Of a stretch of 48,562 nt of DNA, positions 1 through 48,562 are shown piece by piece. The stretch comes from Actinomycetes bacterium (GTDB lineage Bacteria > Actinomycetota > Actinomycetes > Actinomycetales > Demequinaceae): positions 1 through 48,562 of the forward strand of contig JAUIBG010000002.1 in NCBI GenBank assembly GCA_030428165.1, in the 5' to 3' direction. The position numbers and the translations under genes are program-made. The notes beneath the pieces were generated by a model, which saw only the letters and a program-made list of their open reading frames with translations, had not been told where the DNA came from and searched no databases. Each line of letters starts with the position of its first letter. Position 1 is the stretch's first letter.

Positions 1-62
1 ACTGGAGCCGGGGCCGCGGCACTTGCCCCCCTCTCCCACCCGCGAACGCGAAGGAGTCAGAC
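1..62 (+). other. Upstream edge of grpE (dnaK side)
   Basis: No frame across these bases reads like the acidic C-terminus of DnaK, so the end of the expected upstream dnaK gene lies outside the window. A clear ribosome binding site, AAGGAG at 51-56, sits 6 nt before the grpE ATG at 63. Confidence 0.6.
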
Positions 63-641
63 ATGACTGATCAGACCACCCCGGAGCCCGAGGACAACGG
101 CGACGACGTCCTGGGCGAGGCCGAGCGCATCATCAACGATGCCGCCGCCGCGACGGAGGACACCGTCGAGTCCGCGACGGTCGACGCCGACGCCGACGAC
201 GTCGCCAAGGACATCGAGGCCGCGCGCCAGGAGGCCGCTGCGCACCTGTCCGACCTGCAGCGACTGCAGGCCGAGTACGTCAACTACCGCAAGCGCGTCG
301 ACCGCGACCGCGACCTGGCCTCGACCACGGCGACCGTCAAGGTCGTCGAGGCGCTCATCCCGGTGCTGGACGACATCGCCGGCGCCAGGGAGCACGGCGA
401 CCTGGCCGACGGCCCGTTCGCCGCGATCGCCGCCAAGCTCGAGGACTCGCTCGGCCGGTTCGGCTGGGAGTCCTTCGGCGCCAAGGGCGACGTCTTCGAC
501 CCGATGATCCACGAGGCGCTCACGTCCATCGTGAGCACCGAGGTGACCGAGCCCACGGTGGAGCAGGTCGCCCAGCCGGGCCACCGCATCGGCGACAAGG
601 TCGTGCGCCCCGCGCGTGTGATCGTCGCGCAGCCGGAGTAG
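63..641 (+). CDS. grpE: Nucleotide exchange factor GrpE
   Basis: 192 aa, the usual size for actinobacterial GrpE. GrpE releases ADP from DnaK and so drives the chaperone cycle in the cytoplasm. The first ~50 residues are acidic and low in complexity, as is common in this family. They are followed by a long helical, coiled-coil-like stretch that contains the signature around LQAEYVNYRKRVDRD, and then by a C-terminal beta domain ending in VVRPARVIVAQPE. A strong Shine-Dalgarno sequence fixes the ATG at 63. dnaJ follows after 42 nt and hspR after that, so this is the dnaK-grpE-dnaJ-hspR heat-shock operon, with dnaK presumably just upstream of the window. Identification is firm. Confidence 0.96.
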   Translation: MTDQTTPEPEDNGDDVLGEAERIINDAAAATEDTVESATVDADADDVAKDIEAARQEAAAHLSDLQRLQAEYVNYRKRVDRDRDLASTTATVKVVEALIPVLDDIAGAREHGDLADGPFAAIAAKLEDSLGRFGWESFGAKGDVFDPMIHEALTSIVSTEVTEPTVEQVAQPGHRIGDKVVRPARVIVAQPE

Positions 642-683
642 CGTGCGGCGCCCCGCACATCAGACGACAGGAGGAGGTGAATC

Positions 684-1658
684 GTGACGAGCCAGGACTG
701 GCTGACCAAGGACTTCTACAAGACGCTGGGCGTGACCAAGGACGCCGATGACGCCACCATCAAGAAGGCGTACCGCAAGCTCGCGCGCGACCTCCACCCC
801 GACCGCAACCCGGACAACGCGGAGGCGGAGCGGAAGTTCAAGGAGGTCGGCGAGGCCTACGGCGTGCTCTCCGACGCCCAGCAGCGGCAGCAGTACGACG
901 CCGTGCGGGCCATGGGAGCCGGCGGGCCCCGGTTCAGCGCGGGCGGCGCCGGGGGACCCGGCTTCGAGGACGCGTTCGGCGGCGCCTTCGGAGGCGGCTA
1001 CGGCGGTGGCGGCTTCGGCCGCGGCGGCGCATACGCGTCCACGGGGTCCGGAGGCCCGGGCTTCGAGGACATCCTGTCGAACCTGTTCGGCGGAGGCGTC
1101 CCGCGCGGCCCCCAGAAGGGGTCCGATGTCGCGGCGGCCGCCGAGGTGACGTTCCGTCAGGCGGCGTCGGGCGCCACGGTGACGCTCGGACTCTCGACGG
1201 GCAAGATCTCCGCCCGCCTGCCGGTGGGCGTCAAGGACGGCCAGAAGATCCGCCTGCGCGGCAAGGGCCGCCCCGGCACCAACGGCGGCGAGGCTGGCGA
1301 CTTGATCCTCACCGTCCACGTCGCGAAGCACCCGGTGTTCTCGCTCGAGGGGCTCGACATCACGGCCCAGGTGCCGGTGTCGCTGGCCGAGGCGGCGCTG
1401 GGCGCCGTCGTCGCCGTGCCCACGATCGACGGCGGGTCCGTGCGCGTCAAGGTGCCGGCCGGCACCCAGTCGGGGACGCGGCTGCGGGTCAAGGGTCGCG
1501 GGCTGGTCGACAAGGGCAAGGCCGGCGACATGTACGCCGCAATCACGGTCGCGGTGCCCAAGAAGCTGTCCAAGGAGGCCAAGGCCAAGCTCGAGGAGTT
1601 CGCCGAGGTCACCAGCGAGGACCCGCGCGCCGACCTCGAGTCGAAGGCGGCGCAGTAG
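684..1658 (+). CDS. dnaJ: DnaJ-family co-chaperone without zinc finger
   Basis: 324 aa, starting at GTG 684 behind GGAGG. DnaJ stimulates the DnaK ATPase and delivers unfolded clients. The J domain covers about residues 8-75, with the HPD motif at 38-40. A Gly/Phe-rich linker follows (about 78-130). Two C-terminal beta-sandwich client-binding domains come next, with [15 protein letters not shown] and [17 protein letters not shown] as their paired signatures. No CxxCxGxG repeats are present, so this is a type II (CbpA/DnaJ2-like) architecture although it sits in the dnaK operon. A second, zinc-containing DnaJ may exist elsewhere in the genome; that is inference. Confidence 0.94.
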
Positions 1659-1723
1659 CGGCGAGTGCACAGGGTGCGCGGCCAGCGCGCACCTAAGGTA
1701 GCGACAAGGAAGGGAGGGCCACG

Positions 1724-2128
1724 ATGGAGCAGCCGGACGTCGACGAGCCCGTCTTCCTCATCTCCGCCGCGGCCGAGCTCGCCGGCATGCACGCCCAGAC
1801 CCTGAGGCAGTACGACCGCCTCGGGTTGGTGATCCCCAAGCGCCGCCCCGGAGGCGGGCGCCGCTACTCCCTGCGCGACGTCGCGACGCTGCGCGAGATC
1901 CAGCGCATGAGCCAGGAGGAGGGCATCAACCTCGCAGGCATCAAGCGCATCCTCACGCTGCAGCACCGCGTCGACCGACTCGAGCGCGAGGTCGAGAGGC
2001 TGCGCCCCCGAGCCGATGTCGGCTCCCGCGTGTTCGCGTCCGGCCCTTCCGGATCCGTGATCATCGTCGAGCGCGGCCAGCGGGTGGACCGCGACGAGGG
2101 CCGCTCGATGGTCGTCTATCGGGGCTGA
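1724..2128 (+). CDS. hspR: HspR, MerR-family heat-shock repressor
   Basis: 134 aa. An N-terminal MerR winged helix (about residues 8-75, FLISAAAELAGMHAQTLRQYDRLGL) is followed by a coiled-coil segment near LQHRVDRLEREVERLR. In Streptomyces and Mycobacterium, HspR represses the dnaK operon by binding HAIR inverted repeats, with DnaK as co-repressor. The position as last gene after grpE and dnaJ is the standard one and implies autoregulation. The HAIR sites would lie upstream of dnaK, outside the window. The ATG at 1724 is preceded by a purine-rich AAGGAAGGGAGG. Identification is firm from the family plus context. Confidence 0.94.
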   Translation: MEQPDVDEPVFLISAAAELAGMHAQTLRQYDRLGLVIPKRRPGGGRRYSLRDVATLREIQRMSQEEGINLAGIKRILTLQHRVDRLEREVERLRPRADVGSRVFASGPSGSVIIVERGQRVDRDEGRSMVVYRG

Positions 2129-2181
2129 CCGTCACCAGAGTTTTCCGTGCGCGCGTCAGGGGTGCCCCGTAGCCTGGCCGC

Positions 2182-3162
2182 ATGACGACAGAACTCGCGG
2201 TCGAGGCCACCGGCCTCGAGAAGGCGTTCAAGAAGACACGCGCCCTGCGCGGGGTCGACCTGGCGATGCCGCGCGGCACGGTGCTCGGCGTGCTCGGGCC
2301 CAACGGCGCGGGCAAGACGACAGCCGTCCGCATCCTTGCGACCCTGCTCAGGGCCGATGCCGGGACGGCCCAGGTGGCGGGGTTCGACGTGGCGACGCAG
2401 TCGGCGGAGGTGCGCACGCGCATCGGGCTCACCGGCCAGTACGCATCGGTGGACGAGGGCCTCACCGGGCGCGAGAACCTGCTGATGATCGCCCAGCTGC
2501 TCAACATGACAGGGCAAGGCTCCAAGGCGAGGGCTGCCGAGCTGCTCGAGTGGTTCGACCTGGCCGACGCTGCCGACCGGCCCGCGCGCACCTACTCCGG
2601 CGGCATGAGGCGACGCCTCGACCTCGCCGCCTCCCTCATCGGCCACCCCGAAGTGGTCTTCCTCGACGAGCCCACCACCGGGCTCGACCCCGCCAAGCGC
2701 GAGGACATGTGGGACGTGGTCCGCGCGATCGTCGCGCGTGGCACCTCGGTGCTGTTGACGACGCAGTACCTCGAGGAGGCCGATGCGCTGGCCGACGACA
2801 TCGTGGTCATCAACCACGGCGAGGTCATCGCCCACGACACCGCCGACAACCTCAAGCGCGTGGTCGGCTCCCAGACGCTGCGCGTGCGTCCGTCGGACCT
2901 GGCCGATGCCGGGGCCGCCCAGGCGATCCTGGCGGGCGTCGCCGCCGGAGGCGCCGCGGTGGACGAGGTGCGCACCGGGGTGTTCTCGGTGCCCGTGGAC
3001 GGCGACGCCCAGCTCGAGCAGGCGATCGGGCAGTTCCGCGCTCAGGGCATCGGGGTGACGGAGATGTCGCTGCAGCTGCCCAGCCTCGACGAGGTGTTCT
3101 TCACCCTCACAGGCGAGCGGCAGCGAGAGACGTCCGAGGCGAGCGAGGAGGACGCGGCATGA
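2182..3162 (+). CDS. ABC exporter ATP-binding protein, DrrA type
   Basis: 326 aa. Walker A GPNGAGKT at residues 39-46, signature YSGGM at 138-142, and Walker B VVFLDEP near 158-164. A C-terminal domain of about 90 residues beyond the nucleotide-binding fold is typical of the daunorubicin-resistance (DrrA) family. It overlaps the permease gene by 4 nt (ATGA), so the two are translationally coupled. There is no Shine-Dalgarno; instead TAGCCT at 2170-2175 sits 6 nt before the ATG, which suggests a leaderless mRNA. Substrate unknown: export of a hydrophobic drug, lipid or antibiotic is the family norm. Confidence 0.9.
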   Translation: MTTELAVEATGLEKAFKKTRALRGVDLAMPRGTVLGVLGPNGAGKTTAVRILATLLRADAGTAQVAGFDVATQSAEVRTRIGLTGQYASVDEGLTGRENLLMIAQLLNMTGQGSKARAAELLEWFDLADAADRPARTYSGGMRRRLDLAASLIGHPEVVFLDEPTTGLDPAKREDMWDVVRAIVARGTSVLLTTQYLEEADALADDIVVINHGEVIAHDTADNLKRVVGSQTLRVRPSDLADAGAAQAILAGVAAGGAAVDEVRTGVFSVPVDGDAQLEQAIGQFRAQGIGVTEMSLQLPSLDEVFFTLTGERQRETSEASEEDAA

Positions 3163-3965
3163 CCGCCAGCGTGACGCACGACATCGAGACCCGCTCCGGC
3201 GGCCCCGCCGTCGACATGGTCAAGCACTCGTGGGTGCTGGCCAAGCGCTCGCTGCTCAACACGTGGCGCACGCCCGAGAGCCTGATCGACGTGACGATCT
3301 CGCCGATCATGTTCATCCTGCTCTTCACCTACATCTTCGGCGGCGCGATCGCGGGCTCGGCGACGGACTACCTGCCGTTCCTGATCCCCGGCATCCTGGG
3401 CCAGAACATCGCGTTCGCGGCTGTGGGCATCGGCATCCAGCTGAAGTCCGACATGGAGAAGGGCATCTTCGACCGGTTCCGTGCGCTGCCGATCTCCCGC
3501 ATCGCTCCCCTGTTCGGCGCGGCGCTGGGCGACGTGGTGCGCTACGTGATCATGATCGCGGTGATCGTGGGCTCGTCGTACGCGATCGGCTACCGGGTCG
3601 AGGGGTCCTTCCCGGAGTTCCTGGGCGGCGTCGCACTGTCGATCGTGTTCGCGCTGTCGCTGTCGTGGGCCCCCATGCTGGTGGGCCTTATCGCCCGCTC
3701 GGAGCGAGCGGTGCAGGGCATCGTCTTCATGACTCTCTTTCCGCTGACGTTCGCCTCGAACGCCTTCGTTCCACCTGAGACCATGCCCGCCTGGCTCGAG
3801 GCCTTCGCGAACGCCAACCCGCTGTCGCACCTCATCTCCGCGCTGCGCGAGCTGTGGAGCGGCGGGGACTGGGGTGAGCCCGTGCTCTGGACCCTCGGGT
3901 GGTGCGTGATCTTCACCGTGGTGTTCGCGCCGCTCGCGATCCGCGCCTACGGGCGCCGGGTCTAG
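3159..3965 (+). CDS. ABC-2 type exporter permease, DrrB type
   Basis: 268 aa, starting at ATG 3159, which overlaps the TGA of the ATPase gene. About six hydrophobic segments are visible, for example ISPIMFILLFTYIFGGA near the N-terminus and LWTLGWCVIFTVVFAPLAI at the end. The segment EKGIFDRFRALPISR is typical of the ABC-2 membrane family. With the preceding ATPase it should form a homodimeric half-transporter pair in the cytoplasmic membrane. The same frame stays open upstream into the ATPase gene, but the coupled ATG is the only sensible start. The C-terminus (IRAYGRRV) is complete. Convergent cutC ends 6 nt downstream. Confidence 0.9.
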   Translation: MTASVTHDIETRSGGPAVDMVKHSWVLAKRSLLNTWRTPESLIDVTISPIMFILLFTYIFGGAIAGSATDYLPFLIPGILGQNIAFAAVGIGIQLKSDMEKGIFDRFRALPISRIAPLFGAALGDVVRYVIMIAVIVGSSYAIGYRVEGSFPEFLGGVALSIVFALSLSWAPMLVGLIARSERAVQGIVFMTLFPLTFASNAFVPPETMPAWLEAFANANPLSHLISALRELWSGGDWGEPVLWTLGWCVIFTVVFAPLAIRAYGRRV

Positions 3966-3971
3966 CGGACC

Positions 3972-4715
3972 CTAGAGGGCACGGGCCGCGTCGACCAGGC
4001 GCTGAGCCTCGGCCGCGTCGGTGCTGTCGTACGCGGCCTCGCCGGTCGCGGCTCCGGAGCCGAGCGTCACCGGCGCGACGTAGGAGACGGCACCCTTCGC
4101 GGAGCCGTGCACGGCGTCGACTCCCGCGGCTGCCAGCGGCGCGACGTGCTCCGCGCGGATCGATCCGCCTGCCATGATCTGGATGGCGCCGCTCGCCGAC
4201 GACACGAGTGCGGCGAGCTCGTCGACCGCCTCCGGCGCCGTGGGACGCCCTCCTGAGGTCAGGATCCTCGCGACGCCGGTGTCCGCGAGCGCGATCGCGC
4301 CGGCCCGCGCCACAGCATGATCGCCGGCCAGCACGTCGAACGCCCGGTGGAACGTGACCTCGGCGCCCGCTGCCGCGACCACCGCGTCGCGCACGAAGCC
4401 GAGATCGATCTCACGGCCGTCGAGCGCTCCGATCACCACGCCATCGGCCCCGGCGGCGACGGCGGACTCGATGTCGCCGAGCATGGTCGCGCGCTCGGAC
4501 GCATCGAACTCAAAGCCGCCCGCACGAGGACGGACGAGCACGTGCACGCCCACGCCAGGGGGGCGGAGGACCTCGACGGCGGAGCGGGTGAAGCCGATCG
4601 ACGGCGTCAGACCGCCGAGCGCGAGGGCCGAGCAGAGCTCGATGCGATCGGGCCGGACGTCTGAGGCGATCTGGACTCCGCGGGCATCCTGGACAGCGAT
4701 CTCAACGGCAAGCAC
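3972..4715 (-). CDS. cutC: CutC family protein (TIM barrel)
   Basis: 247 aa, GTG start at 4715. CutC proteins were named for copper homeostasis in E. coli, but their molecular function is not settled. The sequence shows the family pattern: ADRIELCSALALGG-like IELCSALALGGLTPS near residue 27, VHVLVRPRAGGF, GADGVVIGALD, the barrel strand VTFHRAFD, and LTSGGRPTA followed by IQIMAGGSIRAEHV. It ends 6 nt from the convergent exporter permease. There is no clear Shine-Dalgarno at the GTG, so the start is approximate. The upstream minus-strand gene is 42 nt away and may share its transcript. Confidence 0.9.
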   Translation of the reverse strand: MLAVEIAVQDARGVQIASDVRPDRIELCSALALGGLTPSIGFTRSAVEVLRPPGVGVHVLVRPRAGGFEFDASERATMLGDIESAVAAGADGVVIGALDGREIDLGFVRDAVVAAAGAEVTFHRAFDVLAGDHAVARAGAIALADTGVARILTSGGRPTAPEAVDELAALVSSASGAIQIMAGGSIRAEHVAPLAAAGVDAVHGSAKGAVSYVAPVTLGSGAATGEAAYDSTDAAEAQRLVDAARAL

Positions 4716-4757
4716 GCGGCCAATCGTGGCACAGCCCGGCGGCGCCGGAAGCAGGAG

Positions 4758-5546
4758 CTAGCGTCCCAGCGAGAGGACGAGCTCGCGTGCGCAGTCGAAG
4801 TCCCGCGGCAGCGGCTCGAGCCACACGCGGGGCGGCTGCCGCAGCAGCCTCTCCATGTCGAGCAGCTGCGAGACGGAGATAATCTCCGACTTGAGTCGCG
4901 ACACGGCGTCGACTCCCTCATCGGGCTCCACCAGCACGGCGAAGTGGCCGTCGCCGAGCCGGGCGATGGAGTGGCCCTCGCCGAAGATGTCAGTGAGGAC
5001 GTCGCCGACGGCGGCGTTGCGCGCGATGCGCTGCCACGGGTCGACTGCGTCGACGGCCACGTCGACGACGAGCAGGCGGCAGCAGTCCGACGCACGCTCG
5101 TTCAGGCGGGCGGCGCGACCGTAGATCTCCTTGAGCCTGCGGACGAGGTAGTCGCGGGAACTGAGGCCGCTCTCGGCATCCGAGCCGGCGCCCACCTGGA
5201 TCGCTGCCATCGCCTCGGCCCAGCCGTCGCACAGCGCGCGGAGCACGGGCATGGGAGGGGCCTCGATCCCGACCACCCGGTACAGCGCGGTCAGGTCGTC
5301 GATCGTCTCGCCGATGCCGACGCCGGCCGTCGCGCGGTTCTCGCCGAGCCGGTAGGCGGCAGGCGACACATCCTGCCGGTCGATGAGCCGCTCGACGGCG
5401 GCCTCGTTCGCGCTCGTGAACCAGTCGTCGGGGCGCAGCCAGATGTCTCGCACGCTGGTCTCCCGCCACCGTGCGAGGAGCGCCTCGACGCTGATCGCGT
5501 ACTGCTGAACTGTGTCCCTCACGACACATGAGAGTGTGCCGTTCAC
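4758..5546 (-). CDS. Protein with degenerate GGDEF-like domain
   Basis: 262 aa from GTG 5546; a second GTG at 5522 is equally possible. The N-terminal half (to about 120) is mostly helical and not recognised. Residues 123-138 (DAESGLSSRDYLVRRL) resemble the entry of a GGDEF domain (D-x-LTGL-x-NR). Residues 157-207 follow the GGDEF fold (LLVVDVAVDAVDPWQRI ... ARLGDGHFAVLVE), with RLGDGHF at 196-202 where RLGGDEF would be. The catalytic signature is lost, so diguanylate cyclase activity is unlikely; a sensory or scaffold role is inference. It is divergent from the membrane-anchored ECF sigma factor gene, which hints at a shared regulatory function. Confidence 0.6.
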   Translation of the reverse strand: MNGTLSCVVRDTVQQYAISVEALLARWRETSVRDIWLRPDDWFTSANEAAVERLIDRQDVSPAAYRLGENRATAGVGIGETIDDLTALYRVVGIEAPPMPVLRALCDGWAEAMAAIQVGAGSDAESGLSSRDYLVRRLKEIYGRAARLNERASDCCRLLVVDVAVDAVDPWQRIARNAAVGDVLTDIFGEGHSIARLGDGHFAVLVEPDEGVDAVSRLKSEIISVSQLLDMERLLRQPPRVWLEPLPRDFDCARELVLSLGR

Positions 5547-5596
5547 GAATCATGACGCAGTGACGTCATGAATTTCCCAATCGCGTGTCTCATGTG
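5525..5596. promoter_or_regulatory. Nested inverted repeats, CATGA operator cluster
   Basis: Between the divergent GGDEF-like and ECF sigma genes there is a perfect inverted repeat TCATGACG (5550-5557) / CGTCATGA (5564-5571) with a 6-nt spacer. Around it lies a second perfect 9-bp pair, CACATGAGA (5525-5533) / TCTCATGTG (5588-5596). All four arms share the core CATGA/TCATG. This looks like a multi-site operator that would control both genes. The binding protein is unknown. Confidence 0.5.
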
Positions 5597-5683
5597 AAAA
5601 GAGGCTTTGCAGATGAGTTGCCTCTCACACGTTCGCACGTACCCTTATGGGAGCGTTTTTCATACTCGAGGAGCAGGCTCACG

Positions 5684-8632
5684 ATGGCACAGGGCACTGT
5701 CGGCGCCTGGACGGAATCGTCCAGCGACGCCGAGCTGATCGCTGGCGTGCGCGCTGGCGACCGCGCCGCCTTCGGCATGCTCTACGAGCGGCACGCGGCG
5801 GCGGCGCGCAAGGTCGCCCGCCAGTACACGAACTCCGAGGCCGATGCCGAGGACGTGGTCTCGGAGTCCTTCTCCCGCATCCTGCGCGCGCTCGGCAACG
5901 GCGACGGCCCCGACCTCGCGTTCCGCGCCTACCTGTTCACGATCGTCCGCCGCACCGGACTGAACCTCATCAACGCGGCCCACCGCACGAGGCCGAGCGA
6001 CGACGAGACGGAGATCGAGCAGGCCATGGGCGCCGCGGACTCCTCCGACGTCACGACGATGGAGGGCTTCGAGCAGACTCTCGTCGCCGGCGCCTTCGAG
6101 TCCCTCCCCGAGCGCTGGCGCGCCGTGCTCTGGTACACCGAGGTCGAGAAGAAGACGCCGCGCGAGATCGCCCCTCTGCTCGGACTGAGCGCCAACGGCG
6201 TGTCCGCGCTCGCCTACCGCGCGCGCGAGGCGCTGCGCCAGGCCTACCTGCAGCAGCACCTCCACACCTCGACTGAGGCCAGCTGCCGGGAGGCGAACGA
6301 GCAGCTCGGCGCCTACGTCCGCGGCGGTCTCAGCAAGCGCGAGAACGCCCGCGTGCAGGCGCACGTCGACGGCTGCGAGCGCTGCGCGCTCGTCGTCGCC
6401 GAGCTGCGCGACGTCAACCACGGCCTGCGGGCGGTCATCGCCCCGCTCTACCTGGGACTCATCGGCGTCGGCGCACTCGCGGCCGGCCTGCCCATCGGCG
6501 GCGGGATCGTGCTCGGCGCTGTCGCGGGCGGGACCGCGACGGGAGCGGCCACTGGCGTGGCGGCCAAGGGCGCCGCCGTCGGATCCGGCGCCGCGTCTGG
6601 TGCCTCCGGCTCGAGCAGCGCGGGCGGCGGTGCGGGAGCCGCGGGCGGCGCTGCCACCGCCGGAGCAGGCGGCATCGCGATCCCCGCCGGCATCGCCGCG
6701 GGTGTCGCAGCGATCGGACTCGTGTCTGCGGCGGCCTTCGGCATCCTGCCGCTGCCGTGGGACGCCCCCGAGACCGTCGTCGCGGCGGAGGACGCCGCGC
6801 CGGTCGAGCAGCCCGCCTCCCAGGGCTCCGGGACCTCGGGCCAGACGGACGAGCCGGCGGAGGACTCCGAGCCCGCCGACGAGACGCCCGATGAGCCCGC
6901 GGAGGACATCGCGCCAGCACCCGTCCAGGATGAGACTCCGGCGCCCGATACTCAGAGGACTGGCGGCAGCACGTCGACGACGGGCACCGACCAGGGAACG
7001 ACGGAGCCGGGCACCACTGATCCCGGCCCGACCGACCCAGGCCCGACCGACCCGGGGCCCACCGATCCCGGCCCGACCGATCCTGAGCCGCCGGTGACGG
7101 AGCCCGCCGCGATCGACCTGACGATGGCGACCACGGCCTCCTGGACCGCGGACCTCATCGTTCTGGACGCCGCGGACCCGGTCATCGACCTCACCCTCGA
7201 GAACAGCGGCGAGGCGACCGCGACCGACCTCATCGCGACGATCGCGCTCCCTGCGGGCCTCGAGATCGCCCCGCCGGCGGCGGTGGTGCCCGCGGGCGCC
7301 GGCGCCGGTGACCACGCGGCCGTCGCGTCGCTGTTCCGCTACCTCGCGACGAGCGAGTTCGATGCGGGCGAGTGGACCTGCGTCGCGGACGATGCGACGA
7401 CGGCCTCCTGCACAGCCCCCGAGGTTCTCGCCGGAGGAGCCACGACGCTGAGCCTGCCCGTCGTCGACATCGCTGGTGCCGCAACCCTCGCGCCCGACGC
7501 CTTCACGTCGATCACCGTCGAGCTCCATGGCGAGATCGTGGGCAGCGTGTCGCTCCCCACCGCATTCCAGACCGGCACCACCGAGACCCTGCCCACCACC
7601 GTCGCCGCCGTGGGCCACTACGACGTCGCCCAGGCTGGCTCGACGCTGCTCGCACCCGACGGCTGCGTCATCGCGCCGCCCCGCACCGCCTGCGACGACC
7701 TCGACGGCTCTCCCTGGATCAACAACGGGGCCAACGACTACGACCCGACGCCGCTGACCGTCGACGCCACGACCGTGGTCTCCGCCTCGACCGATCTCGT
7801 GATTCCCGAGGGTGCCCGCATCGAGTCGGCTGTCCTCGAGTGGTCGGCGAACACCGACGAGACTGGCTTCTCGGGAGCGCTCGACACGGCGAGGGTGATG
7901 AGCCCGGGCGCCGTGGAGTGGACCGCGGTGGGCGCCGGGACGGACTACCCCGCCACGACGGTGTCGTTCGACGCCAAGAAGGGCGGCGGCATCCACGAGG
8001 TCTACAACACCCGCGTCGACATCACCTCGCTGGTGGCGGAGCACGGCGGCGGCAGCTGGTCAGTCGCCGACATCGCGCTCGGTGTGCTCGACTCCGGGGC
8101 CACAGGATGGGGCAGCTGGGCCGGCTTCTCGATCACGGTCGTCTACGAGGACGAGTCGCTGCCGGTGTCCAGGGTGCTGCTCTATGAGGGCACGCTCCAG
8201 ACGGAGTCCATGAGCGCGAGCAACGGCAAGGCGCCCGTCTACCAGTTCGGCACAGCGCGCGACGCGCAGGTCGAGGTCTTCCTCACTGCCTGGGACGGCG
8301 ACTATCAGGCCAACGGCAACGGCGGCGACTCCGTCCTGCTCGACGGCCAGCAGCTGGTGCCGGTGCGCTGGGACGGCACGGCGCCGGCGCACGCCACCGG
8401 GCTCGGGCCGGACGGATACTGCGGGAGCGGGCAGGCCTGCACGTGGGCGGGCGACGCGACGTCGTCGGCGGCCTTGGGCTCCTGGTTCGCCAACAACCTG
8501 GGCGTGGATGCGCACCCGTTCGAGCCGGCATCGGTCACGGCCGGAGCGCACACGCTCATCCCCGAGGTGTCGGGAAGCGACCGCTACATCGCCGGCACGA
8601 TGGCCGTGCTGATCACGCCCGACGTCGACTAG
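5684..8632 (+). CDS. ECF sigma factor fused to anti-sigma-like zinc finger, membrane segment and secreted domain
   Basis: 982 aa from ATG 5684, chosen because GAGGAG (5668-5673) lies 10 nt upstream; the frame is open from 5585. Region 2 of an ECF sigma factor spans about 16-90 and region 4 about 136-190 (LPERWRAVLWYTEVEKKTPREIAPLLGLSANGV). A zinc-finger anti-sigma-like motif follows: C201 and H227-xxx-C231-xx-C234. An Ala/Gly-rich stretch and a hydrophobic segment near 332-357 cross the membrane. Next come an acidic Pro-rich linker with TDPGP repeats and about 480 extracellular residues with a DUF11/CARDB-like part (LENSGEATATDLIATIALPAGLEI). The sigma domain would thus be tethered inside while the C-terminus senses outside. 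The stop overlaps the convergent MFS gene by 4 nt. Confidence 0.85.
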   Translation: MAQGTVGAWTESSSDAELIAGVRAGDRAAFGMLYERHAAAARKVARQYTNSEADAEDVVSESFSRILRALGNGDGPDLAFRAYLFTIVRRTGLNLINAAHRTRPSDDETEIEQAMGAADSSDVTTMEGFEQTLVAGAFESLPERWRAVLWYTEVEKKTPREIAPLLGLSANGVSALAYRAREALRQAYLQQHLHTSTEASCREANEQLGAYVRGGLSKRENARVQAHVDGCERCALVVAELRDVNHGLRAVIAPLYLGLIGVGALAAGLPIGGGIVLGAVAGGTATGAATGVAAKGAAVGSGAASGASGSSSAGGGAGAAGGAATAGAGGIAIPAGIAAGVAAIGLVSAAAFGILPLPWDAPETVVAAEDAAPVEQPASQGSGTSGQTDEPAEDSEPADETPDEPAEDIAPAPVQDETPAPDTQRTGGSTSTTGTDQGTTEPGTTDPGPTDPGPTDPGPTDPGPTDPEPPVTEPAAIDLTMATTASWTADLIVLDAADPVIDLTLENSGEATATDLIATIALPAGLEIAPPAAVVPAGAGAGDHAAVASLFRYLATSEFDAGEWTCVADDATTASCTAPEVLAGGATTLSLPVVDIAGAATLAPDAFTSITVELHGEIVGSVSLPTAFQTGTTETLPTTVAAVGHYDVAQAGSTLLAPDGCVIAPPRTACDDLDGSPWINNGANDYDPTPLTVDATTVVSASTDLVIPEGARIESAVLEWSANTDETGFSGALDTARVMSPGAVEWTAVGAGTDYPATTVSFDAKKGGGIHEVYNTRVDITSLVAEHGGGSWSVADIALGVLDSGATGWGSWAGFSITVVYEDESLPVSRVLLYEGTLQTESMSASNGKAPVYQFGTARDAQVEVFLTAWDGDYQANGNGGDSVLLDGQQLVPVRWDGTAPAHATGLGPDGYCGSGQACTWAGDATSSAALGSWFANNLGVDAHPFEPASVTAGAHTLIPEVSGSDRYIAGTMAVLITPDVD
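7016..7090 (+). repeat. 15-bp tandem repeat encoding TDPGP
   Basis: Five degenerate 15-bp units (first ACTGATCCCGGCCCG, last ACCGATCCTGAGCCG) encode TDPGP repeats in the extracellular linker of the sigma-factor fusion. Unit number may vary between strains through slippage. Confidence 0.85.
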
Positions 8633-9957
8633 TCGGGGATGCGGGCGACCGTCCACGGTCGCACCACGAGCCACAGCGACGCCGCGGCGACCACGTGGAC
8701 GGCGATCATGACGCCGGCCATCGAGACGATCGAGATGCCGAGCATGCCGACCACGGGCGAGATGATGCCGGCCAGGCCGAAGTTCATCGCGCCGAGCAGC
8801 GAGGCAGCCGTGCCCGCCTCGGAGCCATGGTTGATGAGCGCCGTGACCTGGACGGCGGGGAACGCCATGCCGCTGGCGGCCGTGAAGGTGAAGAGCGGGA
8901 TCAGGAGACCGGCGAGGCCCCATCCCAGAAGCGCGCCCGCCATCATGACGATCGCGCTCGTGGAGGCGATGAACAGCGCGGTCGCGAGCACCCAGGCGGG
9001 GGCGATCCTGCGCATCAGGCGCGACGACAGCTGCACCATCGTCGCGACGCCGATCGAGTTGATGCCGAACACGAGCCCGTACTGCTGCGCGCTCATCGCG
9101 AACTGGTCCTGCAGCAGGAACGACGACGCCGAGAGGTAAGCGAAGAGTGCCGCGAAGTTCATGCCGCCGACGATCGCGACGCCGACGAAGACGCGGTCGG
9201 TCAGCAGTGCGCGATAGCGGCTGGCGACCGAGGCGTGCTTCATGCGGGCGCGACGCTCCGCCGGCAGCGTCTCGATGATGAGGAAGGCCGCGGTGACGGT
9301 GACGATGACGCCGTAGGCAGCGAGCACGTAGAAGATGCCGCGCCAGTCCATCACCTGGAGGAGCTGGGAGCCGATCACCGGCGCAAGCACCGGGGCGAGG
9401 CTCGTGACGAGCGCGAGGTTGGCCAGCATGCGCACCAGGCGCTGGCCGCCGAACAGGTCTCGCACCATCGCCATCGCCACGACACCGCCGCCCGCGGCGC
9501 CGATGCCCTGCAGGATGCGGCCGGCCATCACGAGCTCGATGGTCGGGGCCGAGGCGACCAGCAGCGAGGCCAGGACGTGCACGGCCGTGGCGACCAGCAG
9601 CGGCACACGCCGCCCGACCTTGTCGCTCAGCGGGCCCACTAGCAGCTGGCCGAGTCCGAAGCCCACGGTGGTCGCGGTGAGCGTCAGCTGGATCATCGCG
9701 TCCGAAGTCGCGAGCTCCGCGCCGATCACCGGGAAGGCTGGCAGGTACAGGTCGATCGTGAAGGGGCCGAGGCCCACGAGCGCGCCGAGCACCAGGATGT
9801 ACGTGAGCCGCGCCTTGCGGTCGAGGGTGTCACCGTAGTTCTCGGTGACGCTCGGGGCGGCGATGGGTGCTGCGGTGGCGGTCGCGGTGGTCGTGGCAGT
9901 CTCCTTCGGGGCAGGCCCGGCCAAGCAGGACTGCGCCTGCCAACCAGTGGGGATCAC
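8629..9957 (-). CDS. Bcr/CflA-type MFS drug exporter
   Basis: 442 aa as the full open frame from GTG 9957. It shows about twelve membrane segments, with the conserved first helix region GPFTIDLYLPAFP and the loop 2-3 motif GPLSDKVGRR, both typical of the Bcr/CflA multidrug and sulfonamide/bicyclomycin exporter group. The likely translation start is further in. A Shine-Dalgarno AAGGAG (9901-9906) is followed 6 nt later by ACG (9894-9892), where an ATG would be expected. A -10 hexamer TACAAT (9967-9962) puts the transcript start at or near the GTG. A protein starting at 9894 would have 421 aa. The stop overlaps the convergent sigma-fusion gene by 4 nt. Confidence 0.88.
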   Translation of the reverse strand: MIPTGWQAQSCLAGPAPKETATTTATATAAPIAAPSVTENYGDTLDRKARLTYILVLGALVGLGPFTIDLYLPAFPVIGAELATSDAMIQLTLTATTVGFGLGQLLVGPLSDKVGRRVPLLVATAVHVLASLLVASAPTIELVMAGRILQGIGAAGGGVVAMAMVRDLFGGQRLVRMLANLALVTSLAPVLAPVIGSQLLQVMDWRGIFYVLAAYGVIVTVTAAFLIIETLPAERRARMKHASVASRYRALLTDRVFVGVAIVGGMNFAALFAYLSASSFLLQDQFAMSAQQYGLVFGINSIGVATMVQLSSRLMRRIAPAWVLATALFIASTSAIVMMAGALLGWGLAGLLIPLFTFTAASGMAFPAVQVTALINHGSEAGTAASLLGAMNFGLAGIISPVVGMLGISIVSMAGVMIAVHVVAAASLWLVVRPWTVARIPD

Positions 9958-9967
9958 GGCTATTGTA
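9901..9967 (-). promoter_or_regulatory. MFS gene promoter and leader hairpin
   Basis: On the minus strand, TACAAT (9967-9962) follows TCGAAA at 17 bp. The short leader carries a 7-bp stem, GGCAGGC (9941-9935) with GCCTGCC (9916-9910), ending 3 nt before the Shine-Dalgarno AAGGAG (9906-9901). Such a hairpin could modulate ribosome access; that is inference. Confidence 0.5.
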
Positions 9968-10043
9968 GCCGCGAATTCGTAACGTTTCGAGAGGGCGTCC
10001 GTATTCCCTCGGCCGATGCTGGGGCCGGTGAAGTGCCGAGGCG

Positions 10044-10658
10044 TCAGCGCATGGCGGGATCGGGCGACCAGTCCACGTCGATCTGCCGGGCCGTGCGGCG
10101 TGCGAGGTCCTCACCCAGCAGGCGATGGACCAGGTGGAGTCCCATGTGGACGCCAGAGATCAGACCGGCGGAGGTGACGACGTCACCGTCGTCGACCCAG
10201 CGGACGCCGGCGCCGACGTCGGTGACCCCGGCATCGGCCAGGAGCCCCAGGTCCTCCCAGTGCGTGGTCGCGGGGCGGTCGCCGAGCACCCCGGCACGGG
10301 CGAGCAGCACCGAGCCGGTGCAGACCGAGGTGACGAGCGGGCCGCCCGACGTGAGCGCTCGGATGGCGTCCGCCGTGGCGCCGTCGGCCATCACCGCGTC
10401 GAGGTCGATCGTGCCGGGGACGACCACGATGTCGGCGCCGTCCGCCGCGTCGACGGGCGCGAGGCCCGTGACGGTCATGCCCCCGTAGGCCCTGGCATCG
10501 GCTCCGACCGGGCTCACCAGCTCGACGGAGACGGGGTTTGCCTGGCCGTCGCGCTCGAGCAGGCGCCCGGCCGTCAGCAGCACCTCGTATGGCCCGCCGA
10601 CGTCGAGCAGGTCGAAGCCGTCGAACAGCAGGATGGCGACGCGGATCTGATCTCCCAT
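10044..10658 (-). CDS. DJ-1/PfpI family protein
   Basis: 204 aa from ATG 10658. The fold is visible throughout: VAILLFDGFDLLDVGGPYEVL at the start, the nucleophile-elbow cysteine in VTSVCTGSVLLARAGVL, and a following THWED. This is the pattern of the DJ-1/PfpI subgroup that also forms the N-terminal half of AraC-like GlxA regulators and of isonitrile hydratases. No AraC helix-turn-helix follows, so it is a stand-alone enzyme-like protein. TACACT (10670-10665) lies 6 nt before the ATG with no Shine-Dalgarno, suggesting a leaderless message. Exact substrate unknown. The frame is open to 11006, but residues before MGDQIRV do not resemble the family. Confidence 0.85.
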   Translation of the reverse strand: MGDQIRVAILLFDGFDLLDVGGPYEVLLTAGRLLERDGQANPVSVELVSPVGADARAYGGMTVTGLAPVDAADGADIVVVPGTIDLDAVMADGATADAIRALTSGGPLVTSVCTGSVLLARAGVLGDRPATTHWEDLGLLADAGVTDVGAGVRWVDDGDVVTSAGLISGVHMGLHLVHRLLGEDLARRTARQIDVDWSPDPAMR

Positions 10659-10702
10659 GCGGCGAGTGTAGGACCCACCGGATCGCCAACGAGTTGCGCA
10701 AT

Positions 10703-10753
10703 GTGGAACAACACGTACGGTCCTAGAGCCTGCGGCCGTACCGAATGTTCCAC
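10703..10753. repeat. 51-bp palindrome, copy A
   Basis: Outer arms GTGGAAC (10703-10709) and GTTCCAC (10747-10753) are exactly 37 nt apart. The inner stem is GTACGG (10715-10720) with CCGTAC (10736-10741). A G-rich tract (10762-10780) follows on the right. Related copies lie at 36167, 41037 and 42089, and a variant at 10850. This one is in the gap between the DJ-1 gene and nrdB. Confidence 0.85.
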
Positions 10754-10849
10754 TTGTGGCGCCGGGGGTGGGGCGGCTGGCCGAATAGACCGCTGGTCGA
10801 AACGGCGGGTGGCCGTGGCCAGGCTCACGGCGAATCCGCCTCCTGCACG

Positions 10850-10904
10850 TATGTGCACCCCAGGTGCGGAGATCGGGCCCGCTCCCGCACACCGAGTGCA
10901 CATA
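10850..10904. repeat. 51-bp palindrome family, variant copy E
   Basis: Outer arms TATGTGCAC (10850-10858) and GTGCACATA (10896-10904), again with 37 nt between. The inner stem GTGCGG (10864-10869) / CCGCAC (10885-10890) sits at the same offset (5 nt) and with the same 15-nt loop as copy A. Compared with copy A the outer arms are different yet still complementary, and one inner pair changes from A-T to G-C. Confidence 0.65.
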
Positions 10905-10989
10905 GCGCAGAGCGAGGGCATGAGGTGCGCCGGCGATCCCCGGCAAGCCCGGGGCGAGGGCCACCAAGCGGTCGGCGCGGGAGACGACA

Positions 10990-11062
10990 AAGCGCGGCCC
11001 GCGCATCGGACAGAGGGGATCAAGCCTGACCGCCCCGGTTGGCCGATGCGCGGGCCGCGCTT
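10990..11062 (-). terminator. Long hairpin downstream of nrdB
   Basis: A perfect 20-bp inverted repeat (AAGCGCGGCCCGCGCATCGG at 10990-11009, its complement at 11043-11062) with a 33-nt loop. It lies 11 nt past the nrdB stop in the direction of transcription. There is no U-tract, as is common for actinobacterial terminators. The remaining intergenic sequence to 10658 holds palindromes A and E and no gene that I can see. Confidence 0.7.
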
Positions 11063-11073
11063 CGCTGAGGTGT

Positions 11074-12066
11074 CTACTCCGACCGCTTGGTGGCCTGAGC
11101 GTTGACCTCGTAGGAGGTGTTCTGCTGCTCGAAGAAGTTCACGAGCTGCAGGGTGTCGTTCGCAGTCGCCATCCACTTGGCGGGGTTCGCGACGTTGTAC
11201 TCGGGCTCGAAGCCCAGCTCCTCGAGGCGGCGGTCGGTGAGGTACTTGACGTACTGGTTCACGTAGTCCGAGTTGAGGCCCAGGATGCCGCGGGGGAACA
11301 TGTCGCGGTTGTACTGCTCCTCCATCTCGACGGCCTGGAGGATCATGCCGCGGATCTCGTCGGCGAACTCCGGGTCCTGCAGGTCCTCGTTCTCCTCGAG
11401 CACCGTGAGGATCAGGTTGATGCCGAACTGCAGGTGCAGCGACTCGTCGCGGATGATCCAGTCCATCAGCGAGCCGAAGTTGCGCAGCATGTTCCGCTGG
11501 CGGAAGCTCAGCGCCACCATGAAGCCCGAGTAGAACCAGATGCCCTCGAGGATGATGTTGTAGGCGATGAGGTTCCGGATGAAGTCCTTCTTGCCCTCGG
11601 TCGTCGAGATGTCGAGGGTGTCCTCCGTCATGCGCTTGATGAAGGCGGACTCGAACTCCTCCTTGCGCGCCATCGACGGCACCTCGACGTGAGCCGAGTA
11701 GGCCTTCTCACGGTCGATCGGGAACGTCTCGAGGATGTACTCGAACGTCATCGTGTGGTTGGCCTCCTCCCACATCTGCTTCGCGAGGTAGAGGTGCGCC
11801 TCGGGAGCGTTGATGTAGGGGTACACGCCGAACGCGAGCGCCTTGTTGACCAGCAGCTCGTTGGGGTTGAAGTACGAGATGAGGTGCAGCAGCGCGTGCT
11901 TCTCGTCGTCCGTCATGCGCTTGAAGTCCGCGAGGTCCTCGCCGAGCTGGATCTCGTTGGGGAACCACGTGTTCGCGACGGCCTGGTCGTACAGGTCCAT
12001 TGCCCACTGGTAGGTCACGGGCTTGAGCAGCAGCCCGTCCTGAATTCCGGAGCCGAGGATGGCCAT
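11074..12066 (-). CDS. nrdB: Ribonucleotide reductase beta subunit, class Ic-like (Phe replaces radical Tyr)
   Basis: 330 aa. The beta subunit carries the metal cofactor that starts the radical for reduction of ribonucleotides by NrdA. Metal ligands can be placed as E70, E101, H104 (WEEANH), E174 (ILEGIWFY), E208 and H211 (RDESLH). The position four residues after H104, where class Ia and Ib proteins have the radical tyrosine, is F108, and the first ligand is Glu rather than Asp. Spacing (31, 3, 4) equals that of the Chlamydia Mn/Fe enzyme (E89, E120, H123, F127). This therefore looks like a class Ic (R2c) subunit using a Mn/Fe centre. nrdA lies 50 nt upstream in the same operon. Confidence 0.93.
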   Translation of the reverse strand: MAILGSGIQDGLLLKPVTYQWAMDLYDQAVANTWFPNEIQLGEDLADFKRMTDDEKHALLHLISYFNPNELLVNKALAFGVYPYINAPEAHLYLAKQMWEEANHTMTFEYILETFPIDREKAYSAHVEVPSMARKEEFESAFIKRMTEDTLDISTTEGKKDFIRNLIAYNIILEGIWFYSGFMVALSFRQRNMLRNFGSLMDWIIRDESLHLQFGINLILTVLEENEDLQDPEFADEIRGMILQAVEMEEQYNRDMFPRGILGLNSDYVNQYVKYLTDRRLEELGFEPEYNVANPAKWMATANDTLQLVNFFEQQNTSYEVNAQATKRSE

Positions 12067-12116
12067 GGTGGATCTACTCCCTGATGAAACGTGTGTGAAG
12101 GGTGGTCAGTGTCGGG

Positions 12117-15100
12117 CTACTGGCACGACTCGCACTGGAGTCGCTCCATGGGGTCGACCGGGCACGCGACCCCGTCGACCATGTCGGTGTCGTCACCGGC
12201 CACGGTAAGCATGGACACGCCCTCCGGCGCAAGCGCGGGCTGGTGCTCGACGATGGGCTCGTGCTCGACCGGAGCCGATGCCTCGACCACCGGGGTGGGC
12301 AGGGACGCCGGCGGCAGCTCGGGCTGCTGCGTGGGCGGCACCGCGAAGGCCTTCGACGCGACGTCCGTGAGGACCGTGCTGGGCGCGGTCGCGATGGCGA
12401 TCGTCGCGGCGGCCGGCTCGGCGACGGCCTCGGGGGCCTCGACGACCGGGGTCGCGGCGGTCACAGCGCCGAAGCCCTTCCTGGCAGGAGCCGCGGCAGG
12501 CGCCGTGGTCTGAGCCTGAGGGGCCGCGTTCAGCGGCACCGAGGCGCCCTCGACGATCTCCGCGACCTCACCGGTGGTGATGGGCGCCTCGACCGCGGCC
12601 TCAGCGACCGGGGCCGCCGCGGCATCGGCCGACTTCTTGACGCCGCCGAAGCCCTTGCGCGCACCGCCGAAGCCCTTGCGGGCGGGACCCGCGGCGGCGC
12701 CGGTCTTGGCACGGCCCGACGCGGAGCCGGTCTTGTTGATGTTCTCCGTCTTGTTGACGCGCACCGTCGACTGCTCGGCGGTGTGACGCGGCTTCATGTG
12801 GAGGTAGTACGTCGTCTTGACGCCCTTCTCCCATGCGGCGGCGTAGAGCTCCATCATGTTGTCGACGTCGCGGTCGGCCAGGTAGATGTTGCGGCTGATC
12901 GCCTGGTCGATCCACTTCTGGGCGCGGGCCGCGACCTCGACGAAGGCGATCGGGCTCAGCTGGAACGAGGTCTTGTAGACCTCGACCAGGTGCTCGGGAA
13001 CGCCCTCGACCTGGCTCAGGTCGCCCTGGGCCTGCAGCAGCTGGTCCTTGACGTCCTCCCACATGCCCAGGTCCTGGAGGTCCTTGACCAGGTTGCGGTT
13101 GACCTCGAGGAACTTTCCGCTCGAGGTGTTGCGCGAGAAGATCTGCGAGAACTGCGGGTCGAAGCCGGGCGTGGTGCCGGCGACGAGACCGATCGAGGCG
13201 GTGGGCGCGACGGCCATCAGCGTGGCGTTGCGGATGCCGCCCGCCACCTTCTCGCGCATCGCGTCCCAGTCCTGACGGGTGGTGCGGTCCACGTCGATCG
13301 CGAGGCCGCGGTCGGCCTCGGTCTCGGCGATGGTGTCGAACGGCACCTTGCCCTGCGACCAGCCGGAGCCGGCGAAGTTGTTGTAGGAGCCGCGCTCACG
13401 GGCGAGGTCCGCCGAGGCGTCGATCGCGTGGTAGCTGACGAACTCGACGATCTCGTCGATGAGGTCGTAGGCCTCCTGCGACTCGTAGGCGAGTCCCATC
13501 TTCTCCGTGATGTCGGTGAAGCCCATGACGCCAAGGCCGATCGCGCGGTTCTCGGAGTTCGCGAACTCCGACTCCGGCACCGACGACAGCGTGATGTCGA
13601 CCAGGTTGTCGAGCTGGCGCACGGCGAGGCGCGTCGAGTCCTTCATGCGGTCCCAGTCGATCTTGCCGTCCTTGAAGTGGGCCGGCAGGTTGATCGACGC
13701 CAGGTTGCAGACCGCGATGTTGTCGCGGTCCTGCGGCAGGCAGATCTCGGTGCAGAGGTTCGACAGGTGGATGGTGCCGGTGTTGGTGTTCAGGGCACGG
13801 TTGTTGATCGTGTCCTTCCACGTGAGCCAGGGGTGCGAGGTGGTCTGCAGCGTCACGAGGATCTGCTTGTACTGCTCGCGGGCGCGCATCTTCTGGAAGG
13901 CGCGCATCTTGCCCTCGCCCGCCAGCTGCACGTACTCGGCATAGCGCGCCGAGAAGGCGGAGCCGGTGAGCTCGACCAGGTCGGGGGTCTCGGCCGGGTC
14001 GAAGAGGTACCAGTCCTGGTCGTCGCGGACGCGCTTCATGAACTCGTCGGAGATCCACACCGCAGTGTTGGCCGTGCGGGTGCGGCGGTACGGGTCGCCG
14101 GAGTTCTGGCGCAGGTCGAGGAACTGGTGGAAGTCGAGGTGCCAGTTCTCCATGTAGAAGGCCAGCGCACCGAACTTCTTGCCGCCACGCGACACGGCGC
14201 GGAGCGTCGAGTCGATGGTGTGCATGAAGGGGATGGGGCCGGTCGAGGTGGTGTTGTTCGACTTGATGGGCGAGCCCTCGGAGCGGAGCTTGGTCACCGA
14301 CAGGCCGATGCCGCCCGTGCCCTTGGTCAACCACATGACGTCGCGCACCGACTTGGCGATGTGCTCGATGTCGTCCTCCATCTGCATGACGAAGCAGTTG
14401 GAGAGCTGGGGGTACGAGGTGCCGGCGTTCACCAGCGTCGAGCCGGCGGGCAGGTAGTCGAGGGTCGAGATCTTGTTGTAGAACTCGATCGCGTGCTTGG
14501 TCGGATCCGCCTCGTTGAGGGACAGGCCCATGGCGACGCGCATCCAGAAGTACTGGGGGACCTCGAGCGGCTTCCGGTGGCGGTCGGTGATCATGTAGCG
14601 GTTGCGCATGGTCACGGTGCCGATGTAGCGCATCAGGTCGTCACGGGTGTGGTCGAGCACCGCGGCGAGGGCGTCGAGGTCGAAGTGCGACTCGAGGCGG
14701 GTGTCGAGCAGGCCCTCCTCGACGGCGTCGCGGATGTAGCCAGGGAAGCGCGCCTGGTGGAGCAGCGAGAGCTCGAGGTCGGTGTCGTAGCCGCCGAGTA
14801 CGCGCTTGTAGATGACCTTGCGCAGCAGGCGGGCAGCGATGATGTCGAAGTCCGGGTCGTCCTTGACGTTCTGCACGGCGACGTTGATCGCGGCCTCGTC
14901 GAGCTGCTCGGTGGTGATGCCGTCGAACAGCGTGATCGCCAGCTCCGACGCCACCTGCGTGACCTTGGAGATGCGGTCCTCGAGGCCGTCGGCGGCGCGC
15001 TCGATCGCCTTGTTGATCATGTCGGCGTTGTACGGCTCCTTGGTGCCGTCGCGCTTGGTGACACGGATGCCCTGGACCGGGATGGATCCAGTGGTGACCG

Positions 15101-15140
15101 GTGCTGCCTCGACCTCTGACGCGTTCTCAGTGACGGTCAT
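12117..15140 (-). CDS. nrdA: Ribonucleotide reductase alpha subunit with long Ala/Pro-rich tail
   Basis: 1007 aa from ATG 15140 (AGGGGG upstream). An N-terminal ATP cone (about 23-115, IRVTKRDGTKEPYNADMINKA) gives allosteric control. The barrel holds SNCFV (about 271), the active-site stretch LSNLCTEICLP and VCNLASINL. The redox-active tail is CESC near the C-terminus (QCESCQ). Between the end of the barrel (about residue 795) and that tail lie about 200 residues rich in Ala, Pro, Val and Glu, with ARKGFG three times. Alpha subunits usually need only a short flexible tail here, so this linker is unusual. The first ~25 residues of the open frame beyond the ATG are not family-like. Confidence 0.95.
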   Translation of the reverse strand: MTVTENASEVEAAPVTTGSIPVQGIRVTKRDGTKEPYNADMINKAIERAADGLEDRISKVTQVASELAITLFDGITTEQLDEAAINVAVQNVKDDPDFDIIAARLLRKVIYKRVLGGYDTDLELSLLHQARFPGYIRDAVEEGLLDTRLESHFDLDALAAVLDHTRDDLMRYIGTVTMRNRYMITDRHRKPLEVPQYFWMRVAMGLSLNEADPTKHAIEFYNKISTLDYLPAGSTLVNAGTSYPQLSNCFVMQMEDDIEHIAKSVRDVMWLTKGTGGIGLSVTKLRSEGSPIKSNNTTSTGPIPFMHTIDSTLRAVSRGGKKFGALAFYMENWHLDFHQFLDLRQNSGDPYRRTRTANTAVWISDEFMKRVRDDQDWYLFDPAETPDLVELTGSAFSARYAEYVQLAGEGKMRAFQKMRAREQYKQILVTLQTTSHPWLTWKDTINNRALNTNTGTIHLSNLCTEICLPQDRDNIAVCNLASINLPAHFKDGKIDWDRMKDSTRLAVRQLDNLVDITLSSVPESEFANSENRAIGLGVMGFTDITEKMGLAYESQEAYDLIDEIVEFVSYHAIDASADLARERGSYNNFAGSGWSQGKVPFDTIAETEADRGLAIDVDRTTRQDWDAMREKVAGGIRNATLMAVAPTASIGLVAGTTPGFDPQFSQIFSRNTSSGKFLEVNRNLVKDLQDLGMWEDVKDQLLQAQGDLSQVEGVPEHLVEVYKTSFQLSPIAFVEVAARAQKWIDQAISRNIYLADRDVDNMMELYAAAWEKGVKTTYYLHMKPRHTAEQSTVRVNKTENINKTGSASGRAKTGAAAGPARKGFGGARKGFGGVKKSADAAAAPVAEAAVEAPITTGEVAEIVEGASVPLNAAPQAQTTAPAAAPARKGFGAVTAATPVVEAPEAVAEPAAATIAIATAPSTVLTDVASKAFAVPPTQQPELPPASLPTPVVEASAPVEHEPIVEHQPALAPEGVSMLTVAGDDTDMVDGVACPVDPMERLQCESCQ

Positions 15141-15219
15141 GCTTCCCCCTAGGTGTGACAAGAAAATGCAAAGTCTGCACGGGCGGAGTCGTGGGGACCG
15201 GGCCCGATTTGGTTCCACG

Positions 15220-15304
15220 AGAGTAACGCCCAGAACGTCAAACTACAACCGTGTAACACCAAGATATTGGGTTGATTTGAGTTATCCACCACTAGATGTA
15301 GTGG
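15220..15304 (-). promoter_or_regulatory. nrdAB promoter with two NrdR-like boxes
   Basis: On the minus strand, -35 TTGTAG (15248-15243) and -10 TACTCT (15225-15220) are 17 bp apart. Just upstream lie two 16-bp palindromes, CACCAAGATATTGGGT (15257-15272) and CCACTAGATGTAGTGG (15289-15304), whose centres are 32 bp apart, i.e. three helical turns. NrdR boxes (ACAC-AT-rich-GTGT type) normally occur as such a pair, so repression by NrdR is the likely control. Confidence 0.75.
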
Positions 15305-15333
15305 TCGGTGCACGACACGCCTACGTATCCACA
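15282..15333. promoter_or_regulatory. DnaA-box-like sites near the nrd promoter
   Basis: TTATCCACC (15282-15290) and GTATCCACA (15325-15333) each differ by one base from the DnaA box TTATCCACA. The second lies in the loop of an 8-bp inverted repeat GACACGCC (15314-15321) / GGCGTGTC (15341-15348). DnaA control of nrd is known in E. coli; its use here is a guess. Confidence 0.35.
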
Positions 15334-15493
15334 GATCGACGGCGTGTCCTCCACAGGATGTCCACCGGCGAGGTGGAGACTCTGCGGCCTCCAACCACCT
15401 TCCCACCGGGGTCTGACACGGACTCGGAACCGGCATCGGCCCCGCCGCACCGCTGCAGTTCGCGGTCAGCCGTGAAGCGGGAGGACCCACAAA

Positions 15494-15542
15494 CGGTCAG
15501 GTTTGTCCGCTTCGCGTCCCACATCCCGGACAAACCGGACCG
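15494..15542. other. Strong 49-nt imperfect palindrome between nrdA and upp
   Basis: CGGTC-a-GGTTTGTCCG (15494-15509) pairs with CGGACAAACC-g-GACCG (15527-15542) around a 17-nt loop, giving 15 pairs and one mismatch. The gap 15305-15759 holds no gene that I can recognise. Besides this hairpin there is a short GGGGCAGGC-type tandem near 15692-15722. It could be an operator or an unannotated RNA hairpin. It does not share arms with the 51-bp family. Confidence 0.5.
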
Positions 15543-15759
15543 CTACTGGTGCGAGAAGCGGCAGCACGCGAGCGCATTGCAGCGCGTGGGTGCAGATGCG
15601 CATCACCTCGGCGCACGAAATCGTCAGATGGCGTTGCGGCCCCACGGCAGACTCGGGGTAGGTGTCGATTCGGTGCGCCGAAGCGCACGGGGCAGGCAGG
15701 CGGGGCAGGCAAGCGGGGCATGCGCGGCCCGGAGGCGCGCGCGAGAACTATCCGACGGG

Positions 15760-16395
15760 CTAGACCACGCCGTACAGGCGGTCGCCGGCGTCGCCCAGGC
15801 CCGGCACGATGAAGCCCACCTCGTTGAGGCGGTCGTCGACCCGCGCCACGACGACGCTGACCTCGGCCCTGTCGCCCACGGCATCGGTCACGTTGTCGAT
15901 GCCCTCGGGCGCCGCGAGCAGGCACACGCACGTCACGTCGGTGGCCCCGCGCTCCAGCACGTACTCGATCGCCGCGATCAGCGATCCGCCGGTGGCGAGC
16001 ATCGGGTCGACGATGAACACCTGGCGGCCGGTGAGGTCCTCGGGCAGGCGGTTCGCATACGTGATCGCCTCGAGCGTCTCCTCGTCGCGCTTCAGTCCGA
16101 GGAAGCCCACCTCGGCGCTCGGCAGCACGCGCGTCATGCCGTCGAGCATGCCCAGGCCGGCACGCAGGATCGGCACGATGATCGGGGCCGGGTCGGCGAT
16201 GCGGGTGCCGGTCGTGGTGGTGAGCGGCGTCTCGACCTCGCACTGCTCCACACGCACGTGGCGGGTGGCCTCGTAGGCCAGCAGCGTGACGAGCTCGTCG
16301 ACGAGCTGGCGGAAGATCGGCGATGGCGTGTTCTTGTCCCGCAGCACGGTGACCTTGTGGTCGATGAGCGGGTGGTCGGCAACGTGCAGGCGCAT
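15760..16395 (-). CDS. upp: Uracil phosphoribosyltransferase
   Basis: 211 aa from ATG 16395. Converts uracil and PRPP to UMP (pyrimidine salvage, cytoplasm). Family marks are [35 protein letters not shown] at the N-terminus, [16 protein letters not shown], the PRPP-binding loop [19 protein letters not shown], and the uracil-binding end [16 protein letters not shown]. Length is typical. There is no Shine-Dalgarno: TACGGT (16407-16402) lies 6 nt before the ATG, so the message is probably leaderless. It is divergent from tadA, an arrangement widespread in actinobacteria. Confidence 0.97.
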
Positions 16396-16401
16396 AGCAC
16401 C

Positions 16402-16434
16402 ACCGTAGTCGGGCAGGGCCGCTCCCGGTAGCGT
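16402..16434. promoter_or_regulatory. Divergent leaderless promoters of upp and tadA
   Basis: Two -10-like hexamers face away from each other: TACGGT (16407-16402, minus) 6 nt before the upp ATG, and TAGCGT (16429-16434, plus) 7 nt before the tadA ATG at 16442. Neither start has a Shine-Dalgarno. Confidence 0.5.
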
Positions 16435-16441
16435 GAGCGCC

Positions 16442-16912
16442 ATGACGACATGGGCGGGCGAGGGCATCTGGGAGCAGCCGATGCTGCGCGCCCTCGCGCT
16501 CGCCCGTGCGGCTGGCGACGCGGGCGACGTGCCGGTCGGCGCGGTGGTCGTCGGGCCCGACGGGACCGTGGTGGGCGAGGGCGCGAATGAGCGCGAGGCG
16601 TCCCACGACCCCACCTCCCACGCCGAGGTGGTCGCGCTGCGCGCCGCGGCATCGGCGCTGGGCCGCTGGCGGCTCGACGACTGCACCCTGGTCGTCACCC
16701 TCGAGCCCTGCCTGATGTGCGCGGGCGCGCTGCTGCAGGCCAGGATGCCGCGCCTCGTGCTGGGCGCGTGGGACGAGAAGGCCGGCGCATGCGGCTCGGT
16801 GTGGGACGTCGTGAGGGACGCTCGCCTCTTCCGTCCCGTCGAGGTGATCGCTGGCATCGAGGCGCAGGCGTGCGCCGACGTCCTCACCGACTTCTTCGAC
16901 GACAGGCGGTAG
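16442..16912 (+). CDS. tadA: tRNA adenosine(34) deaminase
   Basis: 156 aa from ATG 16442; a GTG at 16433 in frame overlaps the -10 element and is less likely. TadA deaminates A34 of tRNA-Arg(ACG) to inosine. The zinc and catalytic motifs are present: [10 protein letters not shown], with the proton-shuttle Glu, and [16 protein letters not shown], with the PCxxC pair. Size is normal. It is convergent with mtnK, from which it is separated by a GC-rich hairpin. Within the wider cytosine deaminase family, placement next to upp and tRNA genes fits TadA best. Confidence 0.93.
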
Positions 16913-16939
16913 CCGGCCCGTGGCCGATGCCGGGGCCGG
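16913..16939. terminator. Hairpin between convergent tadA and mtnK
   Basis: CCGGCCC (16913-16919) pairs with GGGCCGG (16933-16939) over a 13-nt loop, directly after the tadA stop and 19 nt from the mtnK stop. Probably a bidirectional terminator. No U-tract. Confidence 0.55.
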
Positions 16940-16957
16940 TCCCGCTCGCGACGCCGC

Positions 16958-18178
16958 CTAGGACTGGCGCAGGATGCGGGGCGCCACGATGTCGGCGAAG
17001 GTCGCGCTGCCGCCCTGCACCCACTCCCCCGCGAGCGCGCGGGCGGCGAGCAACACCGAGCGCGCCGCCGGAGCCCTCAGCTCCTCGTCGAGGGTCTCGA
17101 TGTCGGCAACCTTCGCGGCGCCCACGATGCGGCGCGCCATCTTGGCCGACGCGAACAGAATCGACTCCCGGCGCCACGTCTCGAGCCTGAGCGCGACGAA
17201 CTCCTCGCCCCAGACCCGCGGGTCGACGGGGGACGCGGCACGGGCGGCGAAGTCCTCGGCGAACGCGTTCCAGGTGATGTCCGCGAGGTTCAGGGCCCAG
17301 GCCGCCTTCTCGGCGTTGCCGAGCGCGGTGGCGCGCGCCGCCGCGAAGGCGTAGTTGGCGAACGCGGCGCCCAGGTCGAACGCGACAGGGCCGTAGAACG
17401 CGAACTCCGAGTCGAACACCTTGACCGAGTCAGCCGCCTGGCCATCCTCGCTGCGGACCATCACGCTGCCGGTGTGGAGGTCGCCGTGGATCAGCGCCTC
17501 CGCCTGCGTCATGAACTTCCACTTGGCGTCGCCCATAGCGCGCGCGAACACGGGGTCGGCGGCCAGGTCCGCCGCGTCGACCTCGTTCGCGGGCAGCACG
17601 ACGTTGCGGCCGGCGTCCACGACGGGCTCGGTGAAGACCAGGTCCTCGGTGATGGTGCACAGGTCGGGGTTGACCGCCTCGGCCAGGGCCGCCGCCTGCT
17701 CGCCCCTGTCCATGCCCAGCACCGACGTGCCGAACGCGACCGCGGCGACGTAGCGGCCCACGACCTCGGCGGCGCCGTCCGCATAGACGCCCGAGTTGAG
17801 GGCGCCGCGCCACACCTGGTGGTCGCTGAGGTCCTCGAGCGCGAGGATGTAGCGCTCCGGGTCGAAGTCGATCAGCTCGACGACCAGCTCGGGCACGAGC
17901 GCGTGGTGAGCCGAGAGCGAGCCGGCCTCGCGAGCGGCGCGCTCCGGCGTCATCGGCCACCCCTCACCCGTCATGCGCACGTACGGCAGCGCCTGCTTCA
18001 GCACCAGACCGCGGCCGTCGGCGTCCTTGAGGATGAACACCAGGTTGAGGTTGCCGTCGCCGATCTCGTCCACCGAGACCAGCCGGTCGGCGTCGATGCG
18101 CGCCGAGAGCGTCGGGTTGCCGCGGACGTAGCCCGCGATGTTGTCGTTCGTGAGGAACTCGTAGGTGGCGCTGGACAT
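16958..18178 (-). CDS. mtnK: S-methyl-5-thioribose kinase
   Basis: 406 aa from ATG 18178 (GGAAGG upstream). MtnK phosphorylates 5-methylthioribose at C1. The protein-kinase-like fold is visible: [14 protein letters not shown] (nucleotide loop) and [11 protein letters not shown] (ATP lysine). The catalytic loop is [14 protein letters not shown], with the HGD that replaces HRD in small-molecule kinases, and the metal-binding segment is [22 protein letters not shown] kinases carry HGDLHTGS and DSEFA-type stretches, so the assignment is better than a generic aminoglycoside kinase call. It is the last gene of an operon with mtnA and a sugar ABC transporter, which supports the substrate. 5-deoxyribose is an alternative substrate. 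Confidence 0.9.
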
Positions 18179-18217
18179 CGTCGTCCTTCCTTGGATCGGT
18201 GGGAGAGTATCGGGTCG

Positions 18218-19243
18218 CTAGGTCGCTGGGACGTAGCGGTTCTTGTGGCGCGAGACCGTGTAGGACAGCAGCAGCGCGACGATCAGCACGAGGCCCTTCG
18301 CGGTGTCCTGGTGGTAGTACTGGGTGCCCATCATCGTCATGCCGGTCAGCACGATCGAGATCAGCAGGGCTCCGAGCAGGGTGCCCCAGGCGTTCGGCTT
18401 GCCGATGCCCAGCACCGAGGTTCCGACCAGCGCGACGGCGACCGCCTCGAGGAGGCTCGAGCTTCCGGCGGAGACGTCGCCCTGGCCGATGCGGGAGACC
18501 AGGATGATGCCGCCGATCGAGGCGAACACGGCGGAGACGACATACGCGAGGCCGTGGTGCAGCTTCACCTTCACGCCGGCGAGGCGGGCGGCCTCGGGGT
18601 TCGCGCCGATCGCGTAGAGCTTGCGGCCCCACGAGGTGCGGCTCAGGACGAACCAGCTCGCCACGACCAGCACCATCATGATGATGACGGGATACGGGAT
18701 GCCGAACAGGGTGCCGCGGTCGATCTGCAGGAACCAGTCGTCGAACTTGCCCGGCGCCGTCGAGCCGTCGGGCAGCACCATGCCGGACGACACCGACTGG
18801 CCGAACACGGGGATGAGCTTCACTCCCTGGATCACGAACATCATGCCGAGCGTCGCGAGCAGGTCGGGGATCTTGAACACCACGATCAGCACGGCGTTCA
18901 TCACGCCGACGATGACGCCGCCGATGAGGACGACGCTCACCGCGGTGGTGCCAGTGAGGTTGTAGAACACCATCGTCATGGCGGCGAGCTGGACGCTCAG
19001 GCCGGCCGTCGAGCCGATCGAGAGGTCAAGGCCGCCGACGACCATGGAGAACGTCACTCCGAGGCCGAGGATCGCCGTCACCGACGCGTACTTCAGCATC
19101 GACAGCACGGAGGCGGAGGTGGCGAAGGCCGGCTCCGTGACCGCGAAGAAGATGAAGAGCGCGACCGTGACGACGATGAAGCCGTACTTGACGATCAGAT
19201 CCCTCACCCGATCGAGCGTCGTGATCTCTGCCTGCGTAGACAC
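18218..19243 (-). CDS. CUT2-type sugar ABC permease (MTR/5-deoxypentose uptake)
   Basis: 341 aa from GTG 19243, immediately after the ATPase stop with GGAGG inside the ATPase end, so coupled. About ten membrane segments; the family motif is GLSVQLAAMTMVF preceded by VGGLDLSIGSTAG, and later GANPEAARLAGVKV, both hallmarks of RbsC/AraH-like permeases. It would form the channel for the pentose brought in by the lipoprotein encoded at 20851-21951. The substrate is inferred from the kinase and isomerase genes in the same operon. The C-terminus KNRYVPAT is complete. Confidence 0.9.
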   Translation of the reverse strand: MSTQAEITTLDRVRDLIVKYGFIVVTVALFIFFAVTEPAFATSASVLSMLKYASVTAILGLGVTFSMVVGGLDLSIGSTAGLSVQLAAMTMVFYNLTGTTAVSVVLIGGVIVGVMNAVLIVVFKIPDLLATLGMMFVIQGVKLIPVFGQSVSSGMVLPDGSTAPGKFDDWFLQIDRGTLFGIPYPVIIMMVLVVASWFVLSRTSWGRKLYAIGANPEAARLAGVKVKLHHGLAYVVSAVFASIGGIILVSRIGQGDVSAGSSSLLEAVAVALVGTSVLGIGKPNAWGTLLGALLISIVLTGMTMMGTQYYHQDTAKGLVLIVALLLSYTVSRHKNRYVPAT

Positions 19244-20767
19244 TTATGCCACCTCCGACATGCTTGTGATGATCTGGTCATCGTCGATTTCGTCTGCGTA
19301 CGCGTCGAGGCGGACCTCGCCCTCGACGAGCACGATCACTCGGTCCGCGACCTGCCTGAGCTCGTCGACGTCGCTGAGCATCACGACGACACACGCGCCG
19401 TCGGCCGCCTGGCTCCTCGCCTTCAGCGACAGCTCCGTGCGCGCGCCGATGTCGACGCCGCGGAAGGGCTCGTCGAGGATCAGCACCCGGGGTCCGGCAG
19501 CCATCCAGCGCGCGACCACGACCTTCTGCTGATTGCCTCCCGACAGTGCGTCCACGGGCTGGTTTGGCCCGGTCGCGACCACGCCGAAGTCCTCGATCGC
19601 CGTGGCCGATGCGGCCCGCTCGGCGCCGCCCGCCATCACGCCCAGGCGCGCGAAGCGGCTGAGGAACGGCACGGTCAGCGTGCGTGTGATGGACCAGCCG
19701 GGGAACATCGCCTCGTGGGCGCGGTCCTCCGGCACGAGGAACACGCCGGCGTCGACGGCCGTGCTCGGGTGACGCGGCGCGAACGGCTTGCCGTCGAGCG
19801 TGAACGTGCCCGCCTCGAGGCGGTTCGCGCCGAACACGGCCTGGGCGAGCTCGGTCTTGCCTGCGCCGATGAGGCCGATGATGGCCGTCACCTCGCCGTA
19901 CCTGAAGTCCATGTCGACGAGCGCCGAGTCGTCGAGGATGCGGGCGCCGGAGATGCTGAGCGCGGTTCCCTCGCCCCGCTGGACCTGCAGCGCGCTCTCC
20001 TCCTCGAGCGCCTCGCGGCCGAGCATGGCGCCGATCGCGACGCCCAGGTCGAACGGCGCCGCCTGCTCGTCGACGACCTTGCCGTCGCGCAGCACCACGA
20101 CGGTGTCGGCGAGCTGGCGGATCTCGGACAGGCGGTGGGACACGTAGAGGATCGCGACGCCGGCGTCGCGCAGCTGCTCGACGAGGGCGAAGAGCCTCTC
20201 GGCCTCGGAGGCCGAGAGCGTCGAGGTGGGCTCGTCGAGGACGAGCACCTTGGGGCGGTGCACCAGCGCGCGGGCGAGCAGCAGCAGCTGGCAGTCGGCG
20301 ATGCCGAGGTGGAAGACGTCCTGCTTGAGGATCGAGTCGTCCCAGTCGAGGTCGAGGGTGGAGGCGATGGTGCGGGCGCGCGGCATCAGGCGCCGCAGCG
20401 AGCTGACGGCGGGGAACTCGCCGCGCGCGATCTCCTCGAAGACGAGGTTCTCCGCGACGGTCAGCCCGGGGACGATCGAGTCGTCGATGCGCTGGTGGAC
20501 CGTCTGGATGCCGTGCTTGGACGCGTCGGAGGGAGACTCGATCTCGACCTCGTCGCCGTCGACCCTGACGGTGCCGCCCTGGGCGGAGTAGACGCCGGAG
20601 AGCACCTTGATGAGGGTCGACTTCCCTGCGCCGTTGGCGCCGAGCAGCGCCGTGACCGAGCCGGGGCGCAGCTTGAGGTCGACTCCCTTGAGCACCTGGT
20701 TCGCTCCGAACGCGATGGTGATCGAGTCGAGCTCGAGTGCCCAGTTCTCATCCGTGGTCGTCGTCAC
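19244..20767 (-). CDS. CUT2-type sugar ABC ATPase, two nucleotide-binding domains
   Basis: 507 aa from GTG 20767, picked because GGAAGGACTGAC places a Shine-Dalgarno before it; the frame opens at 20782. There are two ABC domains, as in RbsA. The first has ALLGANGAGKSTLIKVLSG and VLVLDEPTSTL. Its signature is degenerate: LGIADCQLLLLARALVH replaces LSVAxxQxVEIAKAL. The second has AIIGLIGAGKTELAQAVFG with LSGGNQQKVVVARWM and VLILDEPFRGVDIGA. It powers import with the adjacent permease. A strong stem-loop lies between it and the binding-protein gene, which probably lowers its expression relative to that gene. Confidence 0.92.
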   Translation of the reverse strand: MTTTTDENWALELDSITIAFGANQVLKGVDLKLRPGSVTALLGANGAGKSTLIKVLSGVYSAQGGTVRVDGDEVEIESPSDASKHGIQTVHQRIDDSIVPGLTVAENLVFEEIARGEFPAVSSLRRLMPRARTIASTLDLDWDDSILKQDVFHLGIADCQLLLLARALVHRPKVLVLDEPTSTLSASEAERLFALVEQLRDAGVAILYVSHRLSEIRQLADTVVVLRDGKVVDEQAAPFDLGVAIGAMLGREALEEESALQVQRGEGTALSISGARILDDSALVDMDFRYGEVTAIIGLIGAGKTELAQAVFGANRLEAGTFTLDGKPFAPRHPSTAVDAGVFLVPEDRAHEAMFPGWSITRTLTVPFLSRFARLGVMAGGAERAASATAIEDFGVVATGPNQPVDALSGGNQQKVVVARWMAAGPRVLILDEPFRGVDIGARTELSLKARSQAADGACVVVMLSDVDELRQVADRVIVLVEGEVRLDAYADEIDDDQIITSMSEVA

Positions 20768-20809
20768 GTCAGTCCTTCCCACGTCGTCGTGGTTGCCATC
20801 AGGGGGGTG

Positions 20810-20839
20810 TCGGGCCCCGCGTGGGGACGCGGGGCCCGA
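20810..20839 (-). terminator. 13-bp stem-loop between binding-protein and ATPase genes
   Basis: TCGGGCCCCGCGT (20810-20822) and its perfect complement (20827-20839) close a GGGG/CCCC loop. Located 11 nt after the binding-protein stop inside an operon, it fits partial termination or 3'-end protection, which keeps the binding protein more abundant than the membrane parts. Confidence 0.65.
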
Positions 20840-20850
20840 CGGGGTGGTGC

Positions 20851-21951
20851 CTAGAAGGTGACCGAGGGGATCCAGTCCGCCGAGGAGACATCGGAGATGT
20901 TCAGCTCGGGGATGGACGACCGCAGGTCCTCCATGTTCGTGATGCCATTCTCAAGGAGCATGTCACGGGTGATGAGCACCGGCGGGAAGTCGACGGTCAT
21001 GCCGTCCAGCTCGCCCGCCATGTGGAGTGCGAGGGTGCGGACGACCGCGGCGCCGATGGCGTTCGGGTCGGTCGCTCCGGTCGCCATCCACTGGCTGTCG
21101 TCCGCGATCATCAGCTCGATGTCGGCGGTCGAGATGTCGGCGCCGTAGACCAGGACGTCCTCGGTGCCGGCGACCTGCTCGAGGCCGGACAGCGTGCCCT
21201 TCGTGAACTCGTCGTACGGCGCGTAGATCGCGACGACGGACGGGTTCGAGGTGACGGCGGAGGTCACCATCGGCGCGGTGTCGGTGGCCGTGGAGTTGGT
21301 GAACGATCCGGTCTTGAACAGCTCGTTCCAGCCGTTGGCAGCGGTGTACTCGTTCCACACCACGTCGCGGCGGTCGAGCGGCGCGATGCCGGCGACGTTC
21401 ACGTAGCCCACGTCGACTCCCTCGCCGACGTCGGCGAGCATCTGGTCGAGCACCAGCGACGCCATCAGGGCGTCGGACTGCTGCGTCTGGACGGCGTCGG
21501 GAGCGCACTCCTGGATGACGACGTCGTAGATGATGACGGCGATGCCCGCCTCCAGCGCGTCGTTGACGCCGGTGCACAGGGTGTCGGGGAGTCCGTGGCG
21601 GACGATGATGGCGTCAACGCCCGAGGCGATGGCCTGCTCGAGCTGCGTCGCCTGGGTGGCGTTGTCGCCCTGGGCGTCGTAGACGTCGAGCGTCATGCCG
21701 AGGGCCTCGGCCTGCTGCCTCGTGCCGTTGAGGTACTGCTGGAAGTAGTCGCCCTGGCCGGACTGCTGGACGATGGCGACCGAGACCTCGCCGTCGAACG
21801 GTGCGGGTGCAGCCGCCGTGGTCTCGCCGACCGACGAGGTCTCCTCAGGTGCGGAGCTCTCCTCGGGGGTGCTGGTGGACTGGGTGCATGCGGTCATCGC
21901 GAGCACCGCCGCGGTGGTCACCGCGATCATGGTGGGTACCTTGCGCTTCAT
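20851..21951 (-). CDS. Sugar-binding lipoprotein of CUT2 ABC transporter
   Basis: 366 aa. A lipoprotein signal (MKRKVPTMIAVTTAAVLAM then TAC) gives a lipidated Cys at residue 22. A Ser/Thr/Glu-rich tether follows to about residue 50, then a periplasmic-binding fold of the RbsB type (VAIVQQSGQGDYFQQYLNGTRQQAEALGM, GVDAIIVRHGLPDTL, YGADISTADIELM). It would catch the pentose outside the cell for the permease and ATPase encoded next. An ATG with GGAGG at good spacing confirms the start. The substrate is inferred to be methylthioribose or 5-deoxyribose from mtnA, mtnK and the aldolase nearby; ribose-like sugars cannot be excluded. Confidence 0.88.
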   Translation of the reverse strand: MKRKVPTMIAVTTAAVLAMTACTQSTSTPEESSAPEETSSVGETTAAAPAPFDGEVSVAIVQQSGQGDYFQQYLNGTRQQAEALGMTLDVYDAQGDNATQATQLEQAIASGVDAIIVRHGLPDTLCTGVNDALEAGIAVIIYDVVIQECAPDAVQTQQSDALMASLVLDQMLADVGEGVDVGYVNVAGIAPLDRRDVVWNEYTAANGWNELFKTGSFTNSTATDTAPMVTSAVTSNPSVVAIYAPYDEFTKGTLSGLEQVAGTEDVLVYGADISTADIELMIADDSQWMATGATDPNAIGAAVVRTLALHMAGELDGMTVDFPPVLITRDMLLENGITNMEDLRSSIPELNISDVSSADWIPSVTF

Positions 21952-21986
21952 TGCGTCGATCCTCCGTGTGATGTGCTGATCCCGCC

Positions 21987-23027
21987 CTAGCGCGAGATCA
22001 GGTCCTTCAGCGGCTCCGGCGACGATGATGCCGCAGGCTCCGCGATCCCCTTCTCCGTGACGACCGCCGACACCAGGTCGCCCGGGGTGACGTCAAAGGC
22101 GGGGTTGAATGTGGTGACGCCCTCCGGCGCCACCACAGCGCCGCCAAAGGAGTGGACCTCCTCAGCCGGCCGTTCCTCGATGACGATGTCGTTCCCGTCC
22201 GCGGTGTCGAGGTCCACCGTGGTCCAGGGCGCCGCCACCACGAACGGGATCCCGGCGCGCTGGCACGCGAGTGCCAGGGCGACGGAGCCGATCTTGTTGG
22301 CGGTGTCGCCGTTCGCGGCAATGCGATCGGCGCCGATGATGGCGACGTCCACCAGCCCGCGGAGGATGGTGCTCGATGCGGCACCGTCCACCTCGATGGC
22401 GTGGGGGATCTCGTCGCGGGTGAGCTCCCAGCTGGTCAGCCGGCTGCCCTGCAGCAGCGGACGGGTCTCGTCCGCGTACACATAGTCGAGCGCTCCGCGC
22501 TCGTGAAGCTCGTGGATGATGCCGTAGGCCGTGCCCCACGCCGTGGTCGCGAGGGCCCCGGTGTTGCAGTGGGTGACGACCCTGACCTTCTCCTTGCCCG
22601 TGCGGGCCAGGATCCAGTCGGCGCCCAGGCGGGACAGCTCCCGGTTGGCGGCCTCGTCCTCGGCCACGAGCTCGAGCGCCGCAGCGAGCACCGCCTCGAC
22701 GCCCTCGGACACGTGGGCCGATGCGCGGTCCGCCCCGACGGCGAGGTTGACGGCGGTGGGCCTGGCGTCGCGGATCCTCAGGATCTGCGCGGCGAGCTCA
22801 TCGTCGGACCAGCCCTCGGCAGCCGCCTGGTTCATCGCGACCACCACGCCGAGCGCGCCGGTGGCGCCGAGGGCGGGGGCGCCGCGGACGGCGAGCGAGA
22901 GCACCGCGTCGACGAGAGCGTCGACGGTGGTGATCTCGAGATACGTCTCGACGGCGGGAAGCGCCGTCTGGTCGATCAGCCTGATGTGGGGTGTGGGCGA
23001 CTCGCGCCATTCGATTGCTCGTACCAC
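21987..23027 (-). CDS. mtnA: S-methyl-5-thioribose-1-phosphate isomerase
   Basis: 346 aa from GTG 23027, chosen because GGAG (23036-23033) precedes it and the protein then begins VVRAIEWRES as MtnA proteins do; the frame runs further to 23081. MtnA converts methylthioribose-1-P to methylthioribulose-1-P. Visible marks are LAVRGAPALGATGALGVV, VVTHCNTGALATTAWGTAYG (catalytic Cys), DETRPLLQGSRLTSWEL, and VDVAIIGADRIAANGDTANKIGS (catalytic Asp and NK). It is the first gene of the minus operon and lies 35 nt before the binding-protein gene. Paralogous eIF2B-like proteins lack this full pattern. Confidence 0.94.
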   Translation of the reverse strand: MVRAIEWRESPTPHIRLIDQTALPAVETYLEITTVDALVDAVLSLAVRGAPALGATGALGVVVAMNQAAAEGWSDDELAAQILRIRDARPTAVNLAVGADRASAHVSEGVEAVLAAALELVAEDEAANRELSRLGADWILARTGKEKVRVVTHCNTGALATTAWGTAYGIIHELHERGALDYVYADETRPLLQGSRLTSWELTRDEIPHAIEVDGAASSTILRGLVDVAIIGADRIAANGDTANKIGSVALALACQRAGIPFVVAAPWTTVDLDTADGNDIVIEERPAEEVHSFGGAVVAPEGVTTFNPAFDVTPGDLVSAVVTEKGIAEPAASSSPEPLKDLISR

Positions 23028-23089
23028 CGCTGCTCCATTGCATCCTGGCTCGCCGTACACCGTCGTACAGGTCATCGCCAACGACGCTC

Positions 23090-23119
23090 ACGCTAGAAGT
23101 TGTCTGACAACTCTGTCAA
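23090..23119 (-). promoter_or_regulatory. mtnA promoter with palindromic operator in the spacer
   Basis: Minus-strand -35 TTGACA (23119-23114) and -10 TAGCGT (23095-23090) are 18 bp apart. The perfect 15-bp palindrome AGTTGTCTGACAACT (23098-23112) fills the spacer. A bound repressor would block RNA polymerase. The GntR protein encoded next door is the obvious candidate. The same palindrome type recurs at 23962. Confidence 0.8.
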
Positions 23120-23154
23120 CTCTGTATATCGAATCGTGACTATTGGGCTTGCTG

Positions 23155-23183
23155 TTGTCGGCCAGAAGCGGAGACACTACAGT
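23155..23183 (+). promoter_or_regulatory. gntR promoter
   Basis: TTGTCG (23155-23160) and TACAGT (23178-23183) are 17 bp apart, 28 nt before the GTG start of the regulator. Confidence 0.55.
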
Positions 23184-23211
23184 TCACACACCGCAGAGAT
23201 GGGGGCACGAC

Positions 23212-23928
23212 GTGGGCACTGGCACCACACTCGTCACACAGGTCGTCGCCGACCTCAGGGACATGCTCGCGAGCGACGAGTACCCGCCGGGCTCGCGGCT
23301 CCCCTCAGAGACCAGCCTCGCCGAGAAGCACGGCGTCTCGCGCCCGACGGTGCGCACCGCGATCAAGGAGCTCGAGGCCCAGGGCCTCGTCCGCACCAAG
23401 CAGGGCGCCGGCACCTTCGTCGCGGAGCGCGCGACCATCACCGCAGGCCTCGAGCGGCTCGACTCGATCTCCGACTCGATCCGCGCCCAGGGCCACGAGC
23501 CGGGCATGATCTACAAGGCGCGCGTCGTGCGTCCGCTGCTGCCCGATGAGGCCACCTACCTGGAGCGGGACTCGAATTCGCTCGCACTTGAGATCCGACG
23601 TTCCATCCTCTCGGACGGCAAGGTCGTCGCCTACTCCTACGACCTCATGCCCATGGAGATCTACGGAGAGGACAAGGATCCGCAGGAGCTCACCGGCTCC
23701 CTGTTCGAGTACCTCCGCACCGTGGCCGGCATGGTCCCGCGCTACGCGGTGGCCAGGGTGCACGCCGTGTCGTCGTCGAGCGTGGGCTGGGATCACGAGC
23801 CAGGGCAGGGCGACCTGTACCTGCTGCTCGATCAGGTGCACTACGACGCGGGCCACGAGGCGCTGCTGTACTCCCGCACGTACTTCATCGAGGGACGCTA
23901 CGAGTTCTCGATGGTGCGCTCCGGCTAG
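23212..23928 (+). CDS. GntR-family (HutC/UTRA) regulator of the MTR island
   Basis: 238 aa from GTG 23212 (ATGGGGGC upstream as a weak ribosome site). The N-terminal winged helix spans about 10-75 (YPPGSRLPSETSLAEKHGVSRPTVRTAIKELEAQGLVRTKQGAGTFV). The C-terminal half is a UTRA effector domain (residues about 90-235, SLALEIRRSILSDGKVVAYSYDLMP, ending YFIEGRYEFSMVRSG). It is divergent from mtnA and followed by the aldolase. Two palindromes in the two control regions, at 23098 and 23962, are likely its operators. The ligand is probably a phosphorylated pathway sugar, which is inference. Confidence 0.9.
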   Translation: MGTGTTLVTQVVADLRDMLASDEYPPGSRLPSETSLAEKHGVSRPTVRTAIKELEAQGLVRTKQGAGTFVAERATITAGLERLDSISDSIRAQGHEPGMIYKARVVRPLLPDEATYLERDSNSLALEIRRSILSDGKVVAYSYDLMPMEIYGEDKDPQELTGSLFEYLRTVAGMVPRYAVARVHAVSSSSVGWDHEPGQGDLYLLLDQVHYDAGHEALLYSRTYFIEGRYEFSMVRSG

Positions 23929-23961
23929 CGCCGTGTTGCGCGGCTTGAAACGTTCGCTGTA

Positions 23962-23976
23962 ACTTGTCAGACAAGT
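23962..23976. promoter_or_regulatory. Second operator palindrome, before the aldolase gene
   Basis: ACTTGTCAGACAAGT is a perfect 15-bp palindrome with the same core TTGTC-N-GACAA as the site in the mtnA promoter. It lies 35 nt before the aldolase ATG. Confidence 0.8.
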
Positions 23977-24011
23977 AAGACAGCAGTCCTCAGCGAATGT
24001 CAGGGAGAGCC

Positions 24012-24662
24012 ATGTCCGCAGACGCCACCGAGCAGCAGCTCCGCGAGCAGATCGTCGAGATTGGCCGCCGCATGTGGGAGCGGGAGTACGTCGCGGCCAA
24101 CGACGGCAACGTCTCGGTCCGCCTGCCCGACGGCAACGTCCTGTGCACCCCCACCTTCGTCAGCAAGGGGACCATGACCCCGGAGTCGCTCCCGATCGTC
24201 ACACTCGAAGGCGCGGTGGTCTCCCAGGGCGACGGCCCCGGCCCCAGCTCCGAGATCCTCATGCACCTGCGCTGCTACATCGAGGACCCCAGCGTTGTCG
24301 CCGTGGTGCACGCCCACCCCGCCACCGCCACCGCCTTCGCGATCCGCGGCGAGGGGCTCCACGGCGCGTTGATGCCCGAGGTCGTGGTCGTCCTTGGCGA
24401 CGTGCCGCTCGCACCGTTCGCCGTGCCGTCGACGCAGGAGATGCCGGACTCGGTCGCCCCCTTCGTGAAGGGCAACCGCGCGTGCCTGCTGGAGCACCAC
24501 GGCGCCCTGTCGTGGTCGTCCGTCTCCCTCGAGGACGCGTACCTCACCATGGAGCGCGTGGAGCACGTCGCGAAGATCACCGCGATCGCACGCGGCCTGG
24601 GTGGGGAGCGCGAGATCGCCCCTGCCGACATGGAGCGCATGCGCGCAAGGTTCGGTCTCTAG
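24012..24662 (+). CDS. Class II aldolase (probable methylthioribulose-1-P / 5-deoxyribulose-1-P aldolase)
   Basis: 216 aa from ATG 24012, preceded by AGGGAG. A zinc-dependent class II aldolase/adducin fold is clear: N-terminal YVAANDGNVSVRLPDGNVLCTP, the catalytic Glu in PSSEILMHL, zinc ligands in VVHAHPATATAF, and LLEHHGALSW. The family includes FucA, AraD, the dehydratase MtnB and the Ald2/DrdA aldolases. With mtnK and mtnA next door and no mtnW, mtnX, mtnC or mtnD in the window, cleavage to DHAP plus (methylthio)acetaldehyde is the best reading. MtnB activity cannot be excluded from sequence alone. Confidence 0.82.
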   Translation: MSADATEQQLREQIVEIGRRMWEREYVAANDGNVSVRLPDGNVLCTPTFVSKGTMTPESLPIVTLEGAVVSQGDGPGPSSEILMHLRCYIEDPSVVAVVHAHPATATAFAIRGEGLHGALMPEVVVVLGDVPLAPFAVPSTQEMPDSVAPFVKGNRACLLEHHGALSWSSVSLEDAYLTMERVEHVAKITAIARGLGGEREIAPADMERMRARFGL

Positions 24663-24697
24663 CCGGCGGGACCCGCGGCCCGGCGGGCGCCGACGTT

Positions 24698-24726
24698 TTG
24701 GCGCCTGAGGGACGAGCGGGTACGAT
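24698..24726 (+). promoter_or_regulatory. tRNA-Ser(CGA) promoter
   Basis: TTGGCG (24698-24703) and TACGAT (24721-24726) are 17 bp apart, with the mature tRNA starting 8 nt later. Confidence 0.65.
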
Positions 24727-24734
24727 ATCCCGTT

Positions 24735-24821
24735 GGTAGCGTGTCCGAGCGGCCTAAGGAGCACGCCTCGAAAGCGTGTGTGGGGGCAACTCCACCGTGG
24801 GTTCAAATCCCACCGCTACCG
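24735..24821 (+). tRNA. tRNA-Ser, anticodon CGA
   Basis: Acceptor GGTAGCG (24735-24741) pairs with CGCTACC (24814-24820), followed by discriminator G. The anticodon stem CACGC/GCGTG encloses the loop CTCGAAA, anticodon CGA. There is a long variable arm (GTGTGGGGGCAACTCCAC), as expected for serine tRNA, and the T loop is GGTTCAAATC. CCA is not encoded. Confidence 0.95.
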
Positions 24822-24830
24822 CTCTCGGAA

Positions 24831-24870
24831 GCCCCCGCGTTTCCCCTGATAATTCGGGGAATGCGGGGGC
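24831..24870. terminator. Bidirectional terminator after tRNA-Ser(CGA)
   Basis: GCCCCCGC (24831-24838) pairs with GCGGGGGC (24863-24870), with extra pairing TCCCC/GGGGA inside and TTTCC after the stem. It lies 5 nt before the convergent SulP gene end, so it can serve both. Confidence 0.75.
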
Positions 24871-24875
24871 TTTCC

Positions 24876-26621
24876 TCATGTCTCGCCGGCGCCCTCGGCC
24901 CCGTCATCCCACCTGGTGCCGCCCAGGTCGCCACGGAGCGTGCCGGTGAACTCGTCCACCGCCGCCCCCACCGTCGGCGCGACCCGGTCGGGCGCGAAGC
25001 GCTCGGCCACCCCATGGCGGCGCAGCACGTCCAGCACCGGATCCTTGAGCTCCGCGAGCACGAGCGTGATCCCGTTCGCGTGGAGGTAGTCGTCGAGCTC
25101 GACGAGGGCGTCGACGGCGGTCGAGTCGATGTCGGTGATGGGCTCGGCTGCGAGGATCACCGCACGGGTGTCGGGGCCGGCGTCCTCGACCCTGCGCCTC
25201 ACCCAGGTGCCGAACTCCGCCGCGTTCGCGAAGAACAGCGGGGCGTCGAAGCGCACGATCACCAGGCCGGGGATGGGCTCGGCGTGCTCCGCGTGGCGCG
25301 AGAGGTCGTGGTAGCCGCGCATGCCGGGCACCCTGCCCAGCTGGGCGCGGTACGGCCGGCGCGCGTGCTCGACGAACGCCAGCAGCGACAGCGCGAGGGC
25401 GATCACGATGCCCTCCAGCACCCCGACCACCAGCACGCCGACGAGCGCCGCGAGCCCCACCAGCGCATCGGCCCTGTCGACCCTCCACAGGCGCACCTGC
25501 GTCCTGACGTCGATGAGCGTCAGCACCGCGGCGATGACGACGGCGGCGAGCACCGCATCGGGCAGGAAGGCGGTGAGCCCCGGCAGGGCGAGGACGAAGA
25601 GCAGCACCAGTGCGGCGCCCACGATCCCCGTGAGCTGGGTGCGTGAGCCTGCGGCCTCAGCCACCGGCGTGCGCGACGACGATGCGGAGATCGGGAAGCC
25701 GCCCAGGGCGCCGGATGCGATGTTCGCGAGACCCATGCCGCGCAGCTCGTCGCTGCCGTCCACCTCCTCGCCGCGCCGTGCGGCGAGCGAGCGCGACAGC
25801 ACCGCAGTGTCGGTGAAGGCGACCAGCGCGATGCCTGCCGCCGGCGCCAGCAGCGCCAGCACATCGGCCCAGGCCAGGCCGGTCAGCGCGGGGGCCGGGA
25901 GTCCCTGCGGGAGGGCGCCGACCACTGGCATGCTCTGCTCGAGGCCGAGCGCCCACGTGGCGACCGTGCCGAGCACCACCACGACGAGGACTCCTGGCAC
26001 CCGGCTGCGCAGCCGGCGCATCACCAGGATCGTGGCGAGCGAGACGACGCCGAGCGCCGCCGCCGCTGGCACGAGATCGCCGGCGACGACCGCCGTGGCG
26101 ACCTCGGCGAGGCGGCCCCAGGGCGCATCGGCCGTCGTCGCGACTCCGAGCAGCGCGGGCAGCTGGGCGGCGATGACGACCAGCGCGATGGCATTGAGGT
26201 AGCCCACGCGCACCGGCTTGGACAGCAGCTCCGTGACGACGCCGAGGCGCAGCAGCCCTGCGATGACCATGAAGACGCCGACGAGGATCGCCAGGAGGCC
26301 CGCGAGTGCGACCGCACGGTCGGGGTCGCCGTGAGCCAGGGGGAGGATGGTCGCCGCGATGATGGGCGCGAGCGCCGAGTCGGGACCGAGCACCAGGATG
26401 CGCGAGGGGCCGAACACCGCGTACGCGAGGAGCGGCACGATCGTCGCGTAGAGGCCGGTGACGGGAGGCAGGCCGGCAACCGTGGCGTAGCCCATGCCGG
26501 CGGGGATCAGCAGGGCGGTGAGGACCAGCCCCGAGCGCAGGTCCGGCCACAGCCACGCGCGGCGGTAGCCCGCTGCCGTGGCGACTCCGGGGAGCCACCG
26601 CGAGATCACTGACGACGCCAT
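24876..26621 (-). CDS. SulP-family anion transporter with STAS domain
   Basis: 581 aa from ATG 26621, with GGAGG upstream. The N-terminal SLC26/SulP signature is clear: LRSGLVLTALLIPAGMGYATVAGLPPVTGLYATIVPLLAYAVFGPSR. Ten or more membrane segments follow to about residue 420. The cytoplasmic STAS domain covers about 445-560 (GLVIVRFDAPLFFANAAEFGTWVRRRVE, ITDIDSTAVDALVELDDYL). Family members move sulfate, bicarbonate or dicarboxylates. The substrate here cannot be told. It stands alone between the tRNA-Ser(CGA) gene and the LytR_C gene. Confidence 0.92.
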   Translation of the reverse strand: MASSVISRWLPGVATAAGYRRAWLWPDLRSGLVLTALLIPAGMGYATVAGLPPVTGLYATIVPLLAYAVFGPSRILVLGPDSALAPIIAATILPLAHGDPDRAVALAGLLAILVGVFMVIAGLLRLGVVTELLSKPVRVGYLNAIALVVIAAQLPALLGVATTADAPWGRLAEVATAVVAGDLVPAAAALGVVSLATILVMRRLRSRVPGVLVVVVLGTVATWALGLEQSMPVVGALPQGLPAPALTGLAWADVLALLAPAAGIALVAFTDTAVLSRSLAARRGEEVDGSDELRGMGLANIASGALGGFPISASSSRTPVAEAAGSRTQLTGIVGAALVLLFVLALPGLTAFLPDAVLAAVVIAAVLTLIDVRTQVRLWRVDRADALVGLAALVGVLVVGVLEGIVIALALSLLAFVEHARRPYRAQLGRVPGMRGYHDLSRHAEHAEPIPGLVIVRFDAPLFFANAAEFGTWVRRRVEDAGPDTRAVILAAEPITDIDSTAVDALVELDDYLHANGITLVLAELKDPVLDVLRRHGVAERFAPDRVAPTVGAAVDEFTGTLRGDLGGTRWDDGAEGAGET

Positions 26622-26635
26622 CGTCGGCCTCCTAG

Positions 26636-26667
26636 GTCCATCCTCCCGCAGCGCGCGGGCGATGGAC
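26636..26667 (-). terminator. Nested hairpin downstream of the LytR_C gene
   Basis: GTCCATC (26636-26642) pairs with GATGGAC (26661-26667), and inside it CCCGC (26645-26649) pairs with GCGGG (26655-26659). It lies 21 nt after the stop of the minus-strand LytR_C gene. Confidence 0.5.
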
Positions 26668-26688
26668 AGGGCCGAGCGGCCTATCCGG

Positions 26689-27384
26689 CTACGACTCCGG
26701 GCTCGGCGTGGGCGAGGCGGTCGCGAGCGGGTTGTCGGGCAGCTCGCGCGGAGCCGGCACCGTCGACACGAGGTTCACCGGCAGGCATTCGCCCGATGCG
26801 GTCAGCTCGATGTCGGCCATCGCGCTCACATCTGCGGCGGAGACGAGCGTCTCCTCGGGGTTGTACGCGTCGCCGAGCACCAGGTCGACCGTCGCGTCCG
26901 CGCGGTTGTCGAGGACGAGAGCGGCGCCCTCGAAGTGGCGGTCGAGCGTGTACGCGGCCAGGAGGCCCTGGGCGCCGTAGTGGATCTCGACCGCGACCTC
27001 CTCGTCCACGCTCGAGGTCGTCCAGTTGACCGCGCCGACGGTGACGAAGCCGCGCCCATCGAGGATGTCCTCGACGCCGCCGGCGAGCCCGTTGACGTCG
27101 GAGGCGTTGTTGACGCGGACCACGACGGTGTCGGCGGACGCCGCGAAGGCGCCGTCTGGCGGGCAGGCGAGGCTGACGTCGTCGACGTTCACGCCACCCT
27201 CGGGGGTGACGAGCGGTGCGGAGAAGGGGCCGTCGACCTGACCGTTGTAGACGGCAACCGAGAAGATCGCAGCAGCGCCGAGCCCGATGACGAGGACTCC
27301 GAAGATGGCGATCTGCCTCTCGCGCCGCGAGCGGCGGACCTCACGACGAGGACGGCCGGGGCGGCTCGATGGCGTCTCGCTCAC
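26689..27384 (-). CDS. Membrane-anchored LytR_C domain protein
   Basis: 231 aa from GTG 27384 (GAGGA upstream). A short basic cytoplasmic part (RRREVRRSRRERQ-like) leads to one membrane helix near residues 22-44 (IAIFGVLVIGLGAAAIFSVAVY). The extracellular part holds a LytR C-terminal domain (about 85-190, VVVRVNNASDVNGLAGGVEDILDGRGFVTVGAVNW, AAYTLDRHFEGAALVLDNRADATVDLVLGDAY). The tail is Pro/Ser-rich. Such small proteins are common in actinobacteria and are thought to act at the cell wall, but their function is not known. The frame is open further upstream across the tRNA gene, which is not coding. Confidence 0.75.
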   Translation of the reverse strand: MSETPSSRPGRPRREVRRSRRERQIAIFGVLVIGLGAAAIFSVAVYNGQVDGPFSAPLVTPEGGVNVDDVSLACPPDGAFAASADTVVVRVNNASDVNGLAGGVEDILDGRGFVTVGAVNWTTSSVDEEVAVEIHYGAQGLLAAYTLDRHFEGAALVLDNRADATVDLVLGDAYNPEETLVSAADVSAMADIELTASGECLPVNLVSTVPAPRELPDNPLATASPTPSPES

Positions 27385-27415
27385 AGAACCGTCCTCGTCA
27401 TAGGGCCACGGGTGG

Positions 27416-27500
27416 CGGAGGATGGGGGATTCGAACCCCCGAGGGCTTGCACCCAACACGCGTTCCAGGCGTGCGCCATAGGCCGCTAGGCGAATCCTCC
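27416..27500 (-). tRNA. tRNA-Ser, anticodon GGA
   Basis: Read on the minus strand, acceptor GGAGGAT (27500-27494) pairs with ATCCTCC (27423-27417), discriminator G at 27416. The anticodon stem CACGC/GCGTG encloses CTGGAAC, anticodon GGA. A long variable arm and T loop GGTTCGAATC are present. A -10-like TACCAT lies at 27516-27511. Confidence 0.95.
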
Positions 27501-27579
27501 AGGAGCACACATGGTACCCGAGTGACACGGGGGACCGCGAACCCGCGCGAACGGGGGCCGATGCCGGGTACGATGGACG

Positions 27580-27671
27580 CCGGCCCTCCACGTGGCGCCA
27601 CCTCGCCCAACTCCCCCAGGTCGGAAACGAAGCAAGGGTAAGCGGGCTCTGGCGGGTGCGTGGAGGGTCCT
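27580..27671 (+). ncRNA. ffs: Small signal recognition particle RNA (4.5S type)
   Basis: The conserved apical loop domain CAGGTCGGAAACGAAGCA, followed by AGGGTAAGCGG, matches the SRP domain IV consensus that binds Ffh. The 5' segment GGCCCTCCACG pairs with CGTGGAGGGTC at the 3' end, closing a single long hairpin of about 90 nt. A -10 element TACGAT (27569-27574) fits a start near 27580. The ends are approximate. The position just before dnaX is typical for actinobacteria. Confidence 0.92.
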
Positions 27672-27725
27672 CTCATGTCCCCATCCGCGCGTGCCGCGTC
27701 GGTCCCTCGGGCTAGGCTCGCTCCC

Positions 27726-29573
27726 GTGACCACAGCGCTCTACCGCCGGTACCGGCCGGACACCTTCGCCGACGTCGTCGGGCAGGAGCACGTCACCGCG
27801 CCGCTGATGCAGGCGCTGCGCTCCGACAAGGTCGGTCACGCGTACCTCTTCTCGGGCCCTCGCGGCTGCGGCAAGACCACCTCGGCCCGCATCCTGGCGC
27901 GCTGCCTCAACTGCGAGCAGGGGCCCACGGACACTCCCTGCGGCACCTGCGACAGCTGCGTCGAGCTGGCGCGCGGCGGCCCCGGCAGCGTCGACGTGGT
28001 CGAGATCGACGCCGCGTCGCACAATGGCGTGGACGACGCCCGCGACCTGCGCGAGCGCGCGGCCTTCGCCCCGGCGCGCGACCGCTTCAAGATCTTCATC
28101 CTGGACGAGGCGCACATGGTGACGCCGCAGGGCTTCAACGCCCTGCTCAAGCTCGTCGAGGAGCCGCCGCCGCACATCCGCTTCGTGTTCGCGACCACCG
28201 AGCCCGACAAGGTCATCGGCACCATCCGTTCGCGCACGCACCACTACCCGTTCAGGCTCGTGGCCCCGCCGGTGCTGAACGACTTCCTCGGCACCATCTG
28301 CGAGTCCGAGGGCGTCCAGGTCGCCTCCGGCGTGCTGCCGCTGGTGGTCCGCGCCGGCGGAGGATCGGTGCGCGACTCGCTCTCCGTCCTCGACCAGTTG
28401 ATCGCCGGCTCGGACGGCGAGGTCACCTACGAGGGCGCGATCGCGCTGCTGGGCTTCACCGACGCGACTCTGCTGGATGACGCCGTGTCCGCGCTCGCGG
28501 CAGCCGACGGCGCGAGCCTCTTCGACGTCATCGACCGCGTGGTCTCCAGCGGCCATGAGCCACGCAGGTTCGTCGAGGACCTCCTGGAGCGCCTGCGCGA
28601 CATCGTCATCGTCGCCGCCTCCCGCGGCGCCGGCGTCGGCGCGCTGGGCGAGCTTCCCGAGGACCAGCGCGAGCGCCTGGTGGACCAGGCCAGGGGCCTG
28701 GGTCTGCAGCGGGCGTCGAGCTCGGCCGATCTGGTCAACGACGCGCTGTCGTCGATGGTGGGCGCCACGTCGCCCCGACTCCACCTCGAGCTGCTGTGCG
28801 CTCGCCTGCTCGCCCAGGGACCGGCGGCGCCGATGCCGGCAGCGGCGCCCGCCGAGCGCCCCGTCGTCGCCGCTGCGCCTGCTGCAGCCGCGCCTGCTGC
28901 GGCCGCGCCGTCCCGTGCACCCGAGCCCGCACCGGTGACTGCACCCGCGGCCGCGCCGGACGCGGTCCCCGCCGGCGAACCGACCGACGCCCCGGCTCCG
29001 CAGTCCTCGCAGGACGCAGCGCCGGAGCCCGAGGCCACGCAATCGCCGGAGCCCGAGCCCGTCACCGCCGCGCCAGCCGCCGCCAGCAGCGGCTCGGACG
29101 GCTCCGACTCTGAGCTGGTGCGCAGGCGCTGGCGCGAGGTGCTCGGCACCCTCGAGCGCCGCCGTGTCACGTGGGCGATGGTGAGCCAGAGCGCCCAGGT
29201 GCTGAGCGTCGAGGAGGGCGTGCTCACGCTCGGCTTCGACAATCCCGCCCTCGCCGGACGCTTCGACGGCGGCGACCACGCGGAGAACGTCGCCCTCGCC
29301 GTGCGCGAGACGCTGGGCCTCAAGGTGCGCGTCGTCGGCACCACGGGACCGGCGGCGAACTCTGCCGCGGCGGCAGCCGCCCCGGCATCGGCTCCGGCCG
29401 CGGCCGCTCCCGCCGTCTACGCCGCGAGCGCACCCGTCGAGCCCGAGCCGCCGGAACCGGAGGACGAGCACCTCGAGGACATCTCCGAGGACGACGCCGC
29501 CGCGCCCGACGAGGCCCTGTCGGGCTCGGACATCGTCGCACGCGAGCTCGGCGGCGTCATCATCGAGGACTAG
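27726..29573 (+). CDS. dnaX: DNA polymerase III subunit gamma/tau
   Basis: 615 aa from GTG 27726; TAGGCT (27713-27718) 7 nt before it and no Shine-Dalgarno suggest a leaderless start. It is the clamp-loader ATPase. Walker A SGPRGCGKT is at about 43-51. The zinc-binding cysteines follow (C63, C72, C75, C78), then LDEAHM (Walker B), the SRC-like region IRSRTHHYPF, and domain III to about 370. Residues about 385-480 form an Ala/Pro/Glu-rich linker. A tau-like C-terminal domain follows (ELVRRRWREVLGTLERRRVTWAM). I saw no A-rich frameshift signal, so gamma may not be made. The gene is followed by recR. Confidence 0.95.
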   Translation: MTTALYRRYRPDTFADVVGQEHVTAPLMQALRSDKVGHAYLFSGPRGCGKTTSARILARCLNCEQGPTDTPCGTCDSCVELARGGPGSVDVVEIDAASHNGVDDARDLRERAAFAPARDRFKIFILDEAHMVTPQGFNALLKLVEEPPPHIRFVFATTEPDKVIGTIRSRTHHYPFRLVAPPVLNDFLGTICESEGVQVASGVLPLVVRAGGGSVRDSLSVLDQLIAGSDGEVTYEGAIALLGFTDATLLDDAVSALAAADGASLFDVIDRVVSSGHEPRRFVEDLLERLRDIVIVAASRGAGVGALGELPEDQRERLVDQARGLGLQRASSSADLVNDALSSMVGATSPRLHLELLCARLLAQGPAAPMPAAAPAERPVVAAAPAAAAPAAAAPSRAPEPAPVTAPAAAPDAVPAGEPTDAPAPQSSQDAAPEPEATQSPEPEPVTAAPAAASSGSDGSDSELVRRRWREVLGTLERRRVTWAMVSQSAQVLSVEEGVLTLGFDNPALAGRFDGGDHAENVALAVRETLGLKVRVVGTTGPAANSAAAAAAPASAPAAAAPAVYAASAPVEPEPPEPEDEHLEDISEDDAAAPDEALSGSDIVARELGGVIIED

Positions 29574-29636
29574 CCGAATCCGCGCGGGCCGTGAGCCTGC
29601 AGGGCTCGTGCCCACGCGCCGCCTACGCTTGAGCCC

Positions 29637-30233
29637 ATGTACGACGGCGCTGTTCAGGACCTGATCGACGAGCTGGGAGCCCTCCCCGGCATCGGCCCCA
29701 AGAGCGCGCAGCGCATCGCCTTCTACCTGCTGGGCGCAGACGCGGTCGACGTGAAGCGCCTCGCCGACGCCATCACCACGGTGAAGGAGCGCGTGCGCTT
29801 CTGCGCGACGTGCGGCAACGTCGCCGAGTCGGAGACCTGCCGCATCTGCGCCGACGAGCGCCGCGACCGCTCGCTGCTGTGCGTGGTCGAGGAGCCCAAG
29901 GACGTCGCCGCGATCGAGCGCACCAGGGAGTACCGCGGCCGGTACCACGTGCTGGGCGGCGCGATCGATCCCATGAACGCCGTCGGTCCCGACGACCTGC
30001 GGATACGCGAGCTGATGTCGCGCCTCGCGGACGACGAGATCACCGAGGTGATCATCGCGACCGACCCCAACATCGAGGGCGAGGCGACGGCGACGTACCT
30101 GAGCCGCATGCTGAGCGGCGTGGGCGTCGCGGTGTCGCGCCTGGCCTCGGGGCTCCCCGTGGGCGGCGACCTCGAGTACGCCGACGAGGTGACGCTGGGC
30201 CGCGCCCTCGAGGGGCGCCGCACCCTCTCCTAG
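29637..30233 (+). CDS. recR: Recombination mediator RecR
   Basis: 198 aa, the standard length. RecR works with RecO (and RecF) to load RecA on gapped DNA. It has an N-terminal helix-hairpin-helix ([20 protein letters not shown]), a C4 zinc finger ([16 protein letters not shown]), a Toprim domain ([33 protein letters not shown]), and a C-terminal [26 protein letters not shown] (29624-29629) 7 nt before the ATG and no Shine-Dalgarno point to a leaderless start, so recR may be expressed apart from dnaX. The dnaX-recR pair is conserved across bacteria. Confidence 0.97.
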
Positions 30234-30245
30234 CCTGCCGCCCCG

Positions 30246-31358
30246 CTACGCGACTCGGGTGCCGGAGATCAGCTTCCCGTAGGGCACCTTCACACGGCGG
30301 ATCGCGATCAGCACCGATCCCGCGGCCAACAGCGTGTGGAAGCCGATGCCCCACGGCCACACCGCCGAGAGCTCCTGGAGCTCCTCGGCCCGCTGCAGCT
30401 CCTCCGGGAGCGCCTCGGTGTCGCCGTAGTTGTAGTAGCACCAGTTCTGGAACTCGGCGGGACCGAGCCTGGCCTCGCGCACGGCGTACTTGATCGACCC
30501 GAGCATCGTCTGGTCGTCGTAGAAGTTGCGGTCGAAGTCATCCTCGGCGGGGGCCGCATCGGCCACGATCACGAACGGGTTGGCGGCGAGCAGCCACCAC
30601 ACGTACTCGGTGTGCGGCTCCTCCCACGTCTCCTCGCGCCATTCGCAGTCCTCGATCGACGGCTCGCCCTCGGCCCAGTCGTAGTCGTAGGACACGTCGT
30701 AGATGCGCGTGGTCGTCGGCTGGATCGACAGCGCCGTGCCGAGCCCGAAGAAGACCAGGGTGAGCACCGCGAGGGTCGCGACCGCGAGATACGTCAGGAC
30801 CGCCGATGCCGCGGTCCCGGCGAGGGACGCGGACAGCCCCATGCCGATGGCGCAGATGACGAGCAGCTCGAAGGCCAGCACCAGCACGGTCACCACGGCG
30901 GTCCAGAACGGCGCGTGGGAGACGACGGCGCCGATGACGATGAACGGCAGGGCGACCGTGAGGAACGCGAGCGACGCGAGCCACGCGGCGAGCAGCTTGC
31001 CCAGCACGATGGTCGTCGCCGAGAGCGTCGTGGCCTGCAGCGGCGCGAGCGTGCCGTCCTTGCGGTCGCCGTTGATCGAGGTCGCGGTCAGCGTCGGCGA
31101 GACGAGCAGGCCCATGAACAGGACGAAGAAGACGACCGTGCCGAAGATGACGCCGTAGTCATCGCCACCGAACATCTGCCCGTTCACGGCGAACGCCAGC
31201 AGCAGGGTGAAGATGCCGACGAGCGATCCGAACGCGATCAGCGCGGCGATCCACTTGCCCGAGCGCACCCTGAGGCGCAGCTCGAGAGCGGCGACCAGCC
31301 AGACGCCGCCCATCGTGGCCCTGGCGCGGGAGGTCCGGGCCTGCGTCGCGGTGCTCAT
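30246..31358 (-). CDS. ABC-2 family permease with an acidic extracellular insert
   Basis: 370 aa from ATG 31358, which overlaps the upstream ATPase gene by 4 nt. About six membrane segments: a first pair near the N-terminus (GVWLVAALELRLRVRSGKWIAALIAFGSLVGIFTLL), then VIFGTVVFFVLFMGLLVSPTLTATSINGDRKDGTL, typical of ABC-2 permeases. Between the last two helices lies a roughly 130-residue hydrophilic, Asp/Glu/Tyr/Trp-rich stretch (for example YDWAEGEPSIEDCEWREETWEEP), probably exposed outside. Substrate unknown. It is convergent with recR, 12 nt from its stop. Confidence 0.85.
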   Translation of the reverse strand: MSTATQARTSRARATMGGVWLVAALELRLRVRSGKWIAALIAFGSLVGIFTLLLAFAVNGQMFGGDDYGVIFGTVVFFVLFMGLLVSPTLTATSINGDRKDGTLAPLQATTLSATTIVLGKLLAAWLASLAFLTVALPFIVIGAVVSHAPFWTAVVTVLVLAFELLVICAIGMGLSASLAGTAASAVLTYLAVATLAVLTLVFFGLGTALSIQPTTTRIYDVSYDYDWAEGEPSIEDCEWREETWEEPHTEYVWWLLAANPFVIVADAAPAEDDFDRNFYDDQTMLGSIKYAVREARLGPAEFQNWCYYNYGDTEALPEELQRAEELQELSAVWPWGIGFHTLLAAGSVLIAIRRVKVPYGKLISGTRVA

Positions 31359-32311
31359 CGCTGCTCCCCCTCGAGGCTCAGATAGGTCGACTCGAGCGCG
31401 GAGCCCACGGGGGCGAGGGCGGCGACGGCCACCCCTGCCGCGACCAGCTCGGCGTTCAGCGCGGCGGCGTCGGCGGCATCGGCCACCTCGACGATCGCGC
31501 CGGCCTCGGTCGTCTCCCAGGCGCGTGTCTGGGCCGCGAGCGCCTTCTGCAGCGCCGCGGCGTCGAGCCCGATGACGGAGTAGCGCCGCCTGGCCCGCTC
31601 GAGGTGCTCGGACGCCTCGGTGCCGCGCGTGGAGCCGGCGAACATGAAGACGGCGTCGTCGACCATTTCGTCGAGCTCGGCGAGCACGTGCGAGGAGATG
31701 AGGATGGCCTTGCCCTCGGCGGCGAGCTCGCGCAGCACGGTGCGCAGCTCGGCCCGGGCGCGGGGGTCGAGGCCGGAGGCGGGCTCGTCCAGGATCAGCA
31801 CCGCGGGGTCGTGGACGATCGCCCTCGCGAGCGACAGCCGCTGCTTCTGGCCGCGGGACAGGACGCGCGCGGGTCGCGAGGCGAACTCGGCGAGCTGGAA
31901 CCTGGTGAGGAGCTCGAACGCCCTCGCGCGGGCATCGGTCGCCTTGATCCCGTACGCCCTGGCGAACGTCGTGACCACCTCGAGACACGTGAGCGAGTCC
32001 CAGGTGCCCAGGGTGTCCGGCATCCAGCCCACGCGCGTGCGGGCCTTCACCGGGGAGCGCCTCATGTTCGCGCCGCCCACGGTGATCGTGCCGGCGTCGG
32101 GGGCGAGCAGCCCCGCGAGCATCAGCATCAGTGTGGTCTTGCCAGCGCCGTTCGGGCCGATGAGGGCGGTCACCTGTCCCGGCGCGATCGCCAGGTCGGC
32201 TGACACCACGGCCTGCACCGTCCCGAAGGCGCGGCGGACGCCGGTCGCCGTCAGTGCGGCATCGGCCGGATCCGCCGCTGCGGGCTCATCCACGACATCC
32301 ATATCGCTCAC
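31355..32311 (-). CDS. ABC transporter ATP-binding protein
   Basis: 318 aa from GTG 32311. Walker A ALIGPNGAGKTTLMLMLAG near residues 49-67, signature VLSRGQKQRLSLARAI, and Walker B AVLILDEPASGLDPRAR; a CcmA/NatA-like family. The C-terminal ~90 residues form the extra domain seen in exporter ATPases of this type. It is coupled to the permease gene by an ATGA overlap. There is no Shine-Dalgarno; TATCCT (32324-32319) lies 7 nt before the GTG, so the mRNA may be leaderless. It is divergent from a lipoprotein gene, 174 nt away. In that gap I see only a short GCCTG/CAGGC hairpin. Confidence 0.9.
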   Translation of the reverse strand: MSDMDVVDEPAAADPADAALTATGVRRAFGTVQAVVSADLAIAPGQVTALIGPNGAGKTTLMLMLAGLLAPDAGTITVGGANMRRSPVKARTRVGWMPDTLGTWDSLTCLEVVTTFARAYGIKATDARARAFELLTRFQLAEFASRPARVLSRGQKQRLSLARAIVHDPAVLILDEPASGLDPRARAELRTVLRELAAEGKAILISSHVLAELDEMVDDAVFMFAGSTRGTEASEHLERARRRYSVIGLDAAALQKALAAQTRAWETTEAGAIVEVADAADAAALNAELVAAGVAVAALAPVGSALESTYLSLEGEQR

Positions 32312-32485
32312 AACGCTGAGGATACGTCGCGGGTTGGGTCGGCGGGAGGTGAGGGCGCGACGACGCGCCGAGGACAGGCTGCCTGCACTCTCAGGCGGCT
32401 CTCGGGAACCCCTCAGATTCGCTTCCTACGGTGGTTCGCGACACCACTCATCGACACGCAGCAGACAGACAAGGACGCGGTACCC

Positions 32486-33667
32486 ATGACTTCCACTCCC
32501 CGATCACCCCGGCGCAGGATCGTCGCGGCGGCGCTGCCGCTGGCCGCGGCTCTCGCGATCACGCTGAGCGCGTGCTCCACCGACACGACCGACGACGTCG
32601 CGACCTCGAGCAGTGCCGTCGAGGAGACGACCACCGAGGCCACGACGGACTCCGTCGCGGAGACCTCGTACGAGGTCGACTCCTCCGAGACCATCGACGT
32701 CGGCTCGGCTGCGCTGATCTCCATCACGCGCGGTGGCACCTACACGCTGACCGGCTCCGGCACGGGCAGCGTGGTCGTCGACACCGAGGAGGACGTCGTT
32801 CTGATCCTCGACGGCGTGTCCATCGTGAGCGAGACCGGCGCCGCGATCGTCGTGCAGAACGCGAACAACGTCTACATCGAGCTGGCCGACGGCAGCGACA
32901 ACTACCTCGAGGACGCCTCGACCCGCAGCGACGAGGAGATCGACGGCACGCTCTACTCCGCCGACGACCTCATCTTCAGCGGCAGCGGCACGCTGACCGT
33001 GGTCGCGAACTACGCCGACGGCATCGTCAGCAATGACGACCTCACCATCGAGTCCGGCACCTACGTGGTGACCGCAGCCGACGAGGGCATCAAGGGCCGC
33101 GACTCGATCGAGGTCCTGGGCGGCGCGATCGACATCACCGCGGGCGGCGACGGCCTCAAGAGCACCAACGACGAGGAGGCCGAGCGCGGGTACGTCTACA
33201 TCGCCGACGGCACCATCACGATCGACTCGGGCGACGACGCCATCAAGGCGGCCTCGTGGATCACCGTCGACGGCGGCACGATCGACGTCACCGACTCCTA
33301 CGAGGGGCTCGAGGCGCAGACCATCACCGTGAACGATGGTGACATCACCATCTACGCCTCGGACGACGGCGTGAACGCGGTGAACAACGGCGGCGCCTAC
33401 ACGGGCGAGGTGCTGATCGAGGTCAACGGAGGCACGATGGACGTCACCGTCGGCAGCGGCGACACCGACGCGTTCGACTCGAACGGCGACCTCACCGTCA
33501 CCGGCGGCACGATCACCGTCACCGCCCCGACCTCCTCGTTCGACTACGACGGCACCGGCAGCTACACCGGCGGCACCCTGATCGTGAACGGCCAGCAGCT
33601 CAGCTCGCTGCCCACCGGGATGGGCGGCGGCGGCGGCATGGGCGGCGGCCCGGGCGGACGCGGCTAG
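32486..33667 (+). CDS. Cthe_2159-like carbohydrate-binding lipoprotein
   Basis: 393 aa. The lipoprotein signal is [20 protein letters not shown] then [10 protein letters not shown] (lipid Cys about residue 30). A Ser/Thr/Asp-rich tether follows to about 70. The rest is a right-handed beta-helix-like repeat protein with many short strands of the type [59 protein letters not shown], and repeated GDDAIKA or DDGVNA turns. This pattern is that of Cthe_2159 (DUF4353), a cellulose- and polygalacturonate-binding family. It ends in a Gly/Met run ([16 protein letters not shown]). It is probably anchored on the outer face. Exact ligand unknown. Confidence 0.8.
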
Positions 33668-33680
33668 CAGCCCCTCCCGT

Positions 33681-33712
33681 GGCGGGACGGCGGCCTCCAT
33701 TGCCGTCCCGCC
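33681..33712 (+). terminator. Hairpin after the Cthe_2159-like gene
   Basis: GGCGGGACGGC (33681-33691) pairs perfectly with GCCGTCCCGCC (33702-33712) over a 10-nt loop, 13 nt after the stop. No U-tract. A -10-like TAGACT for lysC lies near 33736. Confidence 0.7.
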
Positions 33713-33798
33713 ATGGGAACCCGCCGCGCGCACTAGACTGTTGCGGGCGCGCGTACGGGCGCGCACGGAAATCAGCTAGCTGTCGTGGAGTCCTGCGC

Positions 33799-36096
<2,298 letters not shown>

Positions 36097-36098
<2 letters not shown>

Positions 36099-36114
36099 CC
36101 GCCGCGGTCACCGC
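36097..36114 (+). repeat. 18-bp direct repeat, left copy
   Basis: AGCCGCCGCGGTCACCGC here overlaps the asd stop codon and is repeated exactly at 36268-36285, where it overlaps the stop codon of the GH51 gene. The 153 bp between them contain palindrome copy B. Confidence 0.85.
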
Positions 36115-36166
36115 GCCACCCCGGCGCCACCACGGCACCATCGCCGCGATCCTGCCACCGGGCTTG

Positions 36167-36217
36167 GTGGAACATCTCGCACGGAAATCTCGAGCATTTC
36201 CATACAGGACGTTCCAC
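36167..36217. repeat. 51-bp palindrome, copy B
   Basis: Outer arms GTGGAAC (36167-36173) and GTTCCAC (36211-36217), 37 nt apart. Inner stem GGAAAT (36183-36188) / ATTTCC (36196-36201). A G-rich stretch (GGTGGGGTCAGGGG) follows. It lies between the convergent asd and GH51 genes and could act there as a terminator; no gene is visible in this gap. Confidence 0.85.
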
Positions 36218-36267
36218 TTTTCCGGTGGGGTCAGGGGACAGTGAGGCGGGCGCCGCGCGGGTCTCGC

Positions 36268-36285
36268 AGCCGCCGCGGTCACCGC
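36268..36285 (+). repeat. 18-bp direct repeat, right copy
   Basis: Exact copy of 36097-36114, overlapping the 3' end of the GH51 gene. A 12-bp part of it (GCCGCGGTCACC, inverted) also occurs at the end of the DUF2804 gene near 47316. Confidence 0.85.
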
Positions 36286-37793
36286 TCCAGCGCGACCGCC
36301 GTCCACGACAGGGGCGGCAGCGTCACGGTGAGCGTGGCCGATGCCGGATCGAGCTCCGCAGGCACATCGCCCCGGGGCGTCACCCGCTCCGGCTGCTCGC
36401 GCGTGTTCTGCGCGAACGGGTCCTCGTCGTGGATCGACACCACCTCGGCGACCCTCGCCAGGCCCAGCCCGTCGAGTGCGACCTCGACCCGCATCGGCTC
36501 CGACACGGACCGGTTCACCAGGAAGACCGCGGCGCGGCCCGCACTCGCGTCGTACGTCGCGACCGCATCCACGAGCGGCACGTCCCCGAAGCGCTCGTTG
36601 GCGTAGCTGCCCGCATCGATCGAGGGCCGCAGCACCTCTCCCTGGGCGAGCCTGCTGGTCGTCGCGAAGGGGTGGAAGGTGGTCTGCCTCCAGGCGGGGC
36701 CGCCAGGCTCGGTCATGATCGGGGCGATCACGTTGACGAGCTGGGCGAGGCTTGCTGACTGCACCCGGTCGCTGCGTCGCAGCAGCGTGATGAGCAGCGA
36801 CCCCACGACCACCGCATCGGCCACGGTGTAGACGTCCTCGAGCAGGCGGGGCGCGACCGGCCAGCCGTCCTCGATCTTCCCCTCGGCCTCGTACTCGTCC
36901 AGAAGCCAGACGTTCCACTCGTCGAAGGAGATCTGGATGCGCTTCTCGCTCCCACGCGCCAGCGCGACCTCATCGGCCGCCTTCACCACCTCGTCGATGA
37001 AGTAGTCCATGTCCAGCGAGGAGGCGAGGAACGTCTCGAGGTCGCCGCCGCGGATCTGGTAGTAGGCGTGGCAGGAGACGTAGTCGACGTGGTCGAACGC
37101 CTTCTCGAGCACGGTGCGCTCCCACGCGCCGAACGTCGGCATCTGCGAGCTCGACGACCCGCACGCCACCAGCTCGAGCGACGGGTCGACCATCTTCATG
37201 GCCGCGGCGGTCTGCGCCGCGATCGACCCGTACTCCTCGGCGCTGCGGTGGCCCACCTGCCACGGCCCGTCCATCTCGTTGCCCAGGCACCACATCCTGA
37301 TGCCGTGCGGCTCCGCGGTGCCGTTCTGGATCCTGAGATCCGACCAGGCGGTCCCGCCGGGGTGGTTGGCGTACTCCAGGACGTCGAGCGCCTCGGCGAC
37401 GCCGCGCGTGCCGAGGTTCACCGCGAGCATCAGCTCGTGCCCGGTGCGGCGGCACCACCGTGCGAACTCGTCGAGCCCCACCTCGTTCGTCTCGGTCGAG
37501 TGCCACGCGAGGTCCAGCCGGGTGGGGCGGTCCTCGACGGGGCCGATGCCGTCCTCCCACTTGTAGCCGGAGACGAAGTTGCCGCCTGGGTACCTGATGG
37601 TCGAGGTGCCGAGCTCACGCACCAGGTCCATCACGTCGCCGCGGAAGCCGTCCTCGTCGGCGGTCGGATGGCCGGGCTCGTGGATGCCGCCGTAGACGCA
37701 TCGGCCCAGGTGCTCGACGAACGAGCCGAAGGTGCGCCGCCGCACCGGGCCCACCGCTGCGGCGGCGGTGAAGGCGACTCGTGCATCGGTCAT
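36279..37793 (-). CDS. Alpha-L-arabinofuranosidase, GH51
   Basis: 504 aa from ATG 37793 (GAGGAG upstream). Releases arabinofuranose from arabinan, arabinoxylan or arabino-oligosaccharides. The GH51 pattern is clear: FGSFVEHLGRCVYGGIHEPGHP, IRYPGGNFVSGYKWEDGIGP, the acid/base Glu in MWCLGNEMDGPWQVGH (E173), YVSCHAYYQIRGGD, and the nucleophile Glu in ISFDEWNVW (E292). A C-terminal beta domain completes it. There is no signal peptide, so it acts on imported oligosaccharides. It is the last gene of the GH42-lacI-GH51 operon, 16 nt after the regulator gene. Confidence 0.95.
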   Translation of the reverse strand: MTDARVAFTAAAAVGPVRRRTFGSFVEHLGRCVYGGIHEPGHPTADEDGFRGDVMDLVRELGTSTIRYPGGNFVSGYKWEDGIGPVEDRPTRLDLAWHSTETNEVGLDEFARWCRRTGHELMLAVNLGTRGVAEALDVLEYANHPGGTAWSDLRIQNGTAEPHGIRMWCLGNEMDGPWQVGHRSAEEYGSIAAQTAAAMKMVDPSLELVACGSSSSQMPTFGAWERTVLEKAFDHVDYVSCHAYYQIRGGDLETFLASSLDMDYFIDEVVKAADEVALARGSEKRIQISFDEWNVWLLDEYEAEGKIEDGWPVAPRLLEDVYTVADAVVVGSLLITLLRRSDRVQSASLAQLVNVIAPIMTEPGGPAWRQTTFHPFATTSRLAQGEVLRPSIDAGSYANERFGDVPLVDAVATYDASAGRAAVFLVNRSVSEPMRVEVALDGLGLARVAEVVSIHDEDPFAQNTREQPERVTPRGDVPAELDPASATLTVTLPPLSWTAVALER

Positions 37794-37809
37794 GGGTGAC
37801 TCCTCGTGC

Positions 37810-38811
37810 TCAGGCGCTCGCGCGCTCGACGATGTGGAAGGGCGCCTCCACGCGCCGCGCCGGCCCGGACTCGCCCTCGATCCGCTCGACCAGCATGTCG
37901 ACGGCGGTCTGTGCGAGCACGTGCCTCGAGGGGTCGGCAGTGGTCAGCGGAGGGGAGGCGAACGGCGCCTCGTCGATGTCGTCGAAGCCGATGACGGAGA
38001 CGTCTCCCGGCACGTCCAGGCCCGCGTGTGCCAGGGCGGAGATCGCGCCGAGCGCGAGGGAGTCGTTGAAGCCGACGACGCCGTCGAACTCCACGCCGGC
38101 GTCGATGAGCGCCTCGATCGCCTGCCGTCCCGAGCCGATGCGCCACAGCCCCGCGGGCACGAGCAGTTCCGGCGCCGCCGCCAGCCCTGCGTCCTCGAGA
38201 CCACCCCGGTAGCCGTCGAGCCTGAGCCTGGCACCGGAGGGGGCGTCGGTCTCCCGCTCGGCGCCGAGCGCGACGATCCTGGTCCGCCCCCTGGCGGCGA
38301 GGTAGCCAACGGCGGCGGCGGCCGCGGCCTCGTGGGCCATGGTGACGAAGTCGCATCCCTCGGCGGCGATCTCGTCGCCGATCAGCACCGTCGGGTAGCG
38401 CAGCTCCGTCACCTCGCCCGAGGTCCGCGCGAGCCCGACCGCGTGCATGATGAGCCCGTCGACCTGCGGGCCGCGATCGCCCGCGAGGTAGGCGAGCTCC
38501 CGCTGGGGATCGGCCCCCGTCATCTCGATCGAGACGTGGAGGCCGTGGTGCTCGGCGCGCACGACGACGTCCTCGGCGAGCTGCGCGAAGTACGGCTGCG
38601 CGAGCTCCGGCACCACCAGCGAGATCGCCCCGGTCCTGCCGAGGCGCAGCCCGCGGGCCGAGGCGTTGACCTTGTAGTCGAGCGCCTCGACCGATGCGGC
38701 AATGCGCGCGCGCATCGCGTCCGACATGAACGGGTAGTCGTTGAGGTAGTTCGAGACCGACTTGATCGAGACGCCGGCATGCCTGGCGACGTCCGCGATG
38801 GTGACGGCCAC
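37810..38811 (-). CDS. LacI-family regulator of the GH42/GH51 operon
   Basis: 333 aa from GTG 38811 (GGAGG 5 nt upstream). The N-terminal LacI helix-turn-helix and hinge (VTIADVARHAGVSIKSVSNYLNDYPFMSDAMRARIAASVEALDYKVNASARGLRLGRTG) lead into a periplasmic-binding-like effector domain (ISLVVPELAQPYFAQLAEDVV, VVGFNDSLALGAISALAHAGLDVPGDVSVIGFDDID). Located between the two glycosidase genes, it probably responds to a galactose- or arabinose-containing sugar. The likely operator is the palindrome at 40846-40867 before the GH42 gene. Confidence 0.93.
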   Translation of the reverse strand: MAVTIADVARHAGVSIKSVSNYLNDYPFMSDAMRARIAASVEALDYKVNASARGLRLGRTGAISLVVPELAQPYFAQLAEDVVVRAEHHGLHVSIEMTGADPQRELAYLAGDRGPQVDGLIMHAVGLARTSGEVTELRYPTVLIGDEIAAEGCDFVTMAHEAAAAAAVGYLAARGRTRIVALGAERETDAPSGARLRLDGYRGGLEDAGLAAAPELLVPAGLWRIGSGRQAIEALIDAGVEFDGVVGFNDSLALGAISALAHAGLDVPGDVSVIGFDDIDEAPFASPPLTTADPSRHVLAQTAVDMLVERIEGESGPARRVEAPFHIVERASA

Positions 38812-38825
38812 GAGTCCTCCCGCTG

Positions 38826-40787
38826 CTAGTCGACGCTCAGGATCGCGGCCTCGCCCGCGGCCACCTGGAGCTCGGTCGAGCCTACCGAGACGGTCGCGTC
38901 CTCATCCGAGTGGTTGAGCAGGAACAGCTTCCCGCCGCGCACGACCGCCTCGAGCCTGGGCTCATCAGTGGCGACCAGGGGGGTGACGCCGGCGTCGGCG
39001 AGAAGCGCGTCCGCGATGGCACCCATCAGTTCGCCCTCGGGCTGCGTGGCGATGTACCAGGCGGGGGCCTCGCCACTACGACGAGTGATGGCCGGGCCGC
39101 CCGCGGCGATGCCCTCGGTGAAGGTGGCCTTGACCTCCGCATCGGTGGCGTGGACGATCTCGCTCCAGCCGCTTGCGGTACCGGACAGCTCGCCCGCGAT
39201 CGTCGTCGTGGGCGCGCCCGCCGGAGCGTTCTCGAACTGGTCGGGGAACGCGTACGGCGCGAACTCCTCCACGCGGACGCCGAGCAGGTCCTGCCAGGAC
39301 CCGAGGTACCCGCCGTCGACCACGCCGAGCGTGTCGTTGAGAATCGCCGACTGGTACGTCACCGCCACTGTCGCTCCCGCGGCGTTGGCCTCGGCGACCG
39401 CGGCGAGGGCCGCATCGGTCACCACCTGGAGCGTGGGCACGACGACGAGGTCGTAGCCGGAGAGATCTGCGCCTGGACGCGCGAAGTCGACCGTCACGTG
39501 CTTCTCCCACAGCGCGCGGTACCAGGCGAAGACCGTCCTGCGGTAGTCGAGCTGCGCCGGGTTCGCGGCCTGACGCAGGGCCCACCACGAATCCCAGTCG
39601 AGCACGATCGCGACCTTCGCCTCGACCTCGGTGCCCATCACATCGGCGAGGCCGGCGAGCTCGGCTCCCATGGCCTCGACGCGACGGAACACCCTGGTGT
39701 TCTCGCCGCCGTGCGGCACCATCCCGGAGTGGAACTTCTCAGCGCCGCGGTTGGACTGACGCCACTGGAAGTGCATGAGGCCGTCCGAGCCGCGCGCCAC
39801 GGACTGCAGCGAGACCAGGCGGTACTGGGAGTCGGACTTGGGGGCGTTGCGCGTGCGCCAGTTGACGGCGGACGTCGCCTGCTCCATGAGCATCCAGGGC
39901 TTGCCGCCGCCCAGGGAGCGCATGAGGTCGCGGTGCATCGCGGCGACGATGACCGAGCTCTCGTCTGCCGGGTCCGGGTAGAAGTCGTCGGAGACGAAGT
40001 CGACCTGCTCCGCCCACTTCCAGTAGTCGAGCGGCTCGAAGAGGCCCATGAAGTTCGTGGTGATGGGGGCGTTGGAGCCTGCGCGGATGACCTCGACCTC
40101 CATGCGGTGCAGATCGAGCAGCGCGTCGGAGCTGAAGCGGTCGAAGTCGAGCAGTTGCGTCGGGTTCGGGAAGCTGGGCATCGCCCGCGGAGGCAGGACC
40201 TCGTCGAAGGAGCCGTAGCGCTGCGACCAGAAGGCCGTGCCCCAGGCGTCGTTGAGGGCGGCGATCGTGCCGTACTTCTCCTGCAGCCATGCGCGGAACG
40301 CCACTGCGGACTCGTCGGAGTAGCAGCGCGAGACATGGCAGCCGTACTCGTTGTTGGTGTGCCAGGCGACGACGGCGGGGTGGTGGCCGTAGCGCGCGAC
40401 GAGCTTCTCGACCAGGCGCTTGGCGTACCGGCGGTACGTCGCCGAGCTGGGGCTGTAGTGCTGGCGGCTGCCGACGCCGAGCGTGACGCCGTCGGCGGTC
40501 ACGGGAAGGATGTCGGGGTGCGCGAGCGCGAGCCACGGCGGCGGCGAGGCGGTCGCGGTGGCGAGGTCCACGCCGATGCCGACCGCGTGCAGCTTCTCGA
40601 TGATCGCGTCGAGCCACTCGAAGTCGAACTCGCCGTCCGCGGTCTCGAGATGGGCCCACGAGAAGACGCCCACCGTTGCGACGGTCACTCCCGCCTTCTG
40701 CATGAGCCGGATGTCGTCGTCCCAGACCTCCCTGGGCCACTGCTCAGGGTTGTAGTCGCCGCCGAACCATGGCGCTCGAGGGATCAT
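38826..40787 (-). CDS. Beta-galactosidase, GH42
   Basis: 653 aa from ATG 40787, with AAAGGAG 7 nt upstream; the frame is open to 41087 but the extra residues are not family-like. The start MIPRAPWFGGDYNPEQWP is the GH42 hallmark. Catalytic residues can be placed: acid/base E147 in AWHTNNEYGCHVSRCY and nucleophile E302 in WMLMEQATSAVNW. Domains follow as barrel (to about 390), trimerisation fold (LLGVRVEEFAPY) and a small C-terminal beta domain. There is no signal peptide. First gene of an operon with a LacI regulator and GH51, suited to galactan/arabinogalactan side chains. Confidence 0.95.
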   Translation of the reverse strand: MIPRAPWFGGDYNPEQWPREVWDDDIRLMQKAGVTVATVGVFSWAHLETADGEFDFEWLDAIIEKLHAVGIGVDLATATASPPPWLALAHPDILPVTADGVTLGVGSRQHYSPSSATYRRYAKRLVEKLVARYGHHPAVVAWHTNNEYGCHVSRCYSDESAVAFRAWLQEKYGTIAALNDAWGTAFWSQRYGSFDEVLPPRAMPSFPNPTQLLDFDRFSSDALLDLHRMEVEVIRAGSNAPITTNFMGLFEPLDYWKWAEQVDFVSDDFYPDPADESSVIVAAMHRDLMRSLGGGKPWMLMEQATSAVNWRTRNAPKSDSQYRLVSLQSVARGSDGLMHFQWRQSNRGAEKFHSGMVPHGGENTRVFRRVEAMGAELAGLADVMGTEVEAKVAIVLDWDSWWALRQAANPAQLDYRRTVFAWYRALWEKHVTVDFARPGADLSGYDLVVVPTLQVVTDAALAAVAEANAAGATVAVTYQSAILNDTLGVVDGGYLGSWQDLLGVRVEEFAPYAFPDQFENAPAGAPTTTIAGELSGTASGWSEIVHATDAEVKATFTEGIAAGGPAITRRSGEAPAWYIATQPEGELMGAIADALLADAGVTPLVATDEPRLEAVVRGGKLFLLNHSDEDATVSVGSTELQVAAGEAAILSVD

Positions 40788-40845
40788 CGCGTGTCTCCTT
40801 TGACGTGGGCGGCGCGGCTTGCGCATCGGCCCTTCCGAGCCAGCC

Positions 40846-40867
40846 CGTTCTACATCGTTGTAGAACG
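40846..40867. promoter_or_regulatory. Operator palindrome upstream of the GH42 operon
   Basis: CGTTCTACA and TGTAGAACG form a perfect 9-bp inverted repeat around TCGT, 59 nt before the GH42 start. The size and position fit a LacI-family operator for the regulator encoded within the operon. Confidence 0.75.
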
Positions 40868-40963
40868 AGCGTAGATCAGGACGGTTCGGGATGCAATCGG
40901 CGCTCGACGGCGAGGACGCCAGCGCGAGCGGGCCTGATCCCACCCGTCCCCGACGTCCGCCCC

Positions 40964-41020
40964 CTCGCCATCCCCTCGCCATCCCCTCGCCATCCCGTAC
41001 GTCTGCCCCCTCGCCATCCC
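40964..41020 (+). repeat. 11-bp tandem repeat CTCGCCATCCC
   Basis: Three exact copies of CTCGCCATCCC at 40964-40996 and a fourth at 41010-41020. The 11-bp period equals about one DNA turn. The C-rich tract abuts palindrome C; its complement GGGATGGCGAG resembles the G-rich tracts outside palindromes A and D. Confidence 0.8.
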
Positions 41021-41036
41021 ATCGGGCTCCCCACAA

Positions 41037-41087
41037 GTGGAACGTGCTGCCTGAGAATCGCGTGGATTCGCAGGCGCCGTGTTCCAC
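41037..41087. repeat. 51-bp palindrome, copy C
   Basis: Outer arms GTGGAAC (41037-41043) and GTTCCAC (41081-41087), 37 nt apart. The inner stem is long: GCCTG-a-GAATC (41049-41059) with GATTC-g-CAGGC (41065-41075). The last base of the right arm is also part of the stop codon of the DUF559 gene, so the palindrome begins exactly where the gene ends. Confidence 0.88.
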
Positions 41088-42007
41088 TAGCGCCGAGGCA
41101 TCGACCGGGCAACGGCCGACAGCACCAGGTCACGACATCGGCGGGGATGGTCTCGCAAGTCTGAGAACCCAAATCGGAGGGTGACGTAACCAGCGGCGGC
41201 GAGCTCCGCATCTCGGTGGCGGTCGCGACGAATGCCGGCGAGGCGTTCGTGATCCTTGCGACCGTCGAACTCGACGACGACGCGCGCCTCGCGATGGCAC
41301 ATGTCCGCGCGACGTGTGGAGCTGCCTGTATCGATCGGAACCTGGAAGTCGAACTCGCCGAACCGCGGACCGGTGAAGACTCGGTGCCTCGCAAAGGACT
41401 CCAGCCACGACTCGCTCCCGGAGGCCGAATCGGACACCAGCGCTTCCAGCATGCGACGCGCAGGAACACGCGGCCGTTCGACGAGTTCACGCTCTATCGC
41501 CGTGACGCTGGCGCACCTCTCCCACATGGCTCGGTAGTAGAGGTCCGCACGGCCTGCTGGCTGCGCCGTGCTCCACGCATCGATGAGAGCGGCCGCGGGC
41601 TTGGCGACCCGCGCGCCGCCCAGCCAGTCCGCGGGCGGCAGCCGGCGACGGCGGAGCACCCGCACGCCCTCACGCTCCCTGACTCGATGGTCCCGCCCCA
41701 CCGCGATGACAACCGGACCGGACGCGCTCCATCCGCTGCAGTGCACCGCAAGCGCCGTCTCGCCCGTGACCACTGCCCCAGGCAGCCACAGCATCACGGC
41801 GCCCGCCACTACACGGGCGTGAGAGGCGTGACGAGTTCCACAGAAGGCTCCGGGCGCCAAGCGGACGAGCTCACCGGACCTGCGTGCCGCGTCGAACTGA
41901 TACCGAGACCACCGCGCATGCAGTTCCGCTCGGGAGTAGGCGATTGGAAAGGCATCGACGTAGTCGACCAAGGATCTGTATCCGGTGGCATCGGGGAGCG
42001 CTCGCAC
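41087..42007 (-). CDS. DUF559 (Vsr-like endonuclease fold) protein with AbiEi-like N-terminus
   Basis: 306 aa if GTG 42007 is used; no good ribosome site is visible and upstream starts cannot be ruled out. Residues about 10-60 resemble the winged-helix of AbiEi-type antitoxin proteins (FPIAYSRAELHARWSRYQFDAARRSGELVRLAPGAFCG). Residues about 205-300 form a DUF559 domain of the PD-(D/E)xK/Vsr kind: FQVPIDTGSSTRRADM, VVVEFDGRKDH, and GYVTLRFGFSDLRDHP. Candidate metal ligands D235, E246 and D248 are intact. Such proteins are abundant in actinobacteria without an assigned role. The gene is bracketed by palindromes C and D. Its GC content looks lower than that of its neighbours by eye. Confidence 0.75.
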   Translation of the reverse strand: MRALPDATGYRSLVDYVDAFPIAYSRAELHARWSRYQFDAARRSGELVRLAPGAFCGTRHASHARVVAGAVMLWLPGAVVTGETALAVHCSGWSASGPVVIAVGRDHRVREREGVRVLRRRRLPPADWLGGARVAKPAAALIDAWSTAQPAGRADLYYRAMWERCASVTAIERELVERPRVPARRMLEALVSDSASGSESWLESFARHRVFTGPRFGEFDFQVPIDTGSSTRRADMCHREARVVVEFDGRKDHERLAGIRRDRHRDAELAAAGYVTLRFGFSDLRDHPRRCRDLVLSAVARSMPRR

Positions 42008-42088
42008 GAGTCGATCGTGCGTGCTGCGCCTGAAGCCCGCTGGCGAGTGACGCGGAACTGTGGAGAACGCTTGTGTCCACGGCGCGAT

Positions 42089-42139
42089 GTGGAACGTCCT
42101 GCTTGGAGATCGCAGCAAAACACGGGCAAGGGGTACCAC
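42089..42139. repeat. 51-bp palindrome, degenerate copy D
   Basis: GTGGAAC (42089-42095) and GTACCAC (42133-42139), one mismatch in the right arm, with the same 37-nt interval. An inner pairing TGCTTG/CGGGCA is possible only with G-U pairs. It lies 81 nt upstream of the DUF559 start and 100 nt past the stop of the ROK gene. Confidence 0.75.
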
Positions 42140-42141
42140 TT

Positions 42142-42179
42142 GGGGGTGGGGGGCGGATGGCGGGGAGGGCGAGGCGGGG
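42142..42179 (+). other. G-run tract next to palindrome D
   Basis: Runs of 5, 6, 4, 3 and 4 G are separated by short loops, so a G-quadruplex could form on the plus strand. Similar but shorter G-rich tracts follow palindromes A and B, and the mirror C-rich tract precedes C. Nothing else is visible in 42140-42239. Confidence 0.55.
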
Positions 42180-42239
42180 TCGGGCCGGACGGGCGAGCGC
42201 CGGGGCCGGGTCCGGGTCAGGGGCCGATGGTGGAGTCGG

Positions 42240-43379
42240 TTAGGACGCCTGCGCCAGCGGATCCGCGAGCAGCGGGCGCAGCGCGAGCTCCGCGACGCCC
42301 ACCAGGACACGGTCGTCGCCCAGCTGGGCGGGCACCACGCGCACCTCGTCGGCCATCGGCGCGAACGCATGGCCCTGCAGCGAGGCAGCGATCTCCTCGC
42401 CCCGAGCCTCGAGCAGATCGGCGAGGAAGCCACCGAGCACCACGCTGGACGGGTTGAAGGCCGACACCACGTTGCCCATGCCGCGGCCCAGGTATGAGGC
42501 CTGCCGATCGAGCTCCGCGTCCAGCGTCCCCGCGTCGGCAGCTGCCTGCTGGCGCTGCATGTTGACCTCGGTCTCGAGGCAGCCGGTGCGGCCGCAGTGG
42601 CACACCTCACCGCCGGGGTTGACGAGCGTGTGGCCGAACTCGCCGGCGAAGCCGTCCGCGCCCACCAGCACGCTGCCGTCGACGACGGCCCCGCCGCCGA
42701 TTCCGGAGGCGGACCCGTTGAAGTACAGCAGGTCGGAGACTCCGCGACCGGCGCCGAAGATGCTCTCCGCGACCACCGACGCACGGGCGTCGTTGCGGAC
42801 CACGGTGGGGACCTGGAAGGCCTCGGCCGCCGCATCGGCCAGGTCGACGTCGTGCCATTTCAGGTGCGGCGCCCGGACCACCAGGCCGTCCGCCGTGCGC
42901 ACCAGGCCGGGCACGGCGATGCCGGCGGCGAGCAGGCGCAGCCCGGGATGCTCGTCCGCGAGCGCGCGCCACATGTCGGCGGCGATCGCGAGCGCGGCCT
43001 CGGGCTCGGGGGGCGCGCTCAGCTCGCGGCGGTCGTGGGCGATGACCCTGCCGCCCAGGCCGACGAGACCCACCTCGACCGCGTCGATGTCGGGGTTCAC
43101 CGCGAGCACGGCCACGTCGGCGGCTGGCCTGACGACGGGGCTGGGGCGTCCCGCGCCGGTCACCTCGGGCTCGTCCTCGAACACGAGGCCGGCGGTCGCA
43201 AGGTCGGCGACCAGCGTGCCGACGGTCGAGCGGTTGAGCCCGGTGAGGCGGGTCAGCTCGGCGCGCGAGGCGCCGCCGGAGTGGTGGACCAGGCTCACCA
43301 GGGTGGACAGATTGTGCTGGCGCGTGCCCTCGTTGCGCGTGCCGCGGCCCGCGGTGAGCGGCGGTCGCTGCGCGGACAC
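42240..43379 (-). CDS. xylR: ROK-family xylose repressor (XylR type)
   Basis: 379 aa from GTG 43379, chosen for AAGGAGG 6 nt upstream; the frame is open to 43511. An N-terminal winged helix (LSTLVSLVHHSGGASRAELTRLTGLNRSTVGTLVADL) precedes a ROK sugar-kinase-like domain with IAVPGLVRTADGLV and FNGSASGIGGGAVVDG. The zinc motif is GHTLVNPGGEVCHCGRTGCLE (CxCGxxGCLE). It is divergent from xylA, so it should repress xylAB in the absence of xylose. The ROK active-site Asp region looks altered, as is usual in repressors. Confidence 0.9.
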   Translation of the reverse strand: MSAQRPPLTAGRGTRNEGTRQHNLSTLVSLVHHSGGASRAELTRLTGLNRSTVGTLVADLATAGLVFEDEPEVTGAGRPSPVVRPAADVAVLAVNPDIDAVEVGLVGLGGRVIAHDRRELSAPPEPEAALAIAADMWRALADEHPGLRLLAAGIAVPGLVRTADGLVVRAPHLKWHDVDLADAAAEAFQVPTVVRNDARASVVAESIFGAGRGVSDLLYFNGSASGIGGGAVVDGSVLVGADGFAGEFGHTLVNPGGEVCHCGRTGCLETEVNMQRQQAAADAGTLDAELDRQASYLGRGMGNVVSAFNPSSVVLGGFLADLLEARGEEIAASLQGHAFAPMADEVRVVPAQLGDDRVLVGVAELALRPLLADPLAQAS

Positions 43380-43514
43380 TGCTGCCTCCTTGTCACGGCC
43401 TGGCGGGGCGTCCCTGCCGGCCTGTTGCCTGCGAGGACGATACCGGACGCGGTCCGGGGAAGCCCTGGCGGCATCGGCCGTGGAGCCTGACCCGCCTGGG
43501 CCTTCCGTCACGCG

Positions 43515-43555
43515 TTGACATCGCCCCCTCTCGCTAATATGTTGTAGCCATCAAC
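43515..43555 (+). promoter_or_regulatory. xylA promoter and candidate XylR site
   Basis: TTGACA (43515-43520) and TATGTT (43538-43543) have a 17-bp spacer. GTTG (43541-43544) and CAAC (43552-43555) form a short inverted repeat over the -10 region, with another TCAAT-type half-site near 43572. It is a plausible repressor site. Confidence 0.6.
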
Positions 43556-43596
43556 GAAATCCGTCAATGACGGTCAAGGACGATCGGAGCGCCGCC

Positions 43597-44790
43597 ATGG
43601 CATTCACCCCCACCCCCGCCGACAAGTTCACGTTCGGACTGTGGACCATCGGCTGGAACGCCGCCGACCCGTTCGGCTCCGCCACCCGCGGCCCGCTCGA
43701 CGCGGTCGAGGCCATCCACAAGCTCAGCGAGCTGGGCGCCTACGGCATGACCTTCCACGACGACGACCTGTTCCCGTTCGGCTGCTCGGACGCCGAGCGC
43801 ACCGCCGCGATCGAGGCCCTCAAGAAGGCGTGCGACGAGACTGGCATGGTCATCCCGATGATCACCACCAACACGTTCTCCCACCCCGTGTTCAAGGACG
43901 GCGGCGTCACCTCGAACGACCGCGCCGTGCGCCGCTTCACGATCCGCAAGATCCTGCGCAACATCGATCTGGCCGCCGAGCTGGGCGCGAAGACGTTCGT
44001 GATGTGGGGCGGCCGTGAGGGCGCCGAGTACGACTTCTCCAAGGACATCCGCGTGGCCCTCGAGCGCTACCGCGAGGCCGCCAACCTGTTCGGCGACTAC
44101 GTCCTCGAGAAGGGCTACGACCTCAAGTTCGCGATCGAGCCCAAGCCCAACGAGCCCCGCGGCGACATCCTGCTGCCCACGGTGGGCCACGCGATGGCCT
44201 TCATCGAGACCCTCGACCACCCCGAGCTGGTGGGCCTCAACCCCGAGGTGGGCCACGAGCAGATGGCGGGCCTCAACTTCACCGCCGGCATCGCGCAGGC
44301 GCTGTACCAGGGCAAGCTCTTCCACATCGACCTCAACGGCCAGCGCGGCATCAAGTACGACCAGGACATGGTGTTCGGCCACGGCGACCTCATCAACGCC
44401 TTCTCGCTCGTCGACCTGCTCGAGAACGGCGGCCCCGACGGCGGCCAGTCCTACACGGGCCCGCGCCACTTCGACTACAAGCCCTCGCGCACCGAGGACA
44501 TCACCGGAGTCTGGGAGTCCGCGAAGGCGAACATGCGCATGTACCTGATCCTCAAGGAGCGCGCCGCGGCCTTCCGCGCCGACCCTGAGGTCCAGGAGGC
44601 CCTCACCGCCGCCAAGAACGACCAGCTCGCGCAGACCACCCTGGGCGCCGGAGAGACCACCGCCGACCTGCTCGCTGACACCTCCTCGTACGAGGACTTC
44701 GACCCCGAGGTCTACTACGACGGCGAGGGCTTCGGCTACGTCCGCATCCAGCAGCTGGCCGTCGAGCACCTCATGGGCGCGCGCGGCTAG
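43597..44790 (+). CDS. xylA: Xylose isomerase
   Basis: 397 aa from ATG 43597 (CGGAGC upstream); a start at 43567 would add ten unlike residues. Converts D-xylose to D-xylulose. Actinobacterial (class I) marks: [30 protein letters not shown] (active-site His), [14 protein letters not shown], the metal Glu in [31 protein letters not shown], and [22 protein letters not shown]. It is followed by xylB after 33 nt and preceded by the divergent xylR. Identification is firm. Confidence 0.97.
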
Positions 44791-44823
44791 TCGCCGCAGA
44801 TCGCCGCTGAGAGGCTCCCCGCG

Positions 44824-46233
44824 ATGACACTGGTGGCCGGGGTCGACTCGTCGACCCAGTCGGTGAAGGTGCTGGTCTGCGACGCCGCGACGGGTGAGGT
44901 GGTGCGCTCAGGGCGCGCCGCCCACCCCGACGGCACGTCCGTCCCCCCGGACGCCTGGTGGGCGGCGTTGCAGACCGCCATCGCCGAGGCGGGCGGCCTG
45001 GCCGATGTGGCGGCCGTGTCCGTGGGCGGCCAGCAGCACGGCATGGTCGCGCTCGACGCGGACGGTCGCGTCGTGCGCGACGCCCTGCTGTGGAACGACA
45101 CCAGGTCGGCGGGCGCCGCCAGGGACCTCATCACCGAGTTCGGGGCCGATGCACTGGTCGCCAGGACGGGCCTGGTTCCGGTCGCGTCGTTCACCTCCAC
45201 CAAGCTGCGGTGGCTGCGCGACGCGGAGCCCGAGAACGCGGCTCGCGTCGCCGCCGTCGCGCTCCCGCACGACTGGCTGAGCTGGCGCCTCATGGGCTAC
45301 GGCCCCGCGGACTCCTCCCCGCTGGGACCCGACCTCGATGCGCTCACGACCGACCGGTCCGATGCCTCAGGCACCGGCTACTGGTCGCCGGCCACGGGCG
45401 AGTACGACCGCGAGCTGCTCGTGGCCGCGCTCGGCCACGATGCCGTCCTCCCCCGCGTGCTCGGCCCCGTCGAGTCCGCAGGGGTGGTGCACGGCACGGA
45501 CTGCCTGGTGGGCCCCGGCATGGGCGACAACGCCGGCGCCGCCCTCGGGCTGGGCGCGCGCGAGGGCGACGGCGTCATCTCGATCGGCACCTCGGGCACG
45601 GCGTTCGGAGTGACCCCGGTCCCCGCCACCGACCCGAGCGGCACGGTCGCCGGCTTCGCGGATGCCTCTGGCGAGTTCCTCCCGCTGATCGCCACCCTCA
45701 ACGCCGCGCGCGTGCTCGACTCGATCGCGCGCGTCCTGGGCGTCGACCACGCAGCGCTTGCGGAGCTCGCGCTCGAGGCCCAGCCCGGCGCCGGCGGGGC
45801 CGTGCTGGTGCCCTACTTCGAGGGCGAGCGCACCCCCAACCTGCCCGACGCCACCGCGACGCTCTCCGGCCTCACCATCGCCTCCACGACCCGCGAGAAC
45901 CTCGCCAGGGCAGCGTTCGAGGGCATGCTGTGCGCGCTCGCCGACGGCCTCGACGCGGTCCGCGCGGTGGGCCTCGTGCCCTCGCGCGTGCTGATCGTCG
46001 GAGGCGCGGCGCAGTCCGCCGCAGTGCAGCGGGTGGCCGCCCAGGTCTTCGACGTGCCCGTCGTCGTGCCGGAGCCGGGCGAGTACGTCGCCCGCGGCGC
46101 CGCCGTCCAGGCCGCCTGGACGCTCACCGGCACCCGGCCCGACTGGCCGCTGGCGGTCGCGGGCGAGCCCGCCGTGGACACGCGTCCCGAGATCCGCGCC
46201 GCCTACGCAACGGCCGCGGCCGCCTACAAGTAA
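44824..46233 (+). CDS. xylB: Xylulokinase
   Basis: 469 aa, GAGAGG before the ATG. Phosphorylates D-xylulose to D-xylulose-5-P for the pentose phosphate pathway. FGGY-family motifs: the phosphate loop [51 protein letters not shown], and [13 protein letters not shown] with [11 protein letters not shown]. The C-terminal sequence [44 protein letters not shown] is that of the FGGY signature region. No xylose transporter gene is in the window. Confidence 0.96.
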
Positions 46234-46304
46234 AACTCCAGGTAAACGCGCACTCAACCGACACATCGGCCGTCTACACTCGCGTCAGGCGACATGGAGG
46301 TCCG

Positions 46305-47318
46305 ATGGAGAGCGAGCTCACCGCACCCGTCATGCTCACGGGAGCGCGCGGACGGCTGAACCCCGACGCGGTCGGGTGGGCGCGCACGCCGCTGATCGAC
46401 ACCGCGGGGATCGACGGCCGCCGCTCGTGGGGCCGCAACAAGCGGTGGGAGTACTGGAACGTCATGACGCCGCGCCACGTGCTGGCGCTCACGGTGGCGT
46501 CGCTCGACTACGCGGCGCTGGCCGAGGCGTGGGTCCTCGACCGGGAAACCGAGCGGGTGGTCGCCTCCTCGGAGACGCTGCTGCCCTCGCGACACGTCGA
46601 GCTCCCCGCCACGCTCGGCGACGGACCCGCGCGTGCGCGCATGGGGAAGCTGAGCATCGACATCGACCCCCACAGCCCGGGCGACCCGACGCGGGGCACG
46701 CGGCTGCGGGCGTCCATCCCCGGAGCGTCCTTCGACGTCACCGTCGAGAGGGAGGCCTCGCACGAGTGCCTCGCCGTCGTGGTGCCGTTCAACCGCCGCC
46801 GGTTCCAGTACACGGTGAAGGACGTCGCCCTGCGAGCGCACGGCACGCTCACCCTCGGCGGCGACCCGATCGAGCTCCCCGGCGACGCCTCCTGGGCGAC
46901 GATGGACCACGGCCGCGGACGCTGGCCCTACGACGTGACGTGGAACTGGGGCGCAGGGGCCGGCGTCGCCGGGCACCACGTGATCGGGATCCAGGTGGGC
47001 GGCAAGTGGACCGACGGGATCGGCGTCACCGAGAACGGCATCCTCATCGACGGACGCCTGCACAAGATCTCGGAGGAGCTGGCGTGGTCCTACTCACGGG
47101 ATGACGTCATGGCGCCGTGGCGGGTGCGCGGCGGAGGGCTTGACCTCGAGTTCGCGCCGTTCTACGACCGGGTCGCCAGGACGGACTTCGCCGTCATCTC
47201 GTCGTCGACCGACCAGTGCTTCGGCCATTGGAGCGGGAGCTTCCGCATGAAGGGCGGGCAGACCGTCAGGTTCACCGGCATCCCAGGGTGGACCGAGCAC
47301 GTGCACCAGCGGTGGTGA
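46305..47318 (+). CDS. DUF2804 family protein
   Basis: 337 aa from ATG 46305 (GGAGGT upstream). The family pattern is visible: GRLNPDAVGWARTPL with NKRWEYWNV, a long beta-rich body, and FNRRRFQYTVKDVALRAHGTLTLGG, then WATMDHGRGRWPYDVTWNWGAGAG and VGGKWTDGIGVTENGILIDGRLHKI. The function of DUF2804 proteins is unknown; the all-beta pattern with a lipocalin/AttH-like layout is my impression only. It lies 71 nt after xylB on the same strand, but may have its own promoter. It ends in WTEHVHQRW. Confidence 0.8.
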   Translation: MESELTAPVMLTGARGRLNPDAVGWARTPLIDTAGIDGRRSWGRNKRWEYWNVMTPRHVLALTVASLDYAALAEAWVLDRETERVVASSETLLPSRHVELPATLGDGPARARMGKLSIDIDPHSPGDPTRGTRLRASIPGASFDVTVEREASHECLAVVVPFNRRRFQYTVKDVALRAHGTLTLGGDPIELPGDASWATMDHGRGRWPYDVTWNWGAGAGVAGHHVIGIQVGGKWTDGIGVTENGILIDGRLHKISEELAWSYSRDDVMAPWRVRGGGLDLEFAPFYDRVARTDFAVISSSTDQCFGHWSGSFRMKGGQTVRFTGIPGWTEHVHQRW

Positions 47319-47388
47319 CCGCGGCGTATCCACGACGCCCATGGCGACGGCTCGCGTACCTCGGCTCACTCGCCTAGCCTCGGTAGAC

Positions 47389-48562
47389 ATGTCTGTCCCC
47401 GGCACGACCCTGGCTCACTCGGCAGCGCGCCTCTCGGGCGCCTTCGCGGCCGTGGTGATGGCGTTGCTCGTGGCGATCCTCGCGGCGACGCCCGCGTCCG
47501 CGCACACCGCGCTCGACACCACCGATCCCGCCGACGGCTCCACCGCCTCCGGCCCGGTCGACCGCGTGGAGCTGACCTTCACGCTTCCCGTCACGGTGCT
47601 GGGTGACGGCGCCGTGATCGAGGGCCCCGACGGGCCCGTGGCCGCCCAGGTCACGCAGGAGCAAGAGGGCGTCCTTCTCGTCGCCACTCCCGACGAGCCC
47701 CTGACCGATGGCTCCTACACCGTGAGCTGGACCGTCGCCGCGCAGGATGGTCACCCGCTCGACGGCACCTTCGCATTCGACGTCACCGACGCGCCGCCGG
47801 AGCCGAGCGCCTCGCCGACGCCCAGCGTCGCCCCGTCCTCCACGCCGGCGTCGAGCGCCACCACGTCACCCATGGCCTCCATGAGCCCGTCGCCTATGCC
47901 GTCCTCGATGGAGGACGGCGAGCACTCCGACGACGCGACGCTCGCGACCGTCCTCGCCAGAGCCGGTAGCGCGATCGCGCTGTGGGCGCTCCTCGTCGCC
48001 GCTGGCGCACTCGCCTTCGCCGCGTTCGCGGTGCGCGGCACCGACCGCGACGACCTCGCGCTCATCCTCGCCGGCGTGCGATGGTGCGGAGCCGTGCTGC
48101 TCGGCGGGCTCGCACTGCGCGTGGTCGGACGCTCGGCGATGATCGCCGGAGGCTCCCTGGCCGATGGCCTGGCTCCCGACGCGCTGAGCGACGCCCTGGC
48201 GGGAAGTTTCGCCTGGGTGGTCGGCCTCCAGGCCGCCGGCGGCGTGCTGATCGCGCTGGGCGCCTGGCGCTCGACGGGAGCGTCCCTGGTGGCGATCCTC
48301 GGGGTGCTGCTAGCGGGCGCCGGCCACGTACTCGGCGGCCACAGCAACACGATCGAGCCCCGCTGGCTCGTGCTGACCGCGGACATCGCCCACCTCGTCG
48401 CCGCCGCCATCTGGGTGGGCGGGGTCGCGACGCTCGCGCGCGTCCTGCGGCACCGCCGCCGCGACGGGAGGCCGCTCGACGCCGCGAGACTGGGCGCACG
48501 CTTCGGCGTCGTCGCCGCAGGCGCCTTCGTCGTGGTGGGAGCAGCGGGGGTCGCGCTCACCT
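47389..48562 (+). CDS. CopC-CopD fusion copper protein (partial at window end)
   Basis: At least 391 residues; the stop lies beyond the window. A signal peptide (about 1-38, ending ATPASA) exposes an N-terminal His, the first copper ligand of CopC. The CopC domain runs to about 132 (HTALDTTDPADGS ... LTDGSYTVSWTVAAQDGHPLDGTFAFDV, with the DxH ligand pair). A Ser/Pro/Met-rich linker follows (MASMSPSPMPSSM). Then come CopD membrane helices, at least five visible. Bacillus YcnJ has this architecture and imports copper. TAGCCT (47375-47380) 8 nt before the ATG suggests a leaderless start. Confidence 0.88.
   Translation, partial: MSVPGTTLAHSAARLSGAFAAVVMALLVAILAATPASAHTALDTTDPADGSTASGPVDRVELTFTLPVTVLGDGAVIEGPDGPVAAQVTQEQEGVLLVATPDEPLTDGSYTVSWTVAAQDGHPLDGTFAFDVTDAPPEPSASPTPSVAPSSTPASSATTSPMASMSPSPMPSSMEDGEHSDDATLATVLARAGSAIALWALLVAAGALAFAAFAVRGTDRDDLALILAGVRWCGAVLLGGLALRVVGRSAMIAGGSLADGLAPDALSDALAGSFAWVVGLQAAGGVLIALGAWRSTGASLVAILGVLLAGAGHVLGGHSNTIEPRWLVLTADIAHLVAAAIWVGGVATLARVLRHRRRDGRPLDAARLGARFGVVAAGAFVVVGAAGVALT

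Follow-up and report, generated by a model that had tools for sequence, protein, structure and literature searches.

The window analysed here, a stretch of 48,562 nt from the genome of an actinobacterium of the Demequinaceae, carries members of a repeat family of 51-nt palindromes that is real, lineage-specific and REPIN-like in layout, and that is not REP or BIME by membership. Our preferred reading, to which we give as a whole a probability of about one half, is that of a REPIN-like population for which DUF559 nucleases, carrying an AbiEi-like N-terminal region, may be the mobilising enzymes. REP and REPIN populations have so far been understood through Y1 transposases (RAYTs), and the presence of REPIN-like repeats in a genus without detected Y1 transposase raises the question of what else spreads such repeats. 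Genes coding for DUF559 proteins, two of which we found bracketed by palindromes, offer one directly testable answer. The function of the DUF559 domain is still given as unknown.

Two adjacent palindromes of the same layout

The analysis started from two palindromes, A and E, and their surroundings:

10703 to 10753, no strand: palindrome A, class I arms GTGGAAC/GTTCCAC, layout 7-5-6-15-6-5-7
10852 to 10902, no strand: palindrome E, singleton arms TGTGCAC/GTGCACA, class II type core GTGCGG/CCGCAC
10044 to 10658, minus strand: DJ-1/PfpI family gene, with A 44 nt upstream of its start
11074 to 12066, minus strand: ribonucleotide reductase small chain gene, its downstream end facing the A-E gap
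10990 to 11062, no strand: long hairpin 3' of the ribonucleotide reductase gene, kept in congeners, separate from A and E

On direct reading, A is GTGGAAC AACAC GTACGG (15 nt) CCGTAC CGAAT GTTCCAC, and E is TGTGCAC CCCAG GTGCGG (15 nt) CCGCAC ACCGA GTGCACA. They have in common an exact 51-nt dyad, symmetric about its centre, and the outer arm of E pairs over 9 nt (10850-10904). The initial annotation agrees with this reading on the interval of 37 nt, the offset of 5 nt, the loop of 15 nt, the core GGTRCGG and the 96 nt between A and E. The opposite orientation that it also ascribed to the two copies has little meaning, because each element is itself a near-complete dyad, which leaves their relative orientation poorly defined. 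As single-stranded DNA, A and E fold with z values of about -3.6 to -3.9. The hairpin at 10990-11062 is likely the ordinary terminator of the ribonucleotide reductase gene. At the gathering threshold, Rfam had no match to the palindromes of the window, where it detected only the SRP RNA and a tRNA.

E is a member of the family

E belongs to the repeat family, as an arm variant. In a pair model trained on the other copies, with E left out, and scored in Python, E reached 35.6 bits. The maximum in 1.0 Mb of reversed own sequence was 18.0, so that the reading of E as a chance hairpin fails, and the best value in 0.4 Mb of the congener G021 was 29.0, at one site. Upon training on class I copies only, E still scored 27.2, a value reached by no position of the reversed sequence. 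The length is also constrained: 0.88 Mb of own genome contain 7 sites of exactly 51-nt spacing in which the 13 arm pairs are complete, while nearly all other total lengths give 0 to 2 occurrences, and 53 nt (+2) gives 4. The initial annotation would have taken E for a chance hairpin if the genome held no other doublet and no other arm variant. Both are present: there are further arm classes, with TCCGARC and CTTCNAC arms, and a second close doublet, of two copies with 40 nt between them, lies on contig C226. Elsewhere in the window, the pair model gives 24.5 to positions 15493-15543, which have other arms, against 18.0 for the reversed control; this site may be a divergent copy or a chance palindrome.

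Copy number, arm classes and placement

The pattern GTGGAAC-N37-GTTCCAC occurs 5 times in the own genome and, at that spacing, is absent from 36 of 36 congeners. Among 59 relatives, the class I arm pattern gave only scattered matches of other lengths, and the 51-nt shape was not found. A first model (R1) added copies, and a free-arm scan then exposed the TCCGARC arms. The following covariance model, R2, listed 33 sites of about 27 to 55 bits, 11 of which were outside its training set; one site (C92) is intragenic and probably a chance match. A search with R2 of 24 congeners and 13 more distant genomes returned nothing convincing, with a best score of 30.4 bits. Because the weakest own sites overlap this congener best, the family size is given as about 30-32 copies. 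The class II pattern had 6 isolated matches in unrelated organisms across the genome contigs collection, and a plasmid search using the A-E region had none. We consider the repeat family secure, lineage-specific and well supported.

Three arm classes were distinguished, which have length and layout in common: class I is CWA-GTGGNAC...GTNCCAC-TWG, class II is TCCGARC-N5-GTGCGG...CCGCAC-N5-GYTCGGA, and class III is CAA-CTTCNAC...GTNGAAG-TTG. The arms of E occur once, on a core of class II type, and across the family elements measure 51-57 nt. Mismatches cluster in the 5-nt spacer and in the centre. The 5-nt "offset" is thus better seen as a poorly conserved stretch within a palindrome that, in some copies (C127 and C8), is nearly continuous. 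Arms hardly vary within a class and differ between classes, which suggests sequence recognition by class, and not free drift under selection for shape. The proposal that selection acts on shape more than on sequence thus finds no support: conserved arms group into a small number of discrete classes, and no strand bias is seen among wobble mismatches.

Apart from A and E, and from the two copies described below, the window holds one more named palindrome:

36167 to 36217, no strand: palindrome B, class I, between convergent genes

Intergenic gaps contain 31 of the 33 listed sites, mostly 3' of genes. By home-made gene calls, 17 of these gaps are tandem, 11 convergent and 3 divergent; convergent gaps are enriched (P ~0.002) and divergent gaps depleted (P ~0.01-0.02). 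Copies also cluster locally, with 6 pairs within 1.3 kb for 0.54 expected. These are the two DUF559 units, A-E, C226a-b, a pair on C163 that flanks a GntR gene with palindromes of unlike classes, and a pair on C190. On C190 (L126:4356-5795), the pair consists of class II copies inside a direct duplication of 189 nt (89% identity), on either side of the gene for a membrane protein that repeats a GESRxxxFGDHxNHYD motif and lacks any Pfam match.

Comparison with known repeats

RAYTs are regarded as the mobilising enzymes of REPINs, which are REP doublets that form hairpins (Bertels and Rainey 2011, PMC3116915). The present family resembles REPINs in its two conserved inverted ends at a fixed distance, with a centre limited mainly in length and pairing, and also in compensatory changes, extragenic position, several classes per genome, and a candidate enzyme gene that has its own class on either side (PMC3116915). 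It differs in being shorter, with far fewer copies, in having AbiEi-DUF559 as the bracketed gene, and in the lack of a Y1/RAYT gene: this transposase (PF01797) is absent from the own genome (94% complete) and from 43 congeners, while control genomes were positive. Membership in REP or BIME fails because no Y1/RAYT transposase was found in these 44 genomes of the genus; the layout is still REPIN-like.

GTAG- and CGTC-tagged REPs form dimers and BIMEs, and heterodimers are known (Di Nocera et al. 2013, PMC3733652). They too are short palindromes, mostly extragenic, near stop codons, unevenly distributed among related species and sometimes paired, 20-100 nt apart (PMC3733652). Unlike them, the elements described here are untagged at the foot, measure 51 nt instead of 20-40, are symmetric and rarely lie in close pairs; no copy has a GTAG or CGTC tag at the foot of its palindrome. 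BIMEs, in which REPs are regularly paired and inverted, were considered and rejected, since only 2 pairs lie within 160 nt among about 32 copies and symmetric elements have no defined orientation. The likening of A and E to a BIME doublet of REPs finds no support on the same counts, with neither tag nor Y1/RAYT gene and so few close pairs. A and E are two adjacent REPIN-like units, each already two-ended, and not one BIME.

MITEs are likewise short, non-autonomous and dispersed, with inverted ends. The present family differs from them in that no target-site duplication was seen, flanking repeats being not beyond chance, and that no transposase with matching ends was identified.

DUF559 genes bracketed by palindromes

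As no RAYT was found in the 44 genomes, we inspected the content between close-lying copies. In the window, one such pair surrounds a nuclease gene:

41037 to 41087, no strand: palindrome C, class I, overlapping the DUF559 gene at its TAG stop codon
41087 to 42007, minus strand: AbiEi-like and DUF559 nuclease gene (306 aa) between C and D, candidate mobiliser, matching Pfam PF04480 and AbiEi models
42089 to 42139, no strand: palindrome D, class I in decayed form (GTGGAAC/GTACCAC), upstream of the DUF559 gene at 81 nt from its start

A second unit of this kind lies on contig C53. Its AbiEi-DUF559 gene is a paralogue, 58% identical, and both bracketed genes match Pfam PF04480 above cut-off as well as the AbiEi models of PADLOC. 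The window unit has class I palindromes at both ends and measures 1103 nt; the C53 unit has class II at both ends and measures 1099 nt. The gap from palindrome to start codon is 81 and 80 nt, respectively, the stop-side palindrome covers the stop codon in one unit and is 5 nt away from it in the other, and C53b, like D, is a decayed copy. A concordant class at both ends of a unit is what a cognate enzyme would predict, though two units cannot prove it.

Distant DUF559 homologues on C43 (cut by the contig end) and in the congener G021 had no visible flanking palindromes, and searches of plasmids, phages and viral contigs gave no more homologues. For class III and for E, no candidate nuclease came to light, with about 42% of the genome read base by base. 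The AlphaFold model of the DUF559 protein (pLDDT 44) was too weak for a fold search, and the literature searched gave no link of DUF559 (PF04480) genes with an AbiEi-like region to dispersed palindromes. A CTGTGGA-type motif is present upstream of all three DUF559-type genes of the genome (window 42010-42085; L176:4790-4868; L191 ~5030).

Proposed mechanism and alternatives

The palindromes most likely work like REPINs, i.e. as short non-autonomous repeats copied or moved in trans, and tolerated where insertion would be least harmful, mainly 3' of genes. Mobility of the repeats is likely. Each half-site consists of the outer 7-nt block and the inner 6-nt block, separated by a 5-nt spacer of lower conservation, and the centre is free. 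Each version of the outer block may be read by its own protein; a few discrete versions are what is expected if each has its own reader. Since palindromes of a single class flank each of two paralogous genes for a DUF559 nuclease whose N-terminal region is AbiEi-like, this nuclease would be the best candidate for both reader and mobiliser. That this nuclease is the driver is suggested by two units, possibly derived from one ancestral unit, and we offer it as a tentative hypothesis. It is possible, at odds that we would put below even, that AbiEi-DUF559 nucleases form a second, Y1-independent class of enzymes maintaining REPIN-like populations, with one arm class per paralogue.

Another possibility, which we rate below the preferred reading, is that the repeats are mobile and REPIN-like, with the DUF559 genes as passengers and another enzyme, yet to be found or since lost, moving them. 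All evidence on the repeats fits it equally, the DUF559 association concerns two units only, and other pairs flank the membrane-protein gene on C190 and the GntR gene on C163. The identical geometry and concordant class of both DUF559 units would however have to be a coincidence or the product of simple shared descent. An unlikely alternative is that the palindromes are bidirectional transcription terminators or mRNA 3'-end hairpins, alike by descent and by selection on RNA structure, as their position mostly 3' of genes and often between convergent genes would suggest, together with the terminator-like hairpins that several congeners have at the homologous folD/xthA gap. Yet no T-tract follows (the next 10 nt hold 1.7 T on average), a terminator would not require discrete conserved arm sequences, and the ribonucleotide reductase gene has a hairpin of its own, beyond which A and E are placed. 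On the sense strand, G-U and A-C mismatches are in a ratio of 29:30, with no G-U excess, so that selection at the RNA level is not supported.

Full dyad symmetry, with two conserved blocks in each half-site at a distance of about 12 nt, would also suit immobile sites to which a dimeric protein binds on ordinary double-stranded DNA, as operators or nucleoid sites. We regard this as very unlikely: class-specific arms would need at least three binding specificities, divergent (promoter) gaps hold few copies, and the family is absent from congeners. Integron-type attC recombination sites are the most improbable candidates of all. The 7-5-6 layout, the AAC/GTT that often closes the outer arm on its inner side and the position just 3' of stop codons might recall attC R and L boxes, but the elements are symmetric, and the copies are scattered one by one 3' of housekeeping genes instead of forming arrays.

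Turnover and palindromes of congeners

To come back to the preferred reading of a mobile, REPIN-like population, one site of the own assembly exists with and without a copy. The copy in the folD/xthA gap of contig C191 is missing from contig C56, where the gap is 13 nt instead of 83 nt, and the two contigs are 92-95% identical on either side. The net difference at this empty site is 70 nt, not 51. As the folD-xthA region is present twice at this level of identity, the assembly is probably a mixture of two close populations. In congeners, the homologous gap contains unrelated hairpins or almost nothing. In G006 and G017, long palindromes with outer arms CAATGACAC...GTGTCATTG occupy the position of a class II copy of the own genome.

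The genus may commonly harbour palindrome families that are specific to one species. Congeners bear their own, different fixed-length palindromes, which would make the genus a good natural series for studying the origin of such families and the change of their arms. In G021 (contig C11, 1-400000), we observed a 91-nt palindrome, ACACTCCGCACGGA...TCCGTGCGGAGTGTC, and an 85-86-nt palindrome, CCTCCACAC...GTGTGGAGG, each in 3 copies; the two families have an inner CGACACGCC-type motif in common. A 55-nt palindrome of the same genome (L226:3022-3076) directly precedes an IS481-type transposase gene.
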